From assembly GCA_022071965.1 (NCBI GenBank), contig JAJVIQ010000003.1, forward strand, positions 62,001 to 126,000: DNA of 64,000 bases, in the 5' to 3' direction. The position numbers and the translations under genes were made by a program. Under the pieces are notes generated by a model. The model did not search any database, was not told the DNA's origin, and saw nothing but the letters and a program-made list of their open reading frames with translations. Position 1 is the first letter of the stretch; every line of letters begins with the position of its first letter. Source of the DNA: Gammaproteobacteria bacterium (GTDB lineage Bacteria > Pseudomonadota > Gammaproteobacteria > JAJPIJ01). Shown here in pieces: positions 1 to 64,000 of the stretch.

Positions 1-180
1 GCTGCGCAGACGCCGGACTCGCGCCCGCGAGGTCGGCTCAGGCGCGTCGCCGACATGGTGCTCGGAACGGTGGGCATCGCCGCGCTCGCCCGACCGGGGA
101 TGCACCAGGCGGCGGACGGTGGGCTGGCCGCGGCAGTCGAAAGCGGCGGCATGGCTCCTGCGCCGCCCGGACCGGCCTGA
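1..180 (+). CDS. Possible 3' end of a gene cut by the window edge
   Basis: Frame 1 is open from the first base to a TGA at 178-180 and would give the last 59 residues of a protein. The translation has a mildly hydrophobic stretch (ADMVLGTVGIAALA) followed by an Ala/Gly/Pro-rich tail, and I recognise no family. It would be convergent with the kinase gene that ends at 213. The stretch is very GC-rich, so an open frame of this length could arise by chance; the upstream sequence is needed to decide. Confidence 0.3.
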   Translation, partial: AAQTPDSRPRGRLRRVADMVLGTVGIAALARPGMHQAADGGLAAAVESGGMAPAPPGPA

Positions 181-212
181 GCCCGTCCGGCCGCCGAGCG
201 ACCCCCGCAGGG

Positions 213-1529
213 CTATTCCTCCACCCGCGCGATCGCCTGCTGCGAGACGCGCTCGGTCGTGACGGACAGCCGCTGGATCAGGGTCCGCAGAAATGCCTTG
301 AGAAAGCGCACCTGGCAGACCATCGACACCTGGTTGATGACTGTCGAATTCAGCTTCAGCAGCGCGGTCTGGGACCTGGCGATGATGGTCGCGGTGCGGC
401 GCGCGCGCGTCAGATAGCCCATCTCGCCGAAGCAGTCACCGGTCTTGAGCATCCGGAGATCCACGCCGGCCTTGCGCACCGTCACCTCGCCGCCGGTGAT
501 GACGTAGAACGAGTCGTCTATCTCGCCCTCCACGATGATCTCGGCGCCGGGGGCATACTGCAGCCAGTTGCCCGCCCGTACCAGCTCCCAAAGCTCCGCG
601 TCGGTGAAGCCGCGGAAGAACTCCAGCCGCTTCAGATCCGCGCACAGTTCCTCCGCGGCGATCTCCTCGCGCGGCTGCTCGAGCATGCGATCGAAGGCGC
701 GGCTCAAATCGGCGGCAAACTCCATCGCGGTGGGATACCGATCCTGCATGTTCTTCGCCATTGCGCGGCGCACGATGGCCTCGAGTACCTCCGGCACGCC
801 GCTGCGCGCGCTGGCCAACGGCGGGGCCTCCTCGTTGAGGATGCGGTGTATGAGGCGCGAGAAGCTCTCCGCCGTAAAGGGATGGCGACCGGCCAGCAGC
901 TCGTAGGTCACCACGCCCAGGGAGAAAATGTCGGTCTGCGCCGTGAGGGAATCCTCGTTCAACTGCTCGGGCGACATGTACCGGGGCGAGCCGATCATGG
1001 CCATGGGCATCGTGCCCGTGGAGTCGTGCTTGCTCAGGTAGGCGATGCCGAAATCTCCGAGCTTCACATCGAGATCCGCGCTCAGAAGGATGTTGCTGGG
1101 TTTGATGTCCCGGTGGATCACGCCCTGGCGATGCGCGTAGTCGAGCGCCTTGGCCACCTTGAAGACGACCTCCACCACCTTCTCCACCGGCAGCAGGGAC
1201 TCCGGCCTGCAGTATTTCTTGAGGGTTTCCGCGCCCTCCACATGCTCCATGACGATGTAGCACTCCTCACCGTCCACCCCGGCGTCGTAGATCGCGATGA
1301 TGTTCGGGTGGGTGAGCAGGCCGGCGGTGTGGGCCTCATTGAAGAACAGCTTGCGATACTGCGCGCCGGAGCTCTCGTCCTGGAGCTGCTCGGCGTGGGC
1401 CACCTTTATGGCGACCCTCCGATCGACATAGGGATCATGGCCGAGGTACACCGTCCCCATGCTCCCGCGCCCGATCTCTTCCAGCAGTTCGTACTTGCCG
1501 AGGCTCTTGGTCTTGGTATCTGACGTCAT
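213..1529 (-). CDS. Ser/Thr protein kinase with C-terminal cyclic-nucleotide-binding domain (paralogue 1)
   Basis: A 438-residue soluble Hanks-type kinase. The catalytic domain (about residues 13-275) has a complete motif set: glycine loop GRGSMGTVY, VAIK lysine (K42), C-helix Glu (E65), HRDIKPSN (139-146), DFG (159-161) and SPRYMSPEQ. Residues about 305-420 form a cyclic-nucleotide-binding fold. Its phosphate-binding cassette, FGEMGYLTRARRTATI, keeps the Glu and Arg that contact the cyclic phosphate in CRP and PKA regulatory subunits. There is no membrane segment, so it should be cytosolic. The ATG at 1529 was chosen because the paralogue at 3439-4752 aligns from just upstream of this Met, and residues upstream of it look non-coding. 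The gene is divergent from the CBS gene at 1789. Ligand and substrates are unknown. Confidence 0.92.
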   Translation of the reverse strand: MTSDTKTKSLGKYELLEEIGRGSMGTVYLGHDPYVDRRVAIKVAHAEQLQDESSGAQYRKLFFNEAHTAGLLTHPNIIAIYDAGVDGEECYIVMEHVEGAETLKKYCRPESLLPVEKVVEVVFKVAKALDYAHRQGVIHRDIKPSNILLSADLDVKLGDFGIAYLSKHDSTGTMPMAMIGSPRYMSPEQLNEDSLTAQTDIFSLGVVTYELLAGRHPFTAESFSRLIHRILNEEAPPLASARSGVPEVLEAIVRRAMAKNMQDRYPTAMEFAADLSRAFDRMLEQPREEIAAEELCADLKRLEFFRGFTDAELWELVRAGNWLQYAPGAEIIVEGEIDDSFYVITGGEVTVRKAGVDLRMLKTGDCFGEMGYLTRARRTATIIARSQTALLKLNSTVINQVSMVCQVRFLKAFLRTLIQRLSVTTERVSQQAIARVEE

Positions 1530-1788
1530 GGCGAGGGTCGCGGAAGACCGGGTCGAAGCGAAGTGCGCAGTCCTGGCGTCAGCGTCCCCGGCCGCGTGTG
1601 TTGCGAACCGCCTTTTGGGATACCGTCGCGGTTTGTGCGCCCGCAACAAAATCATAGACTAGCACACCGCCGGCATGGACGGGGCGTCCCGCGGTTGTAC
1701 TCTCCCATCTTCGGTGACACACTACTCTTTCAGGATGTGCGTGGATAAAGACCAATCGGGCATGCATATTGCGCGGGAGGCTGCAAAT

Positions 1789-2226
1789 ATGGTGACTGTT
1801 CAGCAGGTGTTGCGAGAAAAGGGATCCACGGTCTGGTCGATTGGGCCCGACGCCACCGTCTACGAGGCCGTGGAGATGATGGCCGAGCGGACGGTCGGTG
1901 CGCTGCCTGTCATCGACTGGGCCAACAACCTGGTCGGTATCATTTCCGAGCGCGACTACACGCGCAAGATTGTCCTGCGGGATCGGTCTTCCCGGGCCAC
2001 CAAGGTGAGGGAGATCATGACCCCGGGTGTCTTGCACGTGAGCCCCACTGCAAGCATCGACGAGTGCATGATGCTGATTTCCGAGCACCACATCCGCCAC
2101 CTGCCCGTCGTCGACGGCGACCGGGTCGTGGGGATGATGTCCATCGGCGACGTGCTCAAGACCATCATCACCGAGAAGCAGTCGCTCATCGAACAACTGG
2201 AGAGCTACATTTCCGGCACAGCTTGA
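1789..2226 (+). CDS. CBS-pair domain protein
   Basis: A 145-residue protein made almost only of two CBS motifs (about residues 8-60 and 77-128). Each ends in the typical V-G-I/M-I/M-S...D pattern (LVGIISERDYTRK and VVGMMSIGDVLK). CBS pairs bind adenine nucleotides (AMP, ATP, NAD or SAM) and act as energy or redox sensors. The ATG at 1789 has a GGGAGG ribosome-binding site 8 bases upstream; longer starts at 1675 or 1735 lack one. It lies between two kinases that carry nucleotide-binding domains and 38 bases before a membrane-anchored repeat protein on the same strand. That makes a shared signalling role plausible but unproven. Confidence 0.88.
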   Translation: MVTVQQVLREKGSTVWSIGPDATVYEAVEMMAERTVGALPVIDWANNLVGIISERDYTRKIVLRDRSSRATKVREIMTPGVLHVSPTASIDECMMLISEHHIRHLPVVDGDRVVGMMSIGDVLKTIITEKQSLIEQLESYISGTA

Positions 2227-2264
2227 CCCGGTCATGCCGGGATTTTGAGAGCGGCATCGTAAAC

Positions 2265-3344
2265 GTGCGAGCATTCCTGGCCACACTCGTGGTTGTCGCG
2301 TGTCTCGCGGCCGGCGCGTACCTGTACCTGCAGCGCCCCACACCGCCGCCGCCGACCGGCGACGAAGCCGCCCAGCCCGCACCGAACACCCCCTCCGCGG
2401 AGCCCGATACGGGAACCGCCATCACCGAGAACCCCGCCGCCACCAACGATGCGATCGAAAAGGAGGCGCGCGAGTACGTGCGCGAAATCACCGAGCTAAA
2501 GGCGCAGCCGCTGGCGGCCGACAGCGCCGACAACTTCGTGCAGCGGGATCAGACCATACAGCTGCTCCCGACCCGGAAGGCTGACACCATCACACCCGAG
2601 AAGCTGCTCGCTGATCCGAGCCTCGAGCCGGAGACGCCGCTGACCATCATCAAGGACGTCGATCGGATCGAGATTGTCACCATCGAGAAGCTGCGGGAGA
2701 TGTACGGGCAGACACCGGAGAAGCAGATCAGGATCCTCGATGGGTCGCAGACCAGGACCACATCGGTCGGGACGCTGCTGGCCGAGCACGGCAGCGCGCC
2801 GGACACCGCCGTCACGATGGTGAAAAAGGTCGAGGAAATACAGTCCACCACCGCGCAGGAACTGGCAGCCGACTCCGCGCTGGACCCGAACCAGCCGATC
2901 CGGGTGCTGCGCGGCCGTCAGGCCCTCGACGCCGCGACGGTTGCCGAGCTGATGATGGGCAGCGACGATGCCGGCACCGACGCCATCTATTACGTTCGCA
3001 CCGTCAAGGACACGGACACGCAGGGCATCTGGGGCATCATTCAGTACGGACTCATCGACAATTTCGGGCGCGGGATCGCGATACGACGCGGGGAGGACAT
3101 CAGCACTTACCGCGTCGACATACCGCGCAACGCCGACGAGATGGTCAGCGCCCGCAACAGCTCCTTCCTCGGCCAACTCATCTTCGAGAAGTCACAGCAC
3201 AGCTACATCTACAATCTCGAGCAGGGGCGCATGGGACGCAACCCTGACATGATCCGGCCGGGTCAGGAACTCCTCATCATCCGCTTCACCGCCGACGAAT
3301 TGGTGGATATCTACAAGCACTTCGTCAACAGCCGCCGCAGTTGA
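2265..3344 (+). CDS. Membrane-anchored protein with about six 29-residue repeats and a LysM-like C-terminus
   Basis: I do not recognise this 359-residue protein as a named family. Residues 4-22 form one hydrophobic segment (signal anchor or signal peptide), followed by a Pro/Thr/Glu-rich linker (24-60). Residues about 82-253 consist of consecutive units of 28-29 residues. The clearest units start at 110, 139, 168, 196 and 225, each with the pattern T-x-x-x-L...P...I-x-(I/V)-(I/L/V)-(K/R/D). The C-terminal third ends in NPDMIRPGQELLIIRF, which resembles the end of a LysM domain. The start is probably GTG 2265, after a GAGAG-like site; there is no ATG near the hydrophobic segment. It is likely cotranscribed with the CBS gene and convergent with kinase 2. 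Confidence 0.7.
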   Translation: MRAFLATLVVVACLAAGAYLYLQRPTPPPPTGDEAAQPAPNTPSAEPDTGTAITENPAATNDAIEKEAREYVREITELKAQPLAADSADNFVQRDQTIQLLPTRKADTITPEKLLADPSLEPETPLTIIKDVDRIEIVTIEKLREMYGQTPEKQIRILDGSQTRTTSVGTLLAEHGSAPDTAVTMVKKVEEIQSTTAQELAADSALDPNQPIRVLRGRQALDAATVAELMMGSDDAGTDAIYYVRTVKDTDTQGIWGIIQYGLIDNFGRGIAIRRGEDISTYRVDIPRNADEMVSARNSSFLGQLIFEKSQHSYIYNLEQGRMGRNPDMIRPGQELLIIRFTADELVDIYKHFVNSRRS

Positions 3345-3438
3345 CGACAGCGCACCGGTCACGGTCTGCCGATGCGATGGCATGATCGGAACGGCCACCT
3401 CCTTGTTCCGCTGGCGCGGTCCTCGGGCCGCGCCGGGA

Positions 3439-4752
3439 TCACGGGGCCGTGTCCGCCATCTTCTCGGTGGTCGACGACAGCCGCTCGATCAGGATGCGCA
3501 GGAACACGCGGCAGAAACGCAATTGACAATCCTTGGAGACCTGCTCGATCAGGGTCGAGTTCACGCGCATCAACGTCACGGGCGAGATCGCGATGATCGA
3601 CGCCGTGCGTCGACGCCGGCTGATGTAACCCATCTCGCCGAAGCAGTCGCCCGCCTTCAATTCGCCCACGATCGTGTCGCCTTTCTTCACGACGACCGAG
3701 CCGCTGATGAGTATGTAGAAGGAGTCGTCGATCTCCCCTTCGACGATGATCTCTCCGCCCTCGTCGAAGCGCTCCCAGACGCTGGCGCGCATGATCTCCC
3801 AGATCTCCGCCTCGCTGAAACCGCTGAAGAAGTCGAGCCGCTTCACGCTCGCGACCTTCTCCTTGGTGGAGATGTCCTCGACGGGCTGGTCGAAGTTCCG
3901 GAACGTGGTGCTGAGGTCCACCGCGATGTCCATGCCCATCTTGTAGCGCCGCCGCAGATCCTTCTGCAGGCATCGATTCACGATCTGCTCGAGCTGCTCC
4001 GGAAGATCGGGGCGCACCTGCCGCAGCGGGATAGGCTCCTCGTTGACGACCCGGTAGATGAGCTTCGAGAAGGAATCCCCACCGAAGGGATGCCGCCCGC
4101 TCAGCAACTCGTACATCACCACGCCCAGCGAAAACAGATCGGTCTGGTTGCCGACATTGTCCTCCTGGATCTGCTCCGGGGACATGTAACGGGGCGATCC
4201 GACGAACCCCACCGGCAGCGTCTTGGAGGAGTCGCGCCGGGTGACGTAGGCAATGCTGAAATCGGCGATCTTGAGATCGCCGTCCGGCGTCAACAGCATG
4301 TTGGAGGGCTTGATGTCACGGTGGATGACGCCCTGCCGATGCGCATAATCCAGCGCCTTGGCGCACTTGAAGATGATCTCCAGGACCTTGGAGACGGGCA
4401 GCAGCTTGTCGGGCCGGGTATAGGACTTCAGGGTGTCGGCGCCTTCGACCAGCTCCATCACGATGTAGCAGGTCTCGCCTTCGACGCCGGCGTCGAAGAT
4501 GTCGAGTATGTTCGGGTGGCGCAGCATCCCGGCCGTGTGCGCCTCGTTGAAGAACATCTTGCGGTAGGTTTCGCCCGACTCCTTGTCGCGCAACGCCTCG
4601 GCGAGCGCCACCTTGATGGCGACCGCGCGGGCGACGAAAGGATCGAAACCCCGGTAGACGACTCCCATGCTGCCCCGCGCTATGGCATCGATGACATCGT
4701 ACTTGCCGAGCTTGCGCGGCAGAGTGTCGGTGCTTTCCAGGAGCGCGTTCAT
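3439..4752 (-). CDS. Ser/Thr protein kinase with C-terminal cyclic-nucleotide-binding domain (paralogue 2, divergent active site)
   Basis: A 437-residue paralogue of the kinase at 213-1529, with the same architecture and long identical blocks such as KALDYAHRQGVIHRDIKPSN and EIIVEGEIDDSFY. The catalytic loop HRDIKPSN (144-151) and VAIK (K48) are intact. Two motifs deviate: the first glycine of the nucleotide loop is Ala (ARGSMG, 25-30), and the metal-binding DFG is DFS (164-166). The cyclic-nucleotide cassette FGEMGYISRRRRTASI keeps Glu and Arg. No membrane segment is visible. It is divergent from the SCO1 gene at 4976 and convergent with the repeat-protein gene. It may be active, weakened or regulatory; the HRD Asp and Lys argue against a complete pseudokinase. 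Confidence 0.92.
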   Translation of the reverse strand: MNALLESTDTLPRKLGKYDVIDAIARGSMGVVYRGFDPFVARAVAIKVALAEALRDKESGETYRKMFFNEAHTAGMLRHPNILDIFDAGVEGETCYIVMELVEGADTLKSYTRPDKLLPVSKVLEIIFKCAKALDYAHRQGVIHRDIKPSNMLLTPDGDLKIADFSIAYVTRRDSSKTLPVGFVGSPRYMSPEQIQEDNVGNQTDLFSLGVVMYELLSGRHPFGGDSFSKLIYRVVNEEPIPLRQVRPDLPEQLEQIVNRCLQKDLRRRYKMGMDIAVDLSTTFRNFDQPVEDISTKEKVASVKRLDFFSGFSEAEIWEIMRASVWERFDEGGEIIVEGEIDDSFYILISGSVVVKKGDTIVGELKAGDCFGEMGYISRRRRTASIIAISPVTLMRVNSTLIEQVSKDCQLRFCRVFLRILIERLSSTTEKMADTAP

Positions 4753-4963
4753 TTCGGTTCAGGCCTTGCGCCGCATGTTACTTGAAAGCCCGAGGCAGGG
4801 GATAGCGACATCGATAGCAGTTCGGCCCAAAACGGCCTTTCCGCCCTGCGGCGCGTCCCGCGCGGCGGGGCCGGCCGACCGGCGCCGATGCCGCGTCCGT
4901 GCGCGCAGGTGAGCGGACCCGGCCGGTTCCCGCCCGGGGCAGCCGGGGCGACACGCCCTTCGG

Positions 4964-4969
4964 TATAAT
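4964..4969 (+). promoter_or_regulatory. Perfect -10 hexamer (TATAAT) six bases before the SCO1 start codon
   Basis: TATAAT lies at 4964-4969 and the ATG begins at 4976, so a sigma70 start site would fall at or next to the A of the ATG. I see no -35 hexamer at the usual distance and no ribosome-binding site. This predicts a leaderless or near-leaderless mRNA, or a coincidental match. Confidence 0.4.
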
Positions 4970-4975
4970 CGCCCC

Positions 4976-5608
4976 ATGCTCAAGTCCCCGCTTTCGCCCC
5001 GCCTGCTGGCCGCGGCGCTGGTGGCGCTCATCCTGGGTGCCGCGGCTGCCTGGCTCACCGGGAGAATCGAGCTCGGCCGATCGCCTCGGGGCGCGGAGGG
5101 GCTGCTGTGGCCCCCGCCGAAGACGCTCGGAGGCTTCGCATTGCTGGATCAGTCCGGCGCGCCGTTCACGCCCGAGCGGCTGGACGGAAAGTGGTCCGTG
5201 CTCTTCTTCGGTTTCACGCATTGCCCGGACATCTGCCCGGGCACCTTGCGGCTGCTGGAGAGGGCGTCACCGGGCCTGCCCGCGGATACACAGATCGTAT
5301 TCGTCTCGGTCGACCCCGAGCGTGATACCCCGGCAGCCGTCGCGCAGTACGTCGGTTTTTTCGACCCGGACTTCGTCGGGGTCACCGGCACGCCGGATTC
5401 CATGGCGGCTTTCACCCGCAGCCTCGGCGTGCTCAGCATGCGTACCGAAACCGACGAGCACGGGAACTATAGCGTCGATCACGCCGCCGCCCTGTTTCTC
5501 GTCGACCCGCGGCGACGCCTGGTGGGCATAATCTCGCAACCCTTTACGGAGGAATCAGTGTCGCGTCTTTATCTCGACATCCGCAGGTTCGTGGAGCAGC
5601 AGGGATGA
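4976..5608 (+). CDS. SCO1/SenC family protein (CuA-site assembly, thioredoxin fold)
   Basis: This 210-residue protein has an N-terminal membrane anchor (residues about 8-28) and a periplasmic thioredoxin-like domain. The copper and redox motif CPDIC lies in FGFTHCPDICPG, and the second ligand His is in the NYSVDHAA segment. SCO proteins deliver copper or reduce the CuA cysteines of cytochrome c oxidase subunit II. The stop overlaps the next start (ATGA at 5605-5608), so it is translationally coupled to the PCu(A)C copper chaperone. No cytochrome oxidase genes lie in this window. An apparent -10 element sits directly before the start codon. Confidence 0.93.
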   Translation: MLKSPLSPRLLAAALVALILGAAAAWLTGRIELGRSPRGAEGLLWPPPKTLGGFALLDQSGAPFTPERLDGKWSVLFFGFTHCPDICPGTLRLLERASPGLPADTQIVFVSVDPERDTPAAVAQYVGFFDPDFVGVTGTPDSMAAFTRSLGVLSMRTETDEHGNYSVDHAAALFLVDPRRRLVGIISQPFTEESVSRLYLDIRRFVEQQG

Positions 5609-6090
5609 GGTGCCGTCGCATGACGATCTTTGCCGCGACGGCACTGGGCATCGCGTACACACTGGCCTACGCCACCGGGTCCGTGCGGGTGGCGGAGGCA
5701 TGGATCGAGGAGGGCCCCCCGGACGTACCGGTCCTGGCCGGTTACGCGACGATACAGAATGCCACTGCGCAGACGGCGCGGGTGTTGAACGTCTCCAGCC
5801 CGCGCGCGGAGCGCGTCGAGATACACCGCAGCGAGATCACCGAAAACACCGCAACGATGACGCGCATCGGCGAACTGCCGATCCCGCCGGGTGGCGAGGT
5901 CCGTTTTACGCCCGCCGGCTATCACCTCATGATCTACGGCGTGGCGCCGCCGCCGGCAGCAGGGGAGAAATTACCCCTGAAGTTCGAATTCAACGATGAT
6001 CGCATGGTGACCGTGGAAGCGCTGGTCCGAAGTAACGAGGCCCCGGCCGGGGTCACCAGGGGCGGAGACCAGGTCGACGGCAAACCCTGA
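5605..6090 (+). CDS. PCu(A)C family periplasmic copper chaperone
   Basis: A 161-residue exported protein whose signal segment begins near the second Met (MTIFAATALG). It has the exact copper-site spacing of this family, H-x10-M-x21-H-x-M: the first His is in VEIHRS, the Met in TATMTR and the HLM in GYHLMI. These proteins carry Cu(I) in the periplasm and work with SCO1 in loading the CuA centre. The overlap with the SCO1 gene fits this pairing. The C-terminus is a short polar tail. Two in-frame Met codons (5605 and 5620) could serve as start; the first gives the ATGA overlap. Confidence 0.92.
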   Translation: MRCRRMTIFAATALGIAYTLAYATGSVRVAEAWIEEGPPDVPVLAGYATIQNATAQTARVLNVSSPRAERVEIHRSEITENTATMTRIGELPIPPGGEVRFTPAGYHLMIYGVAPPPAAGEKLPLKFEFNDDRMVTVEALVRSNEAPAGVTRGGDQVDGKP

Positions 6091-6105
6091 TTCCGACGCC
6101 TGCGA

Positions 6106-6960
6106 ATGTCATCGGATCTTCTGAAAGTGCTGCCGCAGTTTCTGCTGCCGCAGCACTTGCTCGCCAGCCTTGCCTATCGCATCACGCGCTGTGGAATCCC
6201 GCCGCTGAAGAACACGCTGATCCGCGCGTTCATGCGCCGCTATCGTGTAGACATGGGTGAAGCGGAGCACGAACGGCCCGAGGATTATCGCGATTTCAAC
6301 GCCTTCTTCACCCGCGGATTGAAGCCCGGTGCGCGCACGCTGCCCGCCGACGGTAAGGACTTCGCGAGCCCTGTCGACGGCCGCGTCAGCCAGATTGGCG
6401 CCATCGACGCGGAGACCCTGATCCAGGCCAAGGGCCGGCGCTACTCGCTCCACGACCTGCTCGGCGGCGACCGTCCGATGGCCGATTCCTTTCGCGACGG
6501 CGTCTACGCCACGCTCTACCTCTCCCCGCGCGACTATCACCGGATACACATGCCGATCGACGGCGGGCTGCGGGCGATGATCTACCTGCCAGGCAGCCTC
6601 TTCGCGGTGAACCCCGCTACCGTCAGCGCGGTGGATCGGCTGTTCGCGCGCAACGAACGCGTGGTCTGCCTGTTCGAGACCGGCCACGGCCCGCTCGCGG
6701 TCATACTCGTCGGTGCCATGTTCGTCGGCAGCATGGAGACGGTCTGGGCCGGTCAGATCACTCCGGCACGGACACGTGCGGTCCTGCGTGAGAGCTACCC
6801 CCATGGGCGTTACCGCTACCGGCGTGGCGAGGAGATCGGGAGGTTCAACATGGGCTCGACCGTAATCGTGCTGATGGCCAGTGGCCGGCTGCGCTGGCTG
6901 CCCGAATTGCACGCCGGCAGCCTCGTGCACCAGGGGAGCGTGCTCGGAACGGTGCGCTGA
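6106..6960 (+). CDS. psd: Phosphatidylserine decarboxylase proenzyme
   Basis: This 284-residue enzyme makes phosphatidylethanolamine from phosphatidylserine at the inner membrane. The self-cleavage site is the GST of FNMGSTVIVL near the C-terminus, where the Ser becomes the pyruvoyl group of the small alpha chain. Other family signatures include FFTRGLKPGAR, ASPVDGRV and SPRDYHRIHMP (the His of the catalytic dyad). Length is normal for the proteobacterial membrane type. It follows the copper-chaperone gene by 15 bases on the same strand and is convergent with nuoN. The phosphatidylserine synthase gene is not in the window. Confidence 0.96.
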   Translation: MSSDLLKVLPQFLLPQHLLASLAYRITRCGIPPLKNTLIRAFMRRYRVDMGEAEHERPEDYRDFNAFFTRGLKPGARTLPADGKDFASPVDGRVSQIGAIDAETLIQAKGRRYSLHDLLGGDRPMADSFRDGVYATLYLSPRDYHRIHMPIDGGLRAMIYLPGSLFAVNPATVSAVDRLFARNERVVCLFETGHGPLAVILVGAMFVGSMETVWAGQITPARTRAVLRESYPHGRYRYRRGEEIGRFNMGSTVIVLMASGRLRWLPELHAGSLVHQGSVLGTVR

Positions 6961-7006
6961 CCATCCGCAACCGCGGGCGATCGACCTCCGGCGCAGCGAT
7001 CCCGGA

Positions 7007-8440
7007 TCAGCCGCGCATGGCCGCGATGCACACCGCCATCAACAGGCCGGGCATCACCCCCAGCAGCAACACGGCGACGCCGTTCGCGCTCAGGGCGATC
7101 TCCATGTCACCGCTGGCGTGCACCTCCCCGATATACTCGGGCTGCTCGAAATACATCATCCGGATCACCTGCAGGTAGTAGTACGCGCCGATGATCGAAC
7201 TGAGCACCGCCAGCCCCGCCAGCCAGACGTAACCGGCGGCGATCACCTCCTTGATGACGAACCACTTCGCCCAGAACCCGGCGAACGGCGGCACGCCCGC
7301 CAGGGAGAACATCATTATCAGCATGACCAGCGCGAACCACGGGCTGCGCTGCGCGAGACCCTTGAAGTCCAGGATACGGTCGGCCTCGGCGCTGCCCTCG
7401 CCCGCCACCAGCATGACCACCCCGAACGCCCCGAGGGTCATCAGCGCGTAGACGATGGCGTAAAACATCGCCCCCGCGTACCCGCCCGTATTCGCGCTCA
7501 GCACGCCGAGCAACAGGAAACCCATGTGGGCGATCGTCGAATACGCGAGCATGCGCTTGATGTTGGACTGAACTATCGCAACGATGTTGCCCAGCAGCAT
7601 CGAGCCCACGGCCAGCCATGTCAGCATCACCTGCCAGTCGAGCGCCAGCGGCTGCAGGCCGTCGACGAGCAGGCGCATCGCCATCGCGAAGGCGGTTATC
7701 TTGGGCGCCGTGGCGATAAACATCGTCACCGCCGTGGGCGCGCCTTCGTAGACGTCCGGTATCCACATGTGGAAAGGTACCGCGCCGAGCTTGAACGCCA
7801 CGCCGGCGACGATGAAGACCAGCGCATAAGTCGCGAGCGGGTTCCCCCCGCTGCCGGCCAGGGCGTTGCGGACGATGCCGATATCGACGGAACCGGTAAT
7901 CCCGTAGAGCATGGAGATCCCGTAAAGCAGCAGCCCGGAGGCCAGGGCGCCTACGACGAAGTACTTCATGGCGGCCTCGGATGCCGCGGCGGAATTCCGG
8001 TGCATGGCGACCATGGCGTACAGCGACAGCGACAGCAACTCGAGGCCGAGGTAGACCGTCAGCAGGCTGCCGGCGGACACCAGCACCATCATGCCGAGGA
8101 TCGCCATGAGCGCCAGTACGTAGAATTCGGCGCTGACGATGCGCCGCGCGCGCAGGTAATCCCGCGCGTACACCAGCCCGATGATCGCGAACGCCAGGAT
8201 GAAGTCCTTCAGCACGATGGCCATCGAATCACGGATGTACATGCCATCGAAGAGCACGAGACGCGTGCGCGCGCCGATGTTGGTGTTGGCCACGAATACG
8301 GCCAGCAGGGCGAACTGCGCCAGCCAATACGCGGCGTTCTGATCCTCATCGGTGCTGAACACGCCGACGAGCAGCACCACGCACAGCAGCGCCAGCAACA
8401 GGATCTCAGGCAACGCCCCGATGTAGTCGATCATGTTCAT
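7007..8440 (-). CDS. nuoN: NADH-quinone oxidoreductase subunit N
   Basis: A 477-residue antiporter-like membrane subunit of complex I with about 14 transmembrane helices. The start MNMIDYIGALPEILL was chosen because its ATG overlaps the nuoM stop in an ATGA (8437-8440); the longer upstream frame is nuoM read out of frame. The conserved Lys-bearing helix segment FKLGAVPFHMWIPDVYEGAP, shared by NuoL, M and N, is present. It is the last gene of the nuo operon, and the 46 bases between it and psd hold no clear terminator. Confidence 0.96.
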   Translation of the reverse strand: MNMIDYIGALPEILLLALLCVVLLVGVFSTDEDQNAAYWLAQFALLAVFVANTNIGARTRLVLFDGMYIRDSMAIVLKDFILAFAIIGLVYARDYLRARRIVSAEFYVLALMAILGMMVLVSAGSLLTVYLGLELLSLSLYAMVAMHRNSAAASEAAMKYFVVGALASGLLLYGISMLYGITGSVDIGIVRNALAGSGGNPLATYALVFIVAGVAFKLGAVPFHMWIPDVYEGAPTAVTMFIATAPKITAFAMAMRLLVDGLQPLALDWQVMLTWLAVGSMLLGNIVAIVQSNIKRMLAYSTIAHMGFLLLGVLSANTGGYAGAMFYAIVYALMTLGAFGVVMLVAGEGSAEADRILDFKGLAQRSPWFALVMLIMMFSLAGVPPFAGFWAKWFVIKEVIAAGYVWLAGLAVLSSIIGAYYYLQVIRMMYFEQPEYIGEVHASGDMEIALSANGVAVLLLGVMPGLLMAVCIAAMRG

Positions 8441-9954
8441 GGAAGTTTGGACGTCACCACATTCAGAACCAGGTTCTCGACGCTCGCCCGCATGACATCG
8501 ATGAGCGGGGCGGGCCACAGGCCCAACAACAACACGGCAACCGCCAATGCGATGAGTATCGTCTGCTCGCGACAGCCGATGTCCCGGAGCGCCGCGACCG
8601 CGTCGTTGGCGACTGCGCCGAAGACCACCCGCTTGTACATCCACAGCGTGTAGGCGGCGCCGAGCACCAGCGTGGTCGCCGCCAGGAACGCGATCCAGAA
8701 CCCGGCCTTGGCGCTGGCGAGGATGACCAGAAACTCGCCCACGAAACCCGATGTCGCCGGCAGGGCACAGTTGGCCATGACGAACAGCATCATCAGGGAC
8801 GCGAACTTCGGCATCGTGTTCACCACGCCGCCATAGTCGGCGATCTCACGGCTGTGCATGCGGTCATAGAGCACGCCGACGCACAGGAACAGCGCGCCCG
8901 AGACGAAGCCGTGCGAGATCATCTGCACCATCCCGCCGGTCATGCCCATGATGGCGCCCTCGGCGGAACCGCTCTCCTGCATGACACGGAAGACGATGAA
9001 TATTCCCAACGTCACGAAGCCCATGTGCGATACCGAGGAATAGGCGATGAGCCGCTTCATGTCCCGCTGCACGAGAGCGACGAAGGTGATGTACACGATG
9101 GCGATGAGCGACAAAGCCACCATCACGCCCTCGAAATAATACGAGCCGTCCGGCACGATGGGCAGGCTGAATCGCAGGAAGCCGTAGCCGCCCATCTTCA
9201 GCATGATGGCCGCCAGGATCACCGAACCGCCGGTCGGCGCCTCGACATGGGCATCGGGCAGCCAGGTGTGGACCGGCCACATCGGGATTTTCACGGCGAA
9301 TGCCAGAAAGAACGCCACAAACAGCCACTTCTGGGCGTCGAGCGCGAGCGGGAGCCTGTGCATGTCGAGAATGTCGAAGCTGCCGCCCTTGAAATACAGG
9401 TACAGGAGCCCCACCAGCATGAACACCGACCCCAGGAAGGTGTACAGGAAGAACTTCAGCGCGGCGTAGACCCGCCGCTTGCCGCCCCACACCCCGATGA
9501 TGATGAACATCGGGATCAGCATCGCCTCCCAGAACACGTAGAACAGTATCGCGTCCAGCGCCGCGAAGACGCCCACCATCAGCCCCTCGAGGATGAGGAA
9601 GGTCGCGAAGTACTGGTAGGCGCGATCCTGGACCACCTCCCACCCAGCGAGTACCACCAGGACCGTCGTGAAGGTGGTGAGGACGATGAGCGGCAGCGCG
9701 ATGCCGTCGATGCCGAGGTGGTAGGTGATGTCGAACGCCGGGATCCACGGCAACCGCTCCACGAACTGCATCTCGGCGGTCGACAGATCGAAACCGGTGT
9801 AGAGCGGGACCGAGAACAGCAGCGTCGCCACGCTGATGATGAGCGACTCCTTCTTCACCGCGAGCGCCGGCGCGCGGGCTCCCGCGAAAAGCACCCAGAG
9901 GCCGCCGACGATGGGCAGCCAGATGCAGATACTCAAGAGCGGCAGATTCGGCAT
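8437..9954 (-). CDS. nuoM: NADH-quinone oxidoreductase subunit M
   Basis: A 505-residue proton-pumping membrane subunit. The essential charged residues of the antiporter fold are visible: Glu in YVFWEAMLIPMF and Lys in FAVKIPMWPVHTWLPDAHVE. About 14 hydrophobic segments cover the length. It is coupled to nuoN by a 4-base overlap and separated from nuoL by 60 bases, the largest spacing in the nuoJ-N half of the operon. Confidence 0.97.
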   Translation of the reverse strand: MPNLPLLSICIWLPIVGGLWVLFAGARAPALAVKKESLIISVATLLFSVPLYTGFDLSTAEMQFVERLPWIPAFDITYHLGIDGIALPLIVLTTFTTVLVVLAGWEVVQDRAYQYFATFLILEGLMVGVFAALDAILFYVFWEAMLIPMFIIIGVWGGKRRVYAALKFFLYTFLGSVFMLVGLLYLYFKGGSFDILDMHRLPLALDAQKWLFVAFFLAFAVKIPMWPVHTWLPDAHVEAPTGGSVILAAIMLKMGGYGFLRFSLPIVPDGSYYFEGVMVALSLIAIVYITFVALVQRDMKRLIAYSSVSHMGFVTLGIFIVFRVMQESGSAEGAIMGMTGGMVQMISHGFVSGALFLCVGVLYDRMHSREIADYGGVVNTMPKFASLMMLFVMANCALPATSGFVGEFLVILASAKAGFWIAFLAATTLVLGAAYTLWMYKRVVFGAVANDAVAALRDIGCREQTILIALAVAVLLLGLWPAPLIDVMRASVENLVLNVVTSKLP

Positions 9955-10014
9955 TCTCTCTTCTTTTCTTGTTCTGGTTCGCCGGCACGCGGCCGGGGCA
10001 CCCCCAGGCTCGGT

Positions 10015-12048
10015 CTATCGTCCGATCCCGTGCACGAAATAACCAAGCAGCAGCAGCACGCCGATGATCATCGCGAACGCGTAGTGATACAGATATCCCG
10101 ATTGCAGCCACCTCAGCCTGCCCGAGATCCAGCCCACCAGCCGCGCCGTTCCATTCACTCCGACACCGTCGATCACCACTCCGTCGCCGACCCGGGACAG
10201 TACGTCGCCGGTTCCGCGCGCCCCACCCCCGAAGAGGAATTCGTTGAATTCGTCAAAGCCGTACTTGCGCTCCAGCACCAGGCGCGGCCAGGCGAATATC
10301 TTCGCCAGCACCGCCGGCACCGATGGCCACAGCCAGTAGAGCAGCCACGCCGTCACCAGACCTGCCACCGCGAGCAGCGTCGGCGTGGCGGTCAGACCGT
10401 GGAGGAGCGCGGCCTTCCAGTCGTGGAACTCCTCGGCCAGCAGGCGCGCCGCTCCGTGGTCCTCGTGCACGACGATCGCCCCGCCGAAGAAGCCATCCTT
10501 GAGGATTGCCTTGGCGGCGATTGCGCCGGCGACGATCGACGGTATGGCGAGCAAGATCAGCGGAATCGTGACCACCGCCGGCGACTCCCGCGGAGGTCCC
10601 GCATGCCCGTGCCCCGCGTCATGGCCGTGCGCGCTGCCGGCATGCCCGGCTGCGTGTGCCTGGTTGTCGTTGGCGTCGTGGCCTTCAAAGCGCGGCTTGC
10701 CGTGAAATACCAGGAAGAACAGCCGGAAGCTGTAGAGCGCGGTCACGAATACGCCGGACAGGACGGCGAGATGAGCCCAGTGCGCCGCCGGCAGATCCGA
10801 ATGGTGCACCGCCTCGATGATGGCGTCCTTGGAATAGAAACCGGACATCGCGGGGAAGCCGATCAGTGCGAGCGAGCCGATCAGGCAGGTCAGCCACGTG
10901 ATCGGCATGTAGCGGCGCAGTCCGCCCATGCGCCGGATGTCCTGCTCGTGATGCAGGGCGATGATCACCGACCCCGCGCCCAGGAACAGCAGCGCCTTGA
11001 AAAAGGCGTGGGTCATGAGATGGAAGATCGCCACGCCGTACGCCGACGCGCCCAGCGCGACCGTCATGTAACCGAGCTGCGAGAGCGTCGAATAGGCCAC
11101 CACGCGCTTGATGTCGTTCTGCACCAGGCCCACCAGTCCCATCAGGAACGCGGTAAGGGCGCCGATGACGAGGACGACGTTCAGCGCGGTGTCCGAATTC
11201 TCGAACAGCGGCGACATGCGCGCCACCATGAAGATGCCGGCCGTCACCATGGTCGCGGCGTGGATGAGGGCGGAGATCGGGGTCGGGCCCTCCATCGAGT
11301 CCGGCAGCCAGACGTGCAGCGGCATCTGCGCGGACTTGGCCATGGCGCCGACGAACAGCAGCAGGCAGACGACCGTCAGCAGCATCCACTCCTGTCCCGC
11401 GAGGATGCCGACGCTCTGCCTGGCCAGATCCGGCACCGCCGCGAACACGTCCTGGTAGTTCAGGGAACCGGCATACATCAGCACCAGCGCGATGCCGAGC
11501 AGAAGCCCGAAGTCGCCGACGCGATTGACGAGGAACGCCTTCATGTTGGCGAAAATCGCCGTCGGACGCGTGTACCAGAAACCGATCAGCAGGTAGGACA
11601 CCAGTCCCACCGCCTCCCAGCCGAAGTACAGCTGCAGGAAGTTGTTGCTCATCACCAGCATGAGCATGCTGAACGTGAACAGGGCGATGTAGCTGAAGAA
11701 TCGCTGATAGCCGGGATCGTCGTGCATGTAACCGATGGTGTAGATGTGGACAATCAGCGAGACGAAGGTGACGACCGTCATCATCGTCACGGTCAGCTTG
11801 TCGATGAGGAATCCGATCTCGAGATCGAGGGATCCCACCGTCGCCCAGCGATAAAGCGACCATTCGAACGGTTCCTCGCCCTTCAGGGCGATGGCATTGA
11901 ACATCCATGCCGAAAGCGCGAACGAGGCCGCCACCCCAAGTATGGTGACCCAATGTGCCCCGGCGCGGCCCACCTGGCGGCCGAAAAGTCCGGCGACGAT
12001 GGCGCCGAGCAGCGGGGCAAGCACAATGACGAGGGCGGCGGTCTGCAT
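10015..12048 (-). CDS. nuoL: NADH-quinone oxidoreductase subunit L
   Basis: This 677-residue, longest antiporter-like subunit carries the C-terminal lateral helix that braces the membrane arm. Conserved charged segments are LYFGWEAVGLVSYLL and KSAQMPLHVWLPDSMEGPT. A His/Gly/Ala-rich loop (about residues 456-484, eight or more His, for example HGHDAGHGHAG) interrupts the region before the last core helices. The ATG at 12048 was chosen because it follows the nuoK stop by 8 bases and starts directly in a membrane helix. A 1117-codon open frame on the opposite strand is a composition artefact. Confidence 0.96.
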   Translation of the reverse strand: MQTAALVIVLAPLLGAIVAGLFGRQVGRAGAHWVTILGVAASFALSAWMFNAIALKGEEPFEWSLYRWATVGSLDLEIGFLIDKLTVTMMTVVTFVSLIVHIYTIGYMHDDPGYQRFFSYIALFTFSMLMLVMSNNFLQLYFGWEAVGLVSYLLIGFWYTRPTAIFANMKAFLVNRVGDFGLLLGIALVLMYAGSLNYQDVFAAVPDLARQSVGILAGQEWMLLTVVCLLLFVGAMAKSAQMPLHVWLPDSMEGPTPISALIHAATMVTAGIFMVARMSPLFENSDTALNVVLVIGALTAFLMGLVGLVQNDIKRVVAYSTLSQLGYMTVALGASAYGVAIFHLMTHAFFKALLFLGAGSVIIALHHEQDIRRMGGLRRYMPITWLTCLIGSLALIGFPAMSGFYSKDAIIEAVHHSDLPAAHWAHLAVLSGVFVTALYSFRLFFLVFHGKPRFEGHDANDNQAHAAGHAGSAHGHDAGHGHAGPPRESPAVVTIPLILLAIPSIVAGAIAAKAILKDGFFGGAIVVHEDHGAARLLAEEFHDWKAALLHGLTATPTLLAVAGLVTAWLLYWLWPSVPAVLAKIFAWPRLVLERKYGFDEFNEFLFGGGARGTGDVLSRVGDGVVIDGVGVNGTARLVGWISGRLRWLQSGYLYHYAFAMIIGVLLLLGYFVHGIGR

Positions 12049-12056
12049 CGGGAGGC

Positions 12057-12362
12057 TCAGCCTTTCATCGCGTTCAGATCGACGACGTTTATCGTGCGGC
12101 GGTTGCGGAACACGACCACGAGTATCGCCAGACCGATGGCGGACTCGGCCGCCGCGACGGTGAGTATGAAGAAGACGAAAACCTGCCCGGTGAGATCGCC
12201 CAGGTAGTGCGAGAAGGCGATGAAATTCATGTTCACCGCCAGCAGCATCAGCTCGATGCACATCAGCAGCACGATCACGTTCTTGCGGTTGATGAAGATG
12301 CCCGCCACGCTCAGGCAGAACAGCGCCGCGCCGAGCACCAGATAATTGGACAGCGGGATCAT
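12057..12362 (-). CDS. nuoK: NADH-quinone oxidoreductase subunit K
   Basis: A 101-residue, three-helix membrane subunit beginning [15 protein letters not shown], the family's usual length. The two conserved membrane Glu residues (in [11 protein letters not shown] and [10 protein letters not shown]) that form part of the proton path are present. The start overlaps the nuoJ stop in an ATGA (12359-12362). Confidence 0.97.
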
Positions 12363-12958
12363 GTGCGCCTCTCCGCCGGCATCTTGACGATGCGCACCCG
12401 CTCCTCGCGGCGCACCTCGACCTGGCGCTCCGGCTTCGGATTCTTGACCTGGCGGGTGTCGCGCATGGCGAGCGCGATGGCCGCGATGATGGCGACCAGC
12501 AGCACCAGACCGGCAATCTCGAAGGGGTAGAGAAACCTGGTGTACAGCAGCGTGCCGAGCTCCGCGGTGTTGTCGTAGCCGGCGGCCTTGCGCGCCGGCG
12601 CCGCGTAGCGCTCCAGGCCGAAGTTCTTCGAACCGACCACCAGGCCCATCGCCACGACCGTGGCGACCGCGAAGGCGGCCCCGACCGGCAGATACCGGAT
12701 GAAGCCCTCGCGCAGGCGGGCGATGTTTATATCCAGCATCATGACCACGAACAGGAACAGCACCATCACCGCGCCGACATAGACCAGCACGAGCGCGATG
12801 GCCAGGAACTCCGCCTCCAGCAGCAGCCACAGCCCGCTGCTGGCCACGAAAGCGACGACCAGGAACAACACCGCATGCACCGGGTTGCGGACGGTGATGA
12901 CCATGCAGGCCGAGAACACCAGCATCGCCGCGAACGCCCAGAAGATGAACTGTTCCAT
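12359..12958 (-). CDS. nuoJ: NADH-quinone oxidoreductase subunit J
   Basis: A 199-residue subunit with five predicted membrane helices in the first about 165 residues and a charged C-terminal tail rich in Arg and Glu. The third-helix region [20 protein letters not shown] holds the conserved Tyr and Gly of the pi-bulge involved in conformational coupling. It lies between nuoI (19-base gap) and nuoK (4-base overlap). Confidence 0.96.
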
Positions 12959-12977
12959 ATTTCCGCCCTTCTTCGTC

Positions 12978-13469
12978 CTAGCGGTAAGGCGCCTCGCGGG
13001 CCCGGTCGGCGGCGATCTGCTCTTCGTACAGCTCGCCGTGCCTGAGCAGCTTCTCCTTGGTCATCAGCAGATCCCCGCGCGCCTCGCCATGATACTCAAA
13101 GTGCCGCGTCTCGACGATCGAGTCCACCGGGCAGGACTCCTCGCAGAAGCCGCAGAAGATGCACTTGGTGAGATCGATATCGTAACGGGTGGTGCGGCGG
13201 CTGCCGTCGTCGGCGCGCGCCTCCGACTCGATGGTGATGGCAACGGCAGGACACACGGCCTCGCACAGTTTGCAGGCAATGCAGCGCTCCTCGCCGTTGG
13301 GATAGCGGCGCAGCGCGTGCAGGCCGCGGAAGCGCGGCGACTGCGGCGTCTTCTCCTCCGGATACTGGACGGTGATCTTCCGATCGAACAGATACCGCCC
13401 GGTCAGGCCCATGCCCTTGATCAGCTCCCACAGCAGCAGGCTGTTCAGATAGTTGACGATCGCGCGCAT
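12978..13469 (-). CDS. nuoI: NADH-quinone oxidoreductase subunit I (two 4Fe-4S ferredoxin domain)
   Basis: A 163-residue hydrophilic subunit carrying clusters N6a and N6b. Both ferredoxin motifs are intact: [12 protein letters not shown] and [12 protein letters not shown]. The N-terminal amphipathic helix that lies on the membrane ([15 protein letters not shown]) is present. It follows nuoH by 10 bases. Confidence 0.97.
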
Positions 13470-13479
13470 GTATCTGTCC

Positions 13480-14607
13480 TCACGCCCTGTGGAACCAGGG
13501 CGGCACCCCGACCATCACCAGCACCGCGACCACGATCAGCCAGACGATCGTGATCGGTATGAACACCTTCCAGCCGAGCCGCATGATCTGATCGTAGCGG
13601 TAGCGCGGGAAGGTGGCGCGGAACCAAAGGAACAGCAGCAGCAGGAACACCATCTTGAAGACGAGCCAGTGCAATCCGTGACCGAGGAACGCGCCGACAT
13701 AGGCCGTCGCGAACAGCGCCTCCGTCGACCCCCCGCCCAGCTCGGCGAGACCCTGCAGCGGCGAGAGCCAACCACCCAGGAACATCACCGTGGCGAGCGT
13801 GGCGATCAGGATCATGTTGGCGTACTCGGCCAGGAAGAACACCGCGAAGCCCATCCCCGAGTACTCGACGTGGAAGCCGGCGACGATCTCCGATTCGCCC
13901 TCCGCGACGTCGAACGGGGCACGATTGGTCTCTGCCACGCCGGAGACGAAGTACACGACGAACATCGGCAGCAGCGGCAGCCAGAACCAGTGCGCCATGC
14001 TGCCGTCCTGGTGCAGGACGATGGTGCGCAGGTTCAGACTTCCGGCGGCGATGAGCACGCTCACCAGGGCGAATCCCATCGCGATCTCGTAGGCGACGAT
14101 CTGCGCCGCCGAACGCAGTGCCCCGAGGAACGCGTACTTGGAGTTGGACGCCCACCCCGCGATGATGACGCCGTACACGCCCGCGGAGGTCATCGCGAGT
14201 ATGTAGAGGAGCCCGGCGTTGATGTCCGTGACCACCATGGTGGCATCGAGCGGTATGACCGCCCAGGCTGCCAGCGCCGAGCCCAGCGACAGGATCGGGG
14301 CGAGGAGAAACAGGAACCGGTTCGCGCCGGCCGGGACGACGATCTCCTTGAACATGAGCTTGAACGCGTCCGCGATCGGCTGCCCCCACCCGCGCAGCCA
14401 CGGAATTCCGAAGAACGTGACGCGATTCGGACCCCTGCGAACCTGCATCCAGCCGATGATCTTGCGTTCGGCGAACGTCAGGTAGGCCACCCCGAGCATC
14501 AACGGAACGACGAGCGCGACGATCTGCAGCAGGATGCTGGTGAAGGTCCACCATGGCGGCGACATCCAGAAGAACACGTGCTGCTGCAGCCAGCCGAGGA
14601 CGCTCAT
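13480..14607 (-). CDS. nuoH: NADH-quinone oxidoreductase subunit H
   Basis: A 375-residue membrane subunit that forms the quinone chamber with NuoB and NuoD. Signature segments are [38 protein letters not shown] and the C-terminal FPRYRYDQ. It is somewhat longer than the roughly 325-350 residues of many homologues; the extra length sits near [18 protein letters not shown]. The ATG at 14607 overlaps the nuoG stop (ATGA). Confidence 0.96.
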
Positions 14608-16973
14608 GCGCGCTCCACCTTGATCGGTCCGAATGCAGGACCGAGCGTGTTCAGCGGCCCCGCCGCATCGATCAGCACGCAGGTATCCGGCACACGCGCA
14701 TCGACCGCGAGGGTGGCCTCGGCCGTGATCTCGCCCTGTACGACCCGCACCCGGCCGCCGTCCCTCAGTCCATGCGACGCGGCATGGCCTGGACTCACGC
14801 GCACCCGGCTGTCGGCCGCATCCGCGGCCTGCAGCGCCGGCGCATGGCGCACGACCGTGTCGCCGGCATACATGGACACGGTGGTGACCCGCTCGACTCC
14901 CCTCGCCGGCGCCTTGTAGATGAGCGTGCCCGCGGGCAGGTCGGCGACGTTCTCGGGCCTGCCTCCGACGACGGCCGACCGCAACTCCTCGCGCACCTCC
15001 GCGCTCTGCATGTGCGAGAAGCCATCGAGGCCCAGCGCATCGCCGAGCACGCGCAGGATCCGCCACGCGGGCCTGGCCTCGCCCGGCGGAGCGACCGCCG
15101 CCTCGAAGCCCTGCCAGTCGCCCTGCGCGTTGACGTAGGTGCCCGCGTTCTCGGCGAAGCCTGCCATCGGCAGCAGCACGTGCGCGTGCTTCTCCAGCAG
15201 ATCACTGCGGAATGAGCCGACGGCGATCACGAACCCGGCGCGCTCCATGGCGATGGCTGCGGCGTGCCCATCCCAGGTGTCCAGTTCGGGATCCACACCC
15301 ATGAGCATGTAACCGCGTATGCGCTTGCGCAGCGCGGCGAGCGCATCCATGCCCGGTTCGGCCAGGGGCTGGCCCGCCGGGCCGCGATGCGGCAGCGCGC
15401 CGGCGAGCCAGGCGCCCGCGCCGTTCGCGCCGTCGCTGAGATACCCGAGAGTGCTTCCGCTGAGCCTGGCCACGACTTGAGCGAGCGATCGCAGTATCGA
15501 GCCGTCGGGGTGCGCCGCGGCGCCGCTGCCCAGCAGCAGCGTGCTCCGGGAGGCGTCCTTGAGCTGGCCGGCGACGCGCCGGTGAACGTCCTCGACGCGC
15601 GCATCGTGCAGGCGCGCCAGCGCCTCACCGTCGCCGGCGCCCTCGGCCAGGGCGCGCGCGACGCCCGCCAGTGCCGCAATCATCAGGCCGGGCGCCGCGA
15701 TCAGCTTCTCGCGCATGGGCCAGTTGAAGTCGAAGTCGACGGGGTTGATCACCATCATGGCCGCGCCACGCAGCGCCGCCTTGCGCAGGCGGTGGTTGAT
15801 GAGGGGCTGCTCGCGGCGCGCGTCGGAACCGATGAGCAGCACCGCCTGCTGCTGCTCGAGATCGGCGATCGACTGGCCCAGAGACGGGTACAGCGGCGCG
15901 CGCTCCTGATCGCGGAAATCTCCCTGCCGCAGCCGGTGATCGATGCTGTTGACGCCGAGCCCGCGCAGCAACTTCTGGAACAGGTAGAGCTCCTCCACCG
16001 TGGAGTTCGGCGAGGCCAGTCCCGCCAGATGGCCGGGTCCGGATTCGCGAAGCAGCGTCCGCAAAGACTCCGCGGTCGCCTTGATCGCCGTATCCCAGTC
16101 CACCTCGCGCCACTGGCCGTGATCCTTGACCATGGGCACCAGCAGGCGCGCCGGACTGTTCAACGCCTCGTAGCTGTAGCGGTCACGGTCGGAGATCCAC
16201 GTCTCGTTGATCGACTCGTTCTCGCGCGGAACCACGCGCTTGACCTTCTGGCCCTTGACGTGGATCTCGATGTTCGACCCCACGCAGTCATGGGGCGCAA
16301 TCGAGGGTTTCGCCCGCATCTCCCAGGCGCGCGCCGTGTAGCGGTAGGGCTTGGAGGTAAGGGCGCCGACCGGGCAGAGGTCGATGACGTTGCCGGAGAG
16401 CTCGGAACGCACGGCCTTCTCGATATACGTGCCGATCTGCATGTACTCGCCGCGCCCGGTCGCGCCGAGCTCGCGCAGCCCCGCCACCTCCTCGCCGAAC
16501 CGCACGCAGCGCGTGCAATGTATGCAGCGGGTCATGTCCGTCTGGATCAGCGGTCCGATGTTCTTGTCCTTGACGACGCGCTTGCCCTCGGTATAGCGCG
16601 ATACGCTCGACCCGTACCCCATTGCGAGATCCTGCAGCTCGCACTCGCCGCCCTGGTCGCAGATGGGGCAGTCCAGGGGATGGTTGATGAGCAGAAACTC
16701 CATGGTCGCCTTCTGCGCATCGCGGGCCGCCGGCGACTTGGTGTAGATCTTCATGCCCTCCATCACCGGCGTGGCGCAGGCCGGCGCCGGCTTGGCCATC
16801 TTTTCCACCTGCACGAGGCACATGCGGCAATTGGCGGCCACCGAGAGCTTCTTGTGATAGCAGAAGCGCGGTATGTAGATGTCGGCCGAATCGGTGGCCT
16901 CGATGATCATGGCGCCCTTGCGCGCCTTCATCGGTACGCCGTCGACCTCGATATTGACGAGTTCTTCGCTCAT
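14604..16973 (-). CDS. nuoG: NADH-quinone oxidoreductase subunit G
   Basis: This 789-residue iron-sulfur subunit is the largest of the peripheral arm. The N-terminal 2Fe-2S ferredoxin domain has its cysteines in [16 protein letters not shown] and later CATP. Then come the His-coordinated cluster segment ([19 protein letters not shown]) and the 4Fe-4S motif [10 protein letters not shown]. After about residue 220 it becomes a molybdopterin-oxidoreductase-like domain without cofactor. It is 85 bases downstream of nuoF and overlaps nuoH by 4 bases. Confidence 0.97.
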
Positions 16974-17058
16974 TCGATCGTGATGGTCAAACCGTCATCG
17001 CTGATTGGAGGCGGCGCGCGTTCGAGGCAGACTTGGCCGGTCGAGCAACGCCCGCGGC

Positions 17059-18363
17059 CTACGCGGCCCTGGCCCTGTCCTCGCCCACCATGCTGCGCCC
17101 GTGGCGGATGTAGTGTTCGAACTCGTGGCGGTAGTGTTTGATGAAGCTCTGCACGGGCATCGCCGCCGCATCGCCCAGTGCGCAGATCGTGCGTCCGATG
17201 ATCTTCGAGGCGACGTCGTCGAGGCGTGCGATGTCATCGGGCGTGCCTGCGCCCTCGACGATGCGCGTCAGCATGCGGTACAGCCAGCCGGTGCCCTCGC
17301 GACAGGGCGTGCACTGACCGCAGGACTCCGAGAAGTAGAAGCGCGAGATGCGTCGCAGGACCTTCACCATGTCGGTGGTCTCGTCCATGACGATGACCGC
17401 GCCCGACCCCAGCATCGAGCCGGCCTTGCTGATGGAGTCGTAGTCCATGTCGAGCGTCATCATCGTCTCGCCCGGGACCACCGGCACCGAGGAGCCGCCC
17501 GGTATGACCGCCTTGAGGGCGCGCCCCGCGCGTATCCCGCCGGCGATCTCGAGCAGTTCCCTGAAAGGGGTGCCCATGGGGATCTCGTAATTCCCGGGCC
17601 TGGAAACGTGCCCGCTCACGGAGAAGATCTTCGTGCCGCCGGACGTGGGCTTGCCCATGGCCGCGAACCACTTCGCGCCCTTGCGCAGTATCGTGGGTAC
17701 GGAGGCCAGAGACTCGGTGTTGTTGATGGTTGTCGGCTTTCCGTACAGACCGTAGTTCGCCGGGAATGGCGGCTTGAACCGCGGCATCCCCTTCTTGCCC
17801 TCGAGCGATTCCAGCAGCGCGGTCTCCTCGCCGCAGATGTAGGCGCCCGCGCCCAGCGAACCGTACAGATCGAAATCCGCGCCCGAACCCTGGATATCCC
17901 TGCCGAGCAGGCCGAGCCCATACGCCTCGCGCACCGCCTGCTCGAAGCGCTGCCAGGGTTCGTCCATGAACTCCCCGCGCATGTAGTTGTACCCGACCGT
18001 GGCGCCGATGGCGTAGCCAGCGATGGCCATTCCCTCGACCAGCGCATGCGGATTGAACCGAAGGATGTCGCGATCCTTGCACGTGCCCGGTTCGCTCTCG
18101 TCGGAGTTGCAGACGATGTATTTCTGGACCGGTGCGGCCCGCGGCATGAAGCTCCACTTGACGCCGGTCGGGAAGCCCGCGCCCCCGCGCCCACGCAGGC
18201 CGGAGGCCTTGAGCTCCTCGATTATCCTGTCGGGCGGCGTGCGCTCGGCGAGGATCCTGCGCCACGCCTCGTAGCCGCCGATCTTCAGATAGTTCTCCAG
18301 CGTCCACGGCTGATCGAAACGCAGCGTCTCGTAGCAGCACTGGTTCAGGGGGATCTCGCTCAT
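17059..18363 (-). CDS. nuoF: NADH-quinone oxidoreductase subunit F (NADH and FMN site)
   Basis: A 434-residue flavoprotein where NADH is oxidised. The nucleotide-binding [13 protein letters not shown], the FMN-site segment [19 protein letters not shown] and the 4Fe-4S ligands [11 protein letters not shown] (plus a later Cys) are all present. The ATG at 18363 overlaps the nuoE stop in ATGA, so upstream residues of the longer frame were rejected. Confidence 0.97.
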
Positions 18364-18899
18364 TTCAGCCCGTCCAGGATCTCGTCGACCTTCTCGGGGG
18401 TAAGGTTCTCGTAGTACCGGTGATTGACCTGCATCATCGGCGCGCCACAGCAGGCGGCCAGGCACTCCTCCTCCCGCTTCAGGAAGATCCGGCCGTCCGG
18501 TGTGCTCTCGCCCGTCTTGATGCCGAGCTTACCCTCGATGTGCGCCACGATGCCGTCGGCCCCGCACAGCATGCACGAGACATTCGTGCACACCGATACG
18601 CTGTTGCGTCCCACCGGCTGCAGCTCGAACATCGAGTAGAAGCTGGCGACCTCGTAGACGGCGATGTTCGGCAGCCCGAGGTAGGCCGCCACCGCGTCCA
18701 TCAGATCCACCGTGAGGTGACCGCCGTTCTCGTGCTGCACCTCGCGCAAGGCGGCAAGCACGGCCGATCGCTTGCGATCGGCGGGATACTTCGCCAGCCA
18801 CCCGTCAATCACATGACGGGCATGTTCGGATAATTCGCGCTCCGCGTCGCCTTGCATGACTTGTTCTTGTTCAACGGTCGATTTCGCCGAATACGACAT
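18360..18899 (-). CDS. nuoE: NADH-quinone oxidoreductase subunit E (2Fe-2S)
   Basis: A 179-residue (or 165-residue) thioredoxin-like subunit holding cluster N1a. The four Cys ligands occur as SVCTNVSCM and [10 protein letters not shown]. Start uncertain: ATG 18899 overlaps nuoD by 29 bases, while ATG 18857 ([15 protein letters not shown]) lies 13 bases after the nuoD stop and gives a more typical length. Neither has a strong ribosome-binding site. It is coupled to nuoF by a 4-base overlap. Confidence 0.94.
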
Positions 18900-20124
18900 C
18901 CTGGCTGCCGATGAGGGCGACCACGTCGGCCAGCATGTGGCCTTTCGCCATCTCGTTCATCGCGGCCAGATGCGTGTAGCTCGGTGGTCGGATCTTGACA
19001 CGATACGGCTTGTTGGCACCGTCCGAGATCAAGTAAATCCCGAATTCCCCCTTGGGATGCTCCACCGCCGCATAGACCTCGCCTTCCGGTACGCAATAGC
19101 CCTCGGTGAACAGCTTGAAGTGGTGGATGAGCGACTCCATGTCGCCCTTCATCTCCTCGCGCCGCGGCGGCGGGATCTTGTGGTCGTCGAGAATGACGGG
19201 GCCAGGGTTGGCGCGCAGCCATTCCACGCACTGCCTGATGATGCGGTTGGACTGTCGCATCTCCTCCACGCGCACCAGGTAGCGGTCGTAGCAGTCGCCG
19301 TTCACGCCCACGGGTATGTCGAAGTCCAGCTCGTCGTACACGTCGTAGGGCTGCTTCTTGCGCAGATCCCACTCGATGCCCGAACCCCGCAGCATCGCGC
19401 CGGTGAAACCTAGCTGCAGGGCGCGCTCCGGCGACACGACGCCTATCCCGACCGTGCGCTGCTTCCAGATACGGTTGTCGGTGAGCAGTATCTCGTACTC
19501 GTCGATGCAGGCCGGGAACCGGTTGGTGAAACTCTCGATGAAGTCGAGCAGCGAACCCTGCCGGTTTTCATTGAGGCGCCTGATCTCGGCCTCGCTGCGG
19601 AAACGCGAAGGCTGGTACTGAGGCATCTGCTCCGGAAGATCGCGATAGACCCCGCCCGGCCGGTAATAGGTCGCATGCATGCGTGTGCCCGAGACCGCCT
19701 CGTAGCAGTCCATGAGGTCCTCGCGCTCGCGAAAGCAGTAAATGAACACGGTCATGGCGCCGATGTCCAGACCGTGGCATCCGAGCCAAAGCAGGTGATT
19801 CAGCAGGCGCGTGATCTCGTCGAACATCACGCGTATGTACTGCGCGCGCCTCGGCGGCGAGATCCCGAGCAGCCTCTCGATGGCCATCACGTAGGCGTGC
19901 TCGTTGCACATCATGGACACGTAGTCCAGGCGGTCCATGTAGCCGATGCTCTGGTTGTAGGGCTTGCTCTCGGCCAACTTCTCCGTGCCCCGGTGCAGCA
20001 GGCCGATGTGCGGGTCGGCCCGTTCGATGACCTCGCCGTCCATCTCCAGCACCAGGCGCAGTACACCGTGCGCCGCGGGGTGCTGGGGACCGAAGTTCAG
20101 GGTCATGTTGCGTATCTCGGGCAT
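18871..20124 (-). CDS. nuoD: NADH-quinone oxidoreductase subunit D
   Basis: A 417-residue, 49-kDa-type subunit lining the quinone pocket, beginning [20 protein letters not shown]. The quinone-site His and Tyr region ([14 protein letters not shown] and [14 protein letters not shown]) and the C-terminal [21 protein letters not shown] signature are present. It is separate from nuoC (5-base gap), unlike the fused NuoCD of enterobacteria and pseudomonads. Confidence 0.97.
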
Positions 20125-20129
20125 GGCGA

Positions 20130-20813
20130 TCAGTGTCCGCTCGACTTGCGCGCGTCCTCGTAGCGTTCGTCGACGCGGATGACGCGCGGAACGAGGACCC
20201 TGTTTTCGATGGTGACGGGCTGGTAGATGACGCGCTTCCTGTCCGGATCGTAGCGGACCTCGACATTGCCCTCGAGCGGGAAGTCCTTGCGGAACGGGTG
20301 TCCGATGAAGCCGTAGTCCGTCAGGATGCGGCGCAGGTCCGGATGCCCTTCGAACAGTATGCCGAAGAGATCGAAGGCCTCGCGCTCGAACCAGTCCGCC
20401 GAGTTCCAGATCGATACCACGCTGTCTACACGCGGCGGATCGCCCGCCAGGAAGACGCGAACCCGCAGGCGCTGGTTGTGCCGGTAGGAAAGCAGGTGAT
20501 ACACGACGGCGAACCGTTCGCCGCGCCACGACGGCATGGTGCCGCCGGCGCCGACGCCGCGGCTGAAGCCGTCGGTGGAGGACTGATTCGTCTCCCAGTC
20601 GCTCTGCCCGTAGGTCGAGTAGTCGACGCCACACAGGTCGGTGAGTTGCTCGAACGCGAACGGGTCCTCGTCGCGGAGCATCCGGGCCATCTCCGGCCAG
20701 CCCGCGCGCGACGCCTCCAGCGTCACCTGACCGAGCGCCACGCTCAGGTGCCCGCTCGAGGTGGGGAACCGCTGCTGCAGCGCGGCCTTCAATTCTTCCG
20801 GGGACGGCGGCAT
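20130..20813 (-). CDS. nuoC: NADH-quinone oxidoreductase subunit C
   Basis: A 227-residue 30-kDa-type subunit. The family signature ERE.FDLFGI appears as [20 protein letters not shown], followed by [20 protein letters not shown]. An Asp/Ser-rich insertion ([16 protein letters not shown]) sits in the middle of the protein. It is an unfused nuoC with a 10-base gap after nuoB. Confidence 0.96.
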
Positions 20814-20823
20814 TCGGGGCGGC

Positions 20824-21300
20824 CTAGCGGGCGATGGTGCTGGTGCGCCTGATCTTGTTGTGCAGTTGCACGATTCCGAACAGCAGCGCCTCGGCCGTGG
20901 GCGGACAGCCGGGCACGTACACGTCGACGGGCACGATGCGATCGCAGCCGCGCACCACGGCGTAGGAGTAGTGATAGTAGCCGCCGCCGTTGGCGCAGGA
21001 GCCCATGGAGATCACCCAGCGGGGCTCCGGCATCTGGTCGTAGACCTTGCGCAGCGCCGGAGCCATCTTGTTCACCAGGGTACCGGCCACGATCATCAGA
21101 TCAGACTGCCGCGGGCTGGGACGAAAGAACATGCCGAAACGGTCGAGGTCGTAGCGCGCCGCGCCGGCGTGCATCATCTCCACCGCGCAGCAGGCGAGCC
21201 CGAAGGTCACCGGCCACAGCGACCCGGTGCGTGCCCAGTTGATCACCTTGTCGACGGTGGTGGTGACCACGCCCTTCTCGAGAACGCCTTCTATGCCCAT
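20824..21300 (-). CDS. nuoB: NADH-quinone oxidoreductase subunit B (cluster N2)
   Basis: A 158-residue subunit that carries the terminal 4Fe-4S cluster N2 donating electrons to quinone. The tandem cysteines ([10 protein letters not shown]) and the two later ligands (MGSCANGG and [12 protein letters not shown]) are present. It starts 34 bases after nuoA ends. Confidence 0.97.
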
Positions 21301-21334
21301 GCGCGTCGCCTCATCAGTGCCTGACGGGTATCAC

Positions 21335-21691
21335 CTACTCCCACTCGAGGGCACCCTTCTTCCATTCGTAGATGAAGCCGACAACCAGCACGCCCAGGAA
21401 CACCATCATGGCGACGAAACCGGGGGTGCCGATGTCCTTGAGCACGACGGCCCACGGGAACAGGAAAGCAATCTCGAGATCGAAGAGGATGAAGAGTATG
21501 GCGACCAGATAGTAACGCACGTCGAACTTCATGCGCGCGTCCTCGAAGGCCTCGAAGCCGCATTCGTACGGTGAGTCCTTTTCGACATCGGGCACCCGGC
21601 GGCCCAGTACGTAGCCCAATGCGATGCAGATGATCCCGACCAGCAGGCCGAAGCAGATAAACACCAGTATCGGCAGGTACTGACCCAGCAT
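21335..21691 (-). CDS. nuoA: NADH-quinone oxidoreductase subunit A
   Basis: A 118-residue, three-helix membrane subunit beginning [15 protein letters not shown]. The conserved loop [20 protein letters not shown], which touches the quinone site, is intact. It is the first gene of the 14-gene nuo operon. The 281 bases between it and the upstream tRNA-Leu hold no gene and probably carry the nuo promoter, though I could not pick a convincing one. Confidence 0.97.
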
Positions 21692-21972
21692 GCGGCTCAG
21701 GCGCGGCGACGCCGCCCCGTCTCTCCTCTGTCTCGGAACCGCCAGTTTGCGGTGCGATGCAAGTGTACTGCAAAACAGACTGCCGCAATCGCCTTTTTCG
21801 GCTTTCGATGCGGCACGATCGCCTAGACGAGGATCGGGCGGGCTTGCGTGTGCGAAAACGCGACACTGCCCGGAGGGCGGCACCGGGACGCGGAGCGAGG
21901 CCCGGCGCTGAATATGGCAACGGTACCGGCCCGTCGTGGATCCTCCGCGGCGGCGTCGGCCTGACGAAAGGA

Positions 21973-22057
21973 TGGTGCCGACGGTGAGACTCGAACTCAC
22001 ACGGGTTGCCCCGCCACCCCCTCAAGATGGTGTGTCTACCAATTCCACCACGTCGGC
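21973..22057 (-). tRNA. tRNA-Leu, anticodon GAG
   Basis: The minus strand folds as an 85-base class II tRNA. It has acceptor stem GCCGACG/CGTCGGC with discriminator A and an encoded CCA, and D arm GTGGAATTGGTAGACAC. The anticodon stem CCATC/GGTGG has loop TTGAGGG (anticodon GAG, reads CUC/CUU). A long variable arm (CGGGGCAACCCG) and T arm GTGAGTTCGAGTCTCAC complete the fold. It lies between secG and nuoA on the same strand and may be processed from a secG or nuo transcript. Confidence 0.96.
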
Positions 22058-22112
22058 ATGCCGGACCCGTCGCCTTGCTGACCCGGAGACGGGGGCGCTA
22101 CAGTATCATTTA

Positions 22113-22544
22113 TCAGTTCGTCGGTGCAGTGGGCTTCCCGGCATTCTCCGCCGGGGCCTCGACTCGCGGCTCGGGCTTCACCGTCGGCACCTCGGCATCC
22201 GCCGCGCCGACCGCCTTCGGTGCCTCGCTGCCCGCCGCCTTCTTCACCGCTTCCTCGAGGACCGTGGCGCTTTCGGCCCGACGCATGACAGACTCCTTGC
22301 CCTGCGTGGTCTTGCCCGCCAGGTAGGACAGCGCAAAACAGTTGGTGAAAAAGAGGATTGCCAGGATGGCGGTCGTGCGCGTGAGGAACGACGCGGCGCC
22401 GCGCGCACCGAACACCGTGCTCGAGGCGCCGCTGCCGAAGGCCGCGCCGGCATCCGCGCCGCGGCCACGCTGGATCAGGATGAGGGCGATCATGGAGATC
22501 GCGAGCAGTATCTGCACTATGAGAAGTATCGTCATCGACATCAT
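22113..22544 (-). CDS. secG: Preprotein translocase subunit SecG
   Basis: A 143-residue inner-membrane protein with two hydrophobic segments (residues about 4-22 and 52-72) joined by a Gly/Ala-rich loop (GADAGAAFGSGASSTVFGARG), the standard SecG layout. The C-terminus is an Ala/Pro/Lys/Glu-rich extension. It assists SecYE during SecA-driven export. It follows tpiA by 7 bases and precedes tRNA-Leu, an order common in proteobacteria. Confidence 0.94.
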   Translation of the reverse strand: MMSMTILLIVQILLAISMIALILIQRGRGADAGAAFGSGASSTVFGARGAASFLTRTTAILAILFFTNCFALSYLAGKTTQGKESVMRRAESATVLEEAVKKAAGSEAPKAVGAADAEVPTVKPEPRVEAPAENAGKPTAPTN

Positions 22545-22551
22545 TGAATTG

Positions 22552-23328
22552 TCACCCCTGCGCCGCGCCGATTCGCGTAGCGGCGGCGCGACAAATGGTC
22601 AGGAACTCGGCGGCATCCAGGGAGGCGCCCCCCACGAGGCCGCCGTCTATGTCGGGCTGGGCCAGCAGCGCAGCGGCGTTGCCGCCTTTGACGCTGCCCC
22701 CATAAAGGATCCTCACCGCTCTCGCTGCCACCGGGTCCCTCAGCCCCACCTGCCCCCTGATAAACACGTGTACGGCCTGGGCCTGTTCCGGAGTGGCGTT
22801 GCGACCCGTGCCGATCGCCCACACCGGCTCGTAAGCGATGACGGCCTGCTGAAATGCGGCGGCTGTGCTCGTTGCCAGCACGGCCCCGAGCTGGCGGCCT
22901 GCGACAGCCTCGGTCTCGCCGGCCTCGCGCTCCGCCAGCGTCTCGCCCACGCACAGTATCGGGACCAGCCCATGCTCCAGCGCCCTGGCGAACTTGCGGG
23001 CCACCAGCTCGTCGGATTCGCCGTGGTACTGCCGGCGCTCGGAATGGCCCACTATCACGTAACGGCAACCGACATCGCGAAGCATACCGGCACCAATCTC
23101 GCCGGTGTAGGCGCCGCTGTCATGATCGGACAGGTCCTGACCACCAAGGACCACGGGCGTGTGCCGGACGAGGTCCGCGACCATGCCCAGGTACACGAAG
23201 GGGGGAAAGACCGCGATCTCGATGTCCCTCAGGTCGCCGGCCTGCCGAAGGATCCCCTCCATCAAGGCCCCGACGGACACGCGCGTGCCGTTCATCTTCC
23301 AGTTTCCGGCAACCAGTGCGCGCCGCAC
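22552..23328 (-). CDS. tpiA: Triose-phosphate isomerase
   Basis: This 258-residue glycolytic enzyme interconverts dihydroxyacetone phosphate and glyceraldehyde 3-phosphate. The catalytic Lys (GNWKMNG), His (IVGHSERRQ), Glu (AYEPVWAIGTG) and phosphate loop (YGGSVKGGNAA) are all present. I prefer the GTG at 23328, with a GAGGG site 7 bases upstream and an N-terminus (MRRALVAGNWKMNG) matching other TpiA proteins. A GTG at 23346 is also in frame. Confidence 0.96.
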   Translation of the reverse strand: MRRALVAGNWKMNGTRVSVGALMEGILRQAGDLRDIEIAVFPPFVYLGMVADLVRHTPVVLGGQDLSDHDSGAYTGEIGAGMLRDVGCRYVIVGHSERRQYHGESDELVARKFARALEHGLVPILCVGETLAEREAGETEAVAGRQLGAVLATSTAAAFQQAVIAYEPVWAIGTGRNATPEQAQAVHVFIRGQVGLRDPVAARAVRILYGGSVKGGNAAALLAQPDIDGGLVGGASLDAAEFLTICRAAATRIGAAQG

Positions 23329-23441
23329 GTCCAGGCCCTCGTCCACGAAGGGCGCAAAGCTTACCGATCAGGCGGTTCTAAATCAATTTGCCTCCCGGGC
23401 ACCACGCCCGCGGCGTAATGGGCGTCACCATTCGCGCCCGC

Positions 23442-23651
23442 CTAGCACGCCGGCGCCAATCGTGGCGGCAGCGTCCGTCGTCGCCGACCATGCCGATTCC
23501 AGACCTGCTCATGGACGTAGTAGGCGATCGTGTTGATGGCCGGCTCGGCCAGCGCAATCGCGCCGCCGACGAGCGCGTCGCCGCTGATGAGGTAGGCAAC
23601 GGAAAACGCGATGGTGAAATGTACCGTGGCAAACGTGAGCGTCTTGGCCAT
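23442..23651 (-). CDS. Small DUF2061-like membrane protein
   Basis: A 69-residue protein with two hydrophobic segments (AKTLTFATVHFTIAFSVAYL and LVGGAIALAEPAINTIAYY), then HEQVWNR and a basic tail. This pattern matches the DUF2061 family of small membrane proteins, whose function is unknown. The ATG at 23651 has a GGAGGA site 6 bases upstream. It stands alone between tpiA and an AT-rich stretch, divergent from the patatin gene. Confidence 0.8.
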   Translation of the reverse strand: MAKTLTFATVHFTIAFSVAYLISGDALVGGAIALAEPAINTIAYYVHEQVWNRHGRRRRTLPPRLAPAC

Positions 23652-23689
23652 GAAATCCTCCGGGCAGGTCAATTTCCGAGTGGTGACAG

Positions 23690-23875
23690 CCTAAGGGACT
23701 CCATTCCAAGATGAAAATGAATCTTATTTATAACTCTGATAGCGGCATGGCCCGAGGCTGCACAACGCTGCTACCTGCCAAGACCACAAGATGCATATAT
23801 TTCATTAATTTACAACGCGTTATCGCATGCACTGCATTCCGTCACAGAATTTCGGTTGACCCCTATCATGCTGTG
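23690..23875 (+). promoter_or_regulatory. AT-rich region before the patatin gene, with a -10-like TATCAT
   Basis: This stretch is clearly lower in GC than its surroundings (runs such as TTATTTATAACTCTGATAGC and ATATATTTCATTAATTTAC). TATCAT at 23864-23869 stands six bases before the ATG at 23876, the same geometry as at the SCO1 gene. TTGACC at 23856 is too close to act as its -35. It probably holds the patatin promoter and may bind a nucleoid protein. Confidence 0.4.
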
Positions 23876-24919
23876 ATGCAGCATTACCCTATGTTGCAGA
23901 GCAAAAAGCAGGTTAGTCTCGCGCTTCAGGGCGGCGGTGCGCATGGCGCGTTCACCTGGGGCGTACTCGACCGGCTTCTCGAGGACGGCCGGGTGCGCAT
24001 CGAAGGGATCAGCGCCACGAGCTCAGGGGCCATGAATGCGGTCACCATGACCCAGGGCCTGCTGCGAGGCGGTCCTGACGCCGCGCGTGAGGACCTGGGG
24101 AGATTCTGGGAGATGGTCGCGCAACGCTCTCCGTTTCAGATGCCCGGTCACGGGATGCTCGGCCTGCTCGGTGGCGCCGGCGGGACCGAACCGCCGGCCT
24201 GGATGCAGGCCTATATCGGGCTGTCACGATCACTGTCCCCGTATGTCGTCAATCCTCTCGACATCAATCCGCTCCGCGACATCCTGCGGGAATTGATCGA
24301 TTTCGACCGACTGCGCCAGGACTGCCCGACCAAGCTGTTCATCGCGGCGACGCGCGTCAACAATGGCCGCATCCGCATCTTCAAGAATGGCGAACTGAGC
24401 GTCGAGGCGATGCTCGCCTCGGCATGCGTGCCATCCATGCACCACGCCGTGGAGATCGACGGGGAGGCCTACTGGGATGGCGGCTTTTCCGGCAATCCCG
24501 CCCTCTTCCCGCTCATCTACGACTGCCGCAGCGAGGACATAGTCATCGTCATGCTGCACCCGCTGCAACGGGAGAAGACCCCGACCAGCGCCAGTGCTAT
24601 CTGGGAACACATGACCGAGTTGGCCTTCAATACCGCGTTCATGCGCGAGATGCAGAGCATCGCCCAGCTGAAGCATCAGGCCGAGCAGCTCTGGGGCTTC
24701 GGCCCTGTGGAGCGCCGGATCAAGCGTCTGAAGCTGCATCTCATCGAGGGCGAGGAGTCGCTCAGCGCCCTCAGTCACAACAGTCGTTTCAATGCGCGTC
24801 TGTCGTTCCTGACGCACCTGCGCGATCGCGGGCGCGATCACGCAACGCAATGGCTGGAGGAGCAGTTCCCGCAGGTGGGCGCGCGCTCGACCCTTGACCT
24901 CGCTGCGCATTTCGCGTGA
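23876..24919 (+). CDS. Patatin-like phospholipase or serine hydrolase, linked to PHA synthase
   Basis: A 347-residue patatin-fold protein without a signal peptide. The oxyanion-hole GGGAHG (19-24) and the DGG of the Ser-Asp dyad (YWDGGFSGNP) are present. The nucleophile elbow reads ATSSG (47-51) instead of GxSxG, with Ser49 as the expected nucleophile. The start is ATG 23876 or 23891; neither has a ribosome-binding site. It ends 6 bases before phaC, so the two are almost certainly cotranscribed. This suggests a role at PHA granules (depolymerase or lipid hydrolase), inferred from position only. Confidence 0.85.
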   Translation: MQHYPMLQSKKQVSLALQGGGAHGAFTWGVLDRLLEDGRVRIEGISATSSGAMNAVTMTQGLLRGGPDAAREDLGRFWEMVAQRSPFQMPGHGMLGLLGGAGGTEPPAWMQAYIGLSRSLSPYVVNPLDINPLRDILRELIDFDRLRQDCPTKLFIAATRVNNGRIRIFKNGELSVEAMLASACVPSMHHAVEIDGEAYWDGGFSGNPALFPLIYDCRSEDIVIVMLHPLQREKTPTSASAIWEHMTELAFNTAFMREMQSIAQLKHQAEQLWGFGPVERRIKRLKLHLIEGEESLSALSHNSRFNARLSFLTHLRDRGRDHATQWLEEQFPQVGARSTLDLAAHFA

Positions 24920-24925
24920 GGCGCC

Positions 24926-26713
24926 ATGAGCAAGGCGGTCGACAAGCAACCTGCGGTGAAGACGGACACTTCCCCGCGCCTCTGGGAACAATGGGCGGGG
25001 AGCCCCTGGGGGCGATGTTGGCTTGACTGGCAGCGCAGCGTCTGGTCGGACCTCCCGCTGGCGCGCCTTTTCCCGCTGGACCCCGCCGAAGTCTGCCGCG
25101 CGTGGACCGAGTTCGGCGAAACGCTTGTCGCACGGCCGGCGCTGCTCGACCGGCAACTCACCCTGCTGGCGCTGGAGCAGTTGCGGCTTGCCCTGTGGGC
25201 TACGCGGCAACTGACCGGCGATCTCGCCCCAGCACCTCTGCCGACGCCGCCGCGCGACCGCCGCTTCAGCGACGAGGACTGGGAGGCCGTGCTGCCTTTC
25301 AGCGTCCTGCGCCAGTTCTACCAACTGTGGTCGCGGTGGCTGTCGGAGACTGCGAGCCGCCTGGACCTTGACGCGCCGGCGCGACAGCGCGTGAGCTTTT
25401 ACCTGCGCCAATGGCTCGATGCGCTCAGTCCATCGAATTTCCCCGCGACCAACCCCGTGGTGGTGCGCGAGACCATCGCGAGTGCCGGCGAGAATCTTCG
25501 GCGTGGATTGCAAAACCTGCTCGCGGACGCCGGCCAGGGCGCGATCTCGGTCGTACCGTCGCAGCGCTTCCGCCCCGGCGAGAACCTGGCGCTGACGGCA
25601 GGGGCGGTCGTCCTGCGCAACGAATTGATGGAGCTCATCCAGTACGCGCCGGCCACGAGGGAGGCCTTTGCCGTGCCCGTTCTGATCCTGCCACCCTGGA
25701 TCAATCGGTATTACGTGCTCGATATCCGCCCCGGGATGAGTCTGGTCGAGCATCTCGTCGCGCAGGGCCATACCGTCTTCATGGTGAGTTGGCGGAATCC
25801 CGATGCATCGCAGGCCGACGTCGAGCTCGAGGATTATCTGCGGCTGGGCGCGCTCGCGGCACTGAAGGCAGCGAAATCGATCGCCGGCAGCCGCAAGGTC
25901 AACACGGTCGGCTACTGCATCGGCGGCACGCTGCTCGGGATCATGCTGGCGCATCTTGCCGCCCGGCGCGACAGCAGCGTGACGAGCGCGACCTTTCTGA
26001 CCACGCTGCTCGACTTCTCGGAGGTTGGCGAGACGTCGGTTTTCATCGACGGACAGCAGCTCGCCGAGGTCCAAAGGCGCATGCAGGAGAAGGGCTATCT
26101 GGCACCCGAGGAGCTGAGCGCAGTGTTCCGGATGATGCGCAGCAACGACCTCATCTGGAATTTCGTGGTGAACAATTATCTCCTGGGACGCGAGCCACCC
26201 GCGTTCGATCTCATGCACTGGAGCGTCGACGGCACGCGTCTGCCGCGGGCGATGCAGGAGTATTATCTGTACAACATGTACGTCCGCAACAATCTCAGCA
26301 GGCCCGGCGCGCTGACGCTGCTCGGCACGCCACTGGATCTTGGTCGCGTCCGGTGTCCCGCGTATTTCGTCGCCGGCGCCGAAGACCATATCGTGCCCTG
26401 GCAGACGGCCTACCGCTCGGCACGCCTGCTGCCGGGAGCCACCCGCTTCGTCCTCGGGCGTGCGGGGCATATCACCGCCGTGGTGTGTCCCGCCGGGGGG
26501 CGGCGCAACCAGTACATCGTCGGCGACTGTGCGCAGAGCGACGCCGACGCGTGGCTCGCCGCCCACACGCAGTCGCGCGAGGGCAGCTGGTGGCTTGACT
26601 GGGTCAGGTGGCTGGCGGCCAGGTCGGGCGCGAAGGGTGCGCCGCCGAGTCTGGGCAACCAAAGGCATCCGCCACTCATGTCGGCGCCGGGCCAGTACGT
26701 ACTGGAGGGGTAG
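24926..26713 (+). CDS. phaC: Poly(3-hydroxyalkanoate) synthase, PhaC class I-like
   Basis: This 595-residue alpha/beta hydrolase polymerises hydroxyacyl-CoA into storage polyester. The lipase-like box GYCIGG supplies Cys331; Asp487 (AGAEDHIVPW) and His515 (GRAGHIT) complete the triad. The N-terminal PhaC domain is recognisable from NPVVVRETIASAGENLRRGL, and the active-site region ends in WWLDWVRWLA, typical of class I enzymes. No phaA, phaB, phaP or phaR lies nearby; the neighbours are a patatin-like hydrolase upstream and an acyl-CoA ligase downstream. Confidence 0.93.
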   Translation: MSKAVDKQPAVKTDTSPRLWEQWAGSPWGRCWLDWQRSVWSDLPLARLFPLDPAEVCRAWTEFGETLVARPALLDRQLTLLALEQLRLALWATRQLTGDLAPAPLPTPPRDRRFSDEDWEAVLPFSVLRQFYQLWSRWLSETASRLDLDAPARQRVSFYLRQWLDALSPSNFPATNPVVVRETIASAGENLRRGLQNLLADAGQGAISVVPSQRFRPGENLALTAGAVVLRNELMELIQYAPATREAFAVPVLILPPWINRYYVLDIRPGMSLVEHLVAQGHTVFMVSWRNPDASQADVELEDYLRLGALAALKAAKSIAGSRKVNTVGYCIGGTLLGIMLAHLAARRDSSVTSATFLTTLLDFSEVGETSVFIDGQQLAEVQRRMQEKGYLAPEELSAVFRMMRSNDLIWNFVVNNYLLGREPPAFDLMHWSVDGTRLPRAMQEYYLYNMYVRNNLSRPGALTLLGTPLDLGRVRCPAYFVAGAEDHIVPWQTAYRSARLLPGATRFVLGRAGHITAVVCPAGGRRNQYIVGDCAQSDADAWLAAHTQSREGSWWLDWVRWLAARSGAKGAPPSLGNQRHPPLMSAPGQYVLEG

Positions 26714-26740
26714 TCCTTCGGATCACGGGGGCCGGAATCC

Positions 26741-28294
26741 ATGCACATCGGTGACTACCTGGGACGGCGGGCGCTTTACACGCCCGACCGCATCGGTATC
26801 GTCGATGCCGGCAAGTCGCCTGCCTGGCGCCTGACGTTTGCGGCTCTCAACGAACGCGCCAACCGCTTCGCAAACTGGCTCCGTGATGCGGCGGGGATCG
26901 GACACGGGGATCGCGTCGCCATCCTGGCGCGAGACGGCCTCGAGCACATGGACTGCTTTTTCGCCTGCGGCAAGCTCGGGGCGATACACACGGCACTGAA
27001 CTGGCGGCTGCACTGGCGCGAGATCGAGGCGATCGTGGCACAGACACGGCCGCGGATGCTCATCTACTGCGACGATTTCCGAGAGGCCGTGACCGAGTTG
27101 CAGCGGGCCATATCGGATTCCGATCACGCGATCGGCCACTATCTGCACATCAGCGGTGACGGCATCGACGGGAGTCTGCAGTTCGAGTCCGCGCTGCAAT
27201 CCGGTCGAAGCGCACCGGTCGGCTGCGAGGCGGTCACGGAAGAGGACATTGCGGCGCTGATCCTCACCGGCGGCACGACCGGGCAGCCCAAGGGCGCCGC
27301 CGTTTCCCACCGGATGATCGCGTGGAATACGCTCAACACCGTGATCCACGATCTCCGCCACGACGACGTTTATCTGAACGTGTTCCCGCTGTTCCATACC
27401 GGCGGGCTTTTCGTCTACACCCTGCCGCAGGTGATGCTGGGCGGCACGACGGTGCTCATGCGGCAATTCGACGCGGAGCGGGTGCTGGAATTGATAGAGG
27501 CGGAGAAGGTCACGCTGTTCGCCGGCGTTCCCACCATGTATCAGATGCTCACGCGTGCGCCAAAATGGCCGCACGCCGACCTGGGCTCGCTGCGTTTCTG
27601 CGTCAGCGGCGGCGCGGCGCTGCCATTGGAGCTCGTGGACCGCTACATGACCGAGAAGCGGGTCCGATTCAAGCAGGGTTTCGGCATGACCGAGTTCGGC
27701 CCGGGCGTGTTCGCGCTGGCGCCGGAAGACGCGATGCGCAAGGCCGGTTCGATAGGCCGACCCAACTTTTTCGTCGACGCGCGCATCATCGGTCCGGAAG
27801 GCGACACCGTCGGCCCCGGTGAAATCGGCGAGCTGCTGCTGCGCGGCCCGTCGTGCTGCTCCGGCTACTTCGAACCCGACGGGCGGCGGCGGCCGGTCAC
27901 GGACACGGACGGGTGGCTGCACACGGGCGACCTGGCTCGCCGTGACGAGGACGGTTATTACTACGTCGTCGATCGCAAGAAGGACATGTTCATCAGCGGC
28001 GGCGAGAACATCTACCCGCTCGAGATCGAGGCGGCGCTGTATCATCACCCGGCCGTGCACATGTGCGCGGTGGTGGGCGTCCCGGATACGCGCTGGGGCG
28101 AGTGCGGTGTCGCCTGCGTCGTGCTGAAGGTCGGCGCCAACGCCACCGAGACTGAGCTGATCGATTTCCTGGGCGAGCGCCTTGCGCGTTACAAGGTGCC
28201 CAAGCGCGTGGCCTTCATGGAGAGCATGCCGGTGTCCGCCGCGGGCAAGATCCTCAAGCGCGAGTTGCGCCGACAGCTCACGGGACATTCCTGA
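26741..28294 (+). CDS. Acyl-CoA synthetase (AMP-forming)
   Basis: A 517-residue ANL-family ligase that activates a carboxylic acid to its CoA thioester through an acyl-AMP. The P-loop TGGTTGQPKGA, the motif GFGMTEFGPG, the hinge TGDLARRDEDGYYYVVDRKKD and the catalytic Lys (AAGKILKREL) are all intact. The substrate cannot be read from sequence. Starting 27 bases after phaC, it may supply CoA-activated fatty or hydroxy acids for polymer synthesis. Its 3' end overlaps the convergent glycosylase gene by 17 bases. Confidence 0.9.
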   Translation: MHIGDYLGRRALYTPDRIGIVDAGKSPAWRLTFAALNERANRFANWLRDAAGIGHGDRVAILARDGLEHMDCFFACGKLGAIHTALNWRLHWREIEAIVAQTRPRMLIYCDDFREAVTELQRAISDSDHAIGHYLHISGDGIDGSLQFESALQSGRSAPVGCEAVTEEDIAALILTGGTTGQPKGAAVSHRMIAWNTLNTVIHDLRHDDVYLNVFPLFHTGGLFVYTLPQVMLGGTTVLMRQFDAERVLELIEAEKVTLFAGVPTMYQMLTRAPKWPHADLGSLRFCVSGGAALPLELVDRYMTEKRVRFKQGFGMTEFGPGVFALAPEDAMRKAGSIGRPNFFVDARIIGPEGDTVGPGEIGELLLRGPSCCSGYFEPDGRRRPVTDTDGWLHTGDLARRDEDGYYYVVDRKKDMFISGGENIYPLEIEAALYHHPAVHMCAVVGVPDTRWGECGVACVVLKVGANATETELIDFLGERLARYKVPKRVAFMESMPVSAAGKILKRELRRQLTGHS

Positions 28295-28937
28295 CCTGCG
28301 CGCAGACATCGACCAGGCAACAGCTGTCGCACAACGGCTTCCGCTTGCACGCAACCTTGGCGTGACGAACTATGAGCGCGTGATACTCATTGTAGAGTGG
28401 AGCATCGCCGCGCAGCCCGTGCTCGAACACGTGCCGCAGTGCCTCATAGGACTCGTCCCCGCGGCACAGGCCGAGGCGCGAGAAGATGCGACGCGTATAG
28501 GCGTCGATGACGAACACCGGTCGCGCGAAGGCATACAGCAAGATGTCATCGGCCGTCTCCTGGCCGACCCCGTTCACGGCAAGGATCTCGCGGCGCAGGG
28601 CGTCGGTCGGCAGCCTGCACAGCGAGTCCATGCCGCCCTTCTCCAGGTACCAGCGGCAAAGATTCTGCAGCCGCCCGGCCTTGACGTTGAAATAGCCCGA
28701 CGGGCGAACCAGTTCCGCGAGGCCTGCCGGGGGCATCTCGGCGATCCGGCGGGCGTCGAGACACCCGGCGACGGCGAGGTTTCCGATGGCGCGCTCGACG
28801 TTCGCCCACGCGGCGTTCTGGGTGAGCACCGCCCCGACCAGGACCTCGAAGGCCGTGTCGCCGGGCCACCAGTGCTGCGGCCCGTAACGCCGGTGGAGAC
28901 GCCTGTAGACGGCGCGCAGCGAGACCTGGCGTTTCAT
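28278..28937 (-). CDS. Endonuclease III-related HhH-GPD DNA glycosylase with Fe-S cluster
   Basis: A 219-residue base-excision repair protein. It has the helix-hairpin-helix VNGVGQETADDILLYA, the catalytic Asp in FVIDAYTRR and a C-terminal 4Fe-4S motif of spacing C-x5-C-x2-C-x5-C (CKRKPLCDSC then C). Where endonuclease III has its lyase Lys (GVGRKTAN) this protein has Glu, which fits the endonuclease III-related subfamily (COG2231 type) rather than Nth. The ATG at 28937 overlaps the rluB stop (ATGA). Substrate unknown, probably a damaged or alkylated base. Confidence 0.88.
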   Translation of the reverse strand: MKRQVSLRAVYRRLHRRYGPQHWWPGDTAFEVLVGAVLTQNAAWANVERAIGNLAVAGCLDARRIAEMPPAGLAELVRPSGYFNVKAGRLQNLCRWYLEKGGMDSLCRLPTDALRREILAVNGVGQETADDILLYAFARPVFVIDAYTRRIFSRLGLCRGDESYEALRHVFEHGLRGDAPLYNEYHALIVRHAKVACKRKPLCDSCCLVDVCAQVRNVP

Positions 28938-30001
28938 CCGCCGCGGCGCGGAGGCCTGCGGCCGGGGGCTCGCGCCGCGGCCGTCCTTCCCGGCCCGGCG
29001 GCGCGAGATGAACCGGATGCCGGCCCGCGCGCGGCCGCGGCCGATTGCCCCCTGCCTCCCGCACGCTGATCCGCTGCGTGGCCGTGACGTTTCGGGGATG
29101 CCCGGGGCCGGGTGCTCGTCCACTCTTCCTCGCGTGCGCGGGCGGATCGCGACGCCGCGGGCCGCCGCGTCGCCCTGCCCTGCTTGCGCGCGCCCGCACG
29201 CGCGCGTTTGCCGGCCGCCGCCTCGCGCTTGACCTTGTTGCGCTTCGCCGCCTCGTCGAGCTCAATGCCGGCCACGGCGATCAGGGCGTCGACCTCGGCG
29301 GGCTCGAGCTCCCACCAGCGGCCGGCACGCTGATCCCGCGGCAGACCGACGGGGCCGTATCGAACCCGCGTCAGGCGGCTCACCTTCAACCCTTGAGACT
29401 CCCAGAGCCGCCGCACCTCGCGATTGCGTCCTTCGCGCAGCGTCACGTGGTACCAGTGATTGGCGCCGTCCCCGCCGGCGTCGGTGATCCTGTCGAATCT
29501 CGCAACCCCGTCCTCCAGCGGCACGCCGGCGAGCAGATGCTCGAGCACCCCGGACTTGACCTCCCCCAGCACCCGCACCGCGTACTCGCGCTCCACGCCG
29601 CTGGACGGGTGCATCAGGCGGTGCGCGAGCTCGCCATCGGTGGTGAAGAGCAACAGGCCGGTGGTGTTGAAGTCCAGCCGCCCGATGCTGAGCCAGCGTC
29701 CGCCACGCGCGCCGGGCAGGTCCTCGTATACCGTGGGCCGCCCCTGCTCATCGCTGCGGGAACAGACCTTGCCAGCGGGCTTGTGATAACCGATGACGCG
29801 CAGTACGCGCCTGTAGAGCCGCTCCGACGGTACGAGCCGGCCATCGACACGGACCTCGTCACCGGTCTGGACGACATCGCCGAGGCCGGCGACCCTGCCG
29901 TTTATCGACACGCGCCCCGCCTCGATCCACGCCTCCATCAGGCGCCTCGAACCCAGGCCGGCGCGGGCAAGAACCTTGTGCAGTCGTTCGCGGGCGAGCA
30001 T
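28934..30001 (-). CDS. rluB: 23S rRNA pseudouridine synthase (RluB family)
   Basis: A 355-residue RsuA/RluB-family enzyme. An S4 RNA-binding domain (MLARERLHKVLARAGLGSRR, residues 1-60) is followed by the pseudouridine synthase domain with the catalytic Asp in IGRLDFNTTGLLLFT and the motif LREGRNREVRRLWES. From about residue 255 the protein becomes a highly basic Arg/Ala/Gly/Ser tail, as in many RluB proteins but of unusual length. It lies downstream of scpA-scpB, a common association. Confidence 0.92.
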   Translation of the reverse strand: MLARERLHKVLARAGLGSRRLMEAWIEAGRVSINGRVAGLGDVVQTGDEVRVDGRLVPSERLYRRVLRVIGYHKPAGKVCSRSDEQGRPTVYEDLPGARGGRWLSIGRLDFNTTGLLLFTTDGELAHRLMHPSSGVEREYAVRVLGEVKSGVLEHLLAGVPLEDGVARFDRITDAGGDGANHWYHVTLREGRNREVRRLWESQGLKVSRLTRVRYGPVGLPRDQRAGRWWELEPAEVDALIAVAGIELDEAAKRNKVKREAAAGKRARAGARKQGRATRRPAASRSARAREEEWTSTRPRASPKRHGHAADQRAGGRGQSAAAARGPASGSSRAAGPGRTAAARAPGRRPPRRGG

Positions 30002-30098
30002 TGCGCGGGACTATCGACTGTGCGATCGGTTACGCGCGATGGCACGCCACCGTGCGCGCATGCGATCCCATTCGCCGTTCGATGGCGGTGCCGGCCGG

Positions 30099-30974
<876 letters not shown>

Positions 30975-30975
30975 C

Positions 30976-31794
30976 TCAGCCCAACGCCTTCAGGTAAATC
31001 GGTCCGAACATCTCGTTCTGCACCAGCTCGACCAGGTGCTCCTTGAGCAGCTCGAGGATCGCGAGCAAGGTGACGACTACGCCGGCGCGCCCTTCCTGCA
31101 CCTCGAAGAGCTGAACGAAATCGATGAACCCGCCGCTGCGCGTACGATCCAGAACGATGGCCATCCGCTCCCGCACCGACAGCGGTTCGCGCTGCACATG
31201 ATGATTGGAAAACAGGCTGGCGCGCGCAAGCACTTCGGTGAAGACCGCCAGCAGTTCCTGCAGCGACACGCCCGGCGGTGGCGCCGTGCTTCGCCGCTCG
31301 GGAAAGGGCACCACCACCGACCAGTGCTCGCGTTCCAGGCGCGGCAGATTTTCGAGATCCTCGGCGGCTTTCTTGTAGCGCTCGTACGCCTGCAGGCGGC
31401 GCACGAGCTCGGCGCGCGGATCCTCCTCCTCGACCGCCGCGACCGGCCGCGGCAGCAGCATGCGCGACTTGATCTCCGCGAGCATCGCGGCCATCACCAG
31501 GTACTCGGCCGCCAGCTCGAGCCGCAGGTCCTGCATCAACTCGATGTACGACATGTACTGGCGCGTGATCTGGGCGATCGGAATATCCAGTATGTCGAGA
31601 TTCTGCCGCTGGATGAGGTACAGCAGCAGATCGAGCGGCCCTTCGAAGGTCTCCTCGAGGAATACGGCCAGCGCATCCGGCGGTATATAGAGATCCCTGG
31701 GCATCTCGGCAAGCGGCACGCCCTGCACGACGGCGAACGGCATCTCCTCCTGCTCCGGATGCGCGGGGGGGGCGAGGTCGTTTTCCGTGCTCAT
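30976..31794 (-). CDS. scpA: Segregation and condensation protein A (kleisin)
   Basis: A 272-residue kleisin that bridges the SMC head domains. The N-terminal signature EGPLDLLLYLIQRQNLDILDI and the middle segment EYLVMAAMLAEIKSRMLLP are characteristic. The C-terminal winged helix contains LLAILELLKEHLVELVQNEMFG. About 40 extra residues precede the core, so the true start could be internal. It is immediately upstream of scpB; no smc gene lies in the window. Confidence 0.94.
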   Translation of the reverse strand: MSTENDLAPPAHPEQEEMPFAVVQGVPLAEMPRDLYIPPDALAVFLEETFEGPLDLLLYLIQRQNLDILDIPIAQITRQYMSYIELMQDLRLELAAEYLVMAAMLAEIKSRMLLPRPVAAVEEEDPRAELVRRLQAYERYKKAAEDLENLPRLEREHWSVVVPFPERRSTAPPPGVSLQELLAVFTEVLARASLFSNHHVQREPLSVRERMAIVLDRTRSGGFIDFVQLFEVQEGRAGVVVTLLAILELLKEHLVELVQNEMFGPIYLKALG

Positions 31795-31887
31795 CTGTCC
31801 GAGGCCAGGGCGTGACCGCCCGTACGGCGCCGGTGGCGGCGGCGTGGCGGGCTGGGAACGGGCTCTCGCATACGATCGCCGCCGCGT

Positions 31888-33099
31888 TCAGCGGTAGGAG
31901 ATGCCCATGGCCTCGCGCACGTCCTCCATGGCCTGGCGCGCGGTCTCGCGGGCCTTCTCGCAGCCCTCGTCGATGATGTTGCGCACGGCATCCAGGTCCT
32001 CCAGATACTCGGCACTGCGCTCCCTTATTGGCTTCAACTCCTTCAGAACGACGTCGATGACCGCCTGCTTGCACTCGATGCAGCCGATCGCGGCGCTGCG
32101 GCAACCCTGCTGCACCCAGCTCTTGGTCTCCGGCGAGGAGTAGATCAGGTGGAATTTCCAAACCGGGCATTTGTCGGGATCGCCGGGGTCGGTGCGACGC
32201 ACGCGCTGCGGATCCGTGGGCATCGTGCGCAGCTTCCTCTCCACCTCCTCGGGCGGCTCGCGCAGTCCGATGGTGTTGCCGTAGGACTTGGACATCTTCC
32301 TCCCGTCCAGGCCGGGCACGCTGGACTCCGGGGTCAACAGCGCCTGCGGCTCGGGCAGAATGACCTTGCCGCCGCCCTCGAGGTAGCCGAGCAACCGCTC
32401 GCGATCGCCGATGCTGACGTTCTGCTGCGCCGCCAGCAGGGCCTTGGCGCGCTCGAGGGCGTCGGCATCGCCGGTCTCCTGGTACTTCTTGCGCAACTCG
32501 TTGTAGAGCGTGGCGTTCTTCTTGCCCATCTTCTTGGCCGCGGCCTCGGCCTTGTCCTCGAAGCCCGGCTCCCGCCCATAGAGGAAATTGAAGCGGCGGG
32601 CGACCTCGCGCGCCAACTCGATATGCGCCACCTGGTCCTCACCGACCGGCACGTGCCCGGCGCGGTAGATGAGCACGTCGGCGGCCTGCAGCAGGGGGTA
32701 GCCCAGGAATCCGTAGGTCGAGAGGTCCTTGCCCTTCAACCGCTCCTGCTGGTCTTTATAGGACGGTACGCGCTCCAGCCAGCCGAGCGGCGTGATCATC
32801 GACAGCAGCAGGTGCAGTTCCGCGTGCTCGGGCACCCGGGACTGTATGAACAGGGTGGCCTCCCCGGGATTGATACCCACGGCCAGCCAGTCCACCACCA
32901 GGTCGAGGACCGACTGGGAGATGACCGAGGTGTCCTCGTAATGCGTCGTCAGCGCATGCCAGTCGGCGACGAAGAAGTAGCACTCGTACTCGTGCTGCAG
33001 CACGACCCAGTTCTTCAGCACGCCGTGGAAATGGCCGAGATGGAGCTGACCCGTCGGGCGCATCCCTGACACAACCCGGCGGTTAGCAGAAATGTTCAA
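31888..33099 (-). CDS. trpS: Tryptophanyl-tRNA synthetase (long form)
   Basis: This 403-residue class I synthetase has the HIGH-type motif in TGQLHLGHFHG and the KMSKS motif in GRKMSKSYGNT. It is longer than the roughly 330-residue enterobacterial enzyme. The difference is mostly an insertion before KMSKS (Lys-rich AAAKKMGKKNATLYNELRKK to VILPEPQ) and a C-terminal extension, a form seen in several proteobacteria. The start is TTG 33099, supported by a GAGGAG site 8 bases upstream; no ATG lies before the essential SGMRPTG segment. Confidence 0.95.
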   Translation of the reverse strand: MNISANRRVVSGMRPTGQLHLGHFHGVLKNWVVLQHEYECYFFVADWHALTTHYEDTSVISQSVLDLVVDWLAVGINPGEATLFIQSRVPEHAELHLLLSMITPLGWLERVPSYKDQQERLKGKDLSTYGFLGYPLLQAADVLIYRAGHVPVGEDQVAHIELAREVARRFNFLYGREPGFEDKAEAAAKKMGKKNATLYNELRKKYQETGDADALERAKALLAAQQNVSIGDRERLLGYLEGGGKVILPEPQALLTPESSVPGLDGRKMSKSYGNTIGLREPPEEVERKLRTMPTDPQRVRRTDPGDPDKCPVWKFHLIYSSPETKSWVQQGCRSAAIGCIECKQAVIDVVLKELKPIRERSAEYLEDLDAVRNIIDEGCEKARETARQAMEDVREAMGISYR

Positions 33100-33156
33100 T
33101 CAGGTCGCTCCTCGTTGGCGTCATTTTCTTTCTTCTCGCCGGCCCATCCGTCGCCA

Positions 33157-33807
33157 TCAGCGGGGGAGCAGAGAGTACACCAGATGCAGTCCGGCTTGCA
33201 GGACCGGATACAGCACGGCGCTCAGCCAGCCGGTTGCCAGCAGGACAACGATGATGACCAGGCCAAATGGCTCTAACTTGCTGTAAGGAATGGCGAGTTT
33301 TCTCGGCAGCAGCGCCGCGGCGACCCGCCCGCCGTCGAGCGGCAACAACGGCAACAGGTTGAAGGCCGCCAATGCGAGATTGGCGATGATACCCACCTGC
33401 GCCATCGCGAGGAGGCCGCCGGCGAGTGCGGGCCCGACGGCCGTCACACCGTCCGCGACCCACACCACGCCGACCCAGAACAGCATCTGCGCCACGTTGG
33501 CCCCGGGACCGGCGAGGGCCACCAGCACCAGATCGCGGCGCAACTTCTTGAAATTCCGCCAGTCGATCGGGACCGGCTTGGCCCAGCCGAAGATGAATCC
33601 CGCCTTGGTCACGAGCAGCAGCAGAGGCACCAGCAGGGTCCCGACCGGATCGACATGCTTCAGGGGGTTGGCCGTCAGCCTCCCCTGCGCTGCGGCCGTC
33701 GGGTCGCCCAGCCACTTCGCCACCAGGCCGTGACCGACCTCGTGCAAGGTCACCGCGAAGATGATCGGCACCGCGCTTATCAGGATCTCCAGCAACATCG
33801 TCAACAT
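33157..33807 (-). CDS. Site-2 protease family (M50) membrane metalloprotease
   Basis: A 216-residue integral membrane protein with zinc motif HEVGH in the first helix (IIFAVTLHEVGHGLVAKW) and the second metal-ligand motif NLLPLLPLDGGR. The central motif GWAKPVP and LAGPGANV match the short rhomboid-neighbour type of M50 protein often next to trpS and scpA. It probably cleaves a membrane-embedded substrate, which is unknown. It forms a minus-strand run with the YciO-type gene and trpS. Confidence 0.92.
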   Translation of the reverse strand: MLTMLLEILISAVPIIFAVTLHEVGHGLVAKWLGDPTAAAQGRLTANPLKHVDPVGTLLVPLLLLVTKAGFIFGWAKPVPIDWRNFKKLRRDLVLVALAGPGANVAQMLFWVGVVWVADGVTAVGPALAGGLLAMAQVGIIANLALAAFNLLPLLPLDGGRVAAALLPRKLAIPYSKLEPFGLVIIVVLLATGWLSAVLYPVLQAGLHLVYSLLPR

Positions 33808-33837
33808 GATCAGTGCTCGGTCCGTGGAATACCCGTA

Positions 33838-34146
33838 TCAATAGTCCTCCGGCGGTCTGACGACCGCCAGATACGCGGCGACTATCAGGCAGACCGCGAA
33901 TCCCGCGATACCGAGTCGGCCAATCCAGTAGATTGCCGGCCAGCGATGATCGCCGAGACCCCACGCGCCGAGTGCCGGCACCAGGCAGAGCCAGCCATAA
34001 CCGAGCCAGTGGCCGGCCGCGACGGCATCGGGTCCGCTCGTTCGGGCATCGAGGTGGCTGATGAGGTTGCGCGCAAGGCCGACGACGGCGATACCGGCGA
34101 GCAGAGCCGCGCCGAGACGCGCGAAGCGGTGCAGCCCGGTCGTCAT
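33838..34146 (-). CDS. Small four-helix membrane protein of unknown function
   Basis: A 102-residue protein with hydrophobic stretches near residues 10-25, 42-60, 68-78 and 79-95 (for example AALLAGIAVVGLARNL and GIAGFAVCLIVAAYLAVV). It has no motif I recognise. The ATG at 34146 follows a strong GGAGG-type site; an in-frame start seven codons earlier would overlap the upstream YciO-type gene by 8 bases. It lies between that gene and the M50 protease, so it is probably in the same operon. Confidence 0.7.
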   Translation of the reverse strand: MTTGLHRFARLGAALLAGIAVVGLARNLISHLDARTSGPDAVAAGHWLGYGWLCLVPALGAWGLGDHRWPAIYWIGRLGIAGFAVCLIVAAYLAVVRPPEDY

Positions 34147-34159
34147 CGCCCCCTCCTCC

Positions 34160-34783
34160 TCAGTCACCCAGCGTGGATACGTCGCCGGCCCCGATGCGCA
34201 GCACCCGCGGGGGGCCCTCCGAGATATCGATGACGCTACTGGGCTCGAGGCCGGTATTTCCGCCGTCGACGATGAGATCCAACAGGTTGCCCACCCTCGC
34301 CTCGATGTCAGCCGGGTCGTTCATGGGCATGTCGGCGCCGGGCAGCTGTGCCGTGGTGCTCATGAGCGGTTCGTCCAGGGTCTCGAGCAGGGCCTGCACG
34401 ATGCGATGGTCGGGCACCCGTAACCCGATGGTCTTGCGCCTGGGATTCTGCAGCCGGCGCGGCACCTCGTGCGTGGCCTTGAGCAGAAAGGTATAGGGGC
34501 CGGGCGTCAGCGCCTTCATCAGCCGGAAGGCAGGATTGTCGACCCGCGCGTAAGCGGCCAGCTGGGAGAGGTCGCGGCAGACGAGGGTGAAATTGTGGTC
34601 CTCCTCCAGTCGGCGGATGCGGCGTATGCGCTCCTGCGCCTCCTTCTCGCCGACCCGGCACCCGAACGCATAGCAGGAATCGGTGGGATAGGCGATGACC
34701 CCGCCATCACGCAGCACGGCGACGGTCTGCTCGATGAGCCGTTTCTCCGGATTCCTCAAGTGCATGTGCAGGGTTCTGCTCAT
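34160..34783 (-). CDS. YciO/Sua5 family protein (threonylcarbamoyl-AMP synthase-like)
   Basis: A 207-residue YrdC-fold protein. Key family residues lie in GGVIAYPTDSCYAFGCRVG, RPLYTFLLKAT-like PGPYTFLLKAT and LMSTTAQLPG. The N-terminus (MSRTLHMHLRNPEKR) fits the YciO subgroup, which is related to but distinct from TsaC, so I do not assign the t6A synthesis role with certainty. The ATG at 34783 was chosen over two upstream in-frame starts by resemblance to YciO. It is divergent from yciB. Confidence 0.88.
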   Translation of the reverse strand: MSRTLHMHLRNPEKRLIEQTVAVLRDGGVIAYPTDSCYAFGCRVGEKEAQERIRRIRRLEEDHNFTLVCRDLSQLAAYARVDNPAFRLMKALTPGPYTFLLKATHEVPRRLQNPRRKTIGLRVPDHRIVQALLETLDEPLMSTTAQLPGADMPMNDPADIEARVGNLLDLIVDGGNTGLEPSSVIDISEGPPRVLRIGAGDVSTLGD

Positions 34784-34980
34784 CGGCATCGCCACGGGAT
34801 GGAGGCAGCGGCTCCAACGCCGGGGCCGACGCCAGTTTGCCCTGATCGTGCCCCCGGCAAAAGGCTTGATCTTCCGGACGATTTGCGAACGTCGGGGGAC
34901 GCCGCCGCACGGCGGCGCGCGCGTGGAGGGCGTTGCGGGTTTTCGGTATGATGCCGCGCAAACGACAGCCGCGCCAAGCC

Positions 34981-35541
34981 ATGAAGTTTCTCCTCGACCA
35001 GTTTCCGATCATCGCCTTCTTCGTCGCGTACTTTTTCCCGCCGGAGGGCACCAGGGCGATCTTCTTCGCGACCGCCGTGGCGATCCCGGCCTCGCTGCTG
35101 CAGGTGACCGCGCACCGGATCATGTACCGGCGCTTCGACAAGGGCCAGTTGGTCACCCTCGGGCTGCTGGTCGTGCTGGGCGGCGCCACGCTGCTGCTGC
35201 AGGACGAGCGCTATATCATGTGGAAGCCCACGGCCGTGTACTGGCTCTTCGCCGCCGTGTTCCTCGGCAGCCAGTTCATCGGCGCCAGGCCCGTCGCCGA
35301 ACGCATGATGGGGCACGTCATGGCGGCGCCGCGACGGATCTGGCTGCGGGTGAATGCCGCATGGGTGGTGTTCTTCACCGTGCTCGGATTCCTGAATCTC
35401 TATGTCGCCAAGCACTACAGCGAGGCCGCGTGGGTGAAGTTCAAGCTGTTCGGGGTGCTCGGCCTGCTGCTGCTGTTCGCTCTCGCGCAGACCGTCTACC
35501 TCTCACGCCACAGCGAACTGAAGGAAGTACCAAAGGGCTGA
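34981..35541 (+). CDS. yciB: Septation protein A / YciB inner-membrane protein
   Basis: A 186-residue protein with five membrane helices beginning [18 protein letters not shown], the characteristic YciB start. Conserved GEVFFWKP-like segment [19 protein letters not shown] and [17 protein letters not shown] are present. YciB proteins are linked to cell-envelope synthesis and division. A -10-like TATGAT lies at 34947-34952. It begins a plus-strand run with the YciI, BolA, methyltransferase and dapE genes. Confidence 0.94.
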
Positions 35542-35545
35542 ATCC

Positions 35546-35845
35546 ATGCTATATGTCATCATCGGCGAAGACGACGAAAACAGCCTGCAGAAACGCCTGC
35601 AGGTGCGGCCGCGCCACCTGGAGCGACTGGACGCGCTCCGGGACGAGGGACGCATGATCCTGGCCGGCCCGTTCCCCGCCATCGACAGTCCGGATCCGGG
35701 ACCGGCAGGGTTCACCGGCAGCATGATCGTCGCCGAGTTCGAATCGCTCGCCGCCGCCCGGGAATGGGCGGAGGCGGACCCCTATCTCGCCGAGGGCGTC
35801 TACAAGCGGGTCGACGTCAGGCCCTTCAGGAAGACCCTCCCCTAG
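35546..35845 (+). CDS. YciI family protein
   Basis: A 99-residue dimeric ferredoxin-fold protein starting [10 protein letters not shown], 4 bases after yciB. The putative active-site His (RPRHLERL) and Asp ([11 protein letters not shown]) of the family are present. The biochemical function is unknown in most YciI proteins. The yciB-yciI-bolA order is frequent in proteobacteria and suggests cotranscription. Confidence 0.92.
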
Positions 35846-35849
35846 CCTC

Positions 35850-36134
35850 ATGAGCGCGAGCGATCGCATCGAGCGCATGCGCGCCCGCCTGCACCAGGCC
35901 TTGCGGCCGACCGTGATGGACGTCGTCGACGAGAGCCACCTGCATGCCGGCCACGTCGGGGCACAGAGCGGACGCGGGCACTACCGCCTGCACATCGTCT
36001 CACGCCAGTTCGAGGGGCTGTTGCCGCTCGCGCGTCATCGCGCGGTGTACGAGGCGCTGGGCGAGATGATGCAGACGGACATCCATGCGCTGAGCATCCA
36101 GGCACTCACGCCGGAGGAGACCCAGCCCCGCTGA
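35850..36134 (+). CDS. BolA family protein
   Basis: A 94-residue protein with the BolA signature: DESHLHAGH (conserved His ligands) and GHYRLHIVSRQFEGLLPLARHR, followed by YEALGEMM and HALSIQAL. BolA proteins bind monothiol glutaredoxins through a shared 2Fe-2S cluster or act as DNA-binding stress regulators. It follows the YciI gene by 4 bases and precedes the DNA methyltransferase by 20. Confidence 0.93.
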   Translation: MSASDRIERMRARLHQALRPTVMDVVDESHLHAGHVGAQSGRGHYRLHIVSRQFEGLLPLARHRAVYEALGEMMQTDIHALSIQALTPEETQPR

Positions 36135-36154
36135 GAGCGCGCGGCGCAAAGACG

Positions 36155-36949
36155 ATGGCGGCAAGACCCGTGATAGCGTGGGAGTCCGCCGACCAGGCCT
36201 CGTGCCTTTATCATGGCGACCGGCTCGAGGTGATGGCCGCGCTGCCGGAGGCCAGCATCGACTGCATCTGGACCGACCCCCCGTACTTTCTTTCCAACGA
36301 CGGCACGACCTGCATTGCGGGCAGGCGGGCGAAGGTCAACAAAGGCGAGTGGGACCGCAGCCGGGGCGTGGCCCACGACCATGCGGTCAACCGGGAGTGG
36401 CTGCAGGCCTGTCATCGACTGCTGAAGCCCTCCGGGACGATCTGGGTGAGCGGCACGCTGCACGTCTACCTGAGCGTCGGCATGGCGATGATGGAGATCG
36501 GATACCGCATCCTGAACGACATCGTCTGGGAGAAGCCCAATCCGCCCCCGAATCTCGGCTGCCGCTGCTTCACGCACAGCACGGAGGTGATCCTCTGGGC
36601 CACCAAGGCGGCCCGCGGCGGCAAGGATAGGCACGTGTTCAACTACGCCGCGATGAAGGCGGAGAACGAAGGCCGGCAGATGAAGAACGTCTGGCGTATG
36701 GCCGCAACGGGCCGCGCGGAGAAGATCCACGGCAGCCACCCCACGCAGAAGCCTCTCGCCCTCGTCGAACGCTGCCTGCGCGCCAGCACGCATCCGGGGG
36801 ACCTCGTCTTCGATCCGTTCGCGGGCTCCGGCAGCACCGGCGTGGCGGCCCTGTCGATGGGCCGTCGGTTCATCGGCTGCGAACTCGAGTCGCGCTACGT
36901 CAACCTCGCGCGTGCGCGCCTGCGCGGCGTCGGGCCCGCGGACAACTGA
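36155..36949 (+). CDS. Orphan DpnA-like DNA adenine methyltransferase
   Basis: A 264-residue beta-class DNA methyltransferase: the catalytic motif [11 protein letters not shown] (41-51) precedes the AdoMet motif [11 protein letters not shown] (about 219-229). The segments [38 protein letters not shown] and HPTQKPLAL strongly resemble DpnA (M.DpnII second enzyme), recalled from memory, which modifies adenine in GATC. No restriction gene is adjacent. It therefore looks like a solitary methyltransferase set inside a housekeeping operon between bolA and dapE. Specificity is inferred. Confidence 0.88.
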
Positions 36950-36962
36950 TACCATTGACGGC

Positions 36963-38090
36963 ATGAGCGAGACACTGGAGCTGGCGAAGGCGCTGATCAG
37001 CCGGCCGTCGGTGACGCCGGATGACGCGGCCTGCCAGGCGATCGTCGCGGCGCGCCTGCGCAAGGCCGGCTTCGCCATCGAGGCCATGATGTTCGGCGAG
37101 GTCGAGAATCTGTGGGCACGGCGCGGGCAGGCGCGGCCGCTGCTCGCATTCGCGGGCCACACCGACGTGGTTCCGCCCGGCCCGCGCGATGCCTGGACCT
37201 CGGATCCGTTCGTGCCCGAGGTCAGGGATGGGATGCTCTACGGGCGCGGCGCCGCCGATATGAAGAGCGGCATCGCCGCGATGGTGGTGGCCGTGGAACG
37301 CTTCGTGGCCCGCCATCCTGATCATCGCGGCTCAATCGCCTTCCTGCTCACCAGCGACGAGGAGGGACCGTCGGTGGACGGCACGGTCAAGGTCATCGAG
37401 AGGCTCGAGCGGCGCGGTGAGAAGATCGACTGGTGCCTGATCGGCGAGCCGTCGTCGGAGTCGCGGCTGGGAGACGCGGTCAAGAACGGGCGTCGCGGCT
37501 CCTTGAACGGCGTGCTCAAGGTGAGGGGGATCCAGGGTCACGTCGCCTATCCCCACCTGGCCCGTAACCCGATACACGACGTTGCGCCGGCCTTGGCGGA
37601 GCTCACCCGTATCGAATGGGATCGCGGCAACGATCATTTCCCTCCGACCGGCTTCCAGATCTCCAACATCAACGGCGGCACCGGCGCGGAGAACATCATC
37701 CCCGGCGCCGTCGAGGTTCTCTTCAATTTCCGCTTCTCCACCGAGCAGACCGCCGAGCGCCTGCGGGCGCGCGTCGAAGACCTGTTGCGGCGCCACGAAC
37801 TGGACTACGAACTGAACTGGCGGCTGTCCGGAGATCCGTTTCTCACACCTACCGGCGAGCTCGTGGACGCCGCGCGCAATGCGATCAGGGAGGTCACCGG
37901 GGTGGAGACGCAGCTTTCGACCGGCGGTGGCACCTCCGACGGCCGCTTCATCGCCCCGACCGGCGCGCAGGTGCTGGAAGTCGGGCCAATCAACCGCACC
38001 ATCCACAAGGTCGACGAGTGTGTTCCCGTTGCCGACCTCGAGGCGCTTGCCGGGATCTACGAGCGCGTGCTGGCAGGACTCCTCGCCTGA
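36963..38090 (+). CDS. dapE: Succinyl-diaminopimelate desuccinylase
   Basis: This 375-residue M20 zinc hydrolase of lysine and peptidoglycan precursor synthesis has the metal motif [11 protein letters not shown], the catalytic Glu pair in [12 protein letters not shown], and further ligands in [11 protein letters not shown] and [10 protein letters not shown]. The ATG at 36963 was chosen because the family N-terminus ([22 protein letters not shown]) starts there. A TGATACCAT extended -10 ends seven bases before it, suggesting its own near-leaderless promoter. The 3' end overlaps the convergent methyltransferase gene by 34 bases. Confidence 0.95.
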
Positions 38091-38710
38091 AGCCTGACGG
38101 CGTGCTCCGCACGCTCCAGCTGCCAGAGCGGTACGCCCGAACCGCGCCGCAGCCAGAGGCCGGCGCCGATCTCGAGGAACGAACGCTGCAGCCTCGAGCG
38201 GTACCATCGCGCCGGCCGCAGGTGCACGTCACCGTCGGTGCGCCGCCGATCGGCGTTCGACATCCAGTCCTCGCTCGTCAGCGCATTGAAGTAGAGCAGT
38301 CCGTCGCACAGGCGCGCCAGATTGGCGACTGCGCGCGCCGCCTGCCCATCCCCCAGGTACTGCAGCACGCCGTTGCAGACGACGAGCTGGAACCTCTTGC
38401 GCGCGGCGTAGCGATCGAGGCTGCCCCGCGTCCAGCCGTAACGTCGGCAGAGATAATCGCTGTACTCCAGGCCGACGTACGCGGCAGACGGCAAGAACCG
38501 CCCGAAAGGCGCGCGCAGCCAACCGCAGCCGCAGCCGGCGTCGAGGATGCGCCGCACCGGAAGGTCCAGATAACCGATGTATGCAGCGATGAACCGCGCC
38601 AGCCGCCGCATGTCATCGCGACTGTTCACCGCCGTGCGTGGATCGAGGTAGTGGCGCCGGTAGTAGTCCCTGTCGAACCGCGCAGCGCGCGCTGGCCTTG
38701 CGACCGCCAT
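38057..38710 (-). CDS. Class I SAM-dependent methyltransferase, substrate unknown
   Basis: A 217-residue Rossmann-fold methyltransferase with motif [17 protein letters not shown] (about residues 54-69) and an acidic-loop segment [10 protein letters not shown]. Motif IV is [14 protein letters not shown]. The N-terminus is basic ([17 protein letters not shown]). I cannot name a substrate. It lies 4 bases downstream of icd on the same strand, and its last 34 bases overlap the 3' end of dapE. Confidence 0.8.
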
Positions 38711-38714
38711 ACGC

Positions 38715-40052
38715 CTACATGTGCCGGATGATCGCCTCGCCGAAGCCGGAGGTCGTCACCAGGGTCGCGCCGGGCAGCAGCCGCTGCATCTCTTCTTCCA
38801 CGTCGCTCTTAGAGCGGTGCTCCGCGCCAAGGGCCTTGCGCGGCGTGATGCCCGCACGCACGCGCGCAAGGTCGAAAGTGACGGTCTTGGCGGCGATGGC
38901 GCCGGCCACGCCCTTGATGATCAGGTCGGCCGCCTCCTTCCATCCGAGGTGCCGCAGCATCATCTCCGCGGAGAGGACGATGGATCCCGGGTTCACCCGG
39001 TTCTTGCCGGCGAACGACGGCGCCGAGCCGTGCGTGGCCTCGAACACCGCCGCCCTGTCGCCGATGTTGCCGCCCGGCGCGATGCCCAGGCCGCCCACCT
39101 GCGCCGCCAGCGCATCGGAGATGTAGTCGCCGTTCAGATTCAACGTTGCGATGACGTCGTAGTCTTCCGGCTTGAGCAGGATCTGCTGCAGGAAGTTGTC
39201 GGCGATGACGTCCTTGATGACGATCTCATGCCCGCTCCGCGGATTCCTCATGGTGCACCAGGGTCCGTCGCCGATGAGCCGGGCGCCGAACTCGCTGCGG
39301 GCCAGCTCGTAGCCCCAGTTGCGGAACGCGCCCTCCGTGTATTTCATGATGTTGCCCTTGTGCACGATCGTCACCGAGCGGCTGTCGTTGTCGAGCGCGT
39401 ACTGCAGCGCGCGGCGGATGAGCCGGGTGGTTCCCGTCTTCGAGACGTGCTTCACCCCCACGCCGCAATGTTCGGTGAAGGGCATGCTCGTCACGCCCAT
39501 TTCGTTGCGAAGAAAATCGATGAACTTCCCGGCCTGCGCCGAATCCGCCGGCCATTCGATGCCCGTGTAGACATCCTCGGTGGCCTCGCGGAAGATCACC
39601 ATATCGGTTCCGCCGTTCTGCTTCATGGGCGAATCCACCCCGGGGAAATACCGTATCGGCCGGCATATCGCGTACAGATCCAGCACCTGGCGGATGGTGA
39701 CGTTGAGCGAGCGCTTGCCCTCGGCGACCGGCGTGGTGAGCGGCCCCTTGATGCCTACGACGTAGTCGGCGCACGCATCGAGCGTCTCCTGCGGCAGGTT
39801 CACCTCGTCGCCATACAGCTTCTGCGCCTTTTCCCCGGCGTAGACCTCCATCCAGGCGATGGCGCGCGACCTGCCGTACGCCTTGCTCACCGCCGCGTCG
39901 ACCACGCGGCGCATCACCGGGGTGACGTCCACGCCGATGCCGTCGCCCTCGATGAAGGGGACGATCGGGTGGCTTGGAACATTCAGGCTGCAATCGGCGT
40001 TGATCGTGATGCGCTCGCCCTGCGCAGGCACGAGTATCTTTTCGTAGGCCAT
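38715..40052 (-). CDS. icd: Isocitrate dehydrogenase with atypical coenzyme-site residues
   Basis: A 445-residue homodimeric isocitrate dehydrogenase. The isocitrate-binding Ser and Arg (SLNVTIRQ), [20 protein letters not shown] and KVNPGS-like [18 protein letters not shown] are conserved; the Ser is the one phosphorylated by AceK in E. coli. Two coenzyme-selecting residues that are Lys-Tyr in E. coli (APKYAG) are Ser-Phe here (APSFAG), and the later Tyr is Phe (VTFDLAR), so NADP specificity is not assured. About 29 extra residues lie before the C-terminal [11 protein letters not shown]. It stands next to aceBA, where carbon is split between TCA cycle and glyoxylate shunt. Confidence 0.93.
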
Positions 40053-40199
40053 GATGAATCGTTCGCGGCGGCGTGAGACGAGATTCCTACGATAGCCGGT
40101 CGCGCGCGGCGACGCCACACCCGAAACCGCGCTCCTGCGCCGTCAGCCGTCGCACTGCACACCTCACGTCGTCCGGCAGGCGAGGCGCCGGAACACAAG

Positions 40200-40233
40200 A
40201 AAAAACCCGTCCGGTCTTTGCATGCCGGACGGG
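40200..40233 (-). terminator. Rho-independent terminator after aceA
   Basis: On the minus strand a 9-bp GC-rich stem (CCCGTCCGG with CCGGACGGG), with a 10-base loop, is followed directly by TTTTTT. It begins about 40 bases after the aceA stop codon and should end the aceB-aceA transcript before icd. Confidence 0.9.
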
Positions 40234-40273
40234 CTGGCAGGAGTATCGCTCGGTCGGCGTCCCGCGCCGTCGA

Positions 40274-41584
<1,311 letters not shown>

Positions 41585-41610
41585 AATCTGTTATCTCCTG
41601 CCAGTGTGTC

Positions 41611-43218
41611 TCAGGCCAAAAGGCCGTAAGCCTCCAAGGTCAAAAAGTTCGGCAGCCTCTTCCCAGTCACCATCTTGTCCAAGAGCTCCGCGGCCTCTTT
41701 GTATTTGCGGGATTGGTAGAGCACGTCGCCCAACTGCCGACGAATGATTTGCAGATCCTCCGCGAGCAGCTCCCTGAACATCTCGACAGTGACCCGGCGT
41801 CCGTCTTCGAGCACGCCCTTGGGATGCCGTATCCACTGCCAGACCTGCGCGCGGGAAATCTCCGCCGTCGCAGCATCCTCCATCAGGTTCGCGATCGGGA
41901 CGGCGCCCCGGCCGCTCAGCCACGACTCCGTGTATCGCAGCGCCGAGCTCACGTTGTTGATGAGGCCACGAATGGTGATGGTGCCTTCGGGTACCTTCAA
42001 CAAGTCCGCAGCCGCCACGTGAACGTCCGCACGCAGGTTGTGTATCTGGTTCGGTTCCGGCATGAATCGGTCGAAGACCTCACGCGCCAGCGGCACCAGC
42101 AGCGGATGCGCCACCCAGGTGCCGTCATGTCCGGCCTTCACCTCCCGCTCCTTGTCCGCGCGCACCTTGGCAAGCGCCGCTTCGTTGGCGATGTGATCGT
42201 CCTTGATCGGTATCTGCGCCGCCATGCCGCCCATGGCGTGCGCCCCACGCCGGTGGCAGGTCTGGATGAGCAGGTGCGAATAGGATTTCAGGAAGTGCTG
42301 ATCCATGGTCAGCTGCGCGCGATCGGGCAGCACGAACTCCGGGTGATTGCGCATGCACTTGATGAAGCTGAAGACGTAGTCCCAGCGGCCGCAGTTCAGG
42401 CCGACGGCGTGATCGCGCAGCTCGTAGAGGACCTCGTGCATCTCGAAGACCGCGGTCAGCGTCTCGACCAGCGCAGTGGCCTTGATCGTGCCGCGCAGGA
42501 TGCCGAGGGTGTCCTGGGCGAAATTGAACACCTCGTTCCACAGCCGCGCCTCGCGGTGGCTCTCCATTTTCGGCAGATAGAAATACGGCCCGGCGCCCTT
42601 GTCGATGAGGGTCTTGGCGTTGTGGAAGAAGAACAGGCCGAAATCGAACAGTCCCGCGGGGATGGCCTCGCCGTTCAACAGGCAATGTCCCTCGTGCAGG
42701 TGCCAGCCGCGCGGCCGCACGATGAGCGTCGCCGTCTTTGCATTCAGCCGGTAGGTCTTGCCCTCCGGCCCGTGAAAGTCGATGGTGCCTCGGACGGCAT
42801 CGTATAGGTTGACCTGGCCGTCCATCATCTGCTCCCACGTGGGGCTGGACGAGTCCTCGAAGTCGGCCATGAAGGTGTTGGCGCCGGAGTTCAGGGCGTT
42901 GATCACCATCTTGCGGTCCACCGGCCCGGTGATCTCCACGCGCCGGTCCTGCAGCAGCGGCGGCACGCCGGCGACTTTCCACTCGCCCTCGCGCACGTGC
43001 GCGGTCTCCGGCAGAAAGTCCGGCAGACCGCCGGCGTCGAAGTACTCCTGGCGGCGGATGCGGATGTTCAGCAACTCCTTGCAGCGGGGGCCGAAACGCG
43101 TGGCCAGCTCCTCCACGAACCCGAGGGCATCGGACGTGAGCAGCTCGGCATAACGCCGGGTCACCGGTCCGTTTATCACCAGACCGGATTGAAACGCGGT
43201 CCTGAGGATTGCGCTCAT
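41611..43218 (-). CDS. aceB: Malate synthase A
   Basis: This 535-residue (from ATG 43218) second enzyme of the glyoxylate shunt condenses glyoxylate with acetyl-CoA. Signature segments are MADFEDSSSPTWEQMMDGQ, IVRPRGWHLHEGH, FYLPKMESHREARLW-like blocks with catalytic Arg and Glu (GTIKATALVETLTAVFEM), and LNCGRWDYVFSFIK. A GTG three codons upstream (43227) has better spacing from the GGAGGAG site and is a possible alternative start. A sigma70 promoter with TTGTCA and TAAATT lies upstream, facing a LysR gene. Confidence 0.96.
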   Translation of the reverse strand: MSAILRTAFQSGLVINGPVTRRYAELLTSDALGFVEELATRFGPRCKELLNIRIRRQEYFDAGGLPDFLPETAHVREGEWKVAGVPPLLQDRRVEITGPVDRKMVINALNSGANTFMADFEDSSSPTWEQMMDGQVNLYDAVRGTIDFHGPEGKTYRLNAKTATLIVRPRGWHLHEGHCLLNGEAIPAGLFDFGLFFFHNAKTLIDKGAGPYFYLPKMESHREARLWNEVFNFAQDTLGILRGTIKATALVETLTAVFEMHEVLYELRDHAVGLNCGRWDYVFSFIKCMRNHPEFVLPDRAQLTMDQHFLKSYSHLLIQTCHRRGAHAMGGMAAQIPIKDDHIANEAALAKVRADKEREVKAGHDGTWVAHPLLVPLAREVFDRFMPEPNQIHNLRADVHVAAADLLKVPEGTITIRGLINNVSSALRYTESWLSGRGAVPIANLMEDAATAEISRAQVWQWIRHPKGVLEDGRRVTVEMFRELLAEDLQIIRRQLGDVLYQSRKYKEAAELLDKMVTGKRLPNFLTLEAYGLLA

Positions 43219-43287
43219 CTCCGTCACCGCTCCTCCGCTGCTGTCGGCCCCATGGAAACGGGGCGGAATTTCAATCAGATCATTTCG

Positions 43288-43316
43288 AATTTAGGTTGCG
43301 GCGCACCATTTGACAA
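43288..43316 (-). promoter_or_regulatory. Predicted sigma70 promoter of aceB-aceA
   Basis: Read on the minus strand: -35 TTGTCA (43316-43311), a 17-base spacer, and -10 TAAATT (43293-43288). The expected transcript start is near 43281, giving a leader of about 60 bases. The -35 sequence is also the -35 of the divergent lysR promoter. Confidence 0.6.
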
Positions 43317-43340
43317 GACAATTTTTTCAATGTTTAGTAT
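43310..43340 (+). promoter_or_regulatory. Predicted sigma70 promoter of the lysR gene
   Basis: A perfect -35 TTGACA at 43310-43315 is followed by TTTAGT at 43333-43338 (17-base spacing) or TAGTAT at 43335-43340 (19-base spacing) as -10. It overlaps the aceB -35 on the other strand by five bases, so the two polymerases could not bind at once. Confidence 0.55.
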
Positions 43341-43342
43341 TG
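43328..43342. promoter_or_regulatory. Candidate LysR-type operator dyad
   Basis: CAAT-GTTTAGT-ATTG is a 15-base imperfect palindrome in which a T and an A are 11 bases apart across the dyad, as in LysR boxes. It covers the predicted -10 of the lysR gene, which would fit autorepression. Short dyads in AT-rich DNA are common, so this is tentative. Confidence 0.35.
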
Positions 43343-43366
43343 GCGTGGTCAATATTTAGACATCGC

Positions 43367-44356
43367 ATGCCCAACCGGGACCGGCGCTTCTACTACAAGC
43401 GGGATCGGCTCAAGCAGCTCCGGGCCTTCTGTTTCAGTGCCGAAACCGGGCGCATTTCGAAGGCGGCGGAGCGAATGTTCCTGAGCCAGCCCTCGGTGTC
43501 CCTCCTCGTGCAGGCCCTGGAGAAGGACCTGAGCGCCAAGTTGTTCGAGCGCAACGGACCCCGCATCCAACTCACGCCCGAGGGACGGCTGCTCTACGAG
43601 CTGGCCGCTCCCCTCGTCGAGGGCATGGAGACGCTGCCGGCGACCTTCGCGGAAAAGTCCCAGAACATCGTCTCCGGGGAGCTGCGCATAGCTGCCGGCG
43701 AAACGGCCATCCTCTACATCCTGCCCGAGGCCATGAAGGCGTTCACGGAGTCCTACCCGGCCGTGCACTTCAATCTCCATAACGTCACCGCGCGCGACGG
43801 TCTCGCGCTGCTGCGGGCGAACGAGGCGGAGTTCATGGTCGGCACCCTACTGGAGATGTCCGACGACATCGAATACCGGCCGCTCGGGGCCTACGATCCC
43901 ATGCTCATCACCCCTCGCGACCATCCGCTGGCCGCCCGCAAGGACATCACCCTGGAGGATATCGCTGCCCACGGCCTCATCCTGCCTCCGCGCCACCTCT
44001 CCAGCTCGCGCATGGTCGACCTGGTGTTCGAGCAGCACCACGTGCCCTACCAGATCCGGCTGGAGGCCGGCGGCTGGGAGGTCATCAAGCAGTTCGTGGC
44101 GCGCGGGCTGGGCATTTCCATCTGCGCGAGCCTGTGCCTGACCGGCGCCGAGGATCTCGCGGCCATCCCCGTGGGCCAGTACTTCCCGCGCCGGAACTAC
44201 GGGATCATCCTCCGCAAGGGCAAGCACCTGAGCCCCGCCGGCCGGCATTTCATCGATCTGCTGTCGCAGACGAACCTGAGGGCGGATCCGGCAGGCAAAC
44301 CTGTGCGCTTCGCCCAGGGCCGGCGCTTGTCAAAAGGCGGAAAACGCGACATATAA
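43367..44356 (+). CDS. LysR family transcriptional regulator, divergent from aceBA
   Basis: A 329-residue regulator. The helix-turn-helix lies in residues about 18-75 ([20 protein letters not shown] and [20 protein letters not shown]), followed by a periplasmic-binding-like effector domain (about 95-300). The overall pattern resembles the CysB/Cbl side of the family. The ATG at 43367 directly follows the promoter region. Its divergent position and shared promoter DNA suggest that it controls the glyoxylate shunt; the effector is unknown. Confidence 0.9.
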
Positions 44357-44357
44357 T
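44327..44357 (+). promoter_or_regulatory. Predicted promoter of clpS-clpA
   Basis: TTGTCA at 44327-44332 and a perfect TATAAT at 44352-44357 (19-base spacing) lie inside the last codons of the lysR gene. They would give a leader of about 33 bases before the clpS ATG. Confidence 0.5.
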
Positions 44358-44396
44358 GATTCAAGGGTCTCGGTAACGGGTTCCGGGGTTTTGGTC

Positions 44397-44717
44397 ATGA
44401 GCGAGAAACCGGTTACGCGACGTGACGACGGGCTGGCGCTGGAGGAGGCGCGGCCACGCGTCAAGCGTCCGCCGCTGTACAACGTGGTGCTGCTGAACGA
44501 CGATTTCACTCCGATGGAGTTCGTCGTCCACATACTCGAACGCTTCTTTTCCAAGGATCGCCCGAGCGCGACCCGCATCATGCTCGAGGTGCACACGCGC
44601 GGCAAAGGTATCTGTGGCGCGTACACTCATGAGATCGCCGAAACCAAGGTCGCGCAGGTGAACGCCTATTCACGTGAGAATCAGCATCCGCTGCTCTGTA
44701 CCCTTGAACCCGTCTAA
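44397..44717 (+). CDS. clpS: ATP-dependent Clp protease adaptor ClpS
   Basis: A 106-residue adaptor that hands N-degron substrates to ClpA. The core motif [17 protein letters not shown], including the Asn-Asp pair and Met that read the N-terminal residue, and the later HTRGKGICG with the second pocket His are present. The ATG at 44397 was chosen over a TTG two codons upstream. It is followed 20 bases later by clpA, the usual pair. Confidence 0.95.
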
Positions 44718-44737
44718 TCATGAAAGGGGCTTGAAAC

Positions 44738-47011
<2,274 letters not shown>

Positions 47012-47033
47012 TCGGCCCGCCCGGGCGGACCCG

Positions 47034-48347
47034 CTACAGCCTCTTGGTGAACACCTTGGAGTTGCGCTGCAGATTGTAGAGCCGTTTCCTGGCGACCGGC
47101 AGTTCGTCCACGGAGGCCTCGATGAACCCGCGCTCGATGAACCAGTGCGCGGTCTGCGTCGTCAGCACGAACAGCCCCTTGAGGCCCGCCTGGCGCGCCG
47201 CGGCCTCCAGGTTCGACAACAGCAGGTCTCCCCGGCCCTCCTTGCGGTAGTCCGGGTGCACGGACAGGCACGCGAGCTCGGCCATGCCTCCCTCCGCAAA
47301 CGGATAGATCGCGCCGCAGCCGATAATGGTGCCGTCGCGGACCAGTACCGAGAATTGATCGATCTCCGTCTCCAGCTTCTCCCGCGACCGCCGCACGAGC
47401 GTTCCGTCTTCCTCGAGCGGAGCGATCAGCGTGAGGATTCCGGCCACGTCGTCGATGGTCGCCTTGCGCAGGGTGTCGAACGGGGAGGCTGACACCAACG
47501 TCCCGATACCGTCGCGCGTGAACAGTTCGAGCAGCAACGCGCCGTCCACGCGCCGGTCAACGAGGTGCGCGCGCCGCACGCCGTTGCGGCAGGCGTTGAT
47601 CGCATCGTCCAGTTCAGGCATGCGATCGGCCAGCCCGGCGGTCGACGACAGCAGTTGCTGCGCCTCGCTGTCGGTGAACTGTCGCACCAGCTTGCCCTTG
47701 CGATCGATGACGTGCCGCCCTTCCAGCAGGAATATCAGCTTGGCCGCGCCGAGTGCGGACGAAACGGCCGTGGCGACCTCGTGCGCATTCACGTTGAAGC
47801 TCTCGCCCGTCGGCGAATACCCGATCGGCGGCACGACCACGATATCGCCGCTGTCCAGATCGGACCTGATGGCCTCGACGTCAACACGCCTGACGTTCCC
47901 GGAATAGTGGAAGTCCACGCCATTGCGCACTCCGATCGGCTTGGCCGTCACGTAGTTGCCGGAGGCGACACGGATGCGCGCATTCGGGGTCGGCGAATTC
48001 GCCAGTCCCTGTGAAAGCATGGCCATCACCTCGATGACCACGGTTCCGACCGCGTCCTTCACGCACGCGAGCATCGCCTCGTCGGTGATGCGGATCCCCT
48101 CCTCCGTCCTGAACTCCAGGCCACGGGCCTGCAGGCGTTCGTTCAACTGGTGGCGCGTGCCCGGAACTATCACCAGCCGTATGCCAAGGCTCGACAGCAG
48201 TGCGATGTCGTGGACGAGATTCCGGAAGGTCGCGTCGGCCACGGCCTGCCCGCTGAAACAGAGCACGAAGGTCTGCCCGCGGTGCGCATGGATGTACGGC
48301 GAAGCCTGCCTGAACCAGTCCACGAACTGTTTGTGCTTTTCCACCAT
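47034..48347 (-). CDS. argA: N-acetylglutamate synthase (amino-acid N-acetyltransferase)
   Basis: A 437-residue fusion of an amino-acid-kinase-like domain (residues 1-280, binds arginine as feedback inhibitor) and a C-terminal GNAT domain (about 290-437). Acetyl-CoA binding is indicated by LSVHPDYRKEGRGDLLL, and substrate region by CGAIYPFAEGGMAELA. This is the classic gammaproteobacterial ArgA for the first step of arginine synthesis. It follows argE by 13 bases on the same strand. Confidence 0.95.
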   Translation of the reverse strand: MVEKHKQFVDWFRQASPYIHAHRGQTFVLCFSGQAVADATFRNLVHDIALLSSLGIRLVIVPGTRHQLNERLQARGLEFRTEEGIRITDEAMLACVKDAVGTVVIEVMAMLSQGLANSPTPNARIRVASGNYVTAKPIGVRNGVDFHYSGNVRRVDVEAIRSDLDSGDIVVVPPIGYSPTGESFNVNAHEVATAVSSALGAAKLIFLLEGRHVIDRKGKLVRQFTDSEAQQLLSSTAGLADRMPELDDAINACRNGVRRAHLVDRRVDGALLLELFTRDGIGTLVSASPFDTLRKATIDDVAGILTLIAPLEEDGTLVRRSREKLETEIDQFSVLVRDGTIIGCGAIYPFAEGGMAELACLSVHPDYRKEGRGDLLLSNLEAAARQAGLKGLFVLTTQTAHWFIERGFIEASVDELPVARKRLYNLQRNSKVFTKRL

Positions 48348-48360
48348 CTACGTCGTCCCG

Positions 48361-49518
48361 TCATCGTAAGCAGAAATGCTCGATCATGCCCTTCAGGACC
48401 TTCACCATCGGCTCGAAGTGCGCAACCGGGACGTATTCGTTCGGCTGGTGCGCACGCGCGATGTCGCCGGCGCCGAGCACGATGGTCTCCAGGCCCATCT
48501 GCTGCAGGTACGGGCCCTCGGTGCCAAATGCCACCGACCCGGCAATCTTGCCGGTCAGCGCCTCGGCCACCTGCACCACCTCGGCGCGCGGATCGGTATC
48601 GAGCGGCGGTACGCCTTCGAACAGCGGCTCCACCTCGGCGGTAAGGCCTGTGTCGCGCAGCGCCGCGCCGACCACCTCGCGCATCTCCGCGCGTATGTCG
48701 TCGGCCTGCATCGCCGACAGGATGCGCAGGTCGACGTGCAGTTCGCACTCGGCGCAGATCTTGTTCGCGCTCTCCCCGCCGTGCACGTGGCCGAGGTTCA
48801 TGGTCGGCACCTGCACGGCAAAGGCCTCGTCGCGAAAGCGGCGCTGCAGTTCCTCGCGCCACGCGAGCAGCGCGGTGATGACCCTGTTCATGCCCTCCAG
48901 CGCGCTGCGCCCGCTCGCCGGGTCGCTCGCGTGCCCGGACCGGCCGAAGATGCGGATTACCTCCATCATCACGCCCTTGTGGGCACGGATGGGTCTCAGG
49001 CCCGTCGGCTCGCCGATCAACGCCCGGGCCCCGCGCAGGTCGACCGCCGACTGCAGCGCCTTGACGCCGGCCATCGAGCTTTCCTCGTCGGCCGTGGCGC
49101 ACACGACCAGCGAACGGCGCAGCCGATCCGGGTTGAGTCCCTGCAGCGACTCCAGCACCAGCGGGAAGAACGCCTTCATGTCCGCCGCGCCCAACCCGAC
49201 CAGCCGGCCGTCGCGCTCCGTGAGCCGGAAGGGGTCGCTGTCCCAGCCGTGCTCGTCGCAGGGGACCGTGTCGGTATGTCCGGAGAGCACCAGTCCGGGC
49301 TCCCCGTATCCCAGCGTGGCGACGACGTCGACCTTGTCGATCCCTCGCTGCACGGGCACCCACTCGACGCGGAATCCGAGCTCCTCGAGCCAGATCGCGA
49401 TCAACTCCGCCACGCCGCGATTGCTGCAGTCCAGACGCGGGTCGTGACTGCTCACCGAGGGCACTGCGACCAGGCGTCCCAGCTGGTGCGCGATACGCGA
49501 GTAATCGAGGGAACTCAT
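48361..49518 (-). CDS. argE: Acetylornithine deacetylase
   Basis: A 385-residue M20 metallohydrolase releasing ornithine from N-acetylornithine. Motifs: [15 protein letters not shown] (metal His and Asp), [16 protein letters not shown] (catalytic Glu) and [15 protein letters not shown]. The ATG at 49518 was chosen because the family alignment begins at [21 protein letters not shown]. Pairing with ArgA indicates the linear arginine pathway; another M20 protein (dapE) lies at 36963 but differs in substrate motifs. Confidence 0.94.
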
Positions 49519-49625
49519 GCGCGGATGCGGAGGGATTCTGATACGGTGGGAGGCGGCATCGGCCACATTGTACGGACTCGCATACTCCGTCGCCATGACG
49601 TCGGCGTTCGCGTCGCTGCAATGCG

Positions 49626-49654
49626 TTGAGGGGGCGTCGCCGGACTGGTATTCT
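49626..49654 (+). promoter_or_regulatory. Predicted ilvD promoter with extended -10
   Basis: TTGAGG (49626-49631), a 17-base spacer, then TGGTATTCT whose TATTCT (49649-49654) acts as -10 with an upstream TG. The transcript would have a leader of about 110 bases before the ilvD ATG. The region is divergent between argE and ilvD. Confidence 0.4.
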
Positions 49655-49771
49655 TCCGGCCCTTCCGGCTTGCGTGGAGATGGTCACCCGGTGATGCCGG
49701 TGATCGGCCGTCGTCACGACTTCCGGCGCCCTGCCAGCCGTGGCGGGCGAGACCTTGGTGCGGAGTGGCAA

Positions 49772-51463
49772 ATGACCCAGAAGCTGAATCGATACAGTTC
49801 GCGCATCACGCAACCGCGTTCGCAGGGCGCCTCCCAGGCCATGCTCTACGGCACCGGGCTGAGTGAAGCGGACATGGACAAGGCGCAGGTCGGTATCGCC
49901 AGCGTCTGGTACGAGGGCAATACCTGCAACATGCACCTCCTGGGCCTCGCGGAGAAGGTCAGGCAGGGCGTGATCGCCGCCGGCATGGTCGGCATGCGCT
50001 TCAACACCATCGGCGTCAGCGACGGCATCTCGATGGGGACGGACGGCATGAGCTACTCCCTGCAGTCGCGCGACCTCATCGCCGATTCGATCGAAACCGT
50101 GATGGCGGCGCATTGGTACGACGCCTGCGTCACCATCCCCGGCTGTGACAAGAACATGCCCGGTTGCCTCATCGCCATGGCCCGCCTCAACCGCCCCGCG
50201 ATCATGGTCTATGGCGGCACCATCAGGGCCGGCCACCGCCAATGCTCGGGCAAGGATCAGGTGCTCGACATCATCTCCGCTTTCCAGAGCTATGGTGAGT
50301 TCATCAGCGGCAGGATCGACGAGGACACACGCCGCGACATCGTTCGCAGGGCCTGTCCCGGCGCCGGCGCGTGCGGCGGCATGTATACGGCCAACACCAT
50401 GGCCAGTGCCATCGAGGCGATGGGTATGTCGCTGCCCTACTCTTCCTCAACCCCGGCGGAGGACCCCGGCAAGATCGAGGAGTGCCTGCGCGTGGGCCCG
50501 GCAGTACGCCGTCTGCTCGAGAATGACATCAAGCCGCGAGACATCATGACCCGGCAGGCCTTCGAGAACGCGATGGTGCTCGTCACCGCACTCGGCGGCT
50601 CGACCAACGCGGTGCTGCACCTCATCGCCATGGCGCGCGCGGTCGGCGTCGCGCTCACCGTCGACGATTTCCAGAAGGTGAGCGACCGAACCCCCTACCT
50701 GGCCGATCTCAAGCCGAGCGGCAAGTACGTCTTCGAGGATCTCCACGACATCGGCGGCATACCCGCGGTGATGAAGTTCCTGCTCGACCACGGCATGATC
50801 GACGGCGACTGCCTGACCGCCACCGGCAGAACGGTCGCCGGGAACCTCGAGGACCTGCCTGGATTGAAGGCCGGCCAGTCGATCATCCGCCCGCTCGATC
50901 GACCGATCAAACCCTCCGGCCATCTGCAGATCCTCAAGGGCAATCTCGCGCCAGAGGGTTCCGTGGCCAAGATCACGGGCAAGGAGGGACTGCGCTTCGC
51001 CGGGCCGGCGCGCTGCTACGATTCCGAGGAGTCAATGCTCGCGGCGCTGGAACGCAACGAGATCCGCAAGGGCGACGTGGTGGTGATCCGCTACGAGGGT
51101 CCCAAGGGCGGACCCGGGATGCCGGAGATGCTGACGCCGACCTCCGCGGTCATGGGCGCGGGGCTCGGCGCTGACGTGGCGCTGATCACCGACGGCCGGT
51201 TCTCGGGGGGATCGCACGGCTTCATCGTCGGTCACATCGTGCCGGAGGCGCAGGAGGGCGGACCGATCGCGTTGGTCAGGGATGGCGACGTCATCACGAT
51301 CGATGCGCAATCGAGGCGGATCGACGCCGACGTCGGAGACGAGGAATTTGCGCGGCGCCGCAAAGACTGGCGGATGCCGGCATACAAGGCGACGCGCGGC
51401 ACCTTGCACAAGTTCATCAAGACCGTCCGCTCGGCCTCGGAGGGTTGCGTCACCGACGAATGA
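49772..51463 (+). CDS. ilvD: Dihydroxy-acid dehydratase
   Basis: This 563-residue iron-sulfur dehydratase is the third step of isoleucine and valine synthesis. Cluster cysteines lie in [20 protein letters not shown] and [16 protein letters not shown]. The alkoxide-forming Ser region [15 protein letters not shown] is present. The length is that of the shorter, likely 2Fe-2S or 4Fe-4S, bacterial IlvD form; the cluster type cannot be fixed by eye. The ATG at 49772 has a GGAG site 7 bases upstream. No other ilv genes are in the window. Confidence 0.96.
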
Positions 51464-51524
51464 TACGATGGCATGGAAGCTGCTGTGCTCCCTGGTACAA
51501 ATCCAAGAACCCGGAGCGCGATAC

Positions 51525-51836
51525 ATGCAGGTGCAGGATTTCGTCTATCTGGTAGCGATCTGCTTCGTGCTCATGCTGTTCATGAGCTCGCTATCCACCG
51601 GGCGTCGGCGCCGTCACAGACGCCGGCCGAGTTCGTCTTCGACATCGATGCCGACAGACCGGGAAGCAACGGCGGAAGCCGCGGAGGTGCCGTCCGAGGA
51701 CGCTGCTGCAATGCAACCTGAGGATGCCGTGGCGGCTGCGTCGTCAACAGGTGACGACGCCGATACCACGACCCCGAGCTCCAGCGGTGGGCCGGGCGCC
51801 GCCGCAGGCGTCAGCTGTCCTCGTCAGCCCACTTGA
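51525..51836 (+). CDS. Small membrane-anchored protein with Arg cluster and acidic low-complexity tail
   Basis: A 103-residue protein starting MQVQDFVYLVAICFVLMLFM, with one hydrophobic segment (7-22), then GRRRRHRRRP and a Ser/Thr/Ala/Asp/Glu-rich disordered tail. No family is recognised. An ATG 19 codons upstream (51468) is also in frame, but 51525 has a GGAG site. A TGATACGAT extended -10 lies at 51461-51469, in the ilvD stop region. The 3' end overlaps the convergent transglycosylase gene by 26 bases. It is likely real but not proven. Confidence 0.55.
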   Translation: MQVQDFVYLVAICFVLMLFMSSLSTGRRRRHRRRPSSSSTSMPTDREATAEAAEVPSEDAAAMQPEDAVAAASSTGDDADTTTPSSSGGPGAAAGVSCPRQPT

Positions 51837-52671
51837 TGATGGCCACCCGCTTCTTGGGGCGAGGCCAGACCTGAGTGTTGTTGACCACCGGCTTGCGCGG
51901 TGCGGGATCTTCCTGCGCGAGCGTGCCGCCGGCCGTTCCGCCTTCGGAACCCACCGTGCGGGTGCGGGTCGTCGCCGCGGCAACCGCCGTGTTGGCCTGG
52001 GCCGGCGCGATAGGCGTCAGTGCGCTCGCACGGACGGGCGTCGCCGCGGAGGCTCCCGTCTTGCGGCCGATGCCCTCATCGGCGTACTGCTTGAAGTACT
52101 GGACGACACGCCGCACGTACTCCTGGGTCTCCGCATACGGCGGGATCTTGCGCCCGTACTGGATGACCGCGTTTTCCCCGGCGTTGTAGCCCGCAACCGC
52201 CAGCACCACGTTGTTGCTGAACATGTCCATCAGGTCCCGCAGATAGCGAGTGCCTCCGTGGACGTTCTGGAACGGGTCGTAACGATTGCTGACGCCGTAA
52301 CGCCTGCCGGTCTCGGGCATGAGCTGCATCAGGCCCACGGCCCCGGCGCGGGAGACGGCGTCCGGCTGATAGGCGGACTCGGCGGTGATGACGGCGTGGA
52401 CGAGCTCGGGGGGCAGCTTGTTCCTGGCTGCCGCCTCCGCGATCAGATCGTTGTATTCCTCGCGACTGCGCACGAAGCGAGGCCCATGGGTATTGAGCGG
52501 TCGCGACACCCAACCCTTCCAGGTCTTCACCAGCTTCATGCCGCCAGTCTTGTCGGGCGTGTCGGTGAGCGTGACGCGACCGTACTTGTCGACGTATTTG
52601 TAGATGTCGGCAACCGCGGAATGACTGAGCGCCGTCGCCAGCACGGCTGACGCCAGCAGGCGCGTGTGCAT
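51811..52671 (-). CDS. Lytic transglycosylase (SLT domain) with N-terminal DUF4124-like domain
   Basis: A 286-residue exported protein. From ATG 52671 it begins with a clean signal peptide (MHTRLLASAVLATALSHSAVA), then a short DUF4124-like segment (DIYKYVDKYGRVTLTDTP). The SLT domain has the catalytic Glu in HAVITAESAYQPDAVS, GAVGLMQLMPETGRRYG, and AGYNAGENAV. It cleaves peptidoglycan glycan strands. The C-terminal 80 residues are Ala/Thr/Arg-rich. A start 15 codons upstream (52716) is in frame but would spoil the signal peptide. Confidence 0.9.
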   Translation of the reverse strand: MHTRLLASAVLATALSHSAVADIYKYVDKYGRVTLTDTPDKTGGMKLVKTWKGWVSRPLNTHGPRFVRSREEYNDLIAEAAARNKLPPELVHAVITAESAYQPDAVSRAGAVGLMQLMPETGRRYGVSNRYDPFQNVHGGTRYLRDLMDMFSNNVVLAVAGYNAGENAVIQYGRKIPPYAETQEYVRRVVQYFKQYADEGIGRKTGASAATPVRASALTPIAPAQANTAVAAATTRTRTVGSEGGTAGGTLAQEDPAPRKPVVNNTQVWPRPKKRVAIIKWADEDS

Positions 52672-52755
52672 GCCGTTGAACCGCAGGGAAACGTGGATGG
52701 GCGAATTTGCCGGCATTGGTTTAAGAATTCTTCCTAACCCATTGTTACATAATAG

Positions 52756-53250
52756 TCACAAAGATATGACTTTAGCAAATACTTGAAGTACCGTCATGGC
52801 CAGCAGGCCGGCCACCAGGTCATCCGCCATGATGCCCAGTCCCCCGCTCAGGCGGCGATCGAACCATCGGATCGGCCAGGGCTTGGCGATATCCAATAAC
52901 CGGAATAGCAAGAAACCCGCCAGCACCCACCCCCATCCGGCCGGCGCCCCGCACATCGTCACCAGGTAGCCGGCGACCTCGTCCCAGACGATGGATGGAT
53001 GATCGTGCAAGCCCAGACGACGCGCGGCCCTGCCGCACACCGCGATGCCCACGACGATCACCACGGCCGTGGCAGCCAGGTACCCGGTCAAGGATAGGCC
53101 ATGCAACGGGAGGTAAAGCACCACGCCGATCAAGGTTCCGAACGTCCCCGGGGCGCGCGGTGCGCATCCCGCGCCGAATCCCAGCGCGATGAAATGACCG
53201 GGATCGGCCAGCAGGCCGCGCGGAGGCCTCGAGGCTTCGCGCCTCTTCAT
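52756..53250 (-). CDS. pgpA: Phosphatidylglycerophosphatase A
   Basis: A 164-residue inner-membrane phosphatase that makes phosphatidylglycerol. Family motifs: FGAGCAPRAPGTFGTL near the N-terminus, then SIVWDEVAGYLVT and RLLDIAKPWPIRWFD with the conserved Asp and Arg, and GGLGIMADDLVAG near the end. About four membrane helices. The ATG at 53250 was chosen because upstream residues in frame are non-membrane and read as the shadow of ispF. 116 bases separate it from ispF. Confidence 0.93.
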   Translation of the reverse strand: MKRREASRPPRGLLADPGHFIALGFGAGCAPRAPGTFGTLIGVVLYLPLHGLSLTGYLAATAVVIVVGIAVCGRAARRLGLHDHPSIVWDEVAGYLVTMCGAPAGWGWVLAGFLLFRLLDIAKPWPIRWFDRRLSGGLGIMADDLVAGLLAMTVLQVFAKVISL

Positions 53251-53366
53251 CGCAACCGGATCGTCGCGCCGCTGGCGCGCGTCGGCGGCGAGCGATCCAC
53301 CGCACGACGAAATGCGTGCCGGCAGACCTGGCGCATAGTCCGGCGCATGCGCGATGGATGGGGGAT

Positions 53367-53840
53367 CTACGCCGCGACCACCAAGGCGACGGCCAGCGCC
53401 GCAATGCCCTCGCCGCGACCGGCGAATCCCATCTTCTCCGTCGTCGTGGCCTTGACGTTCACACAGTCGATATCGATCCGCATGTCGTTGGCCAGGTTCT
53501 CGCACATGGCCGGGATGTGGGGCGCGACCTTCGGCGCCTGGGCGATAATCGTGGCATCGACGTTGCCCACGCGCAGGCCGCGCCGCTGCACGAGCGAGAC
53601 GATATGGCGGAGCATGACCCGGCTGTCGATGCCCTTGATCGTCTGGTCCGTATCGGGAAAGTGCCGGCCGATGTCTCCCAGCGCCACCGCACCCAGCAAG
53701 GCGTCGCAGACGGCGTGGACCACGACGTCGCCGTCGGAATGCGCCTCCATGCCCCGCTCGTAGGGAATATCCACCCCGCCGAGGACCAGCCGGCGGCCTG
53801 CCTGGAAGCGGTGGGCATCGAACCCCTGACCTATGCGCAT
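53367..53840 (-). CDS. ispF: 2-C-methyl-D-erythritol 2,4-cyclodiphosphate synthase
   Basis: A 157-residue trimeric zinc enzyme of the MEP isoprenoid pathway. Zinc ligands lie in GFDAHRF and the following His, the motif [19 protein letters not shown] is intact, and [19 protein letters not shown] closes the CDP pocket. It overlaps ispD by 10 bases, so the two are translationally coupled. Confidence 0.97.
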
Positions 53841-54535
53841 CGGGCCTCCTCCTGGTGCCGCAGGTACAGCTCGGCGAGCTCGAGATCCTGCGGCCGCGTA
53901 ATCTTGATGTTGTCGGCGTGCCCCTCGACGAGCCTGGGCGCCTGGCCGATCAATTCCATCGCCTGCGCCTCATCGGTCACACTCACACCGCTGTCGAGGG
54001 CGCGTTCGATGGCGGTGGCCAGGGGACCGACTCGAAACATCTGCGGGGTGAGTGCGCGCCACAGGCCGCTGCGCTCCACGGTCGCGGTGATCCGCTGCGT
54101 ACCGCCGGCCCGTTTCATGGTGTCCCGCACCGGAACCGCGAGTATGCCGCCCACGGGATCATCGCTCAGCGCGTCGATCATCATGTCGATGTCGGCGGTG
54201 CGTACGCATGGCCGCGCCGCGTCGTGCACCAGTCCCCAGTCCCCCCCGTGCCCCGCCGACACCAGCACCTTGAGCGCGTTGAGCACCGAGTGGCAGCGCT
54301 CCGCGCCGCCATCGGCGCGCAGGATCCGCGGACGACCGGCCACGGGCAGCGTGGGCCAGACGGGATCGCCGGCCGCGACGGAAACGACGATCCCGGCTAT
54401 GCGCGGGTGGGACAGAAACCGCTCGAGCGTGTGCTCGATGATCGTCCGTCCGCGCAGCGACAGATACTGCTTGGGGATCTCGGCGGCCATGCGCGTACCC
54501 GCGCCGGCGGCGGGGATGACGGCCCAGTACGCCAC
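53831..54535 (-). CDS. ispD: 2-C-methyl-D-erythritol 4-phosphate cytidylyltransferase
   Basis: A 234-residue nucleotidyltransferase of the MEP pathway. The CTP loop is [20 protein letters not shown]; the later VHDAARPCV and [10 protein letters not shown] are typical. The start codon is GTG 54535, closely preceded by AGGAG. It lies between ftsB and ispF, the standard gammaproteobacterial order. Confidence 0.96.
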
Positions 54536-54540
54536 TGCTC

Positions 54541-54861
54541 CTACTTCCGCGTGTCCGCCGTAAGGCGATCGGAGGGCGCGGCGCTCGATGGCAGGTCGAC
54601 GATCTGATAGAACACCTCGCTCTCCCTGATCATGCCCATCTCGCTGCGTGCCCGCTCCTCGACGGCCTCCAGACCCTGCTTGAGGTCCTGCACCTCGGCA
54701 TCCAGTGCCAGGTTCCGCTCGCGCAGTGCCGCGTTCTCCCGCATCTGCGTCTCAATCTGTTGTTGCAGCGCCATGATCGAACCCACGCCGCCGCGCGACG
54801 ACCACAGTTCGATCTGCGCCGCCACCAGCGCGAGCAGCAACGCCAACGCTAGCCAGCGCAT
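54541..54861 (-). CDS. ftsB: Cell division protein FtsB
   Basis: A 106-residue bitopic membrane protein of the FtsQLB complex. Residues 1-20 are the membrane segment (MRWLALALLLALVAAQIELW), followed by GGVGSI and a coiled coil (about 30-75), then the conserved LEAVEERARSEMGMIRESEVFYQIV. The ATG at 54861 was chosen; a GTG two codons earlier is also possible. The C-terminal tail is longer than in E. coli. Confidence 0.92.
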   Translation of the reverse strand: MRWLALALLLALVAAQIELWSSRGGVGSIMALQQQIETQMRENAALRERNLALDAEVQDLKQGLEAVEERARSEMGMIRESEVFYQIVDLPSSAAPSDRLTADTRK

Positions 54862-54931
54862 GTCCACTCGCCACGGACTGACAGAATATTGACACTTTGC
54901 TCAATCACTCCAGCAGTTTAGCGCGATCTCC

Positions 54932-59047
<4,116 letters not shown>

Positions 59048-59132
59048 TCACAACGCACTCGCGTATGGCCCGCGACGCTACCAGAACGGTCCCCAATTCT
59101 CAATCGCGAAGACGGCCGCACCACACGCTAGA

Positions 59133-60023
59133 ATGGCTCTCCCAATCCTGAATGAGCGACCCGGTTTGAACGATCTCGATCAGCGCGGGCTGGCGGCCGC
59201 CGTCGGCGCCTCGATGCTGATGGCGGCCATGGGCGTCTTCATCAAGATCGCCTCGCACGATATCAACAACAACATGGTCGTGTTCCTGCGCAACGCCTTC
59301 GGCCTGGCCTTCCTGCTGCCGGGGCTGCTGCAGCTCGGCCCGGAACTGATGCGAACCCGTCGTTTGCCGGCGCATCTGGGCAGGTCGCTCGCGGGCCTGG
59401 CGGCGATGTACTGCTTCTTCTACGCCATCGCCCACATGAACCTGGCCGAGGCGGTCCTGCTGAACTTCAGCTCGCCGGTGTTCACCGCGCTGCTCGCCGC
59501 GCTGTGGCTGAAGGAGAGGCTGTCGCGGATGACGCGGGCCGCCGTGCTCGTCGGGCTGGTCGGCATCAGCCTCATCCTCAAGCCGGTGCCCGGTCACTTC
59601 ACGCCCGTATCGCTCTACGGTGCAGCCTCGGCGATACTCGCGGCCGTCGCCATGGTCAACATCCGCAGCATGGCGGCCACCGAGCCGACCTGGCGGATCG
59701 TGCTTTACTTCTCGACCATCGGCACGGCGGTGTCCGCCGTTCCCCTGGCCTGGGACTGGGAGACTCCCTCCGGACGCGCACTGCTCGCCATGGCTGGCGC
59801 CGGCCTCTGCGCCAGCGTCGGACAACTGCTGCTCACCTACTCCTATGCCTCGGCGCCCGCGGCGAAGGTGGGCACCCTCAGCTACTCCACCGTGATCTTC
59901 GCCGGTCTGTTCTCCTGGTGGCTCTGGCAGGAGCGGCCCGACTCGCCCTCGCTGCTGGGCGCGGTGCTGATCACCGGCGCCGGGGTCCTGGTCGTCAAGC
60001 GCTCGCCCGGCGAGGCGGATTGA
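59133..60023 (+). CDS. EamA/DMT superfamily transporter
   Basis: A 296-residue membrane protein with ten hydrophobic segments in two EamA repeats. Typical pieces are the end of the first half (LAEAVLLNFSSPVFTALLAALWLKERLS) and its echo in the second half (VGTLSYSTVIFAGLFSWWLWQERP). Such proteins export small metabolites; the substrate is not predictable. A TAGAAT -10-like hexamer at 59129-59134 overlaps the assigned ATG, so the real start could be a later in-frame codon such as TTG 59166. It is divergent from pyrG. Confidence 0.88.
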   Translation: MALPILNERPGLNDLDQRGLAAAVGASMLMAAMGVFIKIASHDINNNMVVFLRNAFGLAFLLPGLLQLGPELMRTRRLPAHLGRSLAGLAAMYCFFYAIAHMNLAEAVLLNFSSPVFTALLAALWLKERLSRMTRAAVLVGLVGISLILKPVPGHFTPVSLYGAASAILAAVAMVNIRSMAATEPTWRIVLYFSTIGTAVSAVPLAWDWETPSGRALLAMAGAGLCASVGQLLLTYSYASAPAAKVGTLSYSTVIFAGLFSWWLWQERPDSPSLLGAVLITGAGVLVVKRSPGEAD

Positions 60024-60517
60024 GCGCACGCGGCGCCGGACGCGGAGGGCGTCCAGGTCGATGTCTGACCCGAATTCCCGGAGCATGCCCGAGGGCGCCC
60101 GTGGCCCCGCCGTCGCATCACCTCCCTGGAATCCCGCGGACAGAGGCCGCATCGACCGGCGATCCGGGCACCCGCCGGCTCCCGCGCCCGGCTTCCAGAC
60201 CCGGGCGCGCCGGCGTCGAACGTCCGTGCGAGCGAGGGCGGCCGATCGCGTGCGAGCGGAGGGCCCGAACAACCCGATTCACGTGCGAGCGGGGCTCAGG
60301 CTAGACTATGCGTCTCGTCGGTGAGCGTAACCGAGGCGGCGGTGCATGAGCGCGATCGTTCCTTCGCATCCGGAGTACCTTGCGCCCGCCGGCGCCCGTC
60401 GCGCCGTCTGCTTCGTCCACCCTCGTTGTCATCGCCCCCGGCGTTGCCGTTGGTTCCGCGCCAGCAACCCCGACGGGCAGGTAAAGAACATCCACAACAG
60501 GCATATAAGGAGCACCC
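60024..60517 (+). promoter_or_regulatory. 494-base non-coding region upstream of fhs with a candidate promoter
   Basis: I see no credible gene here. A TAGACT -10-like hexamer (60302-60307) with TTCACG 18 bases upstream would start a leader of about 200 bases ahead of fhs. The leader includes a small hairpin (CGGT-gagcgta-ACCG near 60319) and ends in a good AGGAG ribosome-binding site. Three direct repeats lie immediately upstream of the -10. No known riboswitch consensus was recognised. Confidence 0.45.
60226..60291 (+). repeat. Three direct repeats GTGCGAGCG upstream of fhs
   Basis: GTGCGAGCG occurs at 60226-60234, 60250-60258 and 60283-60291, each followed by a G-rich stretch (AGGG, GAGGG, GGG). 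Start-to-start distances are 24 and 33 bases. The last copy overlaps the predicted -35 region, so they may be regulator-binding sites. Confidence 0.6.
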
Positions 60518-62194
60518 ATGCTGACCGATATTGAAATTGCCCAGAAAGCGACGATGAAGCCGATCATCGAGCTCGCCAAGGACAGGCTCGGGATCGATGC
60601 GAGATTCCTCGAACCCTACGGTCACTACAAGGCCAAGCTCTCGCTCGCCTACCTGCGCGAGATCGAGCAGAGGCCGGACGGCAAGCTCATACTGGTGACC
60701 GCCATCAGCCCCACTCCCGCGGGCGAGGGCAAGACGACCACGACAGTCGGCCTCGGGGATGCCCTCAACCGGATCGGCAAGAAGACGATCATCTGCCTGC
60801 GCGAGCCATCCCTCGGACCGGTGTTCGGCGTGAAGGGCGGCGCTGCCGGCGGCGGCCACGCGCAGGTCGTCCCCATGGAGGACATCAACCTGCACTTCAC
60901 CGGCGACTTCCACGCCATCGGCGCCGCGCACAATCTGCTCTCCGCGCTGGTCGACAATCACATCAACCACGGCAACGCGTTGCGCATCGACCCGCGGCTC
61001 ATCCAGTGGAAGCGTGTCGTCGACATGAACGACCGCGCGCTGCGCAAGATCGTCATCGGTCTCGGCGGGACCGCCAACGGTTTTGCGCGCGAGGACGGCT
61101 ATGACATCGTGGTCGCCTCCGAGGTCATGGCCATCCTCTGCCTGGCTACTTCGCTGAAGGATCTCAAGGAACGCCTGAGCCGCATCGTGATCGGCTACAC
61201 GCAGGGAGACCGCAAGCCCGTCTACGCGCGCGATCTCAATGCCCAGGGAGCGATGGCCACGGTGCTGAAGGACGCGATCAAGCCGAATCTCGTGCAGACC
61301 CTGGAGAACAATCCCGCCTTCCTCCATGGCGGGCCATTCGCGAACATCGCCCACGGCTGCAACAGCGTCACCGCGACCAAGACGGCGCTGAAGCTCGCTG
61401 ACTACTGCGTCACCGAGGCCGGATTCGGCGCCGATCTCGGTGCGGAGAAATTCCTCGACATCAAGTGCCGGAAGGCCGGGCTGAATCCCTCCGCGGTGGT
61501 GCTGGTCGCGACCATCCGCGCGCTCAAGTTCCACGGCGGGGTCCGGAAGGAGGAGCTCAACAAGGAGAATCTGGGCGCGCTCGAGATGGGCATGGTCAAC
61601 ATCGAGCGGCACCTGACCAACATCCGCGATCACTACGCGCTGCCCTGCATCGTCGCCATCAACCATTTCACCTTCGACACCGATGCCGAGGTCGACATGC
61701 TCCGTAAGCGCATCGAATCCCTGGGTGGTCGATTCGCGGTCGCCAAGCACTGGGCCCACGGCGGGGCTGGCGCCGAGGACCTCGCCCGTACCGTGGTCGA
61801 CGTGGTGGACAACGCGAAGGGCAGGCACAAGTACGTTTACGACGACAACGACTCGCTCGCCGACAAGATCGTGGCGATCGCGACCAAGATCTACGGAGCC
61901 GGGGAGGTCACCTTCAGCGACGCGGCCCGCAAGCAACTGGAGGAATGGAACAGCGAGTACGGCAATTTCCCTGTATGCATGGCGAAGACGCAGATGTCGT
62001 TCACCGCCAATCCGAATGTCCGTGGCGCGCCCACCGGTCACACGCTGAACGTGCGCGAGGTGCGGCTGTCCAACGGAGCCGGCTTCGTCGTCGCCATCTG
62101 CGGCGACATGATGACCATGCCGGGCCTGCCCAAGATGCCATCCGCGGGGAAGATCGATATCGACGAGAATGGCGTGGTGACCGGCCTGTTCTAG
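60518..62194 (+). CDS. fhs: Formate-tetrahydrofolate ligase
   Basis: This 558-residue enzyme activates formate to 10-formyl-THF with ATP, feeding the one-carbon pool. The P-loop is [20 protein letters not shown]; further blocks are [32 protein letters not shown] and [20 protein letters not shown]. The N-terminus [16 protein letters not shown] is the family start and has AGGAG 5-6 bases upstream. It stands alone, with a long upstream region and a strong terminator. It may serve purine and formyl-Met synthesis, formate assimilation or serine-linked metabolism; the window does not decide. Confidence 0.97.
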
Positions 62195-62237
62195 GCCGCG
62201 GGGTCGCGGCTCACGGCCGCGTGCGCCGCCACACGCG

Positions 62238-62266
62238 ACAGGGGGGCGCCACGCCCCCTGTTTTTT
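62238..62266 (+). terminator. Rho-independent terminator after fhs
   Basis: An 8-bp stem (ACAGGGGG with CCCCCTGT) with an 8-base loop runs directly into TTTTTT. It lies 44 bases after the fhs stop and has all features of an intrinsic terminator. Confidence 0.92.
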
Positions 62267-62652
62267 CCCCGTACTGACTGCGGGCGCCCGCCACCCCGGC
62301 GCCCGTGCCCGAACGTCCGCCCCTGAGGTGGGGCGCCGGCAGGGTCGTGCGCCGCGATGTTGAAATCCGGGGGCGGATCGTAGGCTGCCCCGGTTGCGGG
62401 GCAGGTGCAGCCGCCGGAAGTCGCTGGTCTGCCACGGCCGGCGGCAGCGCATCGTTCGAGCGCGGGAATTGGCTGGGGACCTGCATGCAGACGCGCGAGC
62501 CCACGACCATGACAGGCACTCACGCGCGGAAATCATCAACCATGCCGCCGTCATCACTGGCGCGGTCAGGGGGAGTTGCGGCCAGATACAGGCTGGTACG
62601 CGCCCGCCCGATCACGCTCGAACTCGGGGAATTCTTCCTTCGCGATATGCCA

Positions 62653-62683
62653 GGGCCCCGCCGGCCAGGATCCGGCGGGGCCC
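62653..62683. repeat. Perfect 12-bp inverted repeat downstream of the VPxPA-CTERM gene
   Basis: GGGCCCCGCCGG and its exact complement CCGGCGGGGCCC are separated by seven bases. The hairpin begins 28 bases after the stop of the minus-strand gene at 62711. It has no U-run on the minus-strand side, so it may be an mRNA-stabilising or attenuated terminator structure. Confidence 0.6.
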
Positions 62684-62710
62684 GCCTGCATGTACTGCCG
62701 CTGCGTCGCG

Positions 62711-63490
62711 CTACGAACGGGCCGCGGGGCGATGCCCGAGGGCGGCCAGCGTGGCGAGCGCGCTCGCCAGCAGCAGTACGGGCGCCGGCACCGGCACTCC
62801 CGAGAGATTCGCAACGACGGCGCCGTTGACGGTGAGATTGTCGATGAGGGTGAATTGCGCGACGTCGTAGGGGATCGTGAAGGTCACGTTGTTGACTTCT
62901 CGCGTGAACACCGACGTCGGATCGGCGAAATACAGGCGGAACTCGATAGGATCGCTCACGCCTTCGAACGCGCTTCCGCCGAAGAGGTAGGAAACCGCCT
63001 GCCACGAGCCGCTGTTGATGTTCGCCGTGAGCAAGGGCCCGGAGAGCGCGCCGTTCCCGATCCTGGCCCGCAATTGTATCGTGCTGTTCCCGAGTGGGGT
63101 CGAGACGGAATCGCGCTTGGCGATGAACGACAGCGATGTCAGGGTCGTGGTCGAGGCGAAAGGCGTCAGCGTGAAGGACAGGTAGTCATTCGCCGCATTG
63201 AAGGCATTGTCCGTGACGTCATCGTTGACGAAATAGCTGTACGGCGGGACGCCGGAGAACGGATTGGTGCCATGGGTCAGCGAACCGGTGGCGCCCATGC
63301 CGTGGGCGCTCAACGTGCTCACGGCGACGTTCGCGCCCGAGGGGCTCGAAGTGACGGATGCGGGGGCCGTGAGCGAGTTGAATTCGTATCTGGCGAGCAC
63401 GATCGGGGCCGCGTGCGCCGCCGGGCCGAGGCCCAGGCCGGCGATCAAGGCTACGGCCAGATATCCCGTCCTGCTCGGTCGCAACGCCAT
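62711..63490 (-). CDS. Secreted VPxPA-CTERM (exosortase-sorted) protein
   Basis: A 259-residue exported protein. Signal peptide at residues 6-27 (LAVALIAGLGLGPAAHA). The middle is a Ser/Thr/Asn-rich beta-type domain (jelly-roll-like, for example SFIAKRDSVSTPLGNSTIQL and SGSWQAVSYLFGG) with a possible DNL-type ending (AQFTLIDNLTV). The C-terminus VPVPAPVLLLASALATLAAL followed by basic residues is a PEP-CTERM/VPxPA sorting signal recognised by exosortase. The start has a perfect AGGAGG site 7 bases upstream. No exosortase gene is in the window. Confidence 0.85.
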   Translation of the reverse strand: MALRPSRTGYLAVALIAGLGLGPAAHAAPIVLARYEFNSLTAPASVTSSPSGANVAVSTLSAHGMGATGSLTHGTNPFSGVPPYSYFVNDDVTDNAFNAANDYLSFTLTPFASTTTLTSLSFIAKRDSVSTPLGNSTIQLRARIGNGALSGPLLTANINSGSWQAVSYLFGGSAFEGVSDPIEFRLYFADPTSVFTREVNNVTFTIPYDVAQFTLIDNLTVNGAVVANLSGVPVPAPVLLLASALATLAALGHRPAARS

Positions 63491-64000
63491 GACTTGCCCT
63501 CCTTACGTACGCCGGTGCAAGGTCGATCCACGACATCTTGCGCTGACCATGCTCGGCCCGCGCCACAACTAGTGCAAACGTTGGTCGCGAACTGTCAGGC
63601 TTTTGACAAGCGCTGCCCCCGCCCGGCGGCAAACCTCCTGCGCGCCACGAATAACAGACTGATTACCAAGCACGAACCAGTCGCGACCACGCGCTCACGG
63701 CGTCGAGTTCGTGGCGCGTACACGCTCGCATGTGATCTGGTTCGCAGGTGGAAGTCGCACTCCGCAGGCACCTGGCCGCCCGTCACGCCGGGGATGGGAT
63801 GTGCGCCAGTACGCAATACAGGGAGAAAAACGCCATACCACGCCGGATCGGGGGCCCGATGTCTTCCGACGCGCGCGGTCGAGGCACGGCGGGCGTAGCG
63901 CGGCTAGCCGGTCGGCATCATAGGTTCGGCTTGCTGCCGCTGCACGACCTCATGAACGCCGTGGCCTTGCCCGGAACGGGATGACGGTCCCTCGCCGCAC
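63491..64000. other. 510 bases with no supportable gene at the right edge
   Basis: Several short open frames occur on both strands, but none has a ribosome-binding site plus a protein-like sequence. The left end carries the AGGAGG site of the VPxPA-CTERM gene. A TTGACA at 63603-63608 has no -10 at the right distance. The region may hold the upstream part of a gene continuing beyond the window. Confidence 0.5.

Follow-up and report, generated by a model that had tools for sequence, protein, structure and literature searches.

The 64,000-nucleotide window of gammaproteobacterial DNA analyzed here encodes a membrane-anchored protein of 359 residues, in which five abutting units of 28-29 residues form a tandem repeat array between an N-terminal segment and a conserved C-terminal domain (the head). 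The array, which had been noticed in a first-pass annotation of the sequence, is confirmed. As judged from profile searches, the protein represents an unnamed, gammaproteobacterial family that is recognized by neither Pfam nor NCBIfam models. The finding is real and is undescribed in the libraries searched, while the architecture of the protein is of a familiar kind.

Layout of the protein and its repeat array

The gene begins with a GTG codon at position 2265, where a 92%-identical homologue from a gammaproteobacterial metagenome bin (L002/L005) has ATG, and the residue numbering of the first-pass annotation fits the same start. The features of the gene are as follows.

2265..3344, + strand: repeat-protein gene, 359 amino acids plus stop, GTG start; homologues align from the same Met
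2271..2330, + strand: single N-terminal membrane anchor, residues 3-22 (from the sequence; helix 2-22 in a low-confidence model)
2337..2444, + strand: Pro/Ala/Thr-rich linker, residues 25-60, with no detectable constraint
2445..2552, + strand: conserved helix (LEKEAREYVREI) and ADNFV motif, residues 61-96, also present in repeat-free homologues
2553..2639, + strand: repeat unit 1, residues 97-125 (unit profile)
2640..2726, + strand: repeat unit 2, residues 126-154 (unit profile; in the AlphaFold model)
2727..2810, + strand: repeat unit 3, residues 155-182 (unit profile; in the AlphaFold model)
2811..2897, + strand: repeat unit 4, residues 183-211 (unit profile)
2898..2984, + strand: repeat unit 5, residues 212-240 (unit profile), abutting the first strand of the C-terminal domain
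2985..3341, + strand: C-terminal domain, residues 241-359, conserved, with 18 residues invariant among 13 homologues
3054..3176, + strand: middle segment between the LysM-like halves, residues 264-304, absent from LysM
3201..3284, + strand: LysM-like half (SYIYN...NPDMIRPGQELLIIR), residues 313-340 (profile-profile match)

The earlier description of the protein as membrane-anchored is borne out by its one N-terminal helix, and the protein is probably a single-pass, periplasmic one; the bulk of the chain would lie on the periplasmic side because only two residues precede the membrane helix. A lipoprotein reading was rejected, as homologues from other genera lack Cys13 and there is consequently no conserved lipobox cysteine. 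An AlphaFold model of the whole protein, calculated with two sequences, reached a pLDDT of 34 and was discarded as unusable.

The five units are arranged head to tail over residues 97-240 (DNA 2553-2984), with lengths of 29, 29, 28, 29 and 29 residues in the unit profile and the consensus ITVLRERERVEVTTVGELLEDEALDPDTP. Self-comparison of residues 75-255 gave its top value at a lag of 57 (0.41 per position), followed by a lag of 29 (0.00). Among 500 shuffles no lag gave more than 0.05, so that the lag of 57 lies above all of them and that of 29 near the top. A unit profile built without the window's own units recovered all five, with a total of 51.4 bits, compared with 6.4 for the highest-scoring shuffle out of 500, unit 5 being the weakest (4.3 bits). 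Since this held-out profile derives from homologues, part of the 51.4 bits is plain homology, a contribution from which the lag test is free. Nine proteins were each found by the unit profile to contain exactly five units, again abutting. Ten members, counting the window's own, have a comparable linker; in eight of these, lags of 27-29 or 56-58 appear at a level that none of 1000 shuffles reached, and for the remaining two, 2 and 6 of 1000 shuffles were as high. In most members the strongest lag is 57, which indicates that the units tend to pair.

The first-pass annotation had described about six units at 2511-3026, one of them degenerate and placed at about residue 82. The tandem repeat itself stands, but the number does not: a count of six was rejected since the unit profile gives five, and residues 82-96, which receive no unit-profile match, hold instead a separately conserved motif (ADxFV) that is present too in the repeat-free homologues. 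The single one-residue gap noted at the time agrees with the unit lengths, and the proposed unit starts (110, 139, 168, 196 and 225) trace the same array in a shifted phase, each falling near the start of a helix.

A model of the repeat was obtained with AlphaFold from units 2-3 plus the next strand, using four rows of input (units 2-3 and 4-5 of both the window and L005). It has a pLDDT of 83 and the order strand-helix-strand-strand-helix-strand, and the repeat unit is accordingly predicted by the model to comprise a beta-hairpin and a short helix (beta-beta-alpha). A periodicity in structure prediction, which the first-pass annotation had set as a test of the repeat, is thus seen here at the level of strands and helices.

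The C-terminal head and its relation to LysM

All 18 residues of the protein that are invariant among the 13 homologues fall in the C-terminal domain (D251, Q253, G254, W256, G257, I258, G270, P287, A290, D291, E292, S299, S300, L302, G303, K309, P332 and Q334), and nine of them (G270, P287, A290-D291-E292, S299-S300 and L302-G303) belong to the middle segment.

The C-terminus had been said to end like a LysM domain, and for its last part this holds. Against a LysM profile assembled from approximately 28 domains of the window's own and related genomes, the final ~25 core residues of the domain (NPDxIxPGQxLxI) scored 29.5 in hhalign (probability 92), compared with a maximum of 19.6 among 100 column-shuffled profiles. 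The likeness of the first half (~20 residues, YxVxxxDxQGLWGI) is weak and marginal: it aligned in register with the LysM pattern Y-x-V-x-x-G-D-T-L-x-x-I at a score of 14.0, and 4 of the 100 shuffles scored higher. Subthreshold matches on the last half were also found to the NCBIfam SafA LysM model and to a PDB entry for a phage tail protein with a LysM annotation. The Pfam LysM model (PF01476) matched none of 13 natural members at E values up to 10, and none of 10 members from which the middle segment had been cut out.

Compared with the compact beta-alpha-alpha-beta fold of LysM, which comprises ~44 residues, the C-terminal domain is extensive, measuring ~100 residues end to end. It differs from LysM in having ~40 extra conserved residues between the two halves, a first loop that is longer by two residues and an additional C-terminal helix (ELxxIYxHF). 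Two of the conserved blocks map to the two glycan-binding loops of LysM, whereas the block in the middle segment is without a LysM counterpart. On these profile comparisons, the C-terminal domain is best described as LysM-like in part and not as a LysM domain. Contact with peptidoglycan, which the first-pass annotation had suggested, stays at the level of what we infer, because the Pfam LysM model never matches and the first half is marginal.

Distribution of the family and selection on its parts

Of 369 genomes spread over the class, 15 matched a full-length profile, and of 398 spread over the phylum, 2 (one of them the window's own) matched a profile of the C-terminal domain. The C-terminal domain by itself is much more widespread than the repeats: within the taxonomic family f197, it occurs in 44 of 60 genomes. 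The same five-unit arrays are clear in homologues from five further taxonomic families within the class, and degenerate arrays are found in those of two more. The homologue of lineage G162 (L015/L030) has degenerate repeats with four weak units. The homologues of f197 and of G115/G231 have a different linker with no 28-residue period, and in f197 these linkers are ~65 to 317 residues in length and unrelated in sequence. As the head is kept on unrelated linkers of varied length, the repeats look like a structured spacer of exchangeable sequence that is specific to certain lineages. The repeat label requires three changes on a tree built from the C-terminal domain, against 7.9 for shuffled labels; deep support in this tree is weak.

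The contrast between head and spacer is also illustrated by the ratios of nonsynonymous to synonymous substitution (dN/dS), calculated for the window versus L005, two close strains. The ratio is below 0.25 in the gene outside the proline-rich linker, with values of 0.032 for the conserved helix and ADNFV region (residues 61-96), 0.039 for the C-terminal domain, reflecting strong purifying selection, and 0.21 for the repeats, where purifying selection is weaker; the linker itself gives 1.35, a value derived from 36 codons and small counts. The head is the functional core of the protein, and the weaker constraint on the repeats makes them look like a spacer, as they keep their structure with a freer sequence.

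Proposed role, gene context and relatives of the repeat

We give roughly even weight to the proposal that the protein is an inner-membrane tether or scaffold, with a reach set by the spacer and a head that docks on peptidoglycan or a partner associated with the wall. The N-terminal helix would anchor the protein in the inner membrane, leaving the remainder in the periplasm, where the five beta-beta-alpha units would form a structured and presumably elongated spacer. This spacer would carry the ~120-residue head, whose two LysM-like ends may make a groove able to bind glycan and whose conserved middle segment of ~40 residues would provide a second, family-specific surface. The head would then dock at a distance fixed by the spacer. 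A comparable layout is that of FimV/HubP-type inner-membrane proteins with a periplasmic LysM domain. Both have a single membrane helix and, on the periplasmic side, a LysM-like part in a tether or scaffold arrangement, but the present protein lacks a cytoplasmic domain, has its anchor at the extreme N-terminus and contains unrelated repeats; the comparison is one of layout and no homology is claimed.

In support of the tether, two lineages have the gene among cell-wall genes (gene names here and below as read from sequence). In G162 (L015/L030), the order is an AMIN-domain amidase-like gene, mutL and then the repeat-protein homologue, and in G115/G231 (L018, L019) the repeat-free homologue directly follows an mpl-like gene. 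The neighbors in f197, which are smrA-like, GST-like (glutathione-S-transferase-like) and tmcA-like, are unrelated to the cell wall; genes of the first two kinds adjoin the homologues in several of its genera (L082-L087). Taken together, the gene context is a hint at the wall and gives no stable partner. Against the tether, no LysM model matches any member, whether the middle segment is removed or not, and the units modeled with confidence are two only.

A further point against the tether is that most of the NPDxIxPGQ block is lost in G115 and G231 (L018, L019), while the ADE and SSFLG residues are kept, so that what the members have in common may be a function other than glycan binding. This retention of the middle segment where the LysM-like block erodes, the concentration of half of the invariant residues within that segment and the lack of a match between the head and any library model all favor a different reading, to which we assign a lesser but real likelihood: that the head is a new domain with a working surface formed by the middle segment (ADE, SSFLG) and Lys309 just after it, acting on a protein partner or in chemistry, and that the LysM-like end is a remnant or a product of convergence. 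However, the last half scores well above the shuffles in the LysM comparison, the first half fits in order and register, and the head contains no recognized catalytic motif.

In the window, the gene is flanked by two kinase genes and a CBS-domain gene, and starts 38 bases past the stop of the latter.

213..1655, - strand: Ser/Thr protein kinase with a cyclic-nucleotide-binding domain
1675..2226, + strand: CBS-domain protein gene, probably co-transcribed with the repeat gene
3439..4752, - strand: second Ser/Thr protein kinase with a cyclic-nucleotide-binding domain

The flanking kinases are paralogous, each with the cyclic-nucleotide-binding domain at its C-terminus, and two more copies occur elsewhere in the genome; the kinase/CBS block is kept across several families. 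The protein could be the envelope arm of a signaling module with the CBS protein and the two kinases, either reporting on the state of the wall or periplasm or being controlled by the module, and the locus speaks for this in part: the CBS gene adjoins the repeat gene in eight genomes (the window's included), four taxonomic families (f1, f12, f140 and f71) share the arrangement kinase - CBS - repeat gene, and the flanking order is found, whole or in part, in 9 of 15 other loci examined. We nevertheless regard such a module as improbable. The protein has almost no cytoplasmic part, its membrane helix being preceded by two residues; both the kinase and the CBS neighbor are missing beside the homologues of four other lineages, and no close relative of the kinase was found in the genomes sampled from G334, G162, G115/G231 and f197. 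Furthermore, the sister genus retains both kinases and the CBS gene, with the slot between CBS and the second kinase filled by a glucose-6-phosphate-isomerase-like gene, and an obligate link to the kinases was rejected since the locus is kept there without the repeat gene. The gene in this slot, which reads like glucose-6-phosphate isomerase, lies at 3595-5262 in L090 (G002) and at 2996-4633 in L091 (G003), and in G011 (L024) a gene of the same kind directly adjoins the repeat gene.

The repeat of the proposed spacer has no relatives above cut-off among the known repeats searched. Membership of a known family, a point that the first-pass annotation had put to profile searches, was not found: natural sequences and profiles gave nothing above cut-off in Pfam, NCBIfam, PHROGs or the PDB. 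The view that the repeat is not TPR, Sel1, PPR or PASTA also holds, as neither these nor any other Pfam repeat model matches; in fact, TPR, Sel1 and PPR units are helix pairs, in contrast to the predicted strand-strand-helix order here. Foldseek searches with the unit pair gave best E values of 0.26 against the PDB and 0.34 against viral models, at an rmsd of 4-5 Å, and were taken as chance, the power of these comparisons being limited by the shortness of the two-unit model (65 residues). No relatives were found in the viral contigs searched, and no description of the family in a limited search of the open-licence literature. One homologue and the consensus weakly match RAMA (PF18755), a domain associated with DNA methylases, at E values of 0.05-0.07, far below cut-off, and a search of the window's own genome for RAMA found none.

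DUF348 (PF03990), the G5-linked, ubiquitin-like beta-grasp domain of Rpf/YabE-type wall proteins, has a strand-strand-helix order, tandem copies in wall-associated proteins and a TVxELL-like (TVxxLL-like) helix start, all of which resemble the present array, and an artificial tandem of the unit consensus matches it weakly (E 0.0033, 17.6 bits, cut-off 24), as it does a ubiquitin-like RBD (E 0.002). That the units are a degenerate form of this domain and not a new repeat is nonetheless very improbable, since the DUF348 score is below cut-off and stands beside a dozen other weak matches of the consensus, no natural sequence matches the model, no ubiquitin entry is among the 50 best Foldseek matches in the PDB (none with E below 0.26), and a unit of 28-29 residues, compared with 41 in DUF348, is too short to accommodate the additional strands that a beta-grasp domain has.

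It is conceivable, and we put it forward tentatively, that two things are new at once: a 28-29-residue beta-beta-alpha repeat without a solved counterpart, and a widespread periplasmic domain of Gammaproteobacteria, derived from a split LysM through the acquisition of a conserved middle segment with a function of its own. Boundaries, a consensus and a distribution are now given for a family that was recognized here by no Pfam or NCBIfam model, though it is present in 44 of the 60 genomes of the well-sampled f197. With its conserved head on exchangeable spacers, the family is a test case for the reach of envelope proteins between membrane and wall, and also for whether LysM can take a large insertion and yet keep its glycan groove.
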